Positions 1 through 64,000 are shown, counted from the first letter of the stretch. The stretch is 64,000 bases of DNA from an uncultured Pseudohongiella sp. (GCA_902597095.1 CACJWK010000005.1:1-64000), one strand, 5' to 3'. Numbers and translations: made by a program. Notes: generated from the sequence alone by a model not told the origin.

Positions 1-145
1 GAACGGATAGGGCGCTTTCCGCCATGGTCTGGCGATGGCGGACGCCGTTTCCAAAGCCATCGCGGTCAGTACCGAATCGAGCTGTTTGCGTCTACCGGGT
101 AGGGCTGCCTCATCGGTGACATTTTAGCAGGCTGACAGTTCCGGC

Positions 146-1156
146 TCAGAGTTTTACGATCATCTTGCCGAAGTTGTCGCCACTGAACAGCGCCAGAAAT
201 GCATCCAGAGCCTTGTCCAGACCTTCGTAAACCGTTTCCTGATACTCAATTTTGCCCGCTTCGATCCATCCCACCATGTCGCTCATAAACTGTGGCTGCA
301 TGTCTGCGTGGTCAGAAACGATGAAACCGGTGATGCGAATTTTCTTGCCGACAATGAGCATCAGATTATTAGGGCCGGGGCTCGCCTGGGCGTCATTGTA
401 GGCGGAAATCATTCCGCACGCGGCCACGCGCCCGAATGGATTCATCACGTTGAGCGCGGCCTGTAGATGCTCTCCGCCAACGTTCTCAAAGTAGACATCA
501 ACCCCCTCCGGAGCTGCCTCAGTCAGTGCCTTGGTGAGTCGCCCGCAAGTCTTGTAGTTGATCGTAGCGTCTACGCCACAATGCGTTTTCAGCCATTCTG
601 CTTTTTTGTCACTCCCCACGCTGCCAACGACGCGGCAGCCTAGCTGCTTCGCGATCTGGCAGACAATTGCACCGACCGCGCCTGAAGCTGCCGAGACGAA
701 GACCGTTTCTCCGGCTTTGGGTTCACCAAATTTCTGAAGCCCGACATAAGCGGTGAGGCCGGGCATGCCAAGGGCGCCCAGATAGAGTGAAAGGCGGTCA
801 TTATCAAACGGCTGCAGCACAGTGACGTTGCTGTCATCGGCGACGAGACGGTCCCGCCAGGCGCCCTGGTTCAGCACGACGTCACCGGCCTTGACCCGGT
901 CAGAATTTGATTCGATCACTTCGCCAATCGCGCCGCCATACATCGGTTTGTTGAGCTGATAAGCCTGAGCATACACAGCATTTTCTCGCATGCGCCCCCG
1001 CATGTAGGGGTCAACCGACATATACAGATTCCTGATCAGTACCTGGCCCGATGCAGGAGGCTTGAGCTCTCGTTGCACCTGCTCGACGTCCGAGTGGCTC
1101 GGTAGGCCGCTGGGCCTGTTAATCAGGTGAATCTCATTGGCTGTATAGATGCTCAT
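146..1156 (-). CDS. NADP-dependent medium-chain oxidoreductase (CurA/YncB-like, zinc-independent MDR)
   Basis: 336-aa ORF; MDR motifs VDPYMRGRM, GAVGAIVCQIAKQLGCRVVGSVGS and YFENVGG typical of the prostaglandin reductase/CurA family. Confidence 0.9.
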   Translation of the reverse strand: MSIYTANEIHLINRPSGLPSHSDVEQVQRELKPPASGQVLIRNLYMSVDPYMRGRMRENAVYAQAYQLNKPMYGGAIGEVIESNSDRVKAGDVVLNQGAWRDRLVADDSNVTVLQPFDNDRLSLYLGALGMPGLTAYVGLQKFGEPKAGETVFVSAASGAVGAIVCQIAKQLGCRVVGSVGSDKKAEWLKTHCGVDATINYKTCGRLTKALTEAAPEGVDVYFENVGGEHLQAALNVMNPFGRVAACGMISAYNDAQASPGPNNLMLIVGKKIRITGFIVSDHADMQPQFMSDMVGWIEAGKIEYQETVYEGLDKALDAFLALFSGDNFGKMIVKL

Positions 1157-1165
1157 AGGGGTCTC

Positions 1166-3193
1166 TCACGTTGCGGTAAAATTATTCGGTGCAGTTACCA
1201 GCTCATTGCCCTTTCGCTGGAGATAAACGATGCCAATGAGCAGAAGCGCACCTGCTGCATGGCAATAAGTTGGAAGAGGCGTCCACATCAGCAGAAAAGC
1301 ACTGAGCAGCAGGCTCAACGCTGCCGCTGGCGTGATCCGGGCTTCCAGATGCCACTGCAGTAGTCCGGCCATTGCGTATAAACCCATAGATGCCCAGAGA
1401 AAGACTTCCAGTCGCTCAGGCCAGCTGCCCGAGATCAGTGGTGAATAGGCGAACAGGACGGGCACCAGATAAAGGCCTTTGGCGACCTTCCAGCTGGTGA
1501 GCCCGGTCGGAATGGGTCGGGTTCCCGCGATCCCCGCTGCGGCGAACGAGGCGAGGCAGACCGGCGGCGTGACATTGCTGTCCTGAGATAACCAGAAAAT
1601 AATCAGATGGGCGCTGAGGAGCATGCCATTGAGCAATTCTGCGGGCAGCATTTCCTGACGGATAAGCTGTTTCATTTCCATCGGCATTTCCTGCAGTGCA
1701 ACTGCGGGATCTCCACCGAACAGCCCGATGGTTGCGGCAACGTTACCTGGCAGGTCACCTGACTGCAGCGCCGACAGCAGCTGAGACTGGCTGATTAAAT
1801 CAAAAATGAGTGGCGCGGAGAGTGTCGCCAGCACGATGTATGATGCGGTGACAGGCAGGCCCATGCCCAGCACCAGAGAGGCAAGCGCGACCAGTACCAG
1901 GGTAATCAGCAGTGAGCCCTGTGCCCATTCAACAATCATCAGTGAAAAGGCATTGCCGACACCTGTCGTTGTCACGACGTTGATGACAATACCGACTGCG
2001 ACCAGCAGCAGGGCCGTGGTTACCATGTTACGGACGCCATCCACTACCGCATCAAAAATGTCAGGTAGTCTCATCGGGTTCGAAGATAACCAGGAAGCTG
2101 CGATGACCGAGAGGATAGCGAATGCGGCGGATGAGGTCGGGGTTCTGCCAGCGATAAGGAACCCGATCAGGACTCCCAGTGGAATGACGAAATGCCAGCC
2201 CTGCTTGAGCACCGTGCGGACTGATTCTCCTTCCCCTTTCCCGGCAGCTGTCAGACCGAGTCGTTTCGCCTCGATGCGGACAAAGTAGGACACGGTCAGA
2301 AAGTAGAGCAGGGCTGGCAGTGCTGAGGCGGCAATTACCGTGAGGTAGGAGATTTGCGTATAACTGGCTAGTACGAAGGCACCTGCGCCCATGACGGGCG
2401 GCATGAGCGCGCCGCCGGTGGACGCCGCGGCTTCGACTCCAGCGGCGAACCGCGGAGTGAATCCTGATTTTTTCATCATCGGAATGGTGATCACACCGAT
2501 CGAGACGGTATTGGCAACCGCAGAGCCGGTTACGGATCCCATCAGCCCGGAACCCACCACCGAGACCAGGCCGGCACCACCGACGAGTCTGCGCGTCAGG
2601 CAGTTTGCAAGGCGCACAATGAAATCCCCGGCGCCAGACTTCAACAGAAAGGCGCCGAAAATGATGAACATGAATACGAAGGTAGAAGAAATATTGGCGG
2701 TGAGGCCAAACATGCCCTCACTGGTAAAGTAACTACGGTACATGACCGTTTCGAGGCTCAGTCCTGGGAATGCGAACACACCACCAATATAACGCCCCAG
2801 AAAAAGGATGTAGGATAAACTCAGCGTGATGAGGATCGGCATGAACCAGCCGGTTGTGCGTCGGGTGAATTCCATGGCGAGCGCGATCGCAATGATTGAG
2901 AAAACGTAGTCACTCAGGATGTATTCGGTCTCTCTGGCATACAGCGCATTCTCGAACAGCACGAGATATCCGGCGGAGGCGATGGTCAGCAGGGCAAGGC
3001 CCAAGTTGATCCAGTACTGCGCAGATTGCTTGCCATCGCTCAGCGCCTCATTGGCCATGAACATGCAGATTGCGCCAAATCCGCCGAAATGGATCGCCGA
3101 CAGCCAGAGCTCGGAGATGCTCGCAAACACGTTGCAGTAAATGTGGAAAAGCGCGAACAGAAAAGCTGTCCAGCGCAGCCGGGGTGAATTCAT
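1166..3193 (-). CDS. TRAP transporter permease, fused 4TM/12TM (DctQM-type)
   Basis: 675-aa polytopic membrane protein; motifs GSVTGSAVANTVSIGVITIPMMKKSGF and GALMPPVMGAGAFVLA typical of TRAP large permeases; ATGA overlap with the upstream TAXI gene. Confidence 0.92.
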   Translation of the reverse strand: MNSPRLRWTAFLFALFHIYCNVFASISELWLSAIHFGGFGAICMFMANEALSDGKQSAQYWINLGLALLTIASAGYLVLFENALYARETEYILSDYVFSIIAIALAMEFTRRTTGWFMPILITLSLSYILFLGRYIGGVFAFPGLSLETVMYRSYFTSEGMFGLTANISSTFVFMFIIFGAFLLKSGAGDFIVRLANCLTRRLVGGAGLVSVVGSGLMGSVTGSAVANTVSIGVITIPMMKKSGFTPRFAAGVEAAASTGGALMPPVMGAGAFVLASYTQISYLTVIAASALPALLYFLTVSYFVRIEAKRLGLTAAGKGEGESVRTVLKQGWHFVIPLGVLIGFLIAGRTPTSSAAFAILSVIAASWLSSNPMRLPDIFDAVVDGVRNMVTTALLLVAVGIVINVVTTTGVGNAFSLMIVEWAQGSLLITLVLVALASLVLGMGLPVTASYIVLATLSAPLIFDLISQSQLLSALQSGDLPGNVAATIGLFGGDPAVALQEMPMEMKQLIRQEMLPAELLNGMLLSAHLIIFWLSQDSNVTPPVCLASFAAAGIAGTRPIPTGLTSWKVAKGLYLVPVLFAYSPLISGSWPERLEVFLWASMGLYAMAGLLQWHLEARITPAAALSLLLSAFLLMWTPLPTYCHAAGALLLIGIVYLQRKGNELVTAPNNFTAT

Positions 3194-4260
3194 AGGGCCT
3201 CACTTGACTGATTACAGGCGCCATCCTCGGTCTCTGCGAGCAGCAGGCGCGGCGGAATGTCCAGCCCGATTTCCCGGTAATAGCGAACAGCGCCCTGATG
3301 CAGTGGGGCGCCGAGTCCGTCAATAGCAATTTCCAAACGCATGTCTCTGGTTGCCCGGTGGATTTCATGCAGAGTGCCCAGATTTTCCCAGATCACCTTG
3401 GTGATGTTGTAAACCACTTCATCGGGAATATCTACGCGGGTTACTAGGACGTTAGGAGAAGCCACGGTCCGGATTAATTCGGTTTGATTGGGATAGGTGC
3501 CCGGCGGGAATTCATACCAGTCCCAGAGCGGGTAGCGCGCGTTGATTGCATTAAGAGACTTTTGGCTCCAGTTCAGGATGGTCACGCGTTCTCCCATAAG
3601 AGCGTAAGCCTGAGTGATGGAGCTCACCGGTGCGCCCGCCGGGATATTCATACCGACAATGTTGCCGTCCTGGATGGCGCTGGTGGTTGGACCATATCCC
3701 ATATAGGCCAGCGTGAATTTTTCCTGATAATCGATACCCAGTGAATCTAGAATAAACCGGCCGGTCTGCTCGGCGCCGGAGTTGCGGGCCCCCAGCACAT
3801 AACGTTCTCCGCTGAGCAGATTCAGGTCCTGCATGGTGCCTGTTGCACTCAACTCCGACAGCAGGACGAAGTGCTCAACGTTTTTCCACAGCGCACTGAC
3901 ACTGCGCAGATGCGTCTGTGGTGAACTGACTGGACCCTCGCCATCCCAGGACCAGGCGCCGAACGGGCCCTGCAGGATAGCGAATTGCGCCTGGTTATCC
4001 CGGAGCAGCTTGATGTTTTCCAGGGACCCGGCTGAGCTGATGGCGGTCATAGAAATGCCGTCGCTCTGGGCCAGCTGCGCATGCGCAATAGTCGCAATAG
4101 CGACACCAACCGGATAGAAAGTTCCCCCGGTCGTTGCGGTCGTGAGTACGTAGGGTCTGGCCCGACTCAGCTCATCACTGCAGGCGCCAAGCAGCAGCGA
4201 GGCCAGCATGACGACACAGATCAGCCGTGAGTTTTTGCCGTATTTCAAGGTAGGAGACAC
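3190..4260 (-). CDS. TAXI-family TRAP transporter solute-binding lipoprotein
   Basis: Lipobox-like LLLGAC; TTATTGGTFYPVGVAIA and SAGSLENIKLLRDNQAQFAILQ typical of TAXI subunits; directly upstream of the fused TRAP permease. Confidence 0.92.
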   Translation of the reverse strand: MSPTLKYGKNSRLICVVMLASLLLGACSDELSRARPYVLTTATTGGTFYPVGVAIATIAHAQLAQSDGISMTAISSAGSLENIKLLRDNQAQFAILQGPFGAWSWDGEGPVSSPQTHLRSVSALWKNVEHFVLLSELSATGTMQDLNLLSGERYVLGARNSGAEQTGRFILDSLGIDYQEKFTLAYMGYGPTTSAIQDGNIVGMNIPAGAPVSSITQAYALMGERVTILNWSQKSLNAINARYPLWDWYEFPPGTYPNQTELIRTVASPNVLVTRVDIPDEVVYNITKVIWENLGTLHEIHRATRDMRLEIAIDGLGAPLHQGAVRYYREIGLDIPPRLLLAETEDGACNQSSEAL

Positions 4261-4272
4261 GAGACTGTCAGT

Positions 4273-4518
4273 TCAATGCTTCTTTCGGTCGGCGCCGAGC
4301 GTATCCCGGACCGTGCCGGACAGAGGTTTTTCAGTTTCCAGCGCGTCGATCAGCTTAAAGGTGCCGCCGAGCACGGCTACACCCACTGTCACACCGACGG
4401 TCAGGGCAATGCGGAAGAACATGTGGATATAGACGCCGGAGAAGTAATAGCCGATTTCAGCGATTACGTTGATAAGTACCAGAGAGACGCCAAACGCTGT
4501 CCAGACGATTTTCTTCAT
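4273..4518 (-). CDS. Small two-TM membrane protein, hypothetical
   Basis: 81-aa ORF with two hydrophobic segments, starting ATG and directly upstream of the TAXI gene. Confidence 0.6.
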   Translation of the reverse strand: MKKIVWTAFGVSLVLINVIAEIGYYFSGVYIHMFFRIALTVGVTVGVAVLGGTFKLIDALETEKPLSGTVRDTLGADRKKH

Positions 4519-4557
4519 GAGGTGCTCAGTAGGATCCAGTTGTTACTGGCTTTTTAT

Positions 4558-6258
4558 TCATTGTGAGAGTAACAATAAACCCTGAATCTGACTAGCATCG
4601 AAGTGGGTGAACACGATGATGTCGTCCCGCTCGTCATCATTGAGCCGTGCCGCGATCAGGTCACCATCGACGACCTTTTGTGAAAGCGCGATCTCATCCG
4701 TCGCCACGCGGTTGTCAATCAGGTCGCGATAGGGATTTCCACTCCTGGAAGCGCTGTTGATAATGTCTCTGATGTCTATTTCATAGTTGTCGCGGTTCCG
4801 AGAGTAATCCAGCGCTCCGAGGAAACTGTCTTCCCGGGCTGGCTCAATGCTGTTCAGTAGGATTCTGATCTGGTCATTCATCAGTACCAATAAGTCGTTG
4901 TCTTCGTCCGGGCTGTCGAGCCGGGCTGAGGCGGTGCGCGTTACGCCATCGGCCTGCAGTGTTCCCACCTCATTATTTAGCGTTTGATAGGCACTCGCCA
5001 GACGCAGCACTGAGGGGAATTTGAGGTCAACTGTCACCTTTCTGGCTGGGCGTCTCTCAAACCGTTCGCCATTGTTGGGATAGATAAACGCTTCAATGGC
5101 GATGGATCCGGACAGAGCGAGCCAGACAAAGATGTCGCCCACTGAAATCGATTCAACCCGCCAAAGCCACAGATCTTTCAGCCCATCGCCGTTCTCGTCA
5201 TACAGAAACGTACTCAGTACGTTGCCGCCGGAACGGAGAATCTGGTGCGCCTGAGCGGTATTCACGCCGTCTGCCTGACCGATGAATACCGACACTTTTC
5301 CTCCTTCTCTGAGAAGCAGGTCATCAATGCCATCTCCATCGATATCTTCCAGAATTTCTTCGTGAGTGAGAGCAAGTACGCCGGTCAGGTTGGAGAAATC
5401 AAGATTGTCGATATCAAATTCTCCGAGATTTCCTTCTATAGCAGCGATATCCAGAAGAAAGTCGGGAGTCAGGGGGAAATAACGGCCCGGAGTGCGGCCG
5501 GCGAGAAACACCTCCAGTTTTTCTTCCGTCCGGACAACTAGATCTTCCCGGCCGTCTGCATTGACGTCCCTGAGAGTTAAATTGGGTATGCGTACCGCCT
5601 GTCCGGCAGAGCGATTGAAGCGGTTGATATTGAGCTGCGTGCGAAGACGGGTTTCGGAGAGAATGCTGAGAGGGCCCTCGAAATTCCCCCCGCCCTCATT
5701 GATGAGCAGGTGAATTTCGCCGGCGCCCGGAATCACCAGGTCGGTCATGCCGTCGGCGTTGATGTCTCTTGAGAAGTGCATTCGATTGATCCCCCGACTG
5801 ATGAAGCCGGGGAGTTCGGAAGCAATAGTCTGGGGTGGCAGAATGCTCTCATCATTGATGGGAAAGCGCACAGCCCGCTTTCCGTCCAGCAAGGCGATCA
5901 CGCTGACCTGATTTTCAGTGCCGAAACCTCTGTTGAGGTCCCAGCCGACGGCCCGCGATTCAAAAATGATCTCCTTAAAACCCGATTCAAAGTCGAACCC
6001 GCTTTCACGCTGGAAATATACCCTGAGACGGCTGTCGATCAGAGTCACCAGATCGTTAAGGTTGTCACCATTGAGGTCGACAATCACGAGCGATTCGGCG
6101 CTTGCCGGCAGGGCGAATGCCTGCTGAGTGAAACTGAGCACTTCGGCGCTAAGGATTTCACTGTGACTGAATATCAGACAGCAGGCAACGACAAACCTTT
6201 TGACCGCAGAGAAGCGAGCTTCATGGGTTTCAGAGCAGTGATTCATCCCTATCATCAT
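4558..6258 (-). CDS. FG-GAP/VCBS repeat secreted protein
   Basis: 566 aa; repeated Ca-binding-like DxNxDxxxD motifs (DLNGDNLNDLV, DINADGMTDLV, DVNADGREDLV, DIDGDGIDDLL, DENGDGLKDLW); N-terminal hydrophobic segment. Confidence 0.85.
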   Translation of the reverse strand: MMIGMNHCSETHEARFSAVKRFVVACCLIFSHSEILSAEVLSFTQQAFALPASAESLVIVDLNGDNLNDLVTLIDSRLRVYFQRESGFDFESGFKEIIFESRAVGWDLNRGFGTENQVSVIALLDGKRAVRFPINDESILPPQTIASELPGFISRGINRMHFSRDINADGMTDLVIPGAGEIHLLINEGGGNFEGPLSILSETRLRTQLNINRFNRSAGQAVRIPNLTLRDVNADGREDLVVRTEEKLEVFLAGRTPGRYFPLTPDFLLDIAAIEGNLGEFDIDNLDFSNLTGVLALTHEEILEDIDGDGIDDLLLREGGKVSVFIGQADGVNTAQAHQILRSGGNVLSTFLYDENGDGLKDLWLWRVESISVGDIFVWLALSGSIAIEAFIYPNNGERFERRPARKVTVDLKFPSVLRLASAYQTLNNEVGTLQADGVTRTASARLDSPDEDNDLLVLMNDQIRILLNSIEPAREDSFLGALDYSRNRDNYEIDIRDIINSASRSGNPYRDLIDNRVATDEIALSQKVVDGDLIAARLNDDERDDIIVFTHFDASQIQGLLLLSQ

Positions 6259-7842
6259 TCAGGGGCGCGCCACCAGAAGCGTGGTTGTCCGGCCATGTCG
6301 CAATATCAGGTCAGGTCGCTCATCTGCGTTGAGCGACAATACTTCGAATTCGAATACGGTTCGCGGAGCGACGTACTCCCAGAAAGCGTCATCCGAAATG
6401 ATCAGATCAGTGTCGATTGCTTTGGCTGCCAGGGTGCCATTTTCCGTGATGTAAAGTGCATCGTTACGACCGTCTCCGTCTACGTCATATTTCAGCGACA
6501 TCTGCTCTGACAGTCCCCGAACATTATCAGCCGAAAAAGCCTCAACCAGGCTGGAGCTAGGCCGTCGATCGAAGACCTGGCCGGGTTCGCTTTCCTGTGA
6601 GCCAAACAGCAGTTGGGTGCGGTTGATACTCGCGCTGCGAATCGCATCGACGACCGGGATTGTGTAAAAACTGGCGCTCAGAAAGGTTTCTCCCTGTGCT
6701 TGGGTGATGACATCAAGATTCAAGTCGTAACCAGAGAAGCGCATGACCTGATTGGCCTGAGTGAAATCAAAACTGCCTGACTGATTGAGGAACAGGCTCG
6801 CGGTCCACTCATTGCCATCGCCTGACAGGCGCAGGATATCTGCCAGACCGTCGCTGTTCATATCGCTCAGCTGCAACTCGCCGCTTGAATCCAGATCGCT
6901 CTGCCAGTCAGCTTGCTCTCTGAATCCGGAAGTCTGTTGGAAATGAATGTTCATTTGCCCCAGACCATCTGCGCCGGCATTGATATAGGCAATGTCCAGC
7001 AACTGATCGCTGTTCAGATGCGCCAGGGTGGGTGTGGGCATCCACTGCTCGCTTCTGAGCAGAGGTCTGTCAGAACGCTGCTGGTCAGCCCACTGTTCGA
7101 CAAAACCTTCGAAAGGGGAGGGCAGATCAACTGTCACTTCGATCACCACCCCTCGCTTAGGATTAATTTCCAGTCTGCCATCTACGTCAGTTGCCCTGCC
7201 GGCCCGCTGTATCGGCGTAATGTCGTGATTGAGGGTTGAAAAGCGGGCATTCAGCGTAAAGCTTTCATCTTGATTGCCCAGGAACAGACCGTACTGGTCA
7301 TTTCCGGCCATCAGAAGATCTATGAGTCCGTCTCCGTTGATGTCAGTGGGGATGTTGCTGAAATAGACTCGCTGCTTATCGGGAACGGTTGCGATAAGAT
7401 CCCATGCGCTCAGCAGTTTAAGGTTTCCGGCATATCCCTCGACGTCGGCAGAAAGACTGAAAACACCGCTGTCTGCGAACAGCACCAGTTCTTTGCCGGG
7501 TTCTTCCCGCAAGTCCGCAAAACCCACGGCGATTATTTCGGTCTTTATTTCAATGCGGCTGGGATTGGCATTAAACCCGCCATCCTCCTCTTGATAATGG
7601 ATGTGCAGTTCGCGACCGAATGCCGGATCGAAAGCTGAGTACACGATGTCTTTGGCGCCGTCGCCATTCAGATCCTCAAGTATCAGAGGGTCCCAGTTGT
7701 TTTCCCGGATCAGTTCGAAAGCGGTGTAGTTGGATTGAGCATTCGCAGCGGCGCTTCCCAAGAGCCACAGAAGTAGGGTGAGAGGCGGGAGGTTTCGTCG
7801 CAATGTAGCGAAAGTGTCTTGCTTGACTTGCTTATGGTTCAT
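6259..7842 (-). CDS. FG-GAP/VCBS repeat secreted protein (paralogue of the neighbour)
   Basis: ORF 6259..7881; start at MNHKQVKQ (7842) avoids overlap with the PDZ gene; repeats DLNGDGAKDIV, DINGDGLIDLL, DMNSDGLADIL, DVDGDGRNDAL. Confidence 0.85.
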   Translation of the reverse strand: MNHKQVKQDTFATLRRNLPPLTLLLWLLGSAAANAQSNYTAFELIRENNWDPLILEDLNGDGAKDIVYSAFDPAFGRELHIHYQEEDGGFNANPSRIEIKTEIIAVGFADLREEPGKELVLFADSGVFSLSADVEGYAGNLKLLSAWDLIATVPDKQRVYFSNIPTDINGDGLIDLLMAGNDQYGLFLGNQDESFTLNARFSTLNHDITPIQRAGRATDVDGRLEINPKRGVVIEVTVDLPSPFEGFVEQWADQQRSDRPLLRSEQWMPTPTLAHLNSDQLLDIAYINAGADGLGQMNIHFQQTSGFREQADWQSDLDSSGELQLSDMNSDGLADILRLSGDGNEWTASLFLNQSGSFDFTQANQVMRFSGYDLNLDVITQAQGETFLSASFYTIPVVDAIRSASINRTQLLFGSQESEPGQVFDRRPSSSLVEAFSADNVRGLSEQMSLKYDVDGDGRNDALYITENGTLAAKAIDTDLIISDDAFWEYVAPRTVFEFEVLSLNADERPDLILRHGRTTTLLVARP

Positions 7843-7849
7843 CGAGCGC

Positions 7850-8800
7850 CTAATTCTTCTCTTCGGTGAGTTCCCCGTCATCGGTGCTCACATTAATCAG
7901 TCCCAGAATAGTGTGTGACCTTTCACTCTCGCTGCGCTGATATCGGTACAGAGAGAACACCCATAGATCAAGCAGTGTAAAACTTTCAGCATTCGGATTT
8001 ACTGACGATTCATAACGAATCAGCGGACCCAGCGACACCTTGCTGATACGTCTTCCCGGATCCCACAGATTAACGGATTCATTTTTCACTGCTCCGTTCT
8101 GCAGCAGGGTAAAGTTCACGCTCTCGCCGTGGTCGAATTCCTGGTTCAATCGGTTGATCAGATCTTGCGCTGACTTAAGATACCGGCCGTTGACTGCGAG
8201 TATCAGGCTGTCTTTTTGGATACTCGAGGTGGTCAGTGGGCTGCCGGGGAACAACTCAATGACGCGCGCGGCGGGAAGAACGCCCTGATCGGCAACCCTG
8301 ACAAGCTCAGTCCGATAGCCTGCCCGGGTGGCGAGCGGGTCGGCTCGGTAGAGTTCACGCGGTCCGGGGATCTCTGCAGCGGGGAAAGCCTCGACGGTAG
8401 TTTCGTAGACGAGAGTGTCCCGACGAATCTGGAACAGGTACTGGTTACTTGCCGATGGCAGGCTCTGGAGCGCCTGAAGGCTGTCCGGATGATCAAGGCG
8501 TGTCTCGTCGATTTGCAGAATAATGTCTCCAACCTCAATTCCGGCTTCGGCAGCAGGTGAATTGGCTGCAATTGCCCGCACCCTGACTCCTGGCAGGGAC
8601 TGAATGTTGAAAAGGGAATCACTCTCATTCGGGGTCACATTAAGCCCAAAGTCAACTGTCCCGGTGCTTGTTGAGCGCATAAGCTCAACCTCTTCTGGCG
8701 AAAGTGTGATAGCTGGCACTAGAATTTTCGGTTCAAAGCTGACGCAGGCGGTCAGAGTTAGCGTCAGCCAGAGAGCGCAGCATCGGAGAGTATTTTTCAT
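7850..8800 (-). CDS. PDZ-domain lipoprotein
   Basis: Signal/lipobox LTLTLTAC; PDZ signatures GVRVRAIAANSPAAEAGIEVGDIILQID and AARVIELFPGSPLTTSSIQKDSLILAVNGRYL. Confidence 0.85.
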   Translation of the reverse strand: MKNTLRCCALWLTLTLTACVSFEPKILVPAITLSPEEVELMRSTSTGTVDFGLNVTPNESDSLFNIQSLPGVRVRAIAANSPAAEAGIEVGDIILQIDETRLDHPDSLQALQSLPSASNQYLFQIRRDTLVYETTVEAFPAAEIPGPRELYRADPLATRAGYRTELVRVADQGVLPAARVIELFPGSPLTTSSIQKDSLILAVNGRYLKSAQDLINRLNQEFDHGESVNFTLLQNGAVKNESVNLWDPGRRISKVSLGPLIRYESSVNPNAESFTLLDLWVFSLYRYQRSESERSHTILGLINVSTDDGELTEEKN

Positions 8801-8803
8801 AGT

Positions 8804-9667
8804 TCAAAGTTTACGTGTTTGCACGACAATCAGGGATGCAGCGACCAGAACGACTAAGGTGGGGATGGGCACCCAGTAATTGAGCTGAATGACTCTATCA
8901 TCAATCAGAACATCAGAATAACCGCGCACCAGCCTGCTCACATCCTGCAGATAGGATTGATCGATCAGCGCGGGTTGAAAGCTTGCATAAAGATAATAAG
9001 CATAATCACCCAGCATGCCCTTGAAAACATCTATGGTGAGCGAGATGCCGAGCGCTGAAACTACCGCCTGAGTTGCCGTATGAGCGATGACAGAAAGCAG
9101 CAGCCCGAGGGCTATTGCAGACGGTAACGGAGCCAGTGCCAACCGGAGGCCCAAGGCAATTTCGTCGCGAATTTCGGCTTCGCTGATTAGCTCAAAACCG
9201 TCTTCTACAACAGGGCCGAACTCCCACAGCAGCCCACTCAGCAAATAGCTGGAGACGATCAGAATCCCGACTGCCACGAGTGCCAGAGCATGGAGCTGTA
9301 ACAATTTCGACATCACAATCAAGCGGCGGCTGCTGCAGCGGATTATCTGATGCCGCAGCGCGCCGCTTTCCAGTTCGGCGCTGAAGCTGTGTGCCGCTTG
9401 TGCAACCAGCAGCAGGAAAAGCAGCGTGATACCGGTATCAAGACCATCAACAAAATGTCCCCAGGCGTTGCTGGCGATGGCATCGTCAAAACTGTTCGAA
9501 TTCATCAGGCTGTCCCGGGCGGCAGTTCCTGTATCTGAGATTTTTGACGCAATAAACTGAAAAGCAGCCGCCGCGGAAGGCAGCAAGATCAACAGTCGGG
9601 CGCCAAGTGCATAGCGTGCCACATAGAACTCACTGCGCAGGGCCTGAATCAGGCTGGACAGGCTCAT
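8804..9667 (-). CDS. ABC-2-type transporter permease
   Basis: 287 aa with multiple TM segments; ATG overlaps the stop of the adjacent ATPase gene. Confidence 0.8.
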   Translation of the reverse strand: MSLSSLIQALRSEFYVARYALGARLLILLPSAAAAFQFIASKISDTGTAARDSLMNSNSFDDAIASNAWGHFVDGLDTGITLLFLLLVAQAAHSFSAELESGALRHQIIRCSSRRLIVMSKLLQLHALALVAVGILIVSSYLLSGLLWEFGPVVEDGFELISEAEIRDEIALGLRLALAPLPSAIALGLLLSVIAHTATQAVVSALGISLTIDVFKGMLGDYAYYLYASFQPALIDQSYLQDVSRLVRGYSDVLIDDRVIQLNYWVPIPTLVVLVAASLIVVQTRKL

Positions 9668-10584
9668 GTGTCTGATTCCTGTGTCAGTCGTCTGAAGAGA
9701 GAGCCGAGTGATGCGCGCTCGGTGGCCAGTTCATAGACGGGGATCTGGTGTTGCGCCAGGTGACTGTTGATTGCTGCGGCAGTCATGATGTCTGAGGACA
9801 CCCAGATTTCTTCATCCGTAGCCCCCGGTTGGCAACTGATGTCTGAAATCGTCTGCAGCGCTGCGACGGCGCCAACAGGATCAGTGGTGCGAAGCCTGAC
9901 CTTGCTGGTTTCTGAGCGCAGCAGCGCAGATTTTTCTCCGCTTCGAATGATCTTCCCCTCGTGAAGGATTGCCAGGTGACTGCAAATATTTTCCAGATAG
10001 GGGAGCTGATGGCTGGACAGCAGGAAACTGGTGCCGCGTTCTTGATTGAGCGACTTGATCAGCAGCAGGACTTCGTCTACCCCTCCGGCATCGAGTCCGT
10101 TGAAAGGCTCGTCCAGAATGACCAGATCAGGCTCTGAAATCAGCGCATGCGCGATCGAGGCCCGGCGCTTATTGCCCAGCGACAAGGTCTTAATCGGGAA
10201 ATGGCTGAACTGGCACAGCCCAAGCAGCTTCTCGAGTTCTTCCGGATGCCGCTTCGCGTGCCTGCTGAGTATGCGGGCGTGCTGGAGACACTGCCTGACG
10301 GTCAGGTTAGGGTTAAGACTCGGTGAATCGAATACCGCCGTCACTCTGCCCTGGGCCGTGCACAGATCAGTCGGCTTCAGTCCCAGCACCGAGACTTCAC
10401 CCTGGTCATACCGCTGCAGACCGAGCATGCATTCCAGCGTGGTTGTCTTGCCGGAACCGTTCAGACCCACCAGGCCCTGAATGCCCCCCGGGGCAAGCGT
10501 CAGATCTACGCCTGTAAGCACATCCAGATTGCCATAGGCTTTCCGGAGCCCCGAAATGAGAAGTGCAGGGGTCTGAGTGCTCAT
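9664..10584 (-). CDS. ABC transporter ATP-binding protein
   Basis: Walker A GLNGSGKTT, signature LSLGNKRRASIAHAL, Walker B LVILDEPFNGLD. Confidence 0.95.
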   Translation of the reverse strand: MSTQTPALLISGLRKAYGNLDVLTGVDLTLAPGGIQGLVGLNGSGKTTTLECMLGLQRYDQGEVSVLGLKPTDLCTAQGRVTAVFDSPSLNPNLTVRQCLQHARILSRHAKRHPEELEKLLGLCQFSHFPIKTLSLGNKRRASIAHALISEPDLVILDEPFNGLDAGGVDEVLLLIKSLNQERGTSFLLSSHQLPYLENICSHLAILHEGKIIRSGEKSALLRSETSKVRLRTTDPVGAVAALQTISDISCQPGATDEEIWVSSDIMTAAAINSHLAQHQIPVYELATERASLGSLFRRLTQESDT

Positions 10585-10654
10585 ACTGTTTCTCGCAAAA
10601 ATCTGGGCAAACGATTGTTTTTGCTACGACCCCTGACCTGTTTTCCGTTAAAGG

Positions 10655-13600
10655 CTAGTTGACAAACAAATCCCCGACCTGCAGCTGCTGCACTGAGCCG
10701 AATTGCTCAAGCTCATCGGCGTCGATAATCGATAAATCACCTACGATTGAAATGAGTTTAGCCCGGTCTTTGACGTGCTCTGCCTGAAATTCCAGAAGAT
10801 CAGCCAGTTCGGTTTGCTGTAGTTTCAGATAGTTGTCCCGTCGGGGGTCGCCTTCCAGTCCCTGGCGTTCCCAGGTGCGAACGGCTCCGATCACTTCGCG
10901 GAAATTGAGCTTTGAAGTGCGGTACCGGTTCAGCATTGAATTCACAGATTCCTCAAACCGTTCAGAAGAGCTGGGCATGTTGTCTATCAGGTCGATAAAG
11001 GCGGCCAGCGCATCGACCGTTTTGTCGGTTTGCGTGCCGATTGAGCCCATCATCAGATTTTCGGCATTGATCCGGCTACCAGCCGAGTAGCGCGCCGAAG
11101 CCGAGTAGGCAAGGGCCCGGGCTTCACGCAATTCCTGAAATACCACGCTGGACATACCGCTGCCGAAATAGCTGGTGTAAAGATTGGCCAGCAGACCGTC
11201 TTCCGCGTTGTAGACGCCATCGGCGAATTCTATCCTGACCTGAGCCTGAGCGGTTTGCTGGTCGACAATCAGAACTTCCGAGCTGTCGATGTCGCGGACG
11301 TTTCGAAACCGGTATTCAGGTGTGTCCTGAAGATCAGCACTGACTTCGTAGCTGCGACGAAGCGTTTCGACCAATTCTTCAAGCGGCATGGATCCAGTAT
11401 AGGCCAGCGTATGCTTGTAGTTGAGCAACTCACCGGGTGCCTCCAGCAGATCATCGAGTGCGGTGCTGAGGATTTCCTCGCTGCTCATGGCCTCCAGCAT
11501 GGGTGATTCCTCACCGAAGCGGTTATACATAAACAGTGCCTGTGCGATTGCCGGAGGCGAGCTCTTTTGATCCTGTCGGGACTTGAGCAGGATGCTTTTC
11601 AACTGTTCAAGGGTCTGCTCGTCCGCACTGGGGCTTCTGATCAGCTGCATCATCAGATCGATTGAATTTTCAAACTGGGCATCCAGTCCCGATACGGCGA
11701 AAGCGGAGCTGTTTTCTCCGGCGCCAAAGCGGAATTCCGTGCCCATGCGGTACCACTCCTTCTGTAATTCCTCGTTGCTCAGTGAGTCAGTGCCGGCAAC
11801 GTCCATCAGGGCGGCCGCCAGTCCGAGTTGCTTGTCTGCTTCTGTTCCAACATCAACAGAAAGGGAGAATGAGAACAGATCATTGAGCGGGTTCGGCGCA
11901 TAGTACAGATCAACCCCGGGCGCGAACTCAATGATGCGGTAGTCGCTGTCCATCTCCACGAACGTTGGATCAATTTCTTCGACCTGCATGGCCAGAATCT
12001 GAGAGGCAAATTCCGACTGTCTCGTCGGATCGATAGTCACCGGATCGATCTGAGGCTTTTCGACTTCCGGAACGACATGCTGGGCATCGACGCGGTAGAC
12101 CGCGACGTAGTCGTCGCCAAAGTATTTGTTGGCGACATCAACGACATCCTGCTTGGTAAGCTGTTCCATGCGGTCTATTTCAGCGATGTGATAATCCCAC
12201 TGTGCCCCTTCGATGAATGCCTGTCGCATCATTGAGACCCTTGCAGTATTGAATTCCAGGCTGGCCTTCTCGCTCTTGAGAAAGTCGTTGATGATTGCCG
12301 GGATGATCCACTCGTCAAATTCGCCTGACTTGATAATCTCGAGCTGGTCCAGCAACAGCTGTTCAACTTCTTCAAGCGTCTGATCTTGTTTAGGGACCCC
12401 GTACAGCGATTGTGAGCCAAAGTCATTGAGAAACAGAGGCGAAGAACCTGCTTGAGAAACAAGCTGCTGTTGATTGAGATTCAGGTTGATCAGGCCTGCA
12501 GTCCGGTTGTCCAGAATCATGTCAATCAGAATCAGCGCCTCCTTGTCCGGACTGCCGTTGGGGGCAGTACGAAACGCCAGCTGGACCTGTTCTTCACCCG
12601 GATACTGAACCGTGCGCCGCTCGGCGCCCTGCAAAGGCGGCTCTTGCCAGGGGCCGACTTCGGGGACTGGCTTGCGTTCCCAGTGGCCGAATTTGTCGGC
12701 GATCAGATTGATGGTTGCTTCGATATCAATGTCACCGCTGATGAATATGCCCATATTGTTCGGCACATAGTTGGTGTCAAAGTAATTCTGGATATAAACC
12801 AGAGAAGGGTTTTTCAGGTGCTCGACAGTTCCGATTGTCGGTTGCTGACCATAAGGGTGCACTTTGTAAAGCAGTTCATCTACGGCAGTCCCGATTATCC
12901 GGCCGCCATTGTCGAGTGTCCTGTTTTTCTCCTCGTAAACGGTTTCCAATTCTGTATGAAACAGTCGAAAGACGGGATCAACAAATCTGTCTGATTCGAT
13001 TTCGGCCCATTGCGCCAGCCGGTTGGCAGGTAGCCCTACTTTATATACGGTTTCTTCATACCAGGTGTGGGCGTTCAGTCCACTGCCCCCCATGCCGTTG
13101 TATAGTTTGTCAATTTCATTGGGAACCGCATATTCAGCAGCCAGTTGTGCCTCGGTATTAATTTCGGCGTAAATCTCTGCGCGCCTGGCCGGATCAACTT
13201 CCTGAAAGTGTGCCTCATACAGTTCGACAATCCGGTCGAGATGGGGCTTTTCGGCCTCGTAGTCGAGCGTTCCCAGATTCCGATTGCCCTTGAACAGAAG
13301 ATGCTCTAGGTAGTGCGCGAGCCCTGTGCCGTCGGCAGGATCATGCTTGCTGCCGGCGCGTATAGCGATCTCCGCATAAAAGCGCGGCTCTTCATGGTTT
13401 TCGGTCAGGAAAACCTGCAGTCCGTTATCCAGCTCGAAAATATGGGCATCGAGAGGATCTTCCGGGTTGGGGTCGTTTATGCGCCGGTAGCCTGCCGCAG
13501 TGTTTTCTGTCGACGGGTCGGCCGCTCCAGAGGTGTCGGTTGAGGTTTCTCCGCATCCCCCCAGTGCGAGCAGCAGGGAGGCAGTCAGCCACCAGGTGAA

Positions 13601-13657
13601 TTTGACTGTTGACTCAGATTTGTGGGCGGTCGGCATGGGGTCTCCTGATAAATTCAA
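10655..13657 (-). CDS. M16-family (pitrilysin/insulinase-like) metallopeptidase
   Basis: 1000 aa; inverted zinc motif HYLEH in GLAHYLEHLLFKGN, with downstream YEEKNRTLDN region; two-domain M16 architecture; lipoprotein-like N-terminus LALGGCG. Confidence 0.93.
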   Translation of the reverse strand: MNLSGDPMPTAHKSESTVKFTWWLTASLLLALGGCGETSTDTSGAADPSTENTAAGYRRINDPNPEDPLDAHIFELDNGLQVFLTENHEEPRFYAEIAIRAGSKHDPADGTGLAHYLEHLLFKGNRNLGTLDYEAEKPHLDRIVELYEAHFQEVDPARRAEIYAEINTEAQLAAEYAVPNEIDKLYNGMGGSGLNAHTWYEETVYKVGLPANRLAQWAEIESDRFVDPVFRLFHTELETVYEEKNRTLDNGGRIIGTAVDELLYKVHPYGQQPTIGTVEHLKNPSLVYIQNYFDTNYVPNNMGIFISGDIDIEATINLIADKFGHWERKPVPEVGPWQEPPLQGAERRTVQYPGEEQVQLAFRTAPNGSPDKEALILIDMILDNRTAGLINLNLNQQQLVSQAGSSPLFLNDFGSQSLYGVPKQDQTLEEVEQLLLDQLEIIKSGEFDEWIIPAIINDFLKSEKASLEFNTARVSMMRQAFIEGAQWDYHIAEIDRMEQLTKQDVVDVANKYFGDDYVAVYRVDAQHVVPEVEKPQIDPVTIDPTRQSEFASQILAMQVEEIDPTFVEMDSDYRIIEFAPGVDLYYAPNPLNDLFSFSLSVDVGTEADKQLGLAAALMDVAGTDSLSNEELQKEWYRMGTEFRFGAGENSSAFAVSGLDAQFENSIDLMMQLIRSPSADEQTLEQLKSILLKSRQDQKSSPPAIAQALFMYNRFGEESPMLEAMSSEEILSTALDDLLEAPGELLNYKHTLAYTGSMPLEELVETLRRSYEVSADLQDTPEYRFRNVRDIDSSEVLIVDQQTAQAQVRIEFADGVYNAEDGLLANLYTSYFGSGMSSVVFQELREARALAYSASARYSAGSRINAENLMMGSIGTQTDKTVDALAAFIDLIDNMPSSSERFEESVNSMLNRYRTSKLNFREVIGAVRTWERQGLEGDPRRDNYLKLQQTELADLLEFQAEHVKDRAKLISIVGDLSIIDADELEQFGSVQQLQVGDLFVN

Positions 13658-13674
13658 AGGGTCAGTCGCTGGTT

Positions 13675-14352
13675 TTACAGCTCTGCTTCATTCATTGATT
13701 GTGTGGTCATCAGTCCGGTGATTATCTGACCCAGAAATTTTTCGGCTTCCTGCATCTGTGAATCACTCAACTTCTGACTCAATTCCATTCTGGCATCCAT
13801 GAGCGCCTGCATCTGTCGCTGACTTTCATCGACGGCGTCCCGGTTGGACCGGTTAACCTGCTCCTGTCCGGCGCCCATATAACGCATCAGGACCTCGAGT
13901 ACGATTTCCTGATTTGCCTCAGTCAGGCCTCCGGACACGCGCGCCAGCTGGCGGGTAAAGTTGCTGCGTAGCACACGTTCTTGAAAGCTGGCTTCATACT
14001 CATCAAAGCTCCGCAGCTCCCGATCAGTGAGCAGTTCAGCGACCTTGCCGCGCAAGTAGGCGGGCGAGGACAGTTCCTCCAGACTCACCGAAGAAATCAC
14101 GCCGGAGGTCCGGTTGCGGCTTGCTTCGTTCCTTGCGAGAAATACGGTGGTTATCACAGAACCGATTTCTGCTTTGCGCTGAGCAGTCGTATCCAGCGCG
14201 TCAAGATATTGCCCGTAACGCATCTGCGCCTGTGTTTCAGCCATCTGCCTTTGTGAATTGTCGACATATCCCGGTGGCGGGCCGCCCTGCGCCAGCGCGT
14301 TGCCGATCAGCAGGAAAGCCCCGACTGTCAGCAGCAGTTCAATTCTATTCAT
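13675..14352 (-). CDS. Hypothetical exported Gln/Glu-rich protein
   Basis: ORF 13675..14463; plausible start at MNRIELLLTVGAFLLIGNALAQ (signal peptide). Confidence 0.6.
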   Translation of the reverse strand: MNRIELLLTVGAFLLIGNALAQGGPPPGYVDNSQRQMAETQAQMRYGQYLDALDTTAQRKAEIGSVITTVFLARNEASRNRTSGVISSVSLEELSSPAYLRGKVAELLTDRELRSFDEYEASFQERVLRSNFTRQLARVSGGLTEANQEIVLEVLMRYMGAGQEQVNRSNRDAVDESQRQMQALMDARMELSQKLSDSQMQEAEKFLGQIITGLMTTQSMNEAEL

Positions 14353-14698
14353 GGTCCACTCAAGTTCGAAGTACAGGCGCTTATGGTAAGTAAAATTCAG
14401 TAAAAAACCTATGGTTTGCCCGGGCCGGCAGCGACGCGGTACAGAACCTGCCCGGAATCCCAAGCGGGCAAGCCATTGCTGCCACTGTCAACCCCGCGTG
14501 AGGATGAAGATGGACCGGGAAACGGCTATGCTACGGCCTCTGACAGAGCAATCTGATGTCAGCAACCCGCAGACGGTGACGCATAGTGCATTGAGCGCCT
14601 GGAGCCATGTCTTCAGGTTTATCCGCTGAGGATATCTCAATGCTTCGGTTTCATTGCTGCTGTGTTGCGTTTTGAATCGAATTTCAGGTGTGAATCAA

Positions 14699-16384
14699 AT
14701 GCGGAGGAAAACAGGAATGCGCAGAGAAAACCCACCGGTCGGGGTACTGATTGTGCTGACTTTCGCACTGTCCGCGATAGCTGGCGCGCAGGAGAGCCCG
14801 AATCAGGCCTGGGCGAATTACGATGAGTCCGCTGATCTGGCGCGTCTGGCCGAGCTGGACAATACACGCATGCACTACCGGTTACTCCGCTCCGGCATGC
14901 AGACCCCGGGCAGTTTATGGGCCAGTCTGAATGACGAGGTCAATAGACTGACGCCGGCGCGTTATCGGGCGCTCGAGCCGCTGGTGGTGGAATCTTCGGT
15001 TGCCAGGCTGCAGGCTTTGGTGCGTGCGGGGGACCTCAGTTACGAAGAGCTCACGCTGTTCTATTTATCGCGCATTCGCGAAATTGAGGGTGACCCCTCG
15101 AGATATCTGAATGCCGTGATCAGTCTGAACCCTGCGTCCGTCGAGAGAGCGCGGGCACTCGATCTTGCAAGGCGTGCTGCTCCTGATGTCGAACGGGATC
15201 CTATTTATGGCATGCCGATTCTGCTGAAGGACAATATCAATGCGACCGGAATGGCCACGACTGCAGGAGCAGTCGCGCTGCAAAATAATTTTGCTGACGA
15301 TGCCTTCGTTGTCGAGAAAATGCGGGAGAAGGGAGCGGTCATTCTCGGCAAAGCCAATTTGAGTGAATGGGCTTATTTTTTCTGTGATGACTGTCCATCC
15401 GGGTGGAGTGCCATGGGCGGTCAGACTCTGAATCCCTATGGCAGATTGCAGTTCAATACAGGTGGTTCCAGCGCCGGGAGTGGTGCGTCAATTGCAGCGA
15501 ATTTCGCGGCAGCAGCGGTAGGCTCAGAGACTTCCGGCTCTATTCTTTCTCCTTCAAGTGCCAACTCTCTGGTGGGCCTGAAGCCGACCACCGGCGCCCT
15601 CAGTCGCACCGGCGTGGTGCCGATATCCGGCAGTCTGGATACCACGGGGCCAATGGCTCGTTCAGTGGCCGATGTCATCATTCTGTTCAATGCCATGACC
15701 GGATATGACCAGCGGGATACCGCAATGCCGATGATGAGCGATGACCTGCGCCTGGAGCATCGCGATCAGTCGATGGCGGGCTTGCGCCTGGGAGCCCCGG
15801 GGCGCTATCTGGACGATGAACTGTTCGTAGAGGCGCTTGGGCTGCTGTCGGCTGATGAGGCCGCTATTGTCGAGATCAGCTTGCCCGAAATCGATACGCA
15901 GGGATTCGGCACGCTGTTGGGGCGAGAAATGGTGAGAGACCTGGCTCTCTATCTCAGGGATCACGCATCTCCGATGGTCATAATTGATTCTGTCGATGAT
16001 CTAAAGGCGTTCAACCTCCAGCGCCCGGATCTGAGAATGCCCTACGGTCAGGCGGAGGTTGATCGCATGGTAGAGCTGGACATCAGTCCGGCGGAGCTGG
16101 AAGCGCTCCGCGACAGTCTCCAGAGCGGCGCCCGTGCTGCCATGGAGGCTCTGTTCGCCGGTGGTGACCTCGATTTGCTGTTGAGTATGGACAATCGCAA
16201 TGCAGGATTTGCTGCGCTGGCAAATTATCCGGCGCTCACGGTACCGATGGGCTACTCGGACAGCGGCAGGCCGGTTAATCTGACGTTGATTGCACCCCCT
16301 TTTCAGGAGCAGTTGCTGGTGGATGTGGGGGGACGGTTCGAGCGTCTTGCTCAGGCTCGACGGGTGCCTGCTGCTTATCCCTGA
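14699..16384 (+). CDS. Amidase (amidase-signature family)
   Basis: ORF 14654..16384; GGSSAGSGASIAANFAAAAVGSETSGSI amidase signature, GMPILLKDNINATGM; signal-peptide-like N-terminus; exact start uncertain. Confidence 0.92.
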   Translation: MRRKTGMRRENPPVGVLIVLTFALSAIAGAQESPNQAWANYDESADLARLAELDNTRMHYRLLRSGMQTPGSLWASLNDEVNRLTPARYRALEPLVVESSVARLQALVRAGDLSYEELTLFYLSRIREIEGDPSRYLNAVISLNPASVERARALDLARRAAPDVERDPIYGMPILLKDNINATGMATTAGAVALQNNFADDAFVVEKMREKGAVILGKANLSEWAYFFCDDCPSGWSAMGGQTLNPYGRLQFNTGGSSAGSGASIAANFAAAAVGSETSGSILSPSSANSLVGLKPTTGALSRTGVVPISGSLDTTGPMARSVADVIILFNAMTGYDQRDTAMPMMSDDLRLEHRDQSMAGLRLGAPGRYLDDELFVEALGLLSADEAAIVEISLPEIDTQGFGTLLGREMVRDLALYLRDHASPMVIIDSVDDLKAFNLQRPDLRMPYGQAEVDRMVELDISPAELEALRDSLQSGARAAMEALFAGGDLDLLLSMDNRNAGFAALANYPALTVPMGYSDSGRPVNLTLIAPPFQEQLLVDVGGRFERLAQARRVPAAYP

Positions 16385-16499
16385 GTTGAGGTATGCTTAG
16401 TAGACAGAGAGCTTTATCGGCAGGCCAGCAAGCTGATGTATTGCGTACGCTGTGGCAAGCTGAACAGCTGTAACTGAATTCAAGAGTGGCGAACCGGGA

Positions 16500-17780
16500 G
16501 TGAGCATGGACAGTACCGCCAAAAACAGGAGCATTACACAGACGTGGTTCGAAATTGCGCTGTGGAAACGCATCCTGACGGCGATGGTGATTGGTGCATT
16601 ACTGGGTTCCGTGTGGGGTCCCGGGGCGGAGGCGATTGGTTGGATCGGAGATCTCTTTATCCGGCTGATACGCATGATTGTTGTGCCGCTTGTTTTTGTG
16701 ACCATTGTGTCCGGTGTGGTCTCGATGGGCGATCCTTCCAAACTGGGTTCATTAGGAGCCAAAACTCTGATTCTCTATATGCTGACCACGCTGGCAGCCA
16801 TTACCATCGGGCTTATTCTGGCGGTGTTTCTTCAGCCCGGCGTCGGTGTTGATCTGACCGGGGCGCCTGCATCAACCCTTCAGGAAACCATTCCCCTGTC
16901 GGAACGCCTGATTTCGATTGTGCCGGAAAATCCGATCGCTGCTCTGGCAGAAGGCAACATCCTTGCCATCATATTCTTCGCTATCCTGATCGGTGTAGGT
17001 CTGCTGTCGGTCGGCGAGTCTGGCAAGCCAGTGGCGGATTTCATGGACGCATCGAGCGAGGTGGTACTGCGCATTACCCACTGGATCATGGAAATCGCCC
17101 CATTTGGTGTTCTGGCTTTGATTGCGAGGGTGACTGGTGCTCAGGGGTTTGATGCGCTGCTCAATGCTGTGGTGCTGGCAATAACGGTATTGATCGCCTG
17201 TGCCGCTCACCTTGTGCTCACCCATGGGGTCATTATCATGCAGCTGATGTTAAAACTCTCGCCCATCAATTTCTTCCGCGGAGCTCGGGAAGCAATGCTG
17301 GTCGCGTTTTCCACGTCATCCAGTGCGGCGACTCTGCCGGTCTCCATGTCGGCTGCAGAGGACAATCTTGGTGTGAAGCCGGTCGTTGCCTCAACGGTGC
17401 TGCCGCTTGGCGCCACCATCAATATGGATGGCACCGCCCTGTACGTCGGTATTGTGTCAGTCTTCGCAGCGCAGGCCTTTGGCATAGACTTGACGTTGAC
17501 GGATTATCTGATCATGGCGGGAACGACGACCCTGGTTTCGGTCGGTACGGCCGCTGTGCCGAGTGCGTCTCTGTTCCTGATGGCGGCGGTAATGGAAACC
17601 ATTGGCATGACTGCGCAACAGATAGCCGTGACGGTGGGTTTCATTTTTATCATTGACCGGCCGCTGGATATGTTGCGTACTTCGATCAATATCGCGGGTG
17701 ACCTTGCGGTGTCGACAGCAGTTGCTACCTGGGAAGGGGAGTTCGATCGTGAAGTATTCGATCGGCCGCTGAATTCCTGA
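16500..17780 (+). CDS. Dicarboxylate/amino acid:cation symporter (DAACS/SLC1 family)
   Basis: 426 aa; AFSTSSSAATLPVSMSAAEDNLGV and PLGATINMDGTALY hallmarks of GltP/GltT-type transporters. Confidence 0.95.
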   Translation: MSMDSTAKNRSITQTWFEIALWKRILTAMVIGALLGSVWGPGAEAIGWIGDLFIRLIRMIVVPLVFVTIVSGVVSMGDPSKLGSLGAKTLILYMLTTLAAITIGLILAVFLQPGVGVDLTGAPASTLQETIPLSERLISIVPENPIAALAEGNILAIIFFAILIGVGLLSVGESGKPVADFMDASSEVVLRITHWIMEIAPFGVLALIARVTGAQGFDALLNAVVLAITVLIACAAHLVLTHGVIIMQLMLKLSPINFFRGAREAMLVAFSTSSSAATLPVSMSAAEDNLGVKPVVASTVLPLGATINMDGTALYVGIVSVFAAQAFGIDLTLTDYLIMAGTTTLVSVGTAAVPSASLFLMAAVMETIGMTAQQIAVTVGFIFIIDRPLDMLRTSINIAGDLAVSTAVATWEGEFDREVFDRPLNS

Positions 17781-17790
17781 CAGGAATTGA

Positions 17791-18687
17791 TCAGTTCGGC
17801 GACGGATCGTCGGGAACAACCAGTTCTATGATTTGGGTTTCGATCTGTCCATCCGGTCCCGTTGTAACACTCTCATTGAACATAACAGTGCCTGCACGAC
17901 TGCCCGGGCTACCGAAAAAACCGGTGCGGGACATCTGACGCTGCTGCTGGCGCTCCTCCTGGAAACTGTCGAATACTGCCATTTCTGTCTCATCCAGAAA
18001 ATAGGAAACGGCCTCTCGCTGAGCCGAAGGGGAGTCGAGGGCGAAAAGCTCCCGACGGATTGAGCGACGACCCTCCGGGTTGCCAACGTTTTCCTCGATG
18101 ATCTCGCGGCGCGCGCGATTGTTTTCCGCAATCTGGCTTGTCAATGCGTCGACGATTTCCTCCATTCTCTCGTCTGAGACGTCAAGCGCCTGCAAAAAAC
18201 CGCCATAAATGCCCTGTAAGCTCATGATTTCGGCCAGCTCCTCCCGCTCTAGACTGGCCAGCTGCTGAAGCAAGCGGGTTCGGGTCGGCAGATCGTTTTG
18301 CTGCTGCTGGCTTTCTACTTCGCGAATGACCCTCTGACGAATTTGCTGCTCAATTCTAGAGAGATCAGGGCTGATCTGCTCTTGCGCCAGCGCGAGTTCG
18401 TTATTCAGCGCTGCCGCAGAGTCCCGGCTGGCGCTGAGTTCCCGGTTCAGGCCGGCAATCTGCGATTCATAGCTGATGCGCTGCTCAGCAAACCCGTCCA
18501 GTTCCGCGCGCATCTCGTTCAGCAGCGTCTGAACCTGGCTCAACTGATCGCTCTGTAGCCGGTACTGGGAGTAAAACTGAAAGGCCATTAAGCTCGCAAT
18601 GAGCAGCAGCGCGAGACTGCCGGCCAAGGTCAGTTTGCCAAGCGCTTGAGAACGCTCTTCCTGATTCGGTGCTTGTCGGTTGTGCAT
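17791..18687 (-). CDS. Hypothetical membrane-anchored coiled-coil protein
   Basis: 298 aa; single N-terminal TM segment followed by Gln/Glu-rich helical region. Confidence 0.65.
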   Translation of the reverse strand: MHNRQAPNQEERSQALGKLTLAGSLALLLIASLMAFQFYSQYRLQSDQLSQVQTLLNEMRAELDGFAEQRISYESQIAGLNRELSASRDSAAALNNELALAQEQISPDLSRIEQQIRQRVIREVESQQQQNDLPTRTRLLQQLASLEREELAEIMSLQGIYGGFLQALDVSDERMEEIVDALTSQIAENNRARREIIEENVGNPEGRRSIRRELFALDSPSAQREAVSYFLDETEMAVFDSFQEERQQQRQMSRTGFFGSPGSRAGTVMFNESVTTGPDGQIETQIIELVVPDDPSPN

Positions 18688-18737
18688 GATATCCTCGGTG
18701 TCGGATCGATCGTCTGCTCTGAATCGTGATGACTGTC

Positions 18738-20246
18738 TCAGAATGTGTAGGTCAGGGTGGTTCCCAGACGAAGATCTTCGTCAAAAAATGTCAGAAATGA
18801 CCCGGTTTTAGCAGTTATGCTGATAATTTGGGAGCTGACCGACCAATTGTCATTAATGGTGTAGTCCAGCCCCAGAAACACCAGCAGGGACTGTGCTGAC
18901 AAATCTCCCTGCAGAGTCGCTGACAGATTGAGGTCGCCGTTTCTCAGGGCGTTGCTGTAGCGGACCAGCCAGCTACCGAAAACGCCGTCATTGGTCAGCG
19001 CCTGTCCGGGCAACAGGCCTTCGTTTTCATCGAGCAGGGTCTGCGCCTGAATGCCCAGGCTGACGTTCTGATCGTTGTCGATAGCATATTCAAAACCGAA
19101 GGACGTGCCCAACTGATCCTTTCGAAGGTTGATCGGAGCCGAAAGCGAACTGGTCCCAGGAAAAGCAAAGCTGTCTGCGAGAATGTTGTGGCTGAAGGCA
19201 AGATCAAAATTGAGCAGGAGCCTACCTATCGCCCGATTCGCACTGAAACCCAACAGGAAAAAATCGTTGATGTCAGGCCGGGCGTCGGGTGTGTCGGGCA
19301 GGGGTGGGTCGTACCGCAGCTGATTCTCGTACAGATAGGCTGCCATGACCGCAATATCGCTGCCTTCAAACGATTTTTTCCATTGCGTGCCGGCTTCAAT
19401 CAGTACCTTCCCGTCGCGGTCGTAGTCCGGCAGGTTGAAACCGGGGTCAAAAAACAGCGGGCTCCCGCGTATGGGGGCCGGATTGAACTCGGGATAGAGG
19501 TTGACGAAGGTCGACAGACTGCTGTTGTTGGCTGAATCGAAATAATCCCAGACCAGCATGGCCTGACTCAGGCGAGCGTCTTCGATGTCGATGATCGTAA
19601 AATCGCGAAACTCGCTGTTGTTGATGATATCAAGTACGGAGTTGCCGACTGTTTCGCCCCAGACAACGGTCTGACGGCCGAGTTTAAAGCTGTGTTTGCC
19701 GCTGCTGCGCTGGATAAACAGATCGTTCAGCTGCCCCTCGGTCTCTACAGCGTCCCCGTTACTGACATATTCATAATCCTGATTCCAGTATACGCGATAC
19801 CACATGCTTCCCTGCAGCACCCAGCCGGGAGCGAGAGCGTTCTGGTAGCGGATATTGAACTGCAGCCGATTGGTCTCCAGATCGGCTTCCTTGGGAAAGC
19901 TGCCGAAGGGGCCCAGATCGATGGCGTGATTATTGGCCTGCCCGGAGGTCGATTGGCTGATGCGGATGGTGAAATCTTCAAACCACTTGGCAGTCGGCGA
20001 TTTGTCACTTTCCTGTTCGAAGGCCCCGCTGAAGATGTCTTCATCGAAGCCAAAGTCGATGCCGGGATCGAAGCTGACATCGGGGTCAAGGATCAGGGGC
20101 TCATCCTGATGGGCCAGCAATAAGGCGGGGCAGAGAAGCGAGGCCAGAGCCAGGGCCAATCCGGCGATTCGCAGAAGAACCATGATGACAGAATCAATCC
20201 ACCTGCTGCCTGAGCTTTTCCAGCTCAGATTCCCGAAACGCAACAT
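18738..20246 (-). CDS. DUF1302-like outer-membrane beta-barrel protein
   Basis: 502 aa, signal peptide, amphipathic barrel strands, C-terminal aromatic (LGTTLTYTF); adjacent to LolA-like and MMPL genes; true start possibly downstream. Confidence 0.75.
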   Translation of the reverse strand: MLRFGNLSWKSSGSRWIDSVIMVLLRIAGLALALASLLCPALLLAHQDEPLILDPDVSFDPGIDFGFDEDIFSGAFEQESDKSPTAKWFEDFTIRISQSTSGQANNHAIDLGPFGSFPKEADLETNRLQFNIRYQNALAPGWVLQGSMWYRVYWNQDYEYVSNGDAVETEGQLNDLFIQRSSGKHSFKLGRQTVVWGETVGNSVLDIINNSEFRDFTIIDIEDARLSQAMLVWDYFDSANNSSLSTFVNLYPEFNPAPIRGSPLFFDPGFNLPDYDRDGKVLIEAGTQWKKSFEGSDIAVMAAYLYENQLRYDPPLPDTPDARPDINDFFLLGFSANRAIGRLLLNFDLAFSHNILADSFAFPGTSSLSAPINLRKDQLGTSFGFEYAIDNDQNVSLGIQAQTLLDENEGLLPGQALTNDGVFGSWLVRYSNALRNGDLNLSATLQGDLSAQSLLVFLGLDYTINDNWSVSSQIISITAKTGSFLTFFDEDLRLGTTLTYTF

Positions 20247-21081
20247 CGGTGAGTGTGCGGGTGGTCAGGAATTCATCTTCCACATCGACATCCGTATAGA
20301 TTTCAAGGAAGGCCATGTTTGAGAGGCGGTTGCTGACCAGATTCATCATGGTAAGTGAACGGGCCATCCAGATATCATTGACCAGCTCTACCCGCGATGC
20401 CAGCAGTCGTTTGATTTCATTGTCGTACTGATCAAACATTTCGACTCGCAGCACGACAAAACGCTCTTTGTCCACGTAATTGACGGTTCTGGAATAGCGT
20501 GATTTCCGAGCGCGCTCCGCGTTCGGGATCAGCTCGATTTTCCACACTTCCCGGCCCGACTCTGTCGTTTCCTCAAGGACGTTGATTTCGTACTCTTCCA
20601 GTTTGCCTGTATCGGTGTCTTCGGTGGTGAATTCGGAACCAAACACTGAGGCGGGTTCCGCGTCGTCGTCAGAGTTTCCGCTGGCGATACGCTTTACCCG
20701 GCCGAGGGCAGAGAGGTAAAGCCAGGTTTCGTTGTCGCGCTGCGTGTCGTCGTAGGAGAAAGAGAGCATGCCGACGCCACGCTCTGCCGCAGGCTCCTGG
20801 ACGATGGTTACGTTTTTCGTATCCTTGCCGTCTTCACCGTAGTTCTTGCCCACTGATTCCAGAGACTTGATCCGGGGGCGCTCAGCGCAGGTAATACGGT
20901 TGTCCTTGATGCCGAACCGGCAAGTGGACAGCTGCATGCGATTGAACGCTGAGTCTGAAGTCGCGCGCTGGCTCTCCTCCACCCGCTCCATGATTTCCAG
21001 TCCTGAAAGATTCTGGGCAGACGCCGGCGCGCCGAAAATACTCCCGATGAGTAAGGTCCAGAGCAGTCGCTGAGAGGTCAT
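20194..21081 (-). CDS. Outer-membrane lipoprotein-sorting (LolA-like) protein
   Basis: 295 aa; signal peptide; WLYLSALGRVKRIASGN and WKIELIP typical of LolA-like partners of MMPL transporters; overlaps the MMPL gene end. Confidence 0.83.
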   Translation of the reverse strand: MTSQRLLWTLLIGSIFGAPASAQNLSGLEIMERVEESQRATSDSAFNRMQLSTCRFGIKDNRITCAERPRIKSLESVGKNYGEDGKDTKNVTIVQEPAAERGVGMLSFSYDDTQRDNETWLYLSALGRVKRIASGNSDDDAEPASVFGSEFTTEDTDTGKLEEYEINVLEETTESGREVWKIELIPNAERARKSRYSRTVNYVDKERFVVLRVEMFDQYDNEIKRLLASRVELVNDIWMARSLTMMNLVSNRLSNMAFLEIYTDVDVEDEFLTTRTLTDVAFRESELEKLRQQVD

Positions 21082-23822
21082 GCCATTTTCTCCCTGAAAT
21101 GAATTCGGGTGTCTGCGTCTTTCACACCGAAGGTCGGTTTGAAGATGATAATCATGGCCGGTATCAGAAACAAATCACACAGCAGAGCAACAAAGATCGC
21201 TGCCGAGCCAAAGAAACCCATTTTGGCCATACCAAGATAATCGGAGAAGCTGAGCAGGGCAAAACCCAGGCCCAGCACCATGGTGGTGAACATAACCGCC
21301 TGACCGACATCGCGAATAGTGGATACCAGGCTTTCACTGATGCTGCCGGTGCGGATCAGCTCCACCCGATAATGCGTCATGAAATGAATCGTGTCATCCA
21401 CTGCAATGCCAATGATCAGTGGCGCGATCAACAGGGTATCGGTATCCAGCGCAATACCCAGAAGACCCATCAGGCCGAACCCGAGCAGTGCCGGAATCAT
21501 GTTCGGGATCATCGCCATGATTCCGCCCTGGAAGGAGCCAAGCGTTATGATCATGATGACGCTGATGACTGCAATGGCGAAAGTAAAGCTGGAGAACTGC
21601 GAATTAGCCACCTCGTCTGCCATGCGCATCAACAGCGCCATCGAGCCGGTCAGGTAGACTTCCAGTTCCGGAAATTGCGATTCGAGCGGCCCGAATACCT
21701 CATCGATCTCCTGTGAGATTTCCTCGAAAAAGCGCTGGTACTGATAGCTCCCGGCGTTGTAAATATTCAGTGAAATATGGGAGCGGCTGTAGTCGTCTGA
21801 TACCAGTGCTCGACGGTCTTCGGGGTTGGCGCTGTTAAACAGATAGAGAAGCTGCGAAATCATCTGAGCATCATCTGGCACCCGATAATAGGCCGGATCA
21901 TCATCGCTCATGATCTGATAGGTATCCTTGACGATATTGGCCAGTGAGTTGGTGCGGGTGACCTGATCGGAATAGCGGGTTTCAATGCGATTCTGCAGCT
22001 GATCTACAGCCTGCATCAGACGCGGATTGTACAGTCCGTCGGACGTGTGGGTATCAACCATGATCACCATGGACATGGCGCCGGCCATATTTTCGTCAAC
22101 GGTTTCATAGGCGACCCGAATGGCGCTGCCTTCTTTGGTGAGTTCGGTCATGTTGGAGTCGATGCGAATCAGCGTCATGCCATAGGAGCAGAGGGCGAAC
22201 AAGCCGGCGAATACGCTCAGCACCAGCCAGGGTCGTTGTGCCACAAAGTTTGGTACCGCTGAGAGGATGGCAAGTTGCCAGTTGACCACAACATAGGTGA
22301 GCAGTGAGATCACCGTGATATATGTGCCGACCCATGGCCCCAGCATCAGGTACACGGCGACGACATAGATCAGGGCCGTGCCTGTCTTGGTGCTGTTGCT
22401 GAGCCTGTTCCACCGATCGCCCAGCCTGTCCGCCAGGCTGGCATCATCCGCTGCCGGAGCACCCGGGTGCCAGAGATCAAGGAGGATGGGCAGCAAGACC
22501 AGGGTAAAAAAGAAAGCCATCACGACGCCAAAGGCAGACATCATGCCGAAGACCTGAATCGGCACCAGTTCCGAAGTGGTCAGGGCCAGAACGCCGGCCA
22601 TGGTGGTGATCGTTGTCACCATGATGGCCAGGCCTGTCTTGCCGTAGGATTTGGACAGGGCATCGTAGTGGTCATCACCCTGGCGTCGAAAGCTGAAATA
22701 GGCGCTCATCACGTGAACGCAATCAGCAATCCCGACGGCAAACACCAGCAGCACGGTCAAGGAAATCATCTGTGAGATGGTCACACCCAACCACACCGTG
22801 AAACCCCAGGTCCATGCCATGCTCGCTGCGATGGTCACCATCGGCCAAAGAACCGCGCTGAAGCTTCTGAACAGGATGTAGAGCAGCAGGGTAAAGATCA
22901 GAATCATCACCAGACCCAGAACCTGCATCTGGGACAGTGTGTCCATCATAAATTCCATCATAGGCGGATTGCCTACGGGGAAGAACTCGAATTGTTCATC
23001 GTATTTCTCATACAGTGCCTTAGTCATGAGATGAAAATTGGTGTACCCCAACATGTCCACCGGCTCGAACGAGACTTCCTGGATCTGCGCCGATTCATCA
23101 AAGTCGAGGTCGAAGTTGTCATCAGCGGCAAAGGCATCAAAGTCGATGAAGCTGTCATCCAGCACGATGTCAGTGGCGTTTACCGCCGGCTCATAGCCCT
23201 CGACTGGCTGAGCGCCAAAATCGGTTTGTATCATCACCGCGCCGTAGCGGGCATCAGCCGAATAGAACGCCAGCAGATAATCCTGCTGATTCAGGGCGCG
23301 CGTTTTGATCGCCGCGAGTTCGTCATCCGATTCTGGGAGTTGTTCAGGTACCAGACGATTGGAGAGCAGCGTGTCTCCCTGATTTTCCTGGAAGCGGAGG
23401 TTGGCGATCGACTGCACGCGTCTCACATGATTCAACTCATTGAAGTCGAGGTCGATGCCGTTGATCGCGTCAGGGTAATCTTCCGGGCGCAGTTGCTGCC
23501 AATAGCGCAGGTCATCGGTTAACTGCTGAATGGCCAGCAGAGATTCTCGCGAGAATACATCCCCGTCTTTGGCCCGGTACACCAGAAAGACTGAATCGTC
23601 GCTGCCAAACTGGCGACGATATTCATTGAGCGCCAGCATCGAGGGATCTTCCTGATCCAGAAAACTGTCGGTTGTCATGTCGAGTTCGGTGCGCGTAAAG
23701 ATCCCCCACACCATGAGCAGACTGATGACGATCAGACCGCTAAGCACGAAATGCTTATAGCGCAGGACCCGGTTGGGCACCTGTGCAAAAGCGTCACTCA
23801 GTGTGATCAGCAGTTTTTCCAT
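21078..23822 (-). CDS. MMPL/RND-superfamily transporter
   Basis: 914 aa; two RND halves with GIADCVHVMSAYFSFR and GIAVDDTIHFMTHYR TM4/TM10 motifs. Confidence 0.93.
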   Translation of the reverse strand: MEKLLITLSDAFAQVPNRVLRYKHFVLSGLIVISLLMVWGIFTRTELDMTTDSFLDQEDPSMLALNEYRRQFGSDDSVFLVYRAKDGDVFSRESLLAIQQLTDDLRYWQQLRPEDYPDAINGIDLDFNELNHVRRVQSIANLRFQENQGDTLLSNRLVPEQLPESDDELAAIKTRALNQQDYLLAFYSADARYGAVMIQTDFGAQPVEGYEPAVNATDIVLDDSFIDFDAFAADDNFDLDFDESAQIQEVSFEPVDMLGYTNFHLMTKALYEKYDEQFEFFPVGNPPMMEFMMDTLSQMQVLGLVMILIFTLLLYILFRSFSAVLWPMVTIAASMAWTWGFTVWLGVTISQMISLTVLLVFAVGIADCVHVMSAYFSFRRQGDDHYDALSKSYGKTGLAIMVTTITTMAGVLALTTSELVPIQVFGMMSAFGVVMAFFFTLVLLPILLDLWHPGAPAADDASLADRLGDRWNRLSNSTKTGTALIYVVAVYLMLGPWVGTYITVISLLTYVVVNWQLAILSAVPNFVAQRPWLVLSVFAGLFALCSYGMTLIRIDSNMTELTKEGSAIRVAYETVDENMAGAMSMVIMVDTHTSDGLYNPRLMQAVDQLQNRIETRYSDQVTRTNSLANIVKDTYQIMSDDDPAYYRVPDDAQMISQLLYLFNSANPEDRRALVSDDYSRSHISLNIYNAGSYQYQRFFEEISQEIDEVFGPLESQFPELEVYLTGSMALLMRMADEVANSQFSSFTFAIAVISVIMIITLGSFQGGIMAMIPNMIPALLGFGLMGLLGIALDTDTLLIAPLIIGIAVDDTIHFMTHYRVELIRTGSISESLVSTIRDVGQAVMFTTMVLGLGFALLSFSDYLGMAKMGFFGSAAIFVALLCDLFLIPAMIIIFKPTFGVKDADTRIHFREKMA

Positions 23823-23982
23823 ACTTCAGGTTCCAGCGTTGACTGGCAGAACTCGCAGAGCGGGTGCTCACCAAGCCTAGGTTACTTCTTCTGTCGACTG
23901 AATTGGCGTGATGCAATTCAAGTTTTTGTCACTCGGACTGCCGCCGGTGCTGTCAGGATACCCAATGACAGGGTCTGTCTGA

Positions 23983-24297
23983 TCAGGGGCAGCGGTAGAC
24001 TGCGAAACTCTGTTTCCCGTCAGCAGCTGCTGTCATTGGAACAATGGCGTTGCCACCCATATCCCCAGCTTCATTTCTCGCAAGGGTCAGAAGTTCATCT
24101 TGCTGGCGCGCGGTGCTGCGTTCGACAAGCAGCAGCCTGTCCAGAGTCGATGAACTGGCGCGGCCGAGCGGCTGACAGGCGCTCACCTGGCTTTCTGAGA
24201 GAACTTCTACCTGCTGCCCGGGAGCTGTCAGTTGCACCCAACTGCCGCAGGAGGCCAGCAGCAATGGCAGGCAGTAAAATTTCAGCAGGCGGTGCAT
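23983..24297 (-). CDS. DUF4156-like small lipoprotein
   Basis: 104 aa; lipobox LLLASCGS; C-terminal GGNAIVPMTAAADGKQSFAVYRCP resembles DUF4156 proteins. Confidence 0.6.
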   Translation of the reverse strand: MHRLLKFYCLPLLLASCGSWVQLTAPGQQVEVLSESQVSACQPLGRASSSTLDRLLLVERSTARQQDELLTLARNEAGDMGGNAIVPMTAAADGKQSFAVYRCP

Positions 24298-24378
24298 GGT
24301 GATTTGGCTGTCCGATTTTGCTCTGTATTGATTGATGGCTTGCCTGATGTTTCAGCAGAGCTCTTAGTGTGGGAAGGT

Positions 24379-25860
24379 ATGTTACCATCTTACTCAAATT
24401 TGTCGCTGTTTTTATTGGCATCCGGGCAAGCCTCATCTCTGTCCCGGGCAGGAGTCAGGCATTTGACGGACATCAAGAGCACGCCGCTGTGCGAGCAACT
24501 CAAAGCCATTGTCGGATCAGCCGGTTTTCTTGAAGGAGAGCACATCGAGCGCAAAAACTTCAAAGACTGGATGGGTGCCCGTGCAATTCGTCCGCCTTTA
24601 TTATTGCGTCCCGAGTCCACCTCGCAGGTGTCCCAAATTCTGGCGCTGTGTCACGCGCACAAACAGCCGATTGCGCCACAGGGCGGCATGACCGGTCTGG
24701 TATCAGCTGCCGCACCGCTGGAGGGGGAAATCGCCCTGAGCTTCGAGCGGATGAAATCAGTCATAGAGGTTGATCCGGTCACCGCGACGATGACGGTTGA
24801 GGCAGGGGTTGAACTCCAGACAATCCAGGAACAGGCTGATGCTCATGCCTTGCTTTTTCCACTCGATCTGGGCGCCCGTGGCAGCTGCACGATTGGCGGC
24901 AACCTTTCGACCAATGCCGGTGGTAACCGGGTCATCAGATACGGAATGACCAGGGATCTGGTGATTGGTGTGGAGGCGGTGCTGGCGGACGGCACCGTCA
25001 TTGACGGCCTGCACAAGCTGAGGAAAAACAATACCGGGTATGATCTCAAGCAGCTGTTCATTGGCAGCGAAGGCACGCTGGGTGTGATTACCCGGGCTGT
25101 TCTGAAGCTGTCGGCGAAACCGAGCAGCCAGTCGGTCGCGCTGTGCGCGGTGCGGAGTTTTTCCGACGTGTCGCGCTTACTCATGCACATGCAGTCGGAG
25201 TTAGGTGCCAATCTTTCCGCCTTCGAAGTGATCTGGAACAACGCGTACCGGCTCATTGACGAAAAAGTCAGTCACATCACAGTTCCTCTGGCTACGGAAT
25301 ATGCTTTCTACGTGCTGATTGAGAGTATGGGTAACAACCCGGATACGGATGGAGAGCAATTTGTCAGCTCGCTCGGCTCAGCCAGTGAAGCCGGATTGGT
25401 GGCAGAAGCCATCATCGCGGATTCTGATGTTAAGATAGCCAATCTCTGGGCAGTCAGGGACGGGGCTGCAGAGGTCATGGGAATTGGCTTCATGCATGCC
25501 TATGACGTGAGCCTTGATATCGCTGATATGGGCTATTTCGGTGACGAAGTAGAGCGACGATTGCGGGCGTCATGGCCGGACGCCGTGATAGGACTGTTCG
25601 GGCACATTGGTGACGGTAACGTGCATATCATTATCAATGTCGGACCGAAGACCCAATCCCTGCATCTTGAAATTGACACGACTATTTATCAGTTAATACA
25701 GGAGCTGGGTGGTTCGGTCTCTGCTGAGCACGGCATTGGTCTGATGAAGAAGCCGTTTCTCGCTCACAGCCGGAGTGAAGCAGAAATTGCCCTGATGAAA
25801 ACGTTGAAACAGGCATTAGACCCCAGAGGGATTCTCAATCCGGGCAGAATAATTAATTAG
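24379..25860 (+). CDS. FAD-binding oxidoreductase (GlcD / D-2-hydroxyacid dehydrogenase family)
   Basis: ORF 24232..25860; QGGMTGLVSAA, GTLGVITRAVLKL, GHIGDGNVHI, EHGIGLMKK; start uncertain (ATG 24379 or a downstream TTG). Confidence 0.93.
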   Translation: MLPSYSNLSLFLLASGQASSLSRAGVRHLTDIKSTPLCEQLKAIVGSAGFLEGEHIERKNFKDWMGARAIRPPLLLRPESTSQVSQILALCHAHKQPIAPQGGMTGLVSAAAPLEGEIALSFERMKSVIEVDPVTATMTVEAGVELQTIQEQADAHALLFPLDLGARGSCTIGGNLSTNAGGNRVIRYGMTRDLVIGVEAVLADGTVIDGLHKLRKNNTGYDLKQLFIGSEGTLGVITRAVLKLSAKPSSQSVALCAVRSFSDVSRLLMHMQSELGANLSAFEVIWNNAYRLIDEKVSHITVPLATEYAFYVLIESMGNNPDTDGEQFVSSLGSASEAGLVAEAIIADSDVKIANLWAVRDGAAEVMGIGFMHAYDVSLDIADMGYFGDEVERRLRASWPDAVIGLFGHIGDGNVHIIINVGPKTQSLHLEIDTTIYQLIQELGGSVSAEHGIGLMKKPFLAHSRSEAEIALMKTLKQALDPRGILNPGRIIN

Positions 25861-25878
25861 AAGAGCACAGAGGAAATC

Positions 25879-26604
25879 ATGGCTTACAGTAATCTGGAAG
25901 GTAAAAATGTTGTAATCATTGGCGGCACCGCGGGAATCGGCCTCGCCGCCGCAAAAATGGCTGCTGATCAGGGTGCCAAGGTCTGGGCGGCCGGGAGGTC
26001 GGAGGCGCACATTGAAACAGCCAGGCAGGTGAGCGGAGGCAGTTTTGAAGTGAGACAGGCGGATACCCACGATGCTGCAGCGCTTGATGCGATTTTTAAC
26101 GAAGTGGGAAAAATTGATTACCTGGTGTCTGCCGCCGTGGGTGGTGAGCGAACGCTGAAACCTTTTCTGCAGCAAACCCAGGAACAATTCCAGGCCGCCT
26201 ACGACAAGCTCTGGGGTTACTGTAATGTGGTGCGAGTTGGCGCCCCTTATCTGGAGGATGACGGAGCCATTACCTTAGTCAGCGGCTCCCCGGCACGTAA
26301 ACTGGCAGTAGGGCAGTCGCCCCTGAGCTGTGTGGGCGCTTCTGTAGAAAATCTGGTGCGATGTCTTGCGCTGGAACTGGCACCCATCCGGGTCAACGTG
26401 GTTTCCCCCGGCACCATCAATACGGCTATGTTTGACCACTTCGGTGAGAAGAAGGAAGAAACCTTACAGGGTATGACGCAATCTCACCTGATCAAGCGAG
26501 CGGGTTCTTCTGAGGAAGTGGCGGCAGGAATTCTGTTTGTCATGCAGAATGAATTTGTGACCGGGACGACGGTTGATGTCGATGGCGGGCGGTTGCTGAG
26601 TTAG
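25879..26604 (+). CDS. SDR-fold protein lacking the canonical YxxxK motif
   Basis: 241 aa; GGTAGIGLAAAKMAADQGAKVWAAGRS cofactor motif; RVNVVSPGTINT; the YxxxK position reads LSCVG. Confidence 0.88.
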   Translation: MAYSNLEGKNVVIIGGTAGIGLAAAKMAADQGAKVWAAGRSEAHIETARQVSGGSFEVRQADTHDAAALDAIFNEVGKIDYLVSAAVGGERTLKPFLQQTQEQFQAAYDKLWGYCNVVRVGAPYLEDDGAITLVSGSPARKLAVGQSPLSCVGASVENLVRCLALELAPIRVNVVSPGTINTAMFDHFGEKKEETLQGMTQSHLIKRAGSSEEVAAGILFVMQNEFVTGTTVDVDGGRLLS

Positions 26605-26670
26605 GAGTTACCAGCAGCCTATTAATTGCTGAGACAGTCACAGTGAAGCAGAGGTTTAAAGGAGTCGGTA

Positions 26671-27375
26671 GTGAGTAAAGCGGCAGAAGATCTGGCAACA
26701 GATCCAGAATTGAGCCTGATTGATGCGATCTATGCACGGCGTTCGGTCAGAGGCTATCTGGATCGGGAAGTGCCCCGGGAAGTGCTTGACCGGATTTTTG
26801 AAATAGCTCAGCAGTCGCCCTCGAACTGCAATGTACAGCCCTGGAAGGTGTACATCGCGACCGGCGCGCTCAAGGACCGCCTGCGGGGTCAGATGGTTGC
26901 CAACACCGCCTCAGGGGTGCCGCCTAATCCTGATTATGAGTATCGGGGCGATTTCGTCGATGAGTACAGAAAGCGGCAGGTTGAATGCGCGGTTGCACTG
27001 TATTCCAACATGGGTATCGAACGAGGGGATAAAGAGGGAAGAATGCGCGCTGTCCTGCGGAATTTTGAATTCTTCGACGCGCCGTACATCGCCTTTATCG
27101 GAATGGATCAGAAGTTTGGAACAACGGTCGCCATCGACGTGGGGATGTGGGCGCAGACGCTGATGTTGACTATGGTGGCTTTCGGTCTGCACAGCTGCCC
27201 GATGGGAACCATGCGCAATTATCCTGACATGGTCAGGGAGGCTTTCGGGATCGAGGATGGTACAAAAATTCTGTTTGGCATCAGTTTTGGTTACGAGGAC
27301 CCGTCAGTGGCAGCCAATGCAACCCGAACGACCCGTGACCCGATCTCCGCCAATGTGGTAGTACGATCAAGCTAA
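26671..27375 (+). CDS. Nitroreductase-family protein
   Basis: 234 aa, GTG start; ARRSVRGYLDREVPREVLDRIFEIAQQSPSNCNVQPWKVYIATG. Confidence 0.92.
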   Translation: MSKAAEDLATDPELSLIDAIYARRSVRGYLDREVPREVLDRIFEIAQQSPSNCNVQPWKVYIATGALKDRLRGQMVANTASGVPPNPDYEYRGDFVDEYRKRQVECAVALYSNMGIERGDKEGRMRAVLRNFEFFDAPYIAFIGMDQKFGTTVAIDVGMWAQTLMLTMVAFGLHSCPMGTMRNYPDMVREAFGIEDGTKILFGISFGYEDPSVAANATRTTRDPISANVVVRSS

Positions 27376-27382
27376 GCGAATC

Positions 27383-27868
27383 ATGAGCACCAAACCTGTT
27401 GTCCTGCTTTACGATCTTGATAATGTGCTGGTTGATGAGTGCTCGGCGCTTATTGGTCAGACCGGCCTGTACACTACCATCAATACCTACAACGAGACCA
27501 ACGCCATTGAAGTGATCCGGCAGTACAACCGCGGTTTCGGTCTGCTGACCAATCGGCTTTCCTGTGTCATAACAGGTTGGAATCGGTACAAGAAACCCAG
27601 GGACCAGCTGCTGTTCAGCCTGCGAGCGCAGGAAAAGCGCAGTGCTCTGCGGCGCGCCACGCCCGTGATATTGATCGCTGAAGACCACCGATATGATTTA
27701 CGGGAGCTGGCTCTGGATCCGATGGAGGGCTATGTCTCAGCCTATCTTCACGCTGAGGACTTTCAGGCCCACATCAGCGACACGCTGCACAAAATCGTGT
27801 TTGGCAGCAGGGCTCATGAGCTGAATTCAATCGCCTATGCAAAATTGCTGCAGGAGCGCTCTGAATAG
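27383..27868 (+). CDS. Hypothetical protein, possible degenerate receiver-like domain
   Basis: 161 aa; N-terminal VVLLYDLDN and later TPVILIAED hydrophobic-strand pattern resembling REC domains. Confidence 0.55.
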   Translation: MSTKPVVLLYDLDNVLVDECSALIGQTGLYTTINTYNETNAIEVIRQYNRGFGLLTNRLSCVITGWNRYKKPRDQLLFSLRAQEKRSALRRATPVILIAEDHRYDLRELALDPMEGYVSAYLHAEDFQAHISDTLHKIVFGSRAHELNSIAYAKLLQERSE

Positions 27869-27920
27869 TTCGGCTGTCAGCGGGAAATCGTGTGCGGTGA
27901 CGGCCAGCAGCGACGCAGCC

Positions 27921-28298
27921 CTATGAGGGCTGCATCATGCAGAATACATTGAGCTTGTTCCCTTCAGGATCACGGAAATAGCCGGCATAAAACGATTCTC
28001 CTCTCGGGCCTGATGGTCCTTCGCATGTTCCACCCAGCTCGATGGCTTTGCGATACACCGCATCGACTGTAGCCGGCGTGTCCGCTGCCAGCGCAACCAT
28101 TGTCCCGTTGCCCGCAGTCGCCGGCTGACCATTGTGTGGAGCGGTGAGCGAGAGTGCCGGTGTCTGCGGGTTGACAGCCCATGCGATGAAGCCCTCCGTG
28201 TCCATAAACCGTGTCGCTCCGAGTTCGGCCAGCAGGGCATCGTAAAATCCGGCGGCCCGGTTCAGATCATTGGTGCCGAGTGTCACATATCCGATCAT
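27921..28298 (-). CDS. VOC/glyoxalase-family protein
   Basis: 125 aa; MIGYVTLGTNDLNRAAGFYDALLAELGATR and FYAGYFRDPEGNKLNVFC. Confidence 0.93.
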   Translation of the reverse strand: MIGYVTLGTNDLNRAAGFYDALLAELGATRFMDTEGFIAWAVNPQTPALSLTAPHNGQPATAGNGTMVALAADTPATVDAVYRKAIELGGTCEGPSGPRGESFYAGYFRDPEGNKLNVFCMMQPS

Positions 28299-28897
28299 GA
28301 GTTTTTTCCTTTATTTTTTGACGACAGCCCCTGATTGCTGATCTGGCTGTAGCGAAAGCAGTTTCTCGTGTGGTCGTTGATCATGCCTGTTGCCTGCATA
28401 AAGGCGTAGCAAATTGTGCTGCCCACGAATGTAAACCCCCGGCGTTTGAGGTCTTTGGACATCGCGTCGCTTAGAGCTGCAGAGGCAGGGACGCTTTTCC
28501 TGTTTCGGCGCTTGCCATCCATCGGGCAGCCGCCGACGAAAGACCAGATATAGGCGCTGAAGCTGCCGAATTCCCCCTGCACCGCCTGACATGCACGGGC
28601 ATTGGACCGAATTGCATATAGCTTGAGCCGATTCCGCACCAGCCCGCGGTCCAGCAGCAAGCGCTCAAGGGTCCGGTCCTGCATACGGGCAACTCGATCG
28701 ATCTCAAAATGCTTAAAGCAGGTCCGATAGCGCGCCCGCTTTTTCAGAATGGTGATCCAGCTGAGACCTGCCTGTTGCCCTTCGAGACAAAGACATTCAA
28801 ACAGTTCCCGGTCTTCATACACCGGTACTCCCCACTCCCGATCGTGATACTCGATATACTCCGGATCTGTGCCCGGCCACCAGCAGCGTGCGGTCAT
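28295..28897 (-). CDS. tag: DNA-3-methyladenine glycosylase I
   Basis: ORF 28295..29026, native start likely MTARCWWPGTDPEYIEYHDREWGVPVYEDRELFECLCLEGQQAGLSW; conserved GSTICYAFMQATGMINDHTRNCFR. Confidence 0.93.
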   Translation of the reverse strand: MTARCWWPGTDPEYIEYHDREWGVPVYEDRELFECLCLEGQQAGLSWITILKKRARYRTCFKHFEIDRVARMQDRTLERLLLDRGLVRNRLKLYAIRSNARACQAVQGEFGSFSAYIWSFVGGCPMDGKRRNRKSVPASAALSDAMSKDLKRRGFTFVGSTICYAFMQATGMINDHTRNCFRYSQISNQGLSSKNKGKNS

Positions 28898-29146
28898 CGC
28901 GTGATGAGCTCCTGAGTCGGATTTGGTGGACGAAAAGGGGGACAGTATCAGCGACTTGAGCGTTGTCGGCAATGTCTTTCTGTCATCCGACAGCCGCGCT
29001 ACAGGACATCCGATTGTTGTCAGCAAGACGCCAGCCTGTGCGTCAGGCCTTCACTTGCTAAAGCCTTTGGGTAACAATCTGATGCAGTGCCATACACACC
29101 ATATGAGCAATCGCAAAAGAAAAAGGGCACCGAAGAGGAGAATCAG

Positions 29147-29626
29147 ATGGGAAATTTGATGAAAAAGTTATCAAGGCAGTCGATTAGTATTCTGACAAGA
29201 TGCGCACTGGTAGTGGTTTGTCTCAGTGCCTTTCAGTCAGTGGCTGCGCAGGAGCGCAGCTATATCAATCCAAGCAGTCCGGGAGGAAGTGGCTCGCCGT
29301 TCAGCGGTGCGGTGCTGACTGACGATACGCTCTACATTTCCGGCATGCTGGGCCTGGAGAAGGGCGAGGTGCCCGCCGAACCGGCCGATTAAGCGCGCAA
29401 TGTGCTTGACGCGATCAAAGGCACGCTGGAAGAGGCCGGCATGACGATGGATGATCTGGTATACGTGCAGATTTTTTGCTCTGACGTCAGCCATTAGGCC
29501 AGTTTTAACGAGGTGTATCGGACGTATTTTACGCAGGAGTTTCCTGCAAGGGCCTTTGTCGGTGCCGGCACGCTGCTGTTCGATGCCCGATTTGAGATTC
29601 AGGCGATCGCGGTAAAAAGACCCTAG
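29147..29626 (+). pseudogene. RidA-family protein with signal peptide, interrupted by two in-frame stops
   Basis: Frame reads MGNLMKKL...ERSYINPSSPGGSGSPFSGAVLTDDTLYISGMLGLEKGEVPAEPAD*ARNVLDAIKGTLEEAGMTMDDLVYVQIFCSDVSH*ASFNEVYRTYFTQEFPARAFVGAGTLLFDARFEIQAIAVKRP*; stops TAA at 29390-29392 and TAG at 29495-29497, no frameshift. Confidence 0.85.
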
Positions 29627-29779
29627 CTCAGCGTCCTTCTACTCCAGTCGCTGGGCTGTTTGGTAACAAACAATCACATCTGGGCGCTTCTGCTCAGAGC
29701 TGGGCGATTGCTATGCTTCACGCCTTGAAGAGCGGCGTCGGCTGAGCCGTCGCAGTATTGCTCAGGTACAGGAAAGCAC

Positions 29780-32020
29780 ATGTTTTATTCCACTCGAATC
29801 CAGACCCTCTGCGCGGGCCTGAGTCTATTTTTGCTTGGCGCTGTTGATCGGGCTGAATCTCAGACCCTCAGCTCTCAGTCTGTGCGTCCGACCGCGCAGG
29901 CCGTTCAGTTGAGCGCTCTGCCGATAATTGACGGCGAAGTGCTGAGAGATTCAGCGTGGGCAGCCGTGGCACCTACCAATGGATTCACCCAAACCAGGCC
30001 GAATGAAGGCCAGGCGGCAACTCAGCGAACGGAAGTGTTTGTCGGCTACAGCGACGACACTCTGTACATTGCTGTGATGGCATACGATGACAATCCCGAA
30101 GCGATTCTGGTCACTGATAGTCGCCGGGATTCACCCCTGGATGATACAGATAGTTTTCGCGTGATTATCGATGGACTGCTGGATCGTCAGAACGGTTACA
30201 TCTTCGGTACGAATCCTTCCGGTATGGAGTTCGATGCTCAGGTAATCAATGAAGGAGGCAGCGGCGGCTTCGGAGGTCGCGGGGGCGGAGCAGGTGGCTT
30301 TAATCTGAATTGGGATACTACCTGGGAAGTAGAAGCTCAGATCACAGATCAGGGCTGGAGTGCGGAATTTGCGATTCCGTTTCTGGCGCTGCGCTACGGT
30401 TCCGGCGATTCCCAGACCTGGGGTATCAATTTTCAGCGCAATATCCGTCGCAACAACGAGGAGTCTTACTGGGCGCCTCTTGATCGAAACTTCAATCTCA
30501 ATCGCGTATCCGAGGCCGGTTACATCGAAGGGATTGAAGCCCCCAGTCAGCGCCTGCTGCAGGTGACGCCCTACGCGCTCAGTTTGAGTGAGCGCGGCGG
30601 TCAGCTGACCACCTCCCGATCCAGAGAGGAATACGGCATTGACCTGAAATGGGGTATCACGCCGAGCCTGACGCTTGACGCCACGGTAAATACAGATTTT
30701 GCCCAGGTTGAAGTCGACGACATTCAGGTGAATCTCGACCGGTTCAGCCTCTTTTTCCCGGAAAAACGGCCTTTTTTCCTGGAAAATGCCGGCCAGTTCG
30801 CCATCGGTAACCCACGGGAAGTTGAACTCTTTTTCAGTCGCCGTATCGGCATCAATCGTGGTACGCAATTTCCCATTGAAGCGGGTGCCCGACTTACCGG
30901 CAAGCTGGGCAGCAGCACCAACGTGGGCTTGCTGAGCATGCGCACGGAAGGTATCGACGGTGTTGTCCCGGGCAATGATTTTTCGGTGGTTCGCGTTAAC
31001 CAGGAACTGCCCAACCGCTCTGCGATTGGCATGATGTTCGTGGAGAGGCAGGGGGACGGGTCAATCAACGGCAATTCTGTTGCAGACTTCAATCGCACCT
31101 ATGCGATAGATGGCCGTTGGGGTATCGGGGACTACACAGTTTTTCGCGGCTGGCTTTCACAGACAGAAACCCCGGGTATCAGCGGAGATGACAGCGCCGG
31201 TGGCGTGTCGTGGACTTATGCCGATGAAGACTGGAACCTGAATGCCGGTTACTCACAGGTTGGGGATAACTTCAACCCGGAAGTCGGATTCCTGGCTAGG
31301 CGTAACTTTCGTAAATACGAGGCAGGTTGGCGATACCGGTATCGCCCGGACAATTGGGGCAATCTGCAGGAATTGCGCCCCCACATGACTTATCGGGGCT
31401 ACTGGGATTTTGACGGCAATCAACAGACGGGCTATCTGCACATTGACAACCACTGGGAATTCAACAGCGGTATGGAAATCCATACTGGTACGAATTTCAC
31501 TCAGGAGGGTGTATTTGAGCCGTTTGAAATCGTCGACGGAGTCACCGTACCGGTCGGAGATTATGAGCATCAGGAAGCCCAGCTCGTTTTCTGGAGCAAT
31601 CAGAGTGCGCCGTTCAGCGTGAATTTCAGTTCCCGCCTCGGTGGGTTTTTCGGGGGAGACAGAAAGAATCTGGATTCGACGATCCGCTACCGGGTTGGTG
31701 AAAAGTTCACCAGTGAGCTGACCTGGAGCCACAGCAACATTTCACTGCCGGTAACGAATGGCGACTTTGTCGTAGACATCGCCCGGTTCCGAGCAACCTA
31801 CGCCTTCTCGCCCAGGATGACCATTCAAACGCTGGTGCAGTACAACAAGCGGGACGATGTGCGTTCCACCAATCTGCGCTTTGCCTGGTTGCATTCGGCT
31901 AACGCCGGGCTCTATATCGTGTATAACGAAGTAGACGAAAATAACCTGCTGTTCGCACCAAGAGAAAACGCGCAGCAGTTTGCGATCAAATATTCGCGCA
32001 TACTGAATATCTTCAACTAG
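29780..32020 (+). CDS. DUF5916 / CBM9-like domain outer-membrane protein
   Basis: 746 aa; signal peptide; N-terminal IIDGEVLRDSAWAAVAPTNGFTQTRPNEGQAATQRTEVFVGYSDDTLYIAV (CBM9-like) and FSLFFPEKRPFFLENAGQF typical of DUF5916. Confidence 0.9.
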   Translation: MFYSTRIQTLCAGLSLFLLGAVDRAESQTLSSQSVRPTAQAVQLSALPIIDGEVLRDSAWAAVAPTNGFTQTRPNEGQAATQRTEVFVGYSDDTLYIAVMAYDDNPEAILVTDSRRDSPLDDTDSFRVIIDGLLDRQNGYIFGTNPSGMEFDAQVINEGGSGGFGGRGGGAGGFNLNWDTTWEVEAQITDQGWSAEFAIPFLALRYGSGDSQTWGINFQRNIRRNNEESYWAPLDRNFNLNRVSEAGYIEGIEAPSQRLLQVTPYALSLSERGGQLTTSRSREEYGIDLKWGITPSLTLDATVNTDFAQVEVDDIQVNLDRFSLFFPEKRPFFLENAGQFAIGNPREVELFFSRRIGINRGTQFPIEAGARLTGKLGSSTNVGLLSMRTEGIDGVVPGNDFSVVRVNQELPNRSAIGMMFVERQGDGSINGNSVADFNRTYAIDGRWGIGDYTVFRGWLSQTETPGISGDDSAGGVSWTYADEDWNLNAGYSQVGDNFNPEVGFLARRNFRKYEAGWRYRYRPDNWGNLQELRPHMTYRGYWDFDGNQQTGYLHIDNHWEFNSGMEIHTGTNFTQEGVFEPFEIVDGVTVPVGDYEHQEAQLVFWSNQSAPFSVNFSSRLGGFFGGDRKNLDSTIRYRVGEKFTSELTWSHSNISLPVTNGDFVVDIARFRATYAFSPRMTIQTLVQYNKRDDVRSTNLRFAWLHSANAGLYIVYNEVDENNLLFAPRENAQQFAIKYSRILNIFN

Positions 32021-32051
32021 CGACGGACAGTGATGCTCGACAGCGACGCTA

Positions 32052-32513
32052 CTAATCGTCAGTGTCGAGGATCTCGACGATGTCCCGACGTATCCGGCTG
32101 GTTGACACGCTGACCTCGAACAGAAACAGCAGCAGCCCGCCGATCATCAGCGTCATGCCACAGATAAACTGTGCGGCAATCGCGTCGGACAAGTTTATGC
32201 GAGCGAGTTCGGCAAGCGGAAGGGTCACGATCATCAGGCAGACCAGCAGCGCCGCGCAAACGAACAGGCGCAGCGACTAGTTCACCAGGCGTATTCGCTT
32301 TCACAAACCACTGATTTCCTCCTGCAGCGTGCTTATGTGGCCGGATTGGGGCTCTAACATCAGCTGGGCTTCGACAATCCGTGCCCGATCGACGATCCGA
32401 CCCAGACGAATGGACAGGACATTATGCATGCCGGCGATACCTGCCAGCAGGAACACCTACGCCACCGACAGCTGGATGACAACTGCGATATTTTCGATGG
32501 CACTCGGTTCCAT
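32052..32513 (-). pseudogene. DUF2721-family membrane protein interrupted by three in-frame stops
   Basis: Minus-strand frame reads MEPSAIENIAVVIQLSVA*VFLLAGIAGMHNVLSIRLGRIVDRARIVEAQLMLEPQSGHISTLQEEISGL*KRIRLVN*SLRLFVCAALLVCLMIVTLPLAELARINLSDAIAAQFICGMTLMIGGLLLFLFEVSVSTSRIRRDIVEILDTDD*; internal stops TAG (32457-32459), TGA (32301-32303), TAG (32277-32279), no frameshift. Confidence 0.8.
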
Positions 32514-32524
32514 TCCGGTCTGCC

Positions 32525-33271
32525 TCAGGCGGCGCTCACGGCATCAAGATCTTTCCAGTGGCGATGACCGCTGCCCGGTGAGCGGGTGAGATTTATCCAG
32601 ATCTCAGAAGCTGCGAGGTTGACCAGGCCAGCCATCCAGAATGTTGTGCCGAATAATACGGGAACACCGATGTCGGTGGTGGCCATCAGGATTGCCAGCA
32701 TGATGCGTTCGGTCGCAATGGCCAGCATCAGCGCCCAGCTTCGGACCATCCACTCGCGATGGGCCCTGACATTTCTCGCGCGAATGGTGGAGTAGGCTTT
32801 TGCCAGACAAAACAGCGTATAGACCGCGAAAAAAGTCGTTGCCATGGATTCATTAAATCCCTGCCCATCTACCCCCATGAAAGGCTGGAAAATGCCGATA
32901 AAGCCACCGGAAATCGCCGCCAAACTGCCGGCCGAAAGCCAGATTCGACCGCTCCAGCGGTGCAGGCTGATCGATTTTCTGCGGATCGAAGGCATGAACT
33001 GCAGAGGTCCCAGAGTAAAAATAATCAGACCGGTAATCAGGTGTGCCCAACTCGACAGCGAAAACTGCACATAGCGTCCGTCAAAAGGATTGAATGTGGC
33101 GATAGGGTCGGTGAAATCCATGTTCGAAGCGGAAGTAAGAAAACCCGCTCGGTCAAAAATCGCCACCAAGCCAGTGATGACCAGGATGCTTACCGTTACC
33201 CAACCGAGTATCTCGATGGCCCGGCGCAGCGAGCGGGCACTCGGCGGTAGCGCTGGGCGCTGCGATTTCAC
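32525..33271 (-). CDS. DUF2306-domain membrane protein
   Basis: 248 aa; SWAHLITGLIIFTLGPLQFMPSIRRKSISLHRWSGRIWL and RAHREWMVRSWALMLAIATERI. Confidence 0.85.
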   Translation of the reverse strand: MKSQRPALPPSARSLRRAIEILGWVTVSILVITGLVAIFDRAGFLTSASNMDFTDPIATFNPFDGRYVQFSLSSWAHLITGLIIFTLGPLQFMPSIRRKSISLHRWSGRIWLSAGSLAAISGGFIGIFQPFMGVDGQGFNESMATTFFAVYTLFCLAKAYSTIRARNVRAHREWMVRSWALMLAIATERIMLAILMATTDIGVPVLFGTTFWMAGLVNLAASEIWINLTRSPGSGHRHWKDLDAVSAA

Positions 33272-33426
33272 TCATGGTTTGGCTCCATTCGTCGGCTCAG
33301 AATCAGACTACCCGCGCGGGGCAGAATAGACAAGTATGCGCAGAGGGCAGTTTCGGTCGCCGCGCGTATCAGCCTTCAGAAGCAAGTGACCTCAGTCCCA
33401 TAAACACTTATACTTCGCCACGCAGC

Positions 33427-33503
33427 GCGCCCGTAGCTCAGCTGGATAGAGTAACTGGCTTCGAACCAGTTGGTCGGGAGTTCGAATCTCTCCGGGCGTG
33501 CCA
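33427..33503 (+). tRNA. tRNA-Arg (anticodon TCG), CCA encoded
   Basis: Acceptor GCGCCCG / CGGGCGT, D-arm GCTCAGCTGGATAGAGT, anticodon stem-loop ACTGG-CTTCGAA-CCAGT, T-arm GGGAGTTCGAATCTCTC, genomic CCA. Confidence 0.95.
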
Positions 33504-33512
33504 AATTTAGAA

Positions 33513-33534
33513 GGGAGCCGATGGCTCCCTTTTT
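33513..33534 (+). terminator. Rho-independent terminator after the tRNA
   Basis: GGGAGCC-GAT-GGCTCCC followed by TTTTT. Confidence 0.85.
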
Positions 33535-33693
33535 ACTTTGGTGTGGCTAGAGAATTTGATTCGAGCTTCTCGGAGGGTCTGGATTCAATCTTTGACACGC
33601 AGCCGGGATTAGTCAAACATAGTGCGAGTCGACTGTGCGGCCTTCAAACCACATACTAATACTCACTTCCCAGTCACTTGTGTGAGGTAAGTC

Positions 33694-34401
33694 ATGAAAG
33701 CAAGAATAACCTGTTGGCTGAGAACGACGATTGCGTTTTGCGGAATACTTGCACTTGCAGCGCCCTCCCTTGCGCAACGCGGTGCAGATCCCAGCATCTG
33801 GGACGAAGCAATGCGCCGATTCTCAGATATGGATCGGCAGAATCCTCCCGAGCCGGGTGGCATCGTGCTGACTGGAAGTTCTAGTATTGCGCGCTGGAAC
33901 GGACAAGCAGCCGATGCACTCGCACCTCTGTCAGTAATTCCCCGAGGTTTTGGCGGCAGCGTCATGAATGATGTTTTATTCCATCTTGACCAGGTTGCTT
34001 TGAAATACCGGCCACGCGCTATCGTCATCTATGAGGGGGACAACGACACTGCATTCGGAATTCCCAAAGACGTCATTCTGTCCGGCCTAGAAAAGATTAT
34101 TACTAGAGTCCATGAAGCATTACCCGATACGCGTATTTATGTTATGGCAGTCAAACCCTCAACACTCAGGGTGAATGTCTGGAATGATGCACAGCAAGTC
34201 AATGCGGCTTATCAGGAAGTAGCAAAGTCTGATCCGCTAGTGTACTTCGTTGATTCCGCCTCTCCCTTCCTCCGAGAGGATGGCCAAGTGATGACCGATA
34301 TCTTTGTTGAAGATGGCCTGCATTTAAATGCGATGGGCAATCTTATTTGGGGTTCGATCATTCGTGCTGCATTGATGCCGCAGGAAGCTCGCTACGAGTA
34401 G
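33694..34401 (+). CDS. SGNH/GDSL-type hydrolase (exported)
   Basis: 235 aa; signal peptide; TGSSSIARWN (block I), GGSVMND, GDNDTAFG, DGLHLN (block V). Confidence 0.85.
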   Translation: MKARITCWLRTTIAFCGILALAAPSLAQRGADPSIWDEAMRRFSDMDRQNPPEPGGIVLTGSSSIARWNGQAADALAPLSVIPRGFGGSVMNDVLFHLDQVALKYRPRAIVIYEGDNDTAFGIPKDVILSGLEKIITRVHEALPDTRIYVMAVKPSTLRVNVWNDAQQVNAAYQEVAKSDPLVYFVDSASPFLREDGQVMTDIFVEDGLHLNAMGNLIWGSIIRAALMPQEARYE

Positions 34402-34546
34402 GTCATGGAACTTCAGACCCAATGCCTCAGTGCAGCCACCCTTGGCATTAACTTAGAGGCATAGCAGCCATTTTGAATAAAATGAGTTCGTTAACATATT
34501 CTGGCTTGGTTGAGCCTGCGCTCGGTCGGGATGAGGCGCTGCTCTG

Positions 34547-35521
34547 ATGTCAGAAGTCCCGGTAACGCAATCAAAGTGGCAGGTAGATGATGCGGCACCT
34601 GAACACACGCCAAAGATTCTCGAATTATTCAAGGCGGTTTTCGGGCAGGAGATGTCAGAGGCTCACTGGCATTGGAAATACGGCGAGGGCAGGGGTGCCG
34701 GCATAGTTGTCCACGAGGACGATGAGCTTGTGGCTTACTTCGGCGGCATGGAGCGCCGCATTCTGTTCAAGGGCTTACCGACTACGGCCTTTCAGAGTGG
34801 CGATTCTATGGTAGCCCGGGAGCATCGAGGCACCCTGTCCAAGCGGGGCCCGTTTTTCCTTTCTGTTGCCGCCTTTCAGGACCGCTATCTGGGTCACGGC
34901 AGACCCTATCTGATCTCCTACGGATTCCCCAACGAAAGGGCGATGCGTCTCGCTGAACGTCTTGGCATGTATACGCAAATCGGCAGGCTTTTCGAAATTT
35001 ACTGGCCGGCGGAGCCCAGCCTGCGGTTTCGTCCGGTGCCGTTCGAGTTCGATAACGATGAACACCGAAAAGCGCTGGAAACGCTCTGGCATGCGATGTC
35101 AGAGCAGTTCGGCGATCGGGCGATCGGGGTTCGCGACCTTGAGTACCTCGCCCATCGCTATCGGGATCACCCGACGCATGCTTATCTGATTCACCTGGTT
35201 ATCGATGACAGCACAGCGCATTTGCTGGGCATTGTCGTCGCCAGAAGGGCCGAAAGCCGTCTGATACTGGTGGATTTCGTAGGGCGTCAGCAGGCATTTA
35301 GGGATCTGATTTGCTACACCAGGAGTCTCGCCAGTGAGCAGCATTGCGCTGAGGTGTTCGGCTGGCTGACTGATCTTGACTGCCATCTGATCACCGGGAC
35401 GGGAGAGCAGCTCAATGAGTTGCCGCTGCGATTGCCATTCGGTGTGTACCGGCGGGGGCTGGATCCTGAAGAGATTCGAGACCGCTGGTTCTTTATGTGC
35501 GGTGACAGTGACTTCATGTGA
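34547..35521 (+). CDS. GNAT-like N-acyltransferase
   Basis: 324 aa; AVFGQEMSEAHWHWKYGEGRGAGIVVHEDDELVAYFGGMERRI pattern of GNAT proteins from polysaccharide clusters. Confidence 0.7.
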   Translation: MSEVPVTQSKWQVDDAAPEHTPKILELFKAVFGQEMSEAHWHWKYGEGRGAGIVVHEDDELVAYFGGMERRILFKGLPTTAFQSGDSMVAREHRGTLSKRGPFFLSVAAFQDRYLGHGRPYLISYGFPNERAMRLAERLGMYTQIGRLFEIYWPAEPSLRFRPVPFEFDNDEHRKALETLWHAMSEQFGDRAIGVRDLEYLAHRYRDHPTHAYLIHLVIDDSTAHLLGIVVARRAESRLILVDFVGRQQAFRDLICYTRSLASEQHCAEVFGWLTDLDCHLITGTGEQLNELPLRLPFGVYRRGLDPEEIRDRWFFMCGDSDFM

Positions 35522-35578
35522 TGGGACTCAATGCGCCGATGCATCTGTAAATACGTCGCTCATCAAAAGGACTAAGAC

Positions 35579-36307
35579 ATGCTTCCCGAAAGTGAGCTGA
35601 TCCCTTACGGCACTTCCGAGCTTCCGCCGGGGCCGTGGCTGGTATTTTCCCCTCACCCTGATGACGAAACCTTTGGTCTTGGTGGATCCCTGATTCTGGC
35701 AAGTCAGCAAAAACTCGAGACTCATGTGGTTTTTGTTACTGACGGGGCGCTGGGCGGTACGACTGATCAGGGCTCGCTAGTAAATTGCAGGAAAGCCGAG
35801 GCGGAGCAGGCAGCAGCCGCCCTTGGGGTCTCGCAAATCCATTTTTTTGGCGAGCCGGATCGAGGGCTGCAGGTTTGCAATCGTCTTATTGAGCGGGTTT
35901 GCGAGTTGATCCGGGTCGTTGGGCCCGCATCGGTTTTTATCCCCACGCCGCTGGAATACCACCCTGATCACAGAGCTACCTCCGAAATAGTATGGCGCAG
36001 CGTGCAGGCGATGGGCGATTTTTCAGGCGGGGTCTATGGCTATGAAGTGAGCAACCTGGCACCGATCAATCTGCTGGTCGATACCTCTGCGGTTGCGTTG
36101 CAGAAGTATGAGGTAGTTAAAATCTATGCCAGCCAGTTGACTGAAAGCAAATACATGGCCCTGGTCAAAGCTGTTGATACCGCAAGAACTTTCTCTTTGC
36201 CCTTGGAATGCACAGCAGCAGAAGGTTTTTTCCACTTTTCGGATGTCACCAGAACGCTTGAAGAGCAGGTTCAGGAGAGTCTTGGGTTCTTTTTCAAAGG
36301 CCTTTAA
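35579..36307 (+). CDS. PIG-L/LmbE-family deacetylase
   Basis: 242 aa; zinc motif FSPHPDDETFGLGG, and YHPDHRAT. Confidence 0.93.
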   Translation: MLPESELIPYGTSELPPGPWLVFSPHPDDETFGLGGSLILASQQKLETHVVFVTDGALGGTTDQGSLVNCRKAEAEQAAAALGVSQIHFFGEPDRGLQVCNRLIERVCELIRVVGPASVFIPTPLEYHPDHRATSEIVWRSVQAMGDFSGGVYGYEVSNLAPINLLVDTSAVALQKYEVVKIYASQLTESKYMALVKAVDTARTFSLPLECTAAEGFFHFSDVTRTLEEQVQESLGFFFKGL

Positions 36308-36328
36308 TGCAGCGATACAAATTGGCGT

Positions 36329-37351
36329 CTAACGTCTGACGAACTTGAGGACCTCGCGGTCTCCCACCGAGGCGCCCCAGATTACGCCCTCTTCGCTGAC
36401 TCCGATGCCTTCGGGAAAACTGGTCGCGCCGCTGGGGCTGGGGTCGGGAATAAAGTCAGTTATCGTGCCATCAAGATGGCCGACGTAAATGCCCCGGTGC
36501 CAGCCCGGGTTGTAGCCGTATTCCCCTATAGCTGCTCTTGATTCAGAATCGACGGCATAGAGAGTATCGCCAACGATGCGGATTCCGCTGGGCCTGCCCC
36601 AGTGAGTCCAGATTGCCAGCAGCTCGCCCGTAGAGGATAAAACCTGCAGGCGATTGTTGGTGCGATCTCCGATGTATATTCTGCCCCTTGAATCGACTGC
36701 GATGGCGTGAGGGCCTTCGAACTGGAGTGGGCCATAACCCTTGCTCCCCCAGCTCTCAATAAATTCGCCAGCAGCGGTCATGTGCACGATGCGCCGGTTT
36801 GAATCCGGATTAATGTGACCGTCAACAATATACAGAGTGCCATCAGGCCCGATGGCTAAGTCGGAGGGTTCATTGAACTGTCCGGGGCCGTCCCCTCTGA
36901 TTCCCGGTTCACCCAGTTCGAGCAACAAGGTGCCCTGGGGGCTGAATTTAAAAATCTGATTGCCTTTTTCCCCTTCGATGACGCCCGCATCAATAATCCA
37001 CAGATTGTCGTCTTCATCGACGACAATACCGTGGGGCCACACAAACAGGCCGCTGCCAAAGCTGGAAAGCAGCTTGCCCTCCGGGCTGAATTGTAGCACC
37101 GGGTCGACGTCGGAAACCGGACAGGCGCCATTGTTGCCGCCGCACCGCTCGAAGACCCAGATGTTGCCCTGCGAGTCGATATCGATGGCATTGCCCGACC
37201 CCATTTGTCTCCCTGCTGGTAACTTAATGACGTCGCGGACGATTTCATAGCTATTCGGATACTCAGGCAGCACGGTGTTCTGCTGACTGGTCGCCACAGA
37301 GGCATGGAGTGTCCCGAGGAGGTAAAGTGTTCCCGTGATCAGTGATCTCAT
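36329..37351 (-). CDS. NHL-repeat (six-bladed beta-propeller) exported protein
   Basis: ORF 36329..37372; start probably MRSLITGTLYLLGT; NHL repeats FVWPHGIVVDEDDNLWIIDAG, FNEPSDLAIGPDGTLYIVDGH, FEGPHAIAVDSRGRIYIGDRTNNRLQV. Confidence 0.88.
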   Translation of the reverse strand: MRSLITGTLYLLGTLHASVATSQQNTVLPEYPNSYEIVRDVIKLPAGRQMGSGNAIDIDSQGNIWVFERCGGNNGACPVSDVDPVLQFSPEGKLLSSFGSGLFVWPHGIVVDEDDNLWIIDAGVIEGEKGNQIFKFSPQGTLLLELGEPGIRGDGPGQFNEPSDLAIGPDGTLYIVDGHINPDSNRRIVHMTAAGEFIESWGSKGYGPLQFEGPHAIAVDSRGRIYIGDRTNNRLQVLSSTGELLAIWTHWGRPSGIRIVGDTLYAVDSESRAAIGEYGYNPGWHRGIYVGHLDGTITDFIPDPSPSGATSFPEGIGVSEEGVIWGASVGDREVLKFVRR

Positions 37352-37663
37352 CTTGTAATCCCCTCTTAGCATAGAAGAAAAGTGTGTGGATGCGCATGAT
37401 TCTTCCAGCAGCTTAGCAAATTCGGAGAAAATAGGAAGTCAGTTGCGCCCGCCCTACGCGTGAGAAATCGCGCCAGTCTGTTTGAAGAGTGGCGCTGGTA
37501 CACAGTCTGGCGCTTCATTGAGGCGGCCAAACAGAGTCGGTTTCGAGCAATCTGTTTTGTCGAATTCGCCAATCTTCCGGAGAACTCGAGTCGGGTTTGG
37601 TGTATCCTGAGCGTCTCAGCGCGGCAGCATGCCGTAAATTACTACCCCAGACGAGGTGTCGAA

Positions 37664-38548
37664 ATGTTACTGAATCGAAGTGGACGGCTCCGCTGGTTTG
37701 CCAGCGTTTTCCTAAGCTTATGGTGCGTCGCGGCAAGCGCGCAACTCACCATCGAAGCCGATGTGATTTACGGGCGAAAGGACGGAATGGCCCTTACTTA
37801 TGACGTTCTCAAGCCAGAGAATGCCAACGGTGCTGCGGTAATTTTTATGATGAGTGGGGGTTGGTATTCCTCATGGACACCCCCCGAGCGAGTGGCACTT
37901 CGCTTCGCAGATCTGCTTGGTGCTGGATTCACTGTTATACCTCTGTATCACGGCAGTGCGCCGAGATACAAAATTCCGGATGCTGTGAATGATGTGAATA
38001 TGGCAACAGTGCACGTAAAAAGGCACGCACGGGATTATGGCGTGGACCCAGAACGTATTGGTGTAACCGGTGGCAGTGCAGGTGGCCATCTTGCGCTGAT
38101 GGTGGGCTTGGCCAAAGAGCAGGTTCAGGCCAGCTCTGCAATGGGAGATGAAGCGCTCGACGTTTCGCTCGCGGCGATAGTTGCTTATTTCCCTCCGGTG
38201 GATTTCAGGCAAGAGGAAACAGCTGTATCTGGCATTATTAGTGAGGTGAGCCAAGATGAACTATATTCTCGATTTCCGGCTCTCACTTTTGAGGAGGAGC
38301 TTATTCCTGCGATGTCTCCCATAACACATGTCGATCCCATGGACCCTCCGACTCTGTTAATACATGGGGACGCAGACCCACTTGTTCACATTAGTCACTC
38401 TATTGTCATGAGCGAAAAATTTAACGCGACTGGCGTAGAGAGCGACTTTATTACTATCGAGGATGGGAAACACGGCTTCTCAGGAGAGAATTCGTCAAGA
38501 GCGAACCAAGCTAGATTAGAGTGGTTTCAAAAGCATTTATTGCATTAA
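37664..38548 (+). CDS. Alpha/beta hydrolase (exported esterase/lipase-like)
   Basis: ORF 37460..38548, start at MLLNRSGRLRWF with signal peptide; GVTGGSAGGHLALMVG nucleophile elbow, DADPLV, DGKHGF. Confidence 0.88.
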   Translation: MLLNRSGRLRWFASVFLSLWCVAASAQLTIEADVIYGRKDGMALTYDVLKPENANGAAVIFMMSGGWYSSWTPPERVALRFADLLGAGFTVIPLYHGSAPRYKIPDAVNDVNMATVHVKRHARDYGVDPERIGVTGGSAGGHLALMVGLAKEQVQASSAMGDEALDVSLAAIVAYFPPVDFRQEETAVSGIISEVSQDELYSRFPALTFEEELIPAMSPITHVDPMDPPTLLIHGDADPLVHISHSIVMSEKFNATGVESDFITIEDGKHGFSGENSSRANQARLEWFQKHLLH

Positions 38549-38617
38549 CGGGAGCGCTCGCTTACTGTTTGCTAAAAGTGGCTCAGAAATTCAACTTTAT
38601 TAGAGGGAAACATAAAT

Positions 38618-38911
38618 ATGATACTGGTAAATCTGCAACTAGCAATTAAACCTGAGGTGCGTGAAGAGTTTATCGAATGGTTTTATTCTGTTTTGCCGGA
38701 TACCCGGGCATATGAGGGCTGCTCCGAACTCAACGCATGTTCGCTGGAAGGTGATCCCGATGCAGTCGAGGTAATATCTAAGTGGGAAACTAAAGCTCAC
38801 TATGAAAAGTATCTAGCTTGGCGTGAAGAGGATGGCACACTGGGCAAGCTTGGCGCTTACCTTGCTGCAGATCCAGTTTTCAGATTTCTGGAGGCCGATC
38901 TCCAGATCTAG
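38618..38911 (+). CDS. Antibiotic biosynthesis monooxygenase (ABM)-like protein
   Basis: 97 aa; dimeric alpha-beta barrel pattern with WETKAHYEKYLAWR. Confidence 0.75.
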   Translation: MILVNLQLAIKPEVREEFIEWFYSVLPDTRAYEGCSELNACSLEGDPDAVEVISKWETKAHYEKYLAWREEDGTLGKLGAYLAADPVFRFLEADLQI

Positions 38912-39077
38912 ATAGCACACTTGAAGATTGCAAGATCCGGCCTTATGTCTGGCGAGAGAGAAACTTCGGCTTTTAGGCCTGCATTTGTACTTTACGCGCT
39001 CGATCTTTATCCTTCGGGTGTTCACTTAAATCATTCCGTTGCCGTGGTAACAGCAGCAGAGTAAGGAGAAATAACTT

Positions 39078-40256
39078 ATGCTTCGTCACGTTAATAAGCT
39101 TGTGGGCATTGTGCTAACGACCACTTTATCGACGGGTGTGCTTTCGCAGGACGTATACCAAAGCGCACATCATGATTATCGCGTGGTGCCGGTTGCCGAA
39201 GACCTGGTGCAACCATGGTCTATGGCGTGGCTGCCCAATGGTGACATGCTGATAACAGAAAAGCCTGGTCGGCTTCGCATGGTCCGTGATGGTCAGTTGT
39301 TGCCCGAAGCGATACCGGGAACTCCTGAGGTATTGTACAAAGGCCAAGGTGGTCTGTTTGAAGTCGTGCCACATCCTGACTTTAATGAGAACCAGTGGGT
39401 TTATCTGACTTTTGCCAAGCCAAATGCAAATGAGGTAGACGATGGTTCGACCACGGCAATTGCCCGCGGTCGACTCCAGGATGGCCGTCTGACGAACCTT
39501 GTTGAATTGTTCGCGGCGCAGGCTACTGGCTTCGGCCACTATGGTGGCAAGCTGGTCTTTGACGGTGAAGGCCACATGTTTCTGACTTTGGGGGATCGCC
39601 AGGACTTTTCATTTGGCGATCGAGAAGCGCTAATGGCCCATTCAGCTCAGGATCGGAGCAATCATGCGGGAGTTATTGTGCGCCTGAATGACGACGGAAC
39701 TGTGCCTGATGACAACCCGTTTGTCGGCGTGGACGGTGTCTTGCCCGAGATCTGGTCCTACGGTCATCGGAGTCCCCAAGGTTTGGCTATACATCCCATT
39801 ACAGGAGATTTGTGGGAATCTGAGCACGGACCTCAGGGTGGTGACGAGATCAACCTCATCGAGCCCGGCAACAACTATGGCTGGCCTGTGGCTGGCCGCG
39901 GTGTCAACTACGGAGCCTTTGGGCGGCCCATTCACGTTGGCATCAGTGAAGAGGGCATGACGAGCCCGATCAACTTCTGGGTGCCTTCCATTGCGACCTC
40001 GGGCCTGATGATCTACAACGGCGACAAATTCCCAATGTGGGTTGGAGATATTTTCTCCGGTGCGCTGGCTGGAGAGCAGCTAGCACGAGTTCATCTCGAC
40101 GATGAATATCGAAGCGTCGTTCTGGAAGAAACTTTGGCCTACAACATGGGCCGTATTCGCGACGTGAGACAGGGTCCTGACGGCTACATCTATCTAGCGA
40201 TCTCAGATCGGCAGGCCGGCTCGACCCCCATTGTCAGGCTGGAACCGGAAGACTAG
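39078..40256 (+). CDS. PQQ-dependent sugar dehydrogenase (soluble GDH/Yli-type), exported
   Basis: 392 aa; LVQPWSMAWLPNGDMLITEKPGRLRMV, GHRSPQGLAIHPITGDLWESEHGPQGGDEINLIEPGNNYGWP. Confidence 0.94.
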   Translation: MLRHVNKLVGIVLTTTLSTGVLSQDVYQSAHHDYRVVPVAEDLVQPWSMAWLPNGDMLITEKPGRLRMVRDGQLLPEAIPGTPEVLYKGQGGLFEVVPHPDFNENQWVYLTFAKPNANEVDDGSTTAIARGRLQDGRLTNLVELFAAQATGFGHYGGKLVFDGEGHMFLTLGDRQDFSFGDREALMAHSAQDRSNHAGVIVRLNDDGTVPDDNPFVGVDGVLPEIWSYGHRSPQGLAIHPITGDLWESEHGPQGGDEINLIEPGNNYGWPVAGRGVNYGAFGRPIHVGISEEGMTSPINFWVPSIATSGLMIYNGDKFPMWVGDIFSGALAGEQLARVHLDDEYRSVVLEETLAYNMGRIRDVRQGPDGYIYLAISDRQAGSTPIVRLEPED

Positions 40257-40299
40257 ACCGAGTCTCAGAGTTCGATAGCCTGAGTGGCTTTCAAATAGG

Positions 40300-40327
40300 A
40301 AAAGGGGCGTGTCAGAGCCCCTTTTTT
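40300..40327 (+). terminator. Rho-independent terminator
   Basis: AAAAGGGGC-GTGTCAGA-GCCCCTTTTTT. Confidence 0.85.
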
Positions 40328-40366
40328 ATGCGGCTATTGTGCTTCGAGGAGCAGTAGACAGGAATA

Positions 40367-40996
40367 ATGAACCTCAAGAAGTTAAAGCAGGTTGAGGCGG
40401 CTTTTCTTGCCAGTTTTCCTCATGGGTTTGAAGATCCGGAAATCAGGGTAATCGGGAAGAAGCACAATATGCCTCGCCTGATGTCTCAGGTTCAGGACAG
40501 CTTTGCCAAAGCCAGATTCAAATACTCCGGGGCGATTGTTGACGACATGGTGCGCTACATCGGTCGCTCCTCAATGATCTCCTTGTTTGAAAAACCAAAA
40601 TTCCGCGATCTTGTTAAGTCTCTTAATTCGGCCGAGCGCGAAGCTCTGGCTGCGGGTTTCAGGAATATGCTACACGGCAAACAGCAGATGGGTTTTGAAA
40701 TTGTGCTGTCGATATTGCAGAGCCGAAAGCTGGCAAAGTGGTCACTGCTTACGATTCTGCCGGCTTATTTCCATCCTCAGCATGAGGTTTTTGTTAAGCC
40801 CACCACTGCCAAAGGGGTAATCGAATATTTCGAGCTGTCTGATTTGACCTACAGGCCGCAGCCAAGCTGGGAGTTCTACGAGGCCTATCGCAAGCAGATT
40901 CTTGACATGAAAGCGCGTGTAAGTCCTTCCTTGTCGCCGAACAACGCAGCGTTCACCGGGTTTCTGATGATGTCGCTGCGTGCGCTCAAGCCCTAG
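40367..40996 (+). CDS. Hypothetical protein
   Basis: 209-aa ORF with good coding appearance; no recognised domain. Confidence 0.7.
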   Translation: MNLKKLKQVEAAFLASFPHGFEDPEIRVIGKKHNMPRLMSQVQDSFAKARFKYSGAIVDDMVRYIGRSSMISLFEKPKFRDLVKSLNSAEREALAAGFRNMLHGKQQMGFEIVLSILQSRKLAKWSLLTILPAYFHPQHEVFVKPTTAKGVIEYFELSDLTYRPQPSWEFYEAYRKQILDMKARVSPSLSPNNAAFTGFLMMSLRALKP

Positions 40997-41189
40997 CAGG
41001 CTAAAATTTATATTTTTCACTAGGTAGCGTCCCCTTCGTGCCGCACGAAAGAGCCGCCATGATTAGATTCTTAAGCAAGGTAATGCCACACTTTGAACTT
41101 ATATGTCTGTTGGTTTAAAACGGGGGCAGATAGCCCTATTTCTATTCACGAACCTGAGGTGATGTGAGTGTGATTGGGAGCCACCAGTT

Positions 41190-42257
41190 TTGAATCGCTT
41201 TTCTTACGGTATTACGCGTTCGGTGTCGCGCTGTGTCCAGCGCATTGTGCTCTTTTTGCTTGCGATCAGTTGGCCGATTGCGCTTCAGGCTCAATCAGAA
41301 CCTTTTGCCCATGGCGTGCGAAATGATTTGCCACGCCCATATGAGACCTATCGAGATTGGGGGGGATTGCCGGGAAATACAGCGGCTTGGGCTGCGGTAA
41401 CAGCAGTAGAGCCTGCTCCAAATAACGAGACTATATATGTCGTGCATCGCTGCTTCGAAAATTCCTGTGCAGGTCGTCCAGAAGATCCGATTCTCAAATT
41501 TGACTATTCCGGCAGGTTGCTGGCGAGCTTTGGTCAGGGACTTTTCCTGTTTCCCCATGGCGCAACGGTTGATCACGAAGGAAATCTCTGGGTGACTGAT
41601 GCGCGTTCCAATGAAGTGCTGGGGAATCAGGTCATCAAATTCGGTCCCGACGGTGAAATTCTTATGACGCTGACTCATGCCGGTAGTGACTCTGAACCCC
41701 TGCACTGGCCGAACGACGTTGTGGTTGATCCGAGCGACGGTGATATTTTTGTTGCGGAAAGTCATCGCGGTGGCCGTAACAACCGGATTGTGCATTTCGA
41801 CCGTCAGGGACGGTTCATCAAAACCATCGGCTCAGCCGGCTCGGCTCCCGGGCAACTTAGTGAGCCCCATTCGCTGGCGCTTGATTCGAGGGGTAGGCTG
41901 TTTGTGGGCGACCGTGAAAATAACCGAATTCAGATCTTTTCCCAGAGCGGGGAGCTGCTTGATGTCTGGACCCAATTCGGTCGTCCCAGCGGCTTGTTCA
42001 TCACTCAGGACGACACGCTTTATGTGGCAGATTCCGAATCGGGCCCGGACACCGGCGCCGGAGAGCTGACCGGCATCATGAAAGGGATTCGAATCGGTTC
42101 TGCCATTGATGGTACCGTCCACAGCTTCATCGAAGACTTGGAGCCACTCAGAGACGATCATTCCGGAGCCGAAGGGGTTGGTGTCGACAGCGCAGGTAAT
42201 GTTTATGGCGCGGTTGTCCGGCGACGCATGTTGGAACGGCACGTTCCCAGGCCGTGA
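41190..42257 (+). CDS. NHL-repeat exported beta-propeller protein (paralogue of 36329..37351)
   Basis: TTG start; signal peptide; repeats LFLFPHGATVDHEGNLWVTDA, EPHSLALDSRGRLFVGDRENNRIQIF closely matching the other NHL protein. Confidence 0.85.
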   Translation: MNRFSYGITRSVSRCVQRIVLFLLAISWPIALQAQSEPFAHGVRNDLPRPYETYRDWGGLPGNTAAWAAVTAVEPAPNNETIYVVHRCFENSCAGRPEDPILKFDYSGRLLASFGQGLFLFPHGATVDHEGNLWVTDARSNEVLGNQVIKFGPDGEILMTLTHAGSDSEPLHWPNDVVVDPSDGDIFVAESHRGGRNNRIVHFDRQGRFIKTIGSAGSAPGQLSEPHSLALDSRGRLFVGDRENNRIQIFSQSGELLDVWTQFGRPSGLFITQDDTLYVADSESGPDTGAGELTGIMKGIRIGSAIDGTVHSFIEDLEPLRDDHSGAEGVGVDSAGNVYGAVVRRRMLERHVPRP

Positions 42258-42258
42258 A

Positions 42259-42816
42259 ATGCTGGAGGCCGACATCATGACATTTCGTCACAGGCTGGCG
42301 ACACAGCAGGATATTCCTGCAATTATCGACCTGATGAAGCTCTCCATCGAAGAGAACATGAAAACGCTGCTGTCTTGCGAGGAGATTGATGCCGCAAAGG
42401 AGACCATGGGTGTAGATCAGACGCTGATTGATGACGGCACCTACTTTGTTATCGAAGTGGACACACAGGAGCGGACGCTGGTCGGCTGCGGGGGCTGGGG
42501 AAAGCGGCGGACCTTGTATGGCGGCAACAACACCAAGGGCAGGGATGACTCTCTCAGTGACCCTTCCCGGGAGGCGGCCCGGATCAGGGCAATGTATACG
42601 CATCCGCAATGGGTGCGCCGGGGTATTGGGAGTCTACTCATCCGATTGGGAGAGGAAGCGGCCAGAGCAGCCGGTTTTACGCGGATTGCATTGGGTTCAA
42701 CGCTAGCCGGTGAGCCGCTCTATCTGGCCCATGGTTATGCAGAGGCGAGACGGGAGACCTTCCGGGGAGAAAACGGTGCGGACAATCTGATCATCACGAT
42801 GGAAAAGAATTTATAA
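42259..42816 (+). CDS. GNAT-family N-acetyltransferase
   Basis: ORF 42106..42816; start at 42259 or 42277; AARIRAMYTHPQWVRRGIGSLLIRLGEEAARAAGFTRIAL acetyl-CoA-binding motif. Confidence 0.9.
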   Translation: MLEADIMTFRHRLATQQDIPAIIDLMKLSIEENMKTLLSCEEIDAAKETMGVDQTLIDDGTYFVIEVDTQERTLVGCGGWGKRRTLYGGNNTKGRDDSLSDPSREAARIRAMYTHPQWVRRGIGSLLIRLGEEAARAAGFTRIALGSTLAGEPLYLAHGYAEARRETFRGENGADNLIITMEKNL

Positions 42817-42881
42817 ACAAGCCGCACGCTCAGCGGGGCTGAGTTTCGACAGAATCGCAAAGTGATGGACAGTTAAGCGCT

Positions 42882-43091
42882 ATGAGAACACTGATATTCG
42901 TCCTGATTGGAATGACCCTGGGCGCCTGTTGGTCGCTAATGATTGCGGCTGCTGCGATCTTTGTGCTCCCGATGGTCATGACAGACGCGGAGCAGCTGCC
43001 TGATATCTTGGGGACCCTGCTGGTGGTCATTACGGCGCCGCTATTCGCGCTGGCAGGCGCCGCAATCGGTTTTCGAAAGGGGCAAGAATGA
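42882..43091 (+). CDS. Small two-TM membrane protein, hypothetical
   Basis: 69-aa ORF, ATG start, two hydrophobic helices. Confidence 0.55.
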   Translation: MRTLIFVLIGMTLGACWSLMIAAAAIFVLPMVMTDAEQLPDILGTLLVVITAPLFALAGAAIGFRKGQE

Positions 43092-43140
43092 ACTGAATGA
43101 CTGTCGAACATCGGCATTTGCCGGGCGTACAAGCAGGGTG

Positions 43141-45294
43141 TCAGAAGGTCGTGCGGACTCTGAGTGCCAGCTCCATCCCGCCACCGTTACAGTAGTCTTC
43201 GAACTCTTCCATGATGCCAATGGCCGTCGGGCCGACGAACCGGCTGCGTTTTCGGCACCACTGCGCATTGGTCATGTTGCTGGATTCGAGACGAAACATC
43301 AGATTTCCGAAAGCGCGCTTTTCCACGTATGCAGAGAGTCGGGGCGCCTCGATGAACTCTTCGATGTCATCGATGTCGATGGCGAGACGGCCGGTGCCGC
43401 CGTTTGAGTTGTTGGAATAATTCAGGCCATAGGTCAGTCCGTGAGCAGAGACGTCGTGACGGAAACCTAAATTGGCCTGCCATCGGCCATTACCGCGCTG
43501 ACGTCGCTTGAACCCCAGAAACGGATCAATATATTCAGAATCGCGCAGGCGCACTGCGGTCGTGAGCAGTGCGTTCTGAAGACCGAGATTGTCGAGTTTG
43601 GTGCTGAGATCCAGATTCAACCCGTAGCGTTTACCATCACCGATGTTGCCGCGGGCAGAAGCCAGAGTGCCTTCACTGCTTGAGACATCAATCCGGTCAA
43701 TGTGGTCGGTAACGTCGCGATACCAGAACTGTGAATTGACCACGCCCAGGTCATTCGGTAAGCGCATTTCGAGGTTCAACTCATAACGCCAGGATTGCTC
43801 CTGACGGATCTCAGGGTTTCCGGCAAGCGTGTCTCTGTCTTCGTCCCCTCCATCCACTGAAGCGCTGAAGTCGGAAAAGCTGAGCTGCTCAACATCTTTT
43901 CTCAGCCCTGCGCGCAGTTGCAGGCTCGGCGTGATGTCAAAACGGTAGTCGATACGAGGCCGGAAAAACTGAAAGTCGCGGGCATTGCTGACGTCTCCGC
44001 TCTGCTCAATCCTCGAGGTCTCGACAATCACGGCACTTTCCAGCGACATCCTGTCATTAATCTGCCAGTTGTGGTTCGCGAATGTCTCGTAGCGCATTTC
44101 CTGCACGGTTGAATTTCCATTTGGCACGACCACCGGTACCAGATTGGCCCAGGCGGGATCAGGTGTGCCGTCTACAGCGCGCCCGAGCATGAGGTTTGAG
44201 TCCCTGATGGTCTGAGCGCCCTCAACACCCAGTTCCAAACCCTGCAGATCGTTGAAATCCAAGGTATAAGAGGTTCGGGCAATGCGTTCCCGGTCCCGTC
44301 CGGCATTCCGGATAAAGAGATCCTGAGTGCTCAGACCGTCGGTTTGCTGAAAACGGTTGCGGTCATTGATCGAATCACGGTCGTTGATGATAAAGAGAAA
44401 GCGATAGGTGCCCGCGTCATTGAAATCGTATTCAAAGTCACCGCCTAATTCCCAGGCATCGCGTGTGGCGAGGTTTGACTCGGTTTCAACGCGTGAAGAA
44501 CTATCTGTGAGCTGTGTGATGGTGCGGTAGCGTTCATCCGGAACTTCACCCAGCGTCTCGTAGAGGGCGTTAAACTGCAGCACGCTTTGTGGGAAGGTAT
44601 AGCCAAGATTCATACTGGCCTGCAACTGGGTTTCGTCCCGGGTGCGCGATTCCCTGCGCACTTCGGTCAGTTCTCCGTCCGGTGTGAAGCTAAACTCCCG
44701 GCTTTCCCAGGCCCTGTAGCGCGGGTCTGCCTCCAGATTAAACAGGTAATTCAGATCGCCATTCTGGCCGCTGCGGGAGACCTGGCCGCCGGGGTCAAAA
44801 GTGCCGTCCTGTATGACATCGGAGCGCAGCTGGACGGTAGTGCTGGAGCGACTGGGTTCGTCCAGCAGCACTACGTTGACAATCTGACCGCCCCCTCTGA
44901 TATCAAGTTCTGTCGAGGTGCCCCGGATGATTTCGATATGTTCCACCTGGTCTGCTGAAATCCGCGCCAGCGCGCTGCGGCCTCCGTTGTTCTTGCCGGT
45001 AATACGCTGGCCGTTGATCAGGATTTCTCCTGCTCCCGATCCCAGGCCTCTGCCGCCACGGCCGCCGCGCAGGGCCAGATCGATGCCAGGAATGCGACTG
45101 AGCATGTCATTGGCCGACACGGGAAGGAATTGGTTGAAATAATCGGCGGGGTAGACGACCGTTGAATCGTCATCACCGGCTGTCGGGTTGGTGGAGGGTA
45201 TCTCTGACAGCGCTGGATTCATCAGGGCAAACAGCGCCAGCAGCAACGTGATCTGCCGGCCCGGTCTGTGCGTGTTTGCTGATTTCATAGCCAT
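43141..45294 (-). CDS. TonB-dependent receptor-like outer-membrane protein
   Basis: ORF 43141..45450, start likely 45294 or 45288; plug-domain motifs VSANDMLSRIPGIDLALRGG, ILINGQRI, VEHIEIIRGTSTELDIRGGGQIVNVV; long beta-barrel ending in Phe. Confidence 0.9.
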   Translation of the reverse strand: MAMKSANTHRPGRQITLLLALFALMNPALSEIPSTNPTAGDDDSTVVYPADYFNQFLPVSANDMLSRIPGIDLALRGGRGGRGLGSGAGEILINGQRITGKNNGGRSALARISADQVEHIEIIRGTSTELDIRGGGQIVNVVLLDEPSRSSTTVQLRSDVIQDGTFDPGGQVSRSGQNGDLNYLFNLEADPRYRAWESREFSFTPDGELTEVRRESRTRDETQLQASMNLGYTFPQSVLQFNALYETLGEVPDERYRTITQLTDSSSRVETESNLATRDAWELGGDFEYDFNDAGTYRFLFIINDRDSINDRNRFQQTDGLSTQDLFIRNAGRDRERIARTSYTLDFNDLQGLELGVEGAQTIRDSNLMLGRAVDGTPDPAWANLVPVVVPNGNSTVQEMRYETFANHNWQINDRMSLESAVIVETSRIEQSGDVSNARDFQFFRPRIDYRFDITPSLQLRAGLRKDVEQLSFSDFSASVDGGDEDRDTLAGNPEIRQEQSWRYELNLEMRLPNDLGVVNSQFWYRDVTDHIDRIDVSSSEGTLASARGNIGDGKRYGLNLDLSTKLDNLGLQNALLTTAVRLRDSEYIDPFLGFKRRQRGNGRWQANLGFRHDVSAHGLTYGLNYSNNSNGGTGRLAIDIDDIEEFIEAPRLSAYVEKRAFGNLMFRLESSNMTNAQWCRKRSRFVGPTAIGIMEEFEDYCNGGGMELALRVRTTF

Positions 45295-45611
45295 GGCACT
45301 TTTCTGGTGGAAACCTTGTCCGTAATTAGCGCGGTTAACCGGGCCCATAACCGGATGTGTCGGCCTTTCCTTGGATCCCTTAACACGGAGTAAAGTATAA
45401 TGATTGGTAACGGCAAACTTTGTGACAATTTGTAGAGATCCGGTGTTCAATCAGGGGTAATTGTGGCAAGACTGTGGCAAGTCATGCTGATTGACGCACC
45501 TCAGGCGGCAGCGGTGAATATGCTGTCCATGACCACTGCGGGATCCATTGATACCTGGCGGTGACGCAGGCAGTGATCGAATTACCCGATACCGATACCC
45601 AGGAGTGATCC

Positions 45612-46682
45612 TTGAAAAACGGAATCCAGAACAGCGCCGAGGAGAAGCCGATTTTGCTGTTTCCTACCCACTATCTGGGCAATTTTGTCTTAGGGCTTCC
45701 GTGGGTGCTGAAAGTGCTCTCTGTCAGGCCGCAAGCGCCCGTAGTTCTGGATGCCCGTTTTGGTCCGCTGGCCAGACTGATCTTGCCTGAGCACAGTCGG
45801 CTGATTCTCTATCCCCGCCAGGCAATGGCGGCTGGTCAGCCCTTTTTCAGTCGACTGTTGCACTATTGGAGGTTTCTGACTGCTCTGAGAGGCACAGGCT
45901 CACAGGTAATACTGGATCTTGAAGGAGAGCGCTTTACCGGCATACTGGCTCGCCTGAGTGGTTGCCCGGTCCGGATCGGCCCGGTGATGAAGAGAGCAGA
46001 ACGCTTTTACACCGAGATTCGTGACCTGAACTACCAAAATCATCGATTTAACGCGTTCGGAGAAATCGTGGCGGATTTTGTAGACGGTGACCTGCCTGCC
46101 ACCCGACTGCCTTTTCGGGTCGACCAGGCTGCGCTTGATGTGCTTGGCACGCTGATGCCGGACTGGCAGAGCAAAACGCTCGTGGCTATTCATCCGGGTG
46201 CAAGCGTGCCTTACAAGCTCTGGTCACAGGATCGTTTTGCCCGATTGGTCAGTCAGCTACAGGACTCCGGTTATCAGGTGGTCTGGGTGGGTGCCGGAGG
46301 GATGGACGCGCAGATCATCCACGCGATCACCGGGCAGATCAAGACAGACGAAACGGTCAATTTATGCAATCGCATGTCCTTTTCGGAGTTGATGGCGCTG
46401 TATCAGCACTGTCGGTTCTTTATCGGCAGTGACAGCGGTCCCATGCATTTGGCTGCTGCAAGCGGCGCTCCGGTGTTTGCCCTGTTCGGGCCAAGTGATG
46501 AGGCGATTTGGGCTCCGCTGGGTGAGCACAGCCATCTTCTGCGCGGGACCTTGTGCTGTGCCGATGATTGTGACGCCTTTCACTGTCGATTGGATTATCG
46601 TTGCATGACATCCTTACAGCCTGAGGCAGTGATGGAAGCCATCAATGATAGACTTCCATCCTTGAGTGTTGAGACACAGTGA
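45612..46682 (+). CDS. Glycosyltransferase family 9 (heptosyltransferase-like)
   Basis: 356 aa; VAIHPGASVPYKLWSQDRFARL, CRFFIGSDSGPMHLAAASGAPVFALFGPSDEAIWAP. Confidence 0.93.
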   Translation: MKNGIQNSAEEKPILLFPTHYLGNFVLGLPWVLKVLSVRPQAPVVLDARFGPLARLILPEHSRLILYPRQAMAAGQPFFSRLLHYWRFLTALRGTGSQVILDLEGERFTGILARLSGCPVRIGPVMKRAERFYTEIRDLNYQNHRFNAFGEIVADFVDGDLPATRLPFRVDQAALDVLGTLMPDWQSKTLVAIHPGASVPYKLWSQDRFARLVSQLQDSGYQVVWVGAGGMDAQIIHAITGQIKTDETVNLCNRMSFSELMALYQHCRFFIGSDSGPMHLAAASGAPVFALFGPSDEAIWAPLGEHSHLLRGTLCCADDCDAFHCRLDYRCMTSLQPEAVMEAINDRLPSLSVETQ

Positions 46683-47491
46683 GTCGGCGTCCCAATAAAT
46701 TCCTGTCTGCATGGGCTCCACAAATGTTTCAGAAAATCCCAGTAAGCGCTTACATCATCACCCTGAATGAATCACGCAACATCGGTGCCTGTCTTGACCG
46801 GCTGGTAGAGTTCGATGAGGTTATCCTCGTAGACAGCGGCAGCACTGACGGTACCGTTGAATTAGCCGGGCAGTATGAAAATGTTCAGGCCAGCTATCAT
46901 GCATGGAACGGATTCAGTGAACAGAAAGCGCACGCCTTGAGCCTTTGTCGCAATGATTGGGTGTTCAACATCGACGCCGATGAGATCGTGACGGACGCCT
47001 ATCTGGATGAAATCATGCGGGTGGTTTCGGAGGACGAAGCTGATGCTCTGGAATCCACCCGGACCCTGTATCGCTGGGGAAGGCGCCCTCGTCACTTTGG
47101 CAGTGACGATCGACTGATCAGACTTTTTCGCAAAAGTGCCGGCCACTATGAGCCCCGACGTGTTCATGAAATTATCACGATTACCGGCAAGATCGCGCAG
47201 ACCGCAGCTACCATCAACCACCATGAGAATCTGACTTATTCCAAACGGGTGGATAAATCTAATAAGTACAGTCAGGCCAAGGCTGAGGATAAGTTCGAGA
47301 AGCGTAATCGCGTGTCTGTATTCACGCTTGTTTTTATATTCCCTTTGTCCTTTATTCAGATCTACTTTTTCAAAGGGCATTTTCTGGATGGCGTGGACGG
47401 CCTTCTGACCAGCATGAATTTTGCGTTTTACAACTTCATGAAATACGCGAAACTCTGGGAGCTGAATCGCGGCCGAGACGATCGGGGCTAA
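46679..47491 (+). CDS. Glycosyltransferase family 2 (WaaE/KdtX-like)
   Basis: GTG start overlapping previous stop (or ATG 46724); VSAYIITLNESRNIGACLDRL, EVILVDSGSTDGTVELA, NIDADEIV. Confidence 0.92.
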   Translation: MSRRPNKFLSAWAPQMFQKIPVSAYIITLNESRNIGACLDRLVEFDEVILVDSGSTDGTVELAGQYENVQASYHAWNGFSEQKAHALSLCRNDWVFNIDADEIVTDAYLDEIMRVVSEDEADALESTRTLYRWGRRPRHFGSDDRLIRLFRKSAGHYEPRRVHEIITITGKIAQTAATINHHENLTYSKRVDKSNKYSQAKAEDKFEKRNRVSVFTLVFIFPLSFIQIYFFKGHFLDGVDGLLTSMNFAFYNFMKYAKLWELNRGRDDRG

Positions 47492-47495
47492 CGGC

Positions 47496-48401
47496 TTACT
47501 CCGTCAAAAAGAGAGTCAGCTCCGCGCCCGCATCGTCAAGCGCTTGCAGATGGTTTCTGCCATCCAGCTTGTCTTTGAGGAAAGCCAGAACGAAACGCCC
47601 CAGAGCTGCTTTCCGCTGGCCACTGTTAGACACGAACATGTGGTCACCGCTGGCAAACTCGACATAGGTCTTGCTGCCGCCGATGGAGTCATAGAGCAGT
47701 TTGGCGTGCTCAGCGGGTGGCGCGACCTCGTCTTCGGCGCTGGCGATAATCATGGCAGGTACCGTCAGGCTGCTGTAATCACCGCTGAAAGACTGGCCGG
47801 GTTCACAGCAATACAGTGCCAGTGGGATGACTGCCTTGATGTCGTCTCCCATTTGCGTAGCGGCCACCATAGAGGCACCGCCACCCATGGAATGACCCAT
47901 TATCGCGATTTTTTCCGGATCAATTTTATTCGCCACGGGCGCGTCAGAGTTCTGGTTTTCTGACTTGATGAAGTCCACCGCTGCGATCAGTGCATCAGCC
48001 CGGGCAGCGAGTGCGTCAGTCGGTCTGTTGGTTTCGAGTATGAAGACTGTATATCCCAGAGATGCAAGGGCAGGTCCCCACCATTCATAGATAGATGCAG
48101 GAGCTCTGAAGCCGGGAACAAAGGCCACAGCGCCGTTAGGCGGATCGAAGCTCAGGGTTAACGGGTAGAAGACCATCGCTCCGGCGAATGCTTCGTTACT
48201 GACCTCGGGCTCATAGGTCCGTACCTCGTAGAGTCTTTCATCGAATTCCCGGCCGATCGTCAGACCGACTTGTCTGCCTTCTGGGCGGTAGCGGCCCTGG
48301 CTGTTGTCCTGTGCCAGCAGACTGAGGGGAGTAATCAGCAGGCCGACAATCAGGGTGGCGATACCTGCGCTTCGCAGGGATTTTTCTGGTAGCAGGACCA
48401 T
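47496..48401 (-). CDS. Alpha/beta hydrolase, cutinase/PETase-like (chlorophyllase-fold) polyesterase candidate
   Basis: 301 aa; signal peptide; VPGFRAPASIYEWWGPALASLGYTVFILETN; nucleophile elbow GHSMGGG; Asp in ASAEDEVAPP; His in SGDHMFVSNSG. Confidence 0.85.
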   Translation of the reverse strand: MVLLPEKSLRSAGIATLIVGLLITPLSLLAQDNSQGRYRPEGRQVGLTIGREFDERLYEVRTYEPEVSNEAFAGAMVFYPLTLSFDPPNGAVAFVPGFRAPASIYEWWGPALASLGYTVFILETNRPTDALAARADALIAAVDFIKSENQNSDAPVANKIDPEKIAIMGHSMGGGASMVAATQMGDDIKAVIPLALYCCEPGQSFSGDYSSLTVPAMIIASAEDEVAPPAEHAKLLYDSIGGSKTYVEFASGDHMFVSNSGQRKAALGRFVLAFLKDKLDGRNHLQALDDAGAELTLFLTE

Positions 48402-48645
48402 AGTGGATTACCTCGCTGTTTTTGTTCTTGATCAGGCCTCGGGCTATCCTTGTTGCGAAGGCATATAGGTTGAATTTCCGTGCCCGACGGCTTTGCTTCA
48501 ATGCCTTTACGGCCTGAATATAACAAACCCGATTTTGTTTCGAAACCTGAGCGAAATTGCCGCTCTGCAGGCCTTGGTCCATATAGACCTGCTCGCGGCT
48601 AGGTTATATGCTTAAAGGCAGTTTACTAGCAGTATAGGTAGCCAT

Positions 48646-49443
48646 ATGAGTAAGCAAATTCGGGATCTTCGCCGGTCGAGGATCCGATTATTCTCAGTTA
48701 TCGTGACGCTGACCGCGTTGCCCTGCCTGAGTCAGGCACAGGAGTTAGGGGACCATCAATACACGTCCGAAGCCATTCAGGCGGGTCTGCGGGTCTATTC
48801 GAGGGAATGTGCACTTTGTCATGGTCCGCAGGGTGATCTCGTCAGCGGGATCAATCTGGCCCGGGGAGAGTTTCGCTCAGCACAATCAGACGATGATCTG
48901 AGAAGCGTCATCACGGAAGGTCGGGCGCAGGGGCAGATGCCGGCGTTTGATTTGCGAGAGTCCGAGCTGAGTGGGGTGATCGCTTATATCAGGGCCGGGC
49001 TTGATCCTGATGGTATTGCCATTCGCATCGGAGATGCGGTGCGCGGTCTGGCGCTTTTTCAGGGAAAGGGGGAATGCGCGAGTTGCCATCGGGTAAACGG
49101 AGTGGGTCCACGAACAGCCCCTGATCTGAGCGCGATTGGTGTTGAGCGCTCACCGGCCAACCTGCAGTTAAATCTGGTCGATCCGGCTGGGGCGATTCTG
49201 CCCATCAACCGTCCGGTCAGAATTGTGACCCGTAACGAAGAGACAATTATCGGACGGCGGCTGAATGAGGATACTTACACGGTTCAGCTTATCGATTCGA
49301 ATGAACGCTTGCGTTCACTAATTAAGGCCGATCTGGTGACTTATGAGATCAGCGAAGCGCCAAGCAAGGGGCCGACGAATCTGACTCCGGCAGAAGTGGC
49401 CGACGTCATTGCTTATCTGCTCACTTTGGATGGGGAGAGTTAG
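48646..49443 (+). CDS. Di-haem cytochrome c-type protein
   Basis: Two CxxCH motifs (CALCH, CASCH); signal peptide; immediately upstream of a PQQ dehydrogenase. Confidence 0.93.
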   Translation: MSKQIRDLRRSRIRLFSVIVTLTALPCLSQAQELGDHQYTSEAIQAGLRVYSRECALCHGPQGDLVSGINLARGEFRSAQSDDDLRSVITEGRAQGQMPAFDLRESELSGVIAYIRAGLDPDGIAIRIGDAVRGLALFQGKGECASCHRVNGVGPRTAPDLSAIGVERSPANLQLNLVDPAGAILPINRPVRIVTRNEETIIGRRLNEDTYTVQLIDSNERLRSLIKADLVTYEISEAPSKGPTNLTPAEVADVIAYLLTLDGES

Positions 49444-49445
49444 GG

Positions 49446-51131
49446 ATGAATACTTTGAATGCGGGAATAGCTAAACTCGTCGAATCTGCTTCAAAAGGAT
49501 GCCTGGCTCTCTTGTTGGTGGGTCAGTCCACATATCTTGCCAATGCTCAGGTCTCTTACGACCGCATTCTTAACGCTGCCGATGAGCCGCAGAATTGGCT
49601 GACCTACAATGGCGGCTACATGAGCCAGCGCTATAGCCTGCTTGATCAGATCAATCACGAAAATGTTAGGAATCTTGAACTCAAGTGGGTGCTGCAGAAT
49701 CAGGTGTTCGGTGCGTGGCAATCGAACCCTGTAGTGGTTGACGGCATCATGTATGTGACCGAGCGCCCGAACAGCGTTATGGCGGTTGATGCGATCACCG
49801 GCAGGGTATTCTGGAAATACGTGCATACGCCTGATGAGAGAGCCCGGGTGTGTTGTGGCGCAAATAATCGGGGGGTCGCGGTTCTGGATGATCGGGTGTT
49901 TATGGGTACTCTTGATGCCCGGCTGATTGCGCTCGATCGGATCAATGGTGAAGTGTTATGGGACGCTGAAGTAGGTGACGTGGCACTGGCTAATTCAGTG
50001 ACTATGGCGCCTCTGGCGGTAAAAGACAAAGTTCTCGTTGGTATTGGGGGTGGGGAATTCGGAATACGAGGCTACGTTGCTGCTTACTATGCAGACACCG
50101 GGGAGCAGGCCTGGAAAACCTATACCATCCCGGGCCCGGGTGAGCCCGGTCACGATTCCTGGCAGGACGATGACTGGATGCATGGCGGAGCACCAGTATG
50201 GATAACCGGGTCATTCGATGCAGAACAGAATCAGGTTTATTGGGGGGTCGGAAATCCCGGTCCTGATTGGAACAACGAACAGCGCCCAGGTGACAATCTT
50301 TACTCTGACTCGGTTATCGCGTTGGATGTCGATACGGGCGAGCTGGAATGGTATTTTCAATTTACGCCGAATGACCCTTACGACTATGACGCTGTTCAGG
50401 TGCCGGTGCTCGCGGATCTGAATTGGAACGGCATGCCCAAGAAGGTGATGATGTGGGCGAATCGTAACGGCTATTTCTATGTCCTCGACCGGACATCTGG
50501 TGAATGTCTGGTTGCCAAGCCCTATGTGCGGGTGAACTGGTCCAGTGGTCTGGATGAAAACTGCCGGCCGATCATCACGCCGCAGCCAGATGGTATGCCA
50601 ACCTATCCGGGAAATCAGGGCGGGACAAACTGGTACCCGCCTTCTTTCAGTCCACGTACTGGCCTCTTTTATTTCAGTGCCTGGGAGGATTACGCAACGA
50701 TTTATCGCTCGGAAGAGCAGGAATATACCGCGGGCAGGGCCTTTCTGGGAGGTGGGTTCAGTGTCCTGGCGCCGGCGCCGGATGCACCGACGATAGGCAT
50801 TGGCCGCACTAACCCGGTAAATAACTGGACAGATGAAGTCGGGCACGCCTCGCTTAAGGCGATGGATCCGAATACCGGGGAAGAAGTCTGGGAGTTCGAA
50901 CAGTATGACGTCAGCGACAGTGGTATGCTGACCACAGTGACTGATCTTCTGATCACCGGCGGCCGGGAAGGGTACTTCCACGTGCTCGACGCAAAAAGCG
51001 GCGAATTGCTCTATCACAAGAATCTGGGTGGGCAGATCGTCATGGCACCGGTGACTTACATGGTGGATGGCGTGCAATATGTCTCCATCATTTCGGGCAA
51101 CAGTCTGTTTACTTTCGCGCTAAAAGGCTGA
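49446..51131 (+). CDS. PQQ-dependent alcohol dehydrogenase (quinoprotein)
   Basis: 561 aa; vicinal Cys pair VCCGANNRG, beta-propeller W motifs; NDPYDYDAV catalytic region. Confidence 0.94.
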   Translation: MNTLNAGIAKLVESASKGCLALLLVGQSTYLANAQVSYDRILNAADEPQNWLTYNGGYMSQRYSLLDQINHENVRNLELKWVLQNQVFGAWQSNPVVVDGIMYVTERPNSVMAVDAITGRVFWKYVHTPDERARVCCGANNRGVAVLDDRVFMGTLDARLIALDRINGEVLWDAEVGDVALANSVTMAPLAVKDKVLVGIGGGEFGIRGYVAAYYADTGEQAWKTYTIPGPGEPGHDSWQDDDWMHGGAPVWITGSFDAEQNQVYWGVGNPGPDWNNEQRPGDNLYSDSVIALDVDTGELEWYFQFTPNDPYDYDAVQVPVLADLNWNGMPKKVMMWANRNGYFYVLDRTSGECLVAKPYVRVNWSSGLDENCRPIITPQPDGMPTYPGNQGGTNWYPPSFSPRTGLFYFSAWEDYATIYRSEEQEYTAGRAFLGGGFSVLAPAPDAPTIGIGRTNPVNNWTDEVGHASLKAMDPNTGEEVWEFEQYDVSDSGMLTTVTDLLITGGREGYFHVLDAKSGELLYHKNLGGQIVMAPVTYMVDGVQYVSIISGNSLFTFALKG

Positions 51132-51225
51132 GTACCGGGTACTGGTGATAGGGCTTCAGCGCTATGGTGATAGGGGCCTGTGGGTCCCGCCAGCACCGCG
51201 TCTGCTTTTCAACCCGAGGGTCTGT

Positions 51226-51678
51226 ATGTCAGAAGCACTTTGGGACAGAACCCACCCCTTTGTCATTCCGGTCACTGCGAGTGCCCGGCATGTCGATGGA
51301 TATGGTCATGTGTCCACTCACAATTATGTGCAGTGGATGATCGATTGCGCGTTTGCGCATTCGGCTTATCTGGGGCTGGATGCAGTGACCTGTAAAACAA
51401 TGGCCCGTGGTATGGCCGCGATCAGTTTCGACGTACAGCTTTTGGGCTCAGCCTATGAAGGAGATCAGCTTGAAGTTGCGACCTGGATCGTCGATCCCGA
51501 TGGGCGAGTCAGATTGGCCCGGCAGTTTCAGATATGTCATCCGGAATCTGGCCGGACGCTGGCACGCGGCCATTTCAAATTCGTCTGTACTAACCTCGAT
51601 ACGGGCAAGGCCGTACGCATGCCGCAAATCTTCAAAGAGACTTATGTGATGGTCAGCGAGCCGTTGGTTTCCGAGTGA
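51226..51678 (+). CDS. Acyl-CoA thioesterase (hotdog fold)
   Basis: ORF 51145..51678; start MSEALWDRTH; ARHVDGYGHVSTHNYVQWMIDCAFAHS hotdog signature. Confidence 0.85.
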   Translation: MSEALWDRTHPFVIPVTASARHVDGYGHVSTHNYVQWMIDCAFAHSAYLGLDAVTCKTMARGMAAISFDVQLLGSAYEGDQLEVATWIVDPDGRVRLARQFQICHPESGRTLARGHFKFVCTNLDTGKAVRMPQIFKETYVMVSEPLVSE

Positions 51679-51828
51679 GACAAACTTTGTTGCTTTTCAG
51701 AGAGTTGAGGCGCTTGGAATCCCGTTCAAAAGCCGGATAATCCGTAGGCAAGAGTCGGGTTCGCTTGGGAATTCGTCGCCGGAGCCCGCTGCCGGGTGCA
51801 CCGAATTATTTAACTGAAGGAGAAATCC

Positions 51829-53847
51829 ATGCAAGCTATTGATTTAAGGAAGGTTTTACTCACCTTTCTTACGCTTATGAGTCCGGGGCTCACCTCAGCT
51901 CAAGACGCTGACCAATGGTTCACGCTTGGCAATGACTTTGCGCATACTCGCTACACTACAGCTGACGAGCTGTCGCCGGAAAACTTCGCGGATCTGGAAA
52001 TGGCCTGGGAGTGGGATGGTGCCAGCTTCGGGGCAGTAAGCGGCCGTTCCACGCCGTCTTTGATCGACGGTCTGCTTTATACGGTGGCCGGCTACAACCG
52101 CCATGTCATCGCCATCGATCCGAAGACCGGTGAAACCGTCTGGTCCTATCGCGAGCCAAAAACCCCGCGCGCGGCATATTCCATGCGGGCCGACTATGGT
52201 AAAGGCGTCGCCTTTGGCTACATTGATGGACGGGGCGTGGTGCTGATTGTGTCTCCGGGCTTTTTCCTGACGGCGCTTGATGCCAAGACAGGGGTGCCGC
52301 TCGATGATTGGGGTGCGCCGGTTGGCGTGGACGGATTCCCGGAAAGCGGTGTCGTGGACATGCTGAAAGATCTGGGTCATCCCTACGACCCCTATGAAGG
52401 CATCCCGCTTGAGACCGGATATATCACGTCTTCCTCTCCGCCCATCGTGGTGAATGACACCATTGTGGTGGGCAACTCTGCGGAACAGGGCTACCACCAG
52501 GCGCGCATAGAAAATGTTCCCGGCGATATCCTCGCCTATGATCTGCGCACCGGCGATTTCAAATGGAAATTCAATGTCATTCCTAAGCCCGGAGAATACG
52601 GCCACGAAACCTGGGAAAACGATGCCTGGGAATGGACCGGAGACGTGTCTTCCTGGGCGCCCCTCTCGGCTGATCCGGAAAACGACTTGGTCTACGTTCC
52701 GACCAACAGCGCGACCATCGATTACTACGGGGGTTTTCGCCCGGGCGATAATCTCTACGGTGCGAGTATCATTGCGCTCAACGCCAGTACCGGTGAGCGC
52801 GCGTGGCACTTTCAGTTCGTCCATCACGAAATCTGGAACTTTGATACGCCGACAGCGCCTGTGCTGATGGATCTCAGCGTAGACGGGCAGGAGATTCCTG
52901 CTGTGGTGCAGGCGACCAAGCAGGGCTGGTTGTACGCCTTCAACCGCCTCACCGGTGAGCCGGTCTGGCCGATTGAGGAACGTGCGGTTCCGGCATCAAT
53001 CGTGCCGGGAGAGGTTCTTTCCCCTACGCAACCCCACGTGACCTGGCCAGAACCCTATTCCATGCAGGGAATCGGTGAAGAGGATCTGCTGGATTTCACG
53101 CCTGAGCTGAAGGAGCAGTCACTGGCTACCATGGAAGACTATGTGATGGGGGGGCTATTTAATCCACCGATACACGCTGACAATCCCATGGGTAAGTATG
53201 CGGCCATGAACTGTCCCGGCGGGGCGGGTGGCGTGAACATCACTTCACCGCCGGTGGCTGACCCTGTGAACAATGTCTTTTACCTGTCAGAGCACACCGC
53301 GTGTTTTGCCTTGCGGCTGATTCCGGGCGAGGAGGCTGATCTGCTGTTCCCGAACTCGACCGGCACAACTACCGCGCAATATGCTAATGGCGTGCCCGGC
53401 GCCACCGCGCGGCCTCCGCGCCATCCGAGCGGCCTGCCAATCTGGAAACCGCCCTATAGCACGATCGTCGCCTATGATATGGACACCGGTGAGAAGAAAT
53501 TTACTGTACCTACCGGTGAAACGCCGCAGCGCTATAAGGACGCCTTTGAACGCGCGGGGGTCGCGGAATCAGTCTACGGTAATACCGGTACCGGTGCTCT
53601 GGTGCCAATGGTCGTAACGCCTACCATGCTGGTGTATTCCGACCAGGCCTCCGACGGTACCCCTATGCTGTGGGCTCTGGACAAAGATACCGGCGAGATT
53701 GCGGCCAAGATGGAAGCGCCCGCTCGCTCAAGCTACGGTATGAGCAGTTGGGTGCACGAAGGGCATCAGTACATCATGCTGCAGACCAGCTCCAAGTTGA
53801 CCGCGCTGGCTCTGCCTGCTGCTCAGGCGGAAAGTGGGGCACACTGA
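51829..53847 (+). CDS. PQQ-binding beta-propeller dehydrogenase (second quinoprotein)
   Basis: 672 aa; WFTLGNDFAHTRYTTADELSPENF, AWHFQFVHHEIWNFDTPTAPVL; no vicinal Cys pair seen. Confidence 0.9.
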   Translation: MQAIDLRKVLLTFLTLMSPGLTSAQDADQWFTLGNDFAHTRYTTADELSPENFADLEMAWEWDGASFGAVSGRSTPSLIDGLLYTVAGYNRHVIAIDPKTGETVWSYREPKTPRAAYSMRADYGKGVAFGYIDGRGVVLIVSPGFFLTALDAKTGVPLDDWGAPVGVDGFPESGVVDMLKDLGHPYDPYEGIPLETGYITSSSPPIVVNDTIVVGNSAEQGYHQARIENVPGDILAYDLRTGDFKWKFNVIPKPGEYGHETWENDAWEWTGDVSSWAPLSADPENDLVYVPTNSATIDYYGGFRPGDNLYGASIIALNASTGERAWHFQFVHHEIWNFDTPTAPVLMDLSVDGQEIPAVVQATKQGWLYAFNRLTGEPVWPIEERAVPASIVPGEVLSPTQPHVTWPEPYSMQGIGEEDLLDFTPELKEQSLATMEDYVMGGLFNPPIHADNPMGKYAAMNCPGGAGGVNITSPPVADPVNNVFYLSEHTACFALRLIPGEEADLLFPNSTGTTTAQYANGVPGATARPPRHPSGLPIWKPPYSTIVAYDMDTGEKKFTVPTGETPQRYKDAFERAGVAESVYGNTGTGALVPMVVTPTMLVYSDQASDGTPMLWALDKDTGEIAAKMEAPARSSYGMSSWVHEGHQYIMLQTSSKLTALALPAAQAESGAH

Positions 53848-53861
53848 TTTGTCTCAGCGAT

Positions 53862-53893
53862 AAAAAAAGGCGGCCACTGGCCGCCCTTTTTTT
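53862..53893. terminator. Bidirectional terminator between convergent genes
   Basis: AAAAAAAGGCGGCCACTGGCCGCCCTTTTTTT. Confidence 0.9.
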
Positions 53894-53930
53894 GCCTTCA
53901 CTCCTCCCGCGCAAGGGTTTGCTGCAGTCT

Positions 53931-55580
53931 TCAGACCTGAGGGCCAGCTGCAACCAGCGCCGCCGCAGACGGGTCGTCGGTGAATTTATCGAAATTCCGG
54001 ATGAACAGAGTGGCCAACTTTTTCGCTCTTGAGTCCCACTCAGCGGGCTCGTCAAAGCTCTTACGTGGATCCAGAAGCGCTGCATCGACGCCGGCTACCG
54101 AGAGTGGCACTGCGAGATCGAAATAGGGCAACTGCTCGGTATCCGCTTCATCGATGCTGCCATTAAGGATGGCATTGATTATATGGCGTGTCGCCCCGAT
54201 CGAGATCCGCTTGCCGGTACCATTCCAGCCGGTGTTGACCAGATACGCTCGTGACCCTGCGGCCTGCATTCGTTCTACCAGCACTTCTGCATAGCGGCTG
54301 GGATGAAGAGACAAAAAAGCCGCACCAAAACAACTGGAGAAAGTCGGGGTGGGTTCAGTTACCCCGAGCTCGGTCCCTGCCAGTTTTGCGGTAAATCCTG
54401 AGAGGAAATGATACTTGGTCTGTGCATCGGTTAATTTCGAGACCGGCGGGAGAACGCCGAAGGCATCCGCCGTCAGAAAGATGACCTGCTTGGCGTGATC
54501 TCCCACGGACGCAGGCTTCACGATATTTTGAATATGGTAAATCGGGTAGGACACCCGGGTATTTTCAGTCCGGGAGCTGTCGCTGTAGTCAACCCTCCCT
54601 GTTTCATCCACGGCGACATTCTCCAGCAGAGCGTCGCGTCTGATCGCCTGATAGATGTCCGGCTCATGATCTGGACTCAGATTGATTGTTTTCGCATAAC
54701 AGCCGCCTTCGAAATTGAAGACGCCCTGTTCGTCCCAGCCATGTTCATCATCCCCGATCAAGGCCCGATCGGGGTCGGTAGAGAGGGTGGTTTTTCCTGT
54801 CCCAGACAGCCCGAAAAAAATCGCGGTAGAGCCGTCCTTGCCGACATTGGCTGAACAGTGCATTGAGGCGATACCCTGCAGCGGCAACAGATAGTTCATT
54901 ACTGAGAACATGCCTTTTTTCATTTCGCCGCCATACCAGGTGCCGCCAATAAGCTGAATTCTTTCGGTCAGGTTGAAGGCAATGAAGTTCTCCGAGTTCA
55001 GGCCTTGCTTCTCCCAGTTGGGGTTCGTGCATTTGGCCCCGTTCATTACCACAAAATCTGGTTCAAAATCTGCCAGCTGCTCGGGGGTCGGTCGGATAAA
55101 CATGTTTTTGACGAAGTGTGCCTGCCAGGCGACCTCTGTAATAAAGCGTACGCGAAGACGGGTTTTGGGGTCTGCCCCGCAGAATGAATCAACAACGTAG
55201 AGCGCTTTACCGCTCAGCTGTTCGGTAACCAGATTCTTCAGATCACACCAGACCACTTCGCCGATGGCCTTGTTGTCGTTAACACCTTGATCAGACCACC
55301 ACACCGTGTCGCGGGTTGTGTCATCCTTCACCAGATATTTGTCTTTGGGAGAACGGCCGGTAAATTTTCCGGTATTTACCGATACGGCTCCTGATTCTGT
55401 GACGGTGGCGCGCTCACGGCCGCTCAGTGAGGGGGCTGTTTCATGCGCGAACAGGAGTTCATAACTGGGATTGTAGTAAATTTCCGCAACGTCATGGATG
55501 TCGTATTGACTGAGGTCAGGGAGGATTTCGATTTCTTCAGATTGAACAGTAGCTTGCACAGATATGCACTCCGTCTGCAT
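53931..55580 (-). CDS. pckA: Phosphoenolpyruvate carboxykinase (ATP)
   Basis: 549 aa; [52 protein letters not shown]. Confidence 0.97.
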
Positions 55581-55683
55581 GACTTAGAAAAGTAGTATTA
55601 CTACAGGATCAAGAGAGGCTGGGGTGTCGCGTAAGAAGCCCGCGATGGCAAAGGTGTGGCCAGAAAGGCCAACAAACGCATTT

Positions 55684-56388
55684 TTAGTGCTGTTGTCTAC
55701 CTTCATTCACAATGATAGCGACCGCTAAGTCGCCGACATTAGTTATTTGATACGCTGAACCCGGCTCCCGCCAGGCCCACTCGCCGGCGTAGGCCAATTC
55801 CCGGGCCAGACCATCTTCGCGACTGACCCGAACGGTGCCTTCACTGCCCAGGATCACGAAACTCGGATTGATGTGGTGCTGCATGGCGGTTGTTTCACCG
55901 GGCGCCAGTTCATAGCGGTATGACCGGAACCAGGCGTTTTCAATCTCAGGCGCGATTTCCATTCCGCCCGGTTCGTCACTGTCACTGATCAGTTCCCCGG
56001 CGCCATCGTGGACAAGGGCCATGATGTGAAACAGACCCGGCCCGTCGTTGCTGACCTTGTGAGTGAGCGGGTCTGAGGCATAGTCGATGTTGACCCCGAC
56101 ACGTCCATTCTGCGGACCGCCGGCGAGGCTGATATAGGTGAGCAGGATGGCCTGATCATGAACGTGGGCGAAGGACTCATCCCCGGGTTTCAGACGCACG
56201 TCGAGCAGATAAAGCTGGCCGTGCTGGCGAACGGGACGATGACGCGGCTCATCGAGTAAATGCACAACGCGCTCGCCGTCGAATGCATTCTGCTGTGCCA
56301 AGGCGGTTTGCCAGAATGGCAGCCACAGCGTGAGCATGAGGCAGCTGGCCTTAAAGGGAAAACATCGTCGGTTCAGGGTGTGTAGCAT
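55684..56388 (-). CDS. Cupin-fold exported protein
   Basis: 234 aa; signal peptide; cupin-like LAPGETTAMQHHINPSFVILGSEGTVRV. Confidence 0.65.
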   Translation of the reverse strand: MLHTLNRRCFPFKASCLMLTLWLPFWQTALAQQNAFDGERVVHLLDEPRHRPVRQHGQLYLLDVRLKPGDESFAHVHDQAILLTYISLAGGPQNGRVGVNIDYASDPLTHKVSNDGPGLFHIMALVHDGAGELISDSDEPGGMEIAPEIENAWFRSYRYELAPGETTAMQHHINPSFVILGSEGTVRVSREDGLARELAYAGEWAWREPGSAYQITNVGDLAVAIIVNEGRQQH

Positions 56389-56624
56389 AGCGACGGAACT
56401 ACCGGACCGGGCTGTTTCGGAAGCACCGTATTATCCAGATCAATCGCTGCGTGTCACGCAGTTTTTAAGACAAACCCGGCGGCCAATCCAGACAGCAAAG
56501 TGGCGGCCGCGGTAAGAAGCAAGGTTTCTCGACAATATGACGGGCTGGCTGTCAGTCGCTCATGCGCTGAACGCGCGCTCTCGGGGGATCCGTTGTTCCG
56601 GTGATTCTGGCGGCGAAGTTGACG

Positions 56625-57800
56625 CTAGCGGGGAACTGTTATGTCCCAGTTCAGTACCTGGTGCTTTTTGAGTATCCGGATCAGCTCGTCGTAGGGCACC
56701 GCCCGTAGCTCGCCACGAGCGCTACTGACCGTGGTGGCTTTGAAGATGGCATTGTAGATCGCTTCTTCAGTGGCTTCTGACACCGCCGCAAACAAAGGTG
56801 ACATCGAAGCATTGACCAGTTCTTCAATAGCCACAGGTGATTCGCTGACGCGGGGCTTGCGCACAGCAGGATGGGTGGAAAAAGAAATCACGTAATCCCC
56901 CGAACCGTTGCTGGCATAGGATCCGGTGCGGCCAAGTCCCATCAGTGCCCGAAAACCGAGCCGATCCAGACTGCGTGAACTGAGGGGGGCATCTGTTGCA
57001 ACGACGAGCATGATCGAGCCGTCGTCTAGATCACCATCATCAGTCGGGGCGAGCTGATCCCGGTAGGGGTAGGTGCCCAGTTCTCTGCCAACCGGCGCCC
57101 CATTGATTGTCATGTATCCGCCATAATTGGTTTGCACCAGTACCCCGACGGTATAGCCTCCGAGTGACTCCGGCAGAACTCTAGAACTGGTGCCGATCCC
57201 TCCTTTCCAGCCGAACGCTTGAGTGCCTGTTCCGGCGCCAACACTGCCTTCAGCAACAACGCCACTGCTGGCTCTCGCCAGCGCGCTGAAAACCTGTTTT
57301 TGCTGAACAGGATCAGCCCACATATTGTTGATGCGACCGTCGTTCGTTTCGCCGACGACAGGATTGACGGTGTGCTCCCCCATGCCCGGTTGGGTGTAGA
57401 CCCACTCTTTCAGTGCGTTGGCGGCGCTCCAGACACACAGCGTACAGGTAAGCAGAATCGGAGTTTCCAGTTCACCGAACTCTCTGATCTGGGTTTCCCC
57501 GATCATTTTGCCATAACCGTTCCCGACAGTGACCCAGGCAGGAATCGGATGAGTATAAAGATTACCCGGCGCCGGAATGATGGCGGTTACGCCGGTCCGG
57601 ATGTCGTCCCCTTCAATAACTGTTTCATGCCCCACCAGGACGCCATCTACGTCTGTTATGGCATTATATACTCCAGGTTCAAAAACTCCGACAACCAGGC
57701 CGGCCTCGCGTGCCCGAAGGCGATTTTCGGATTGCTCGGCTGCTTCCGCAGAGCTTACCTGGGCGAGCAGGAGGCTTGTTATCAATAGCTGTTTAATCAC
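56625..57800 (-). CDS. P1-family peptidase (DmpA-like aminopeptidase/D-esterase)
   Basis: 391 aa; signal peptide; VGHETVIEGDDIRTGVTAIIPAPG, VVAEGSVGAGTGTQAFGWKGGIGTSSR, IMLVVATDAPLSSRSLDRL. Confidence 0.92.
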   Translation of the reverse strand: MIKQLLITSLLLAQVSSAEAAEQSENRLRAREAGLVVGVFEPGVYNAITDVDGVLVGHETVIEGDDIRTGVTAIIPAPGNLYTHPIPAWVTVGNGYGKMIGETQIREFGELETPILLTCTLCVWSAANALKEWVYTQPGMGEHTVNPVVGETNDGRINNMWADPVQQKQVFSALARASSGVVAEGSVGAGTGTQAFGWKGGIGTSSRVLPESLGGYTVGVLVQTNYGGYMTINGAPVGRELGTYPYRDQLAPTDDGDLDDGSIMLVVATDAPLSSRSLDRLGFRALMGLGRTGSYASNGSGDYVISFSTHPAVRKPRVSESPVAIEELVNASMSPLFAAVSEATEEAIYNAIFKATTVSSARGELRAVPYDELIRILKKHQVLNWDITVPR

Positions 57801-58016
57801 GGTGCACTCTGTTGCGGAGGATCGAAATTACGTGTCTGAATCATACACCGTTCTGCCGACAAGCGCTTGACCAAACCGTTCAGTAGAGTCAGCTCCAAGC
57901 TGCAGGGCAGTTTTCAGACCGGCTGCAGCAGTTAAAATATCGGGCTCTCTTGTGCGTTTACTCCGGGCGGATAAATTGTGTACGATACCGGAGTCAGTGC
58001 GCCTCAAAGAATAATA

Positions 58017-60050
58017 ATGTTGTTTCTAAAGCAAGCGCTTCGCGGTTATCGCGGTCATTCCCCGAAACCCACTTCGCAATCAAGCAGGTTGGTGTCTGCG
58101 CTTGGTCTGTTTGCCCTCATGACTGTCGCCTACGGGCAGGCACCGATTGCCGTCAACGAGGAAGTTCTGAAATCGGTCATGCGCGACGCCGATTCTTTCT
58201 CCCTGAAGGAGGGAAGCCCACCCGTCTATCGGGGTTTTAAGGGTGAGGCTGGCAGCGCAGACGCGGAATTGGTCGGTTATCTTTTTGAAACACCGGATTA
58301 TCCACCTGAAGAAGTAGGCTACAGTGCCCCCATCGACGTCCTCGTCGGAATTGACCTTCAGGGTACGCTGACCGGCATCGAAGTGCTGCACTACATCGAG
58401 TCTTATAAAAGTATCCGCGGTGATTTCATCAACAGCGAATATTTCCCTCAACAGTTTTCCCGCAAGAACATTACCGAAGACTTTCGGGTCGGCAGAGACA
58501 TTGATGGTATCTCCCGCGCAACGATAACCAGTTGGGCAGTAGCGCGGGGCGTCAGGGATTCTGCCCGTAAAATGGCACACAGCTATCTCCCGGATTCTGA
58601 GTATGTGGCGGCTACCAGCGGTGATGCAGTGGCACTGCGCGTGTACGAGGATCAGAGTTGGGATGACATGATCGAAAGTGGTCTGGTCAAGGAAATGCTG
58701 GTGATCCAGCCAGATCTCACTGAGCTTCATCTGTCACTCGCATTTATCGGACATGACGGCCTCGGAGAGCTGATGCTGGGAATCGATGATTATTCCCGTG
58801 CGGACCGCGATGCCAGCAACCGGTCGCGGGAAGGTAAAATGCTGCTGGTAGGGATTGATGGCAATTCATCTCAGCCGTTCAGACAGGAGCGTCTGGCAAT
58901 CAAGCAGGGGGATGAAGTCTATCCGGTTGAAAGGCGCCGGTTTGTCTATGCGGGTAGTGCAGACGCCGGCAAGATTAAAGATCGTACCCGCTTTGCGGGC
59001 GCTATTGTGCTGATCCCTGAGCTGGATCTGGCGGAGCCATTCTCAATCCTCTACAGCACTGAAGGAGTGGTCGGAGAGTTCGGCGGTATTCATGAAATGG
59101 CCTATCAGGTGCCTGAACTCGCCCTCGCGCTCTCCGACGGAGGGCCCATCGCTCCTGAACTGATTACCCTGTCAGAGAATGACGCCGAGAGGTTTCAGTT
59201 TCCGGAAGAAACGGTTTGGACTGAGCTGCTTGACAGCGCACCTCTGTCAGAGGTGTTTGCCGTGCTTTTTATCTGTGCTCTGGTGATGACGGCATTTGTC
59301 ATGAAAAAGGAAATACTGCGATGGGCAGCGTTGACGGTGACTCTGATCTACCTGGGCTGGATGGACGGTGGTTTTGTCTCAGTTTCCCATATCACCAATG
59401 GCATCAAATTAGGTCCTTCGTTGTTTCTGAATGATTTGCCTTTGCTGATCGTCATTGTGTTCACGGTGGTGACCGCTCTGCTGTGGGGTCGAATTTTCTG
59501 CTCTTCGCTATGCCCATTCGGTGCGCTGCAGGATTTCATCACACGAATCGTTCCCATACAGTTTCGCTATCAGGTGCCTCAGGCCGTTCACGATCTAGCT
59601 ATCTACTTAAAATACGCCATCCTGGCTTTTCTGGTCATGATGGCACTCGCCTATTCGGATTTGAGCCTCTTTCAGTACTTTGAGCCATTCGGAACGGTAT
59701 TCTACATTTCCCGCTCAATAGTGCTCTGGGTTATTGCCGCAGGGTTTCTGCTCGGCGCTGTGTTCATCCCACGGTTTTATTGCCGTTATGCCTGTCCGCT
59801 TGGAGCCTCCCTTGGCGTGGTTTCGCTGGTGTCACCGTTCAGAATCAAACGGGTGCAGCAGTGTGATGTCTGCAAAGTGTGTGAGCATGCCTGTCCGACC
59901 GGAGCGATCAGAGGTCCGGCGATTGATTTTAAGGAATGTGTCCGCTGCGACATTTGTGATTACAAGCTCATTGCAAAAGCCGGCGTATGTAAACATGATA
60001 TCGAAACTGTCAAAGTCCGGGTAAAGCACTGGGGCGAAGCAACCGCCTAG
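58017..60050 (+). CDS. NosR/NirI-like FMN-binding, polyferredoxin membrane protein
   Basis: ORF 57978..60050; FMN-binding domain with DIDGISRATITSWAV; TM segments; CSSLCPFGALQ, CRYACPLGA, CDVCKVCEHACPTGAI, CVRCDICD. Confidence 0.9.
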   Translation: MLFLKQALRGYRGHSPKPTSQSSRLVSALGLFALMTVAYGQAPIAVNEEVLKSVMRDADSFSLKEGSPPVYRGFKGEAGSADAELVGYLFETPDYPPEEVGYSAPIDVLVGIDLQGTLTGIEVLHYIESYKSIRGDFINSEYFPQQFSRKNITEDFRVGRDIDGISRATITSWAVARGVRDSARKMAHSYLPDSEYVAATSGDAVALRVYEDQSWDDMIESGLVKEMLVIQPDLTELHLSLAFIGHDGLGELMLGIDDYSRADRDASNRSREGKMLLVGIDGNSSQPFRQERLAIKQGDEVYPVERRRFVYAGSADAGKIKDRTRFAGAIVLIPELDLAEPFSILYSTEGVVGEFGGIHEMAYQVPELALALSDGGPIAPELITLSENDAERFQFPEETVWTELLDSAPLSEVFAVLFICALVMTAFVMKKEILRWAALTVTLIYLGWMDGGFVSVSHITNGIKLGPSLFLNDLPLLIVIVFTVVTALLWGRIFCSSLCPFGALQDFITRIVPIQFRYQVPQAVHDLAIYLKYAILAFLVMMALAYSDLSLFQYFEPFGTVFYISRSIVLWVIAAGFLLGAVFIPRFYCRYACPLGASLGVVSLVSPFRIKRVQQCDVCKVCEHACPTGAIRGPAIDFKECVRCDICDYKLIAKAGVCKHDIETVKVRVKHWGEATA

Positions 60051-60231
60051 TCAGCCCGATCGATGTTCTTTCGTAATGGAAATTCTCTGGCACTCCGAAG
60101 ACAGACCGAGTCTCCGGCAGGCCGTTGAGTTGACTGGCTTGAGTTCGCCCGGCAGAACGCTCTGGCGTCATTGCGCATCAGCCCTGAATTCGCTAGCTTA
60201 AGCCTCGCGCAACTAGGCCGAGAAGGAAGAC

Positions 60232-61086
60232 ATGCCCGAGATAAAACGCGGTAAGAAACTGAAGAACAGCGAGCAGCCCTGTCAGGCAGAGCTGGCAGAC
60301 AAATTTGTCTGTTATCAACGTTCAGTACAGGAGCCGGATCATGAGGTTCGTGTTTTCGATCAGGTTTATCGGGACGCCTTTAACACCAAGCCACTGACTC
60401 TGAGAGAGGATTTTTGTGGCACATTTGCGGTGTCCTGCAAATGGGCTAAGTCAGACAAGAATCGCCAGGCGGTCGGGCTTGATATCTGCCCTGAAACGCT
60501 CGCTTGGGGTATTGAAAACAATCTCGGCAAGCTGAAAGCCAAAGTGGCAGAGCGAGTTGAAGTTCTCGAACAGGACGTGCGTTCAACAACCGTACCGCAA
60601 GTTGATGTGCTGGCTGCCCAGAATTTCTCGTTCTGGTGCTTCAAAACCCGGGCAGAGGTCGTGAACTATTTCAAGATAGCCTATGAGAATCTGGGAGAAA
60701 AAGGTGTCATGGTCATGGACATGATGGGAGGCAAGGAATGCTATGCCTCGGACGTGACCGACAAGCGCACGATCATCAAGGGCAAAGACGGCTTCAAATA
60801 CCACTGGGAGCAGGCCTATTTCAATCCCGTCACTGCCGACTGCTCGTTCTTTATCCATTTTAAATTCGGTGACGGCAGCATGATCAAAAAGGCATTCGAA
60901 TACTACTGGCGGTTCTGGACTATCCCCGAGGTTCGCGAAATGCTGGCTGAAGCAGGATTCAGCATGAGTAAAGTGTACTGGGATATCGCCGACGAGGATG
61001 AAGATGCGGATTGGCAGGCGGTGGACGAAGCACCTAATGACGACAGCTGGCTTTGCTACGTAGTGGGTGTTAAGCAGGTGCAGTAA
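60232..61086 (+). CDS. Class I SAM-dependent methyltransferase
   Basis: 284 aa; LREDFCGTFAVSCKWAKSDKNRQAVGLDICPETLAWG, then VLAAQNFSFWCFKTRAEVVNYFK. Confidence 0.85.
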   Translation: MPEIKRGKKLKNSEQPCQAELADKFVCYQRSVQEPDHEVRVFDQVYRDAFNTKPLTLREDFCGTFAVSCKWAKSDKNRQAVGLDICPETLAWGIENNLGKLKAKVAERVEVLEQDVRSTTVPQVDVLAAQNFSFWCFKTRAEVVNYFKIAYENLGEKGVMVMDMMGGKECYASDVTDKRTIIKGKDGFKYHWEQAYFNPVTADCSFFIHFKFGDGSMIKKAFEYYWRFWTIPEVREMLAEAGFSMSKVYWDIADEDEDADWQAVDEAPNDDSWLCYVVGVKQVQ

Positions 61087-61303
61087 AGAGCAGCAAACAA
61101 AAGTAAAGCAGAGCAAAGAACGTTGAGGATAGCCTGGGAAAATTAAAGAAACCCAGGGAAAATTGAGAAAGCCCAGAAAAATCCCTCACAGACGAACAGC
61201 ACCGAAGAGGCCGGACCGTCTCAGTATGGATGGCTGTTGATCAGGGGAGAAGTTCAATGGCTGGCTCCGCCCCATTGCTTGGCGGCAAACAAGGGAGGGT
61301 AAT

Positions 61304-61328
61304 GCGGGTCAGTATCGGACCCGTCTTT
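61304..61328 (+). terminator. Probable intrinsic terminator between convergent genes
   Basis: GCGGGTC-AGTATCG-GACCCGT followed by CTTTT. Confidence 0.5.
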
Positions 61329-61333
61329 TGTGC

Positions 61334-61669
61334 TCAATTGAGTCTGTCCGCGTCGCCCGGCTGCAGCGCATAGGCCTCGCCACCGATCAGCACTTCCAGG
61401 GTATTGTCCGACTTCTCTTCCGAAAGTCCGATCATTTCATCATAAGGGCTTTGATGCCGGAGCACCATTTCACCAATGGTCACATCCTTAAATTTGCTCT
61501 GCAAAGAAAGCTTGTTGAATGATTTCAGGAAGCTGCCCTGCTCGTCAGTGACGTAGCGCTCCTCATTGTCCATTTGTACAGAGACCAGATAAAGACTCTG
61601 GTCGTGACAATGCAGGATGACTTTTTCGATGAAGTTAAGCTGGCGAAGCTCGGAGAGTTTAATTTTCAT
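61334..61669 (-). CDS. DUF6482-like hypothetical protein
   Basis: 111 aa; compact single-domain ORF; family assignment tentative. Confidence 0.6.
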   Translation of the reverse strand: MKIKLSELRQLNFIEKVILHCHDQSLYLVSVQMDNEERYVTDEQGSFLKSFNKLSLQSKFKDVTIGEMVLRHQSPYDEMIGLSEEKSDNTLEVLIGGEAYALQPGDADRLN

Positions 61670-61903
61670 GGCAGATTCCCCCGTTAGGTCACTGAAAGCC
61701 AGTACGCAGCGCGCACAGCGTTGGCTCAGTGCGCCGCGTCAATTCTTCCCGGATGCCGGGAGTAAAGGCTCTGCTGAGGTGGCTTTCCGCTTTGTGATTG
61801 CTTCAGCAGCACTTGGAGGATCCGATTCATAGTGCTCGCTTTTATGGGGGCAAACTCGCAGATCGTGGCATGGCGTCTGACCGCAGCGGCAGTGTGGAAC
61901 GTG

Positions 61904-63361
61904 CTATCGATCGATCCCGCCCATGGAATGAAATTTCGTTCCAAGAAAGTCTGCGATACCTTCTGCACCTCCTTCAGAGCCAATCCCCGATTGCTTCCAC
62001 CCCCCGAACGGGGCAACTTCTGTTGAAAACACACCGGAATTGGAGCAAACAATGCCGTACTCCAGCGCTTCTGCAACACGCATAACCCGGCCTACGTCCC
62101 GAGAGAAAAAATAAGCAGCCAGGCCATAGTCGGTTGCATTGGCTTTATTGATGACTTCATTTTCGCTCGTAAAGGTCTGAACAGCCGCGATTGGGCCGAA
62201 GATTTCTTCGGCAACCAGATCCATCGTATCGTCTACTGATCGCAGCAGGGTGGGCTGAAAAAATAAGCCTCCGAGCTCATGCCGGGCGCCTCCCAGAATC
62301 AGTTCTGCCCCTTTCGCGACGGCATCGCTGATCAGTTGCTCCATCTTGGCCATGGCCCGTTCATTGATCATCGGCCCAATATCGGTGCCGGTGGCAAAGC
62401 CATCAGCGACCCTGAGCGACCGAATGCCGTCCTGTAGTTTTTGAATGAATGCTTCAGAGGCAGTTTCCTGAACAAAAATACGGTTCGTGCAGACGCAAGT
62501 CTGGCCGCAATTGCGGAACTTTGTGGTAAGGCAGTGGCTGACCGCTTCCTCTAGATCGGCATCCTCGAAGACAATGAAAGGCGCGTTGCCACCAAGTTCA
62601 AGAGAGATTTTTTTCACTGTACTGGCGCACTGCTTCATCAGCAGTTTGCCAACGGCAGTGGAGCCGGTAAACGTAAATTTGGCAATTCTGGGGTGCTGCG
62701 TGAGAACCTCTCCGATTCCTTGACTGTCACTGCCCGCGACCACATTGAGAACGCCAGCCGGTAGGCCGGCACGCTGCGCCAGTTCACAGAGAGCGAGAGC
62801 TGACAGCGGTGTGGCGGGATCAGGTTTTATGACGATGGTGCACCCCGCCGCCAGCGCAGGGGCAGCTTTGCGGGTGATCATGGCATTAGGAAAATTCCAG
62901 GGCGTGATTGCACCGACAACTCCGACGGCTTGTTTGTAGGTTTGCAATCGGCGTTCCGGGGCAATGGTCGGGATTGTGGCTCCAAAGACCCGCTTGGCCT
63001 CTTCGGCATAATATTCGATGAATCCGGCGCCGTAACTGATCTCAGTGAGACTTTCAGCAAGCGGTTTTCCTTGCTCCCAGGTCATCAGCGCGGCAAGATC
63101 TTCGGCATTTTCCAGAATCAGGTCATGCCAGCGTCGCAGGACGGAGCTTCTTTCCTTAGCGCTTATCCTGCTCCAGCTGGCAAAGCTGCGATGAGCGGCC
63201 TCAACAGCCAGTTCGGCCTGCTCTTTCGGCCCGTCTGCAACTTCAGCAACAGTTTCTCCTGTTGCCGGGTTGGTGACAGGGATTGACTGAGCAGAGCTGA
63301 CCCAGTTGCCATCGATGAAATTATCGCAGCAGAGAAGGCCTTGATCCTTGAATGTGGGCAT
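61904..63361 (-). CDS. gabD: NAD(P)-dependent succinate-semialdehyde dehydrogenase-type aldehyde dehydrogenase
   Basis: 485 aa; GAITPWNFPNAMITRKAAPALAAGCTIVIKP, LELGGNAPFIVFEDADLEEAV, CGQTCVCTNRIFVQ. Confidence 0.88.
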   Translation of the reverse strand: MPTFKDQGLLCCDNFIDGNWVSSAQSIPVTNPATGETVAEVADGPKEQAELAVEAAHRSFASWSRISAKERSSVLRRWHDLILENAEDLAALMTWEQGKPLAESLTEISYGAGFIEYYAEEAKRVFGATIPTIAPERRLQTYKQAVGVVGAITPWNFPNAMITRKAAPALAAGCTIVIKPDPATPLSALALCELAQRAGLPAGVLNVVAGSDSQGIGEVLTQHPRIAKFTFTGSTAVGKLLMKQCASTVKKISLELGGNAPFIVFEDADLEEAVSHCLTTKFRNCGQTCVCTNRIFVQETASEAFIQKLQDGIRSLRVADGFATGTDIGPMINERAMAKMEQLISDAVAKGAELILGGARHELGGLFFQPTLLRSVDDTMDLVAEEIFGPIAAVQTFTSENEVINKANATDYGLAAYFFSRDVGRVMRVAEALEYGIVCSNSGVFSTEVAPFGGWKQSGIGSEGGAEGIADFLGTKFHSMGGIDR

Positions 63362-63601
63362 GTGGAGCTTCCTGATTAACGTGCCAGTGTTTCAGAGCCG
63401 CTGTCGCCACAAGACATTAACAGCGCACACAAGAGGAGCGTGAAAAGTTTGGTGACCGTAGAGCTTGTGAAGATCCTGATCAATGGTTTCTCTCGTTTTG
63501 CACATGCCTTTCAGCGTTTACAGATAGCCGCGCTGTCTGTTCGCGCTGGATAACAAGCTGATCGGATAAGCTTACATCCCTTGGTGCCGAATTTCGGGGC
63601 A

Positions 63602-63675
63602 GTTGCTACCCGCGGAATCTGGGTTGTCAGTCGGTAGCAACCACAGCAGCGCCGGCTAACGGCGGCGCTGCTGTG
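63602..63675. repeat. Two tandem perfect inverted repeats (hairpins) in an intergenic region
   Basis: GTTGCTACC(63602-63610)/GGTAGCAAC(63633-63641), then CACAGCAGCGCCG(63642-63654)/CGGCGCTGCTGTG(63663-63675). Confidence 0.85.
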
Positions 63676-63733
63676 ACGACTGTTTCAGGAGAAGGACAGG
63701 CTGCTGTCAGCCGCAGCCTCATTTTGAACGTGA

Positions 63734-64000
63734 CTAGTCCCGGCTGTCCTGTTCGAGCCAGGAAAAGTCGTCCTCGCTCTGCACCAGCAGACTGGCATTA
63801 TCCCGCCGGCGCTGCTCTTCTTCCTGAGCCCGTTTCAGGACGTCAGGTGGCAGGTCACGGCCGACCACGATCCCGCGGGGAGTCGTCGGCGCGTAATAAA
63901 TCCGGGCATTGGCCATTTCATCGGTTGTTTCCGGGCCGTAAACCACATCTTGCGTGGGATCCGGATTCCAGCGATTGCCTTCTGAGTTGTCAAACCACCA
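63734..64000 (-). CDS. C-terminal part of a truncated CDS, resembling the C-terminus of redoxin/copper type II monooxygenase-like proteins
   Basis: Frame stays open to the window edge: FDNSEGNRWNPDPTQDVVYGPETTDEMANARIYY, similar to the DNS..NP.NPDP..V..G..T.DEM pattern. Confidence 0.6.
   Translation of the reverse strand, partial: WWFDNSEGNRWNPDPTQDVVYGPETTDEMANARIYYAPTTPRGIVVGRDLPPDVLKRAQEEEQRRRDNASLLVQSEDDFSWLEQDSRD

Follow-up and report, generated by a model that had tools for sequence, protein, structure and literature searches.

A conserved five-gene cassette in Pseudohongiellaceae may encode an undescribed ABC-driven envelope system

Five adjacent minus-strand genes in a 64,000-nucleotide stretch of DNA from an uncultured Pseudohongiella sp. 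(the window) encode an ABC transporter ATPase, an ABC-2 permease, a PDZ lipoprotein and two FG-GAP proteins, and within what was searched the evidence supports the view that they form one undescribed envelope system. On the boldest reading, this module would be a self-contained trans-envelope ABC machine, consisting of a motor that drives an FG-GAP pair and the PDZ lipoprotein, which would deliver or assemble an envelope component; the machine would typify Pseudohongiellaceae and also exist, as a complete five-gene cassette, in a second family of Gammaproteobacteria. Taken jointly, these statements are tentative and rather less than evenly likely to hold. The source genome, a draft of 2.4 Mb, is 77% complete, and its host family appears to be Pseudohongiellaceae.

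All five open reading frames of the earlier note were present and nearly contiguous. The genes for the ATPase (306 aa; 9664..10584) and the permease (287 aa; 8804..9667) overlapped by 4 bp (ATGA), and the permease was followed after 3 nt by the gene for the periplasm-facing PDZ lipoprotein (7850..8800). A gap of 7 nt separated the latter from FG-GAP protein 1 (FG1, 527 aa; 6259..7842), and the start codon of FG-GAP protein 2 (FG2, 566 aa; 4558..6258) lay directly after the FG1 stop. This spacing assumes that FG1 starts at the ATG at 7842, which was most likely and with which the family alignment was built, rather than at 7881. The median overlap across the loci compared was 4 nt for both ATPase/permease and FG1/FG2. 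With the 4-bp overlap and gaps of no more than 7 nt, the tight order, from which the earlier note suggested translational coupling, was confirmed as a conserved, translationally compact module. The search for consensus sigma-70 promoters gave no excess over shuffled sequence and that for terminator-like sites only a slight one, so that neither marks the ends of the operon. All four domain types (ABC_tran, PF00005; ABC2_membrane_2, PF12679; PDZ_2; and FG-GAP_3 in both FG1 and FG2) scored above curated Pfam cut-offs. An M16 zinc peptidase lipoprotein (Pfam M16; 10655..13657) was encoded immediately upstream of the module; downstream of FG2 were an 81-aa predicted membrane protein (4273..4518) and a TRAP-TAXI transporter (Pfam DctM and NMT1_3; 1166..4260) made up of DctM (1166-3193) and a TAXI receptor (3190-4260), all on the minus strand.

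Among the 37 genomes listed for the genus, that of the window being one, 35 had the permease. The order M16, ATPase, permease, PDZ, FG1, FG2 was found in 34 genus neighbourhoods as far as the contigs reached, and in most of these 34 loci FG2 was followed by the 81-aa protein and then the TRAP-TAXI transporter. A species-level scan of 84,980 genomes with a two-peptide pattern, the sole coverage of phyla beyond that of the host, yielded 109 confirmed permease relatives, and the loci of the best 80 were examined. The order ATPase, permease, PDZ, FG1, FG2 was kept in 80/80 wherever the contig was long enough. Copies were incomplete in 10 of these best 80 of 109 relatives, and all 10 ended at a contig edge; the ATPase was the first core gene in 79 loci, the one exception beginning at a contig edge. 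Since the same order was seen in every locus examined and losses occurred at contig ends only, the gene arrangement is far beyond chance.

A search with the PDZ profile gave full-length homologues in 5 of 8 sampled genera of the apparent Pseudohongiellaceae and none in the other 3. The same profile returned generic PDZ matches only in 299 genomes of the phylum. In 369 class genomes the permease profile matched at full length nowhere but in the window's own genome, and a sample of 184 other genomes of the class contained no FG1 homologue at E ≤ 1e-15. When the permease profile was run across the order, it detected Pseudohongiellaceae and two genomes from one genus of a second family. Co-occurrence beyond close relatives, on which the earlier reading had been made to depend, was thus borne out only to a moderate degree: it extended to several genera and to two genomes of a second family, and was not seen further out. 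No named system of this composition was found in Pfam, NCBIfam, PADLOC or the searchable literature (most subscription papers lay outside it), in agreement with the first impression of an unnamed arrangement; literature searches within the same bounds returned nothing relevant on an FG-GAP/ABC/PDZ operon. PADLOC gave generic ATPase matches only, and anti-phage defence was rejected.

The permease occurred in 1 of the 61 second-family genomes sampled; this genome and a second known carrier belong to one genus, other sampled members of which were without the permease. Transfer or repeated loss may explain this occurrence, and the second-family permease was 37% identical to that of the window, a divergence too great for recent transfer out of Pseudohongiellaceae. 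The two second-family copies lie at different chromosomal sites, one in the CTP synthase-tilS region and the other adjoining unrelated dehydrogenase, SPOR and TauD genes. When open reading frames of at least 100 aa were compared between the two 16.8-kb loci, the five module genes were the sole homologous pairs (59-76% identity), and neither M16, the 81-aa protein nor TRAP-TAXI lay beside them, indicating that the five genes are the unit and the other three are companions. The companions were accordingly rejected as core parts. M16 stood next to the module in 74 of the 80 loci (best 80 of 109 relatives), with its HYLEH zinc motif in 67/67 homologues. The 81-aa protein was kept after FG2 in most Pseudohongiellaceae loci, at a median gap of 627 nt from TAXI, and in several genera TRAP-TAXI did not adjoin the module. 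The narrow taxonomic distribution would suit an operon of convenience in one lineage, in which the genes are neighbours without a joint function. However, exactly five genes are common to second-family loci at different genomic positions, and these genes stay together although FG2 is as little as about 22-25% identical between the families, so that mere co-location is most improbable.

The PF00005 ATPase and the PF12679 six-TM permease, both above cut-offs, place the transporter in the ABC-2 superfamily. Simple export is the usual interpretation of ABC-2 units, and the family membership of the permease suggests export as the direction of transport. The hydropathy of the permease fitted six TM segments with positive residues inside. 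Identity of at least 90% was observed at 27 of the 72 positions of the predicted periplasmic loops (146-172 and 221-265), and further conserved regions were TM4/TM5 and the usual coupling region. No NCBIfam model matched the permease, and its profile retrieved nothing from PDB sequences apart from chance matches to a kinase. The ATPase carried a C-terminal extension beyond the nucleotide-binding domain. NosF (308 aa; 7o0y) was among its nearest solved relatives of similar whole length (phmmer, E 1.7e-33), and mycobacterial and ABCA ATPases matched it about as well.

The NosFY transporter acts with the accessory protein NosD (PMC7558416). NosDFY(L), the ABC system for maturation of nitrous oxide reductase, resembles the module in combining a small ABC-2 ATPase and permease with a periplasmic accessory protein (NosD) and a lipoprotein (NosL), whereas the module has FG-GAP propellers without a NosD-type protein, and its lipoprotein is a double-PDZ protein rather than NosL. 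When 47 module permeases were compared with 9 NosY sequences, hhalign gave 2.5%, with the alignment centred on the coupling-helix region. The NosD model TIGR04247 had sub-cut-off matches in this genome, none of them in the module. Membership of NosDFY was rejected because the permease was not NosY-type by profile (NosY of nine genomes) and the module contained no NosD; the analogy is thus mechanistic only.

Beta-propellers accompany ABC transporters in two other systems. PedA1A2BC, linked to lanthanide uptake, contains a beta-propeller protein alongside its ABC unit and is interpreted as an importer (PMC6839425), and the AztABCD zinc transporter has an accessory periplasmic beta-propeller protein, AztD (PMC6689063). 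These precedents raise an unlikely alternative, in which the FG-GAP propellers would be periplasmic metal chaperones and the ABC unit would move a metal or cofactor. The Ped (PQQ-linked ABC) cluster encodes an ATPase and permease with a beta-propeller protein as the module does, and the module ATPase scored 123 bits with the PQQ/Ped model TIGR03864 for PedB-type ATPases, its third best NCBIfam model; this is far under the 302-bit cut-off. The module contains no substrate-binding protein; its further parts are the two FG-GAP proteins and the PDZ lipoprotein. No PQQ dehydrogenase occurred in the adjacent genes scanned. The genome search with the PedC permease model TIGR03861 did not find the module locus, profile comparison gave an hhalign probability of 59% over just 64 columns, and the Ped YVTN propeller model TIGR03866 matched at other loci of the genome only, all below cut-off. 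On the NCBIfam scan, the genome searches and the profile comparison, membership of PedA1A2BC was rejected. AztABCD shares with the module an ABC transporter and a periplasmic beta-propeller accessory protein, but is an importer with a solute-binding protein, which the module lacks. Because PedA1A2BC is interpreted as an importer, the export direction of the module is not certain.

FG1 and FG2 each combined a signal peptide with beta-propeller-type repeats. In FG1, Ca-type DxDxDG motifs lay at residues 57, 167, 327 and 453, and most FG1 or FG2 proteins had four to six such motifs. Their conserved acidic character would suit metal handling; however, motifs of this kind belong to the ordinary structure of FG-GAP repeats. 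FG1 and FG2 were homologous (hhalign 99.6%). The AlphaFold2 model of FG2, which like that of the PDZ lipoprotein is a single-chain model, was beta-rich (pLDDT 82). Its Foldseek matches were propeller proteins, including the fungal PVL lectin, KICSTOR ITFG2, DDB1 and Tc-toxin B subunits, with E of about 1e-8 but a TM of about 0.25, so the blade number and closure of the propeller are not fixed by the model.

Both FG proteins began with Sec-type signal peptides, as judged by inspection of the sequences, which would take them across the inner membrane without need of the ABC unit. The suggestion of the earlier note that the transporter secretes them as substrates, or that they act as receptors at the cell surface, is therefore doubtful, and we give it a low probability, clearly below that of metal handling. 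FG-GAP/integrin-like repeats occur widely among secreted proteins, and exporters are often encoded beside their substrates, both of which would agree with it. However, a role as substrates is unlikely as far as inner-membrane crossing is concerned, and surface display was unsupported, with no lipobox or C-terminal sorting signal seen in FG1 or FG2. The module also lacks a gene for an outer-membrane channel or adaptor, and type I secretion parts (membrane fusion protein, outer-membrane channel) were found neither in it nor in the adjacent genes scanned. The evolution of FG1 runs parallel to that of FG2, and both keep pace with the permease: the pairwise distances of FG1 and FG2 were correlated at r = 0.96 across 66 loci, the highest of all pairs. 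The neighbouring TAXI gene reached 0.76-0.82 with the core genes, indicating that part of these high correlations reflects shared ancestry.

In the PDZ lipoprotein, the lipobox Cys19 was conserved, and most homologues had V, I, L or A at +2 rather than aspartate. By the +2 rule established in enterobacteria, aspartate at this position is expected to retain a lipoprotein in the inner membrane; the protein probably sits at the inner leaflet of the outer membrane. Its AlphaFold2 model (pLDDT 83.5) comprised two PDZ domains and a six-strand C-terminal beta domain (residues 250-307, approximately), and Foldseek matched it to the tandem PDZ of DegQ and RseP. The tandem PDZ fold is shared with HtrA/DegQ and RseP, but the module lipoprotein has no trypsin-like protease domain (PDZ-type domains were the only ones above Pfam cut-offs) and has conserved N- and C-terminal parts of its own.

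PDZ domains bind peptide C-termini, and the lipoprotein could with the M16 peptidase handle peptides for a system that exports a peptide or a small toxic compound, serving self-protection or peptide secretion. The best NCBIfam relatives of the ATPase, DrrA and lantibiotic-protection ATPases, point the same way, as does the M16 lipoprotein with its intact zinc motif directly upstream in nearly all Pseudohongiellaceae loci. The ATPase similarity is generic and well below cut-offs, however, and the second-family modules have no M16 next to them. An unsystematic look at the genes adjoining the module revealed neither a precursor peptide gene nor a biosynthetic cluster, and simple efflux has no need of two large propellers. 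We regard such an exporter as improbable to about the same degree as metal handling.

A mechanical reading of the module as one envelope machine is preferred over these alternatives, and we place it just short of an even chance: an ABC-2 motor would be coupled via periplasmic loops to the propeller pair and an outer-membrane PDZ lipoprotein. The ATPase and permease, two of each, would form the inner-membrane unit, and the conserved periplasmic loops would relay ATP-driven movements from the permease to the two periplasmic FG-GAP propellers. These, FG1 and FG2, may sit on the permease homodimer as a pseudo-symmetric pair. The PDZ lipoprotein would tie the complex to the outer membrane and may recognise a cargo or partner protein by its C-terminal peptide, and in Pseudohongiellaceae the M16 peptidase lipoprotein may process the cargo. 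Most likely, such a machine would use ATP to deliver, mature or extract a component of the envelope. This mechanism draws support from the constant order in 80/80 loci (best 80 of 109) and the sharing of the five genes alone in the second family, from the 4-nt median overlaps of ATPase/permease and FG1/FG2, from the FG1/FG2 homology with r = 0.96, the conserved C-terminal loops of the permease and the lipobox +2 residue, and from NosF as a near relative of the ATPase together with the NosFY-NosD and PedA1A2BC precedents. It is weakened by a permease that is not NosY-type, by the TM of about 0.25 for FG2, by the import role ascribed to PedA1A2BC, by the share of common ancestry in the distance correlations and by the missing M16 in the second family.

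A few ABC systems, such as NosDFY and PedA1A2BC, use dedicated periplasmic proteins, and the module is a clean candidate for another. Its five parts were never apart in the loci examined, and two species of a single genus carry the bare cassette, each at a different chromosomal site. The carriers belong to a widespread group of marine Gammaproteobacteria, most of which have not been cultured and whose envelopes have received little study. Two carriers, Pseudohongiella sp. O18 and LSUCC0112, appear to be cultured isolates, which makes the module testable.

In the MAG COS2_bin_1 (locus L130, 1888-16701), the five-gene cassette was flanked by the CTP synthase gene on one side and by the S9 peptidase and tilS genes on the other. 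Because these flanking genes are often close neighbours in Gammaproteobacteria, the arrangement suggests that the cassette was inserted into a housekeeping region. A contig labelled Rhodoferax sp. OV413 (L186), a betaproteobacterial name, carried PERM-PDZ-FG1-FG2-TAXI-DctM arranged as in Pseudohongiellaceae; it is probably mislabelled or from a contaminated bin.

In the interval separating FG2 from the TRAP-TAXI genes, an 81-aa predicted membrane protein (window 4273-4518) was conserved; it had no Pfam match, and some homologous ORFs were approximately 160 aa long. The PDZ lipoprotein (window 7850-8800) ends in a beta domain (residues 250-307) that contained the conserved motif LDLWLFSxYSY...GERSHSILGL...SDYGELxE, which was without a Pfam family.

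In almost all Pseudohongiellaceae loci, the gene directly upstream of the module encoded an M16 zinc peptidase lipoprotein (window 10655-13657, HYLEH motif intact), and the two could share one transcript. The peptidase C-terminus was conserved, mostly L/I/V-F-V-D/E/N, and may serve as a PDZ ligand.
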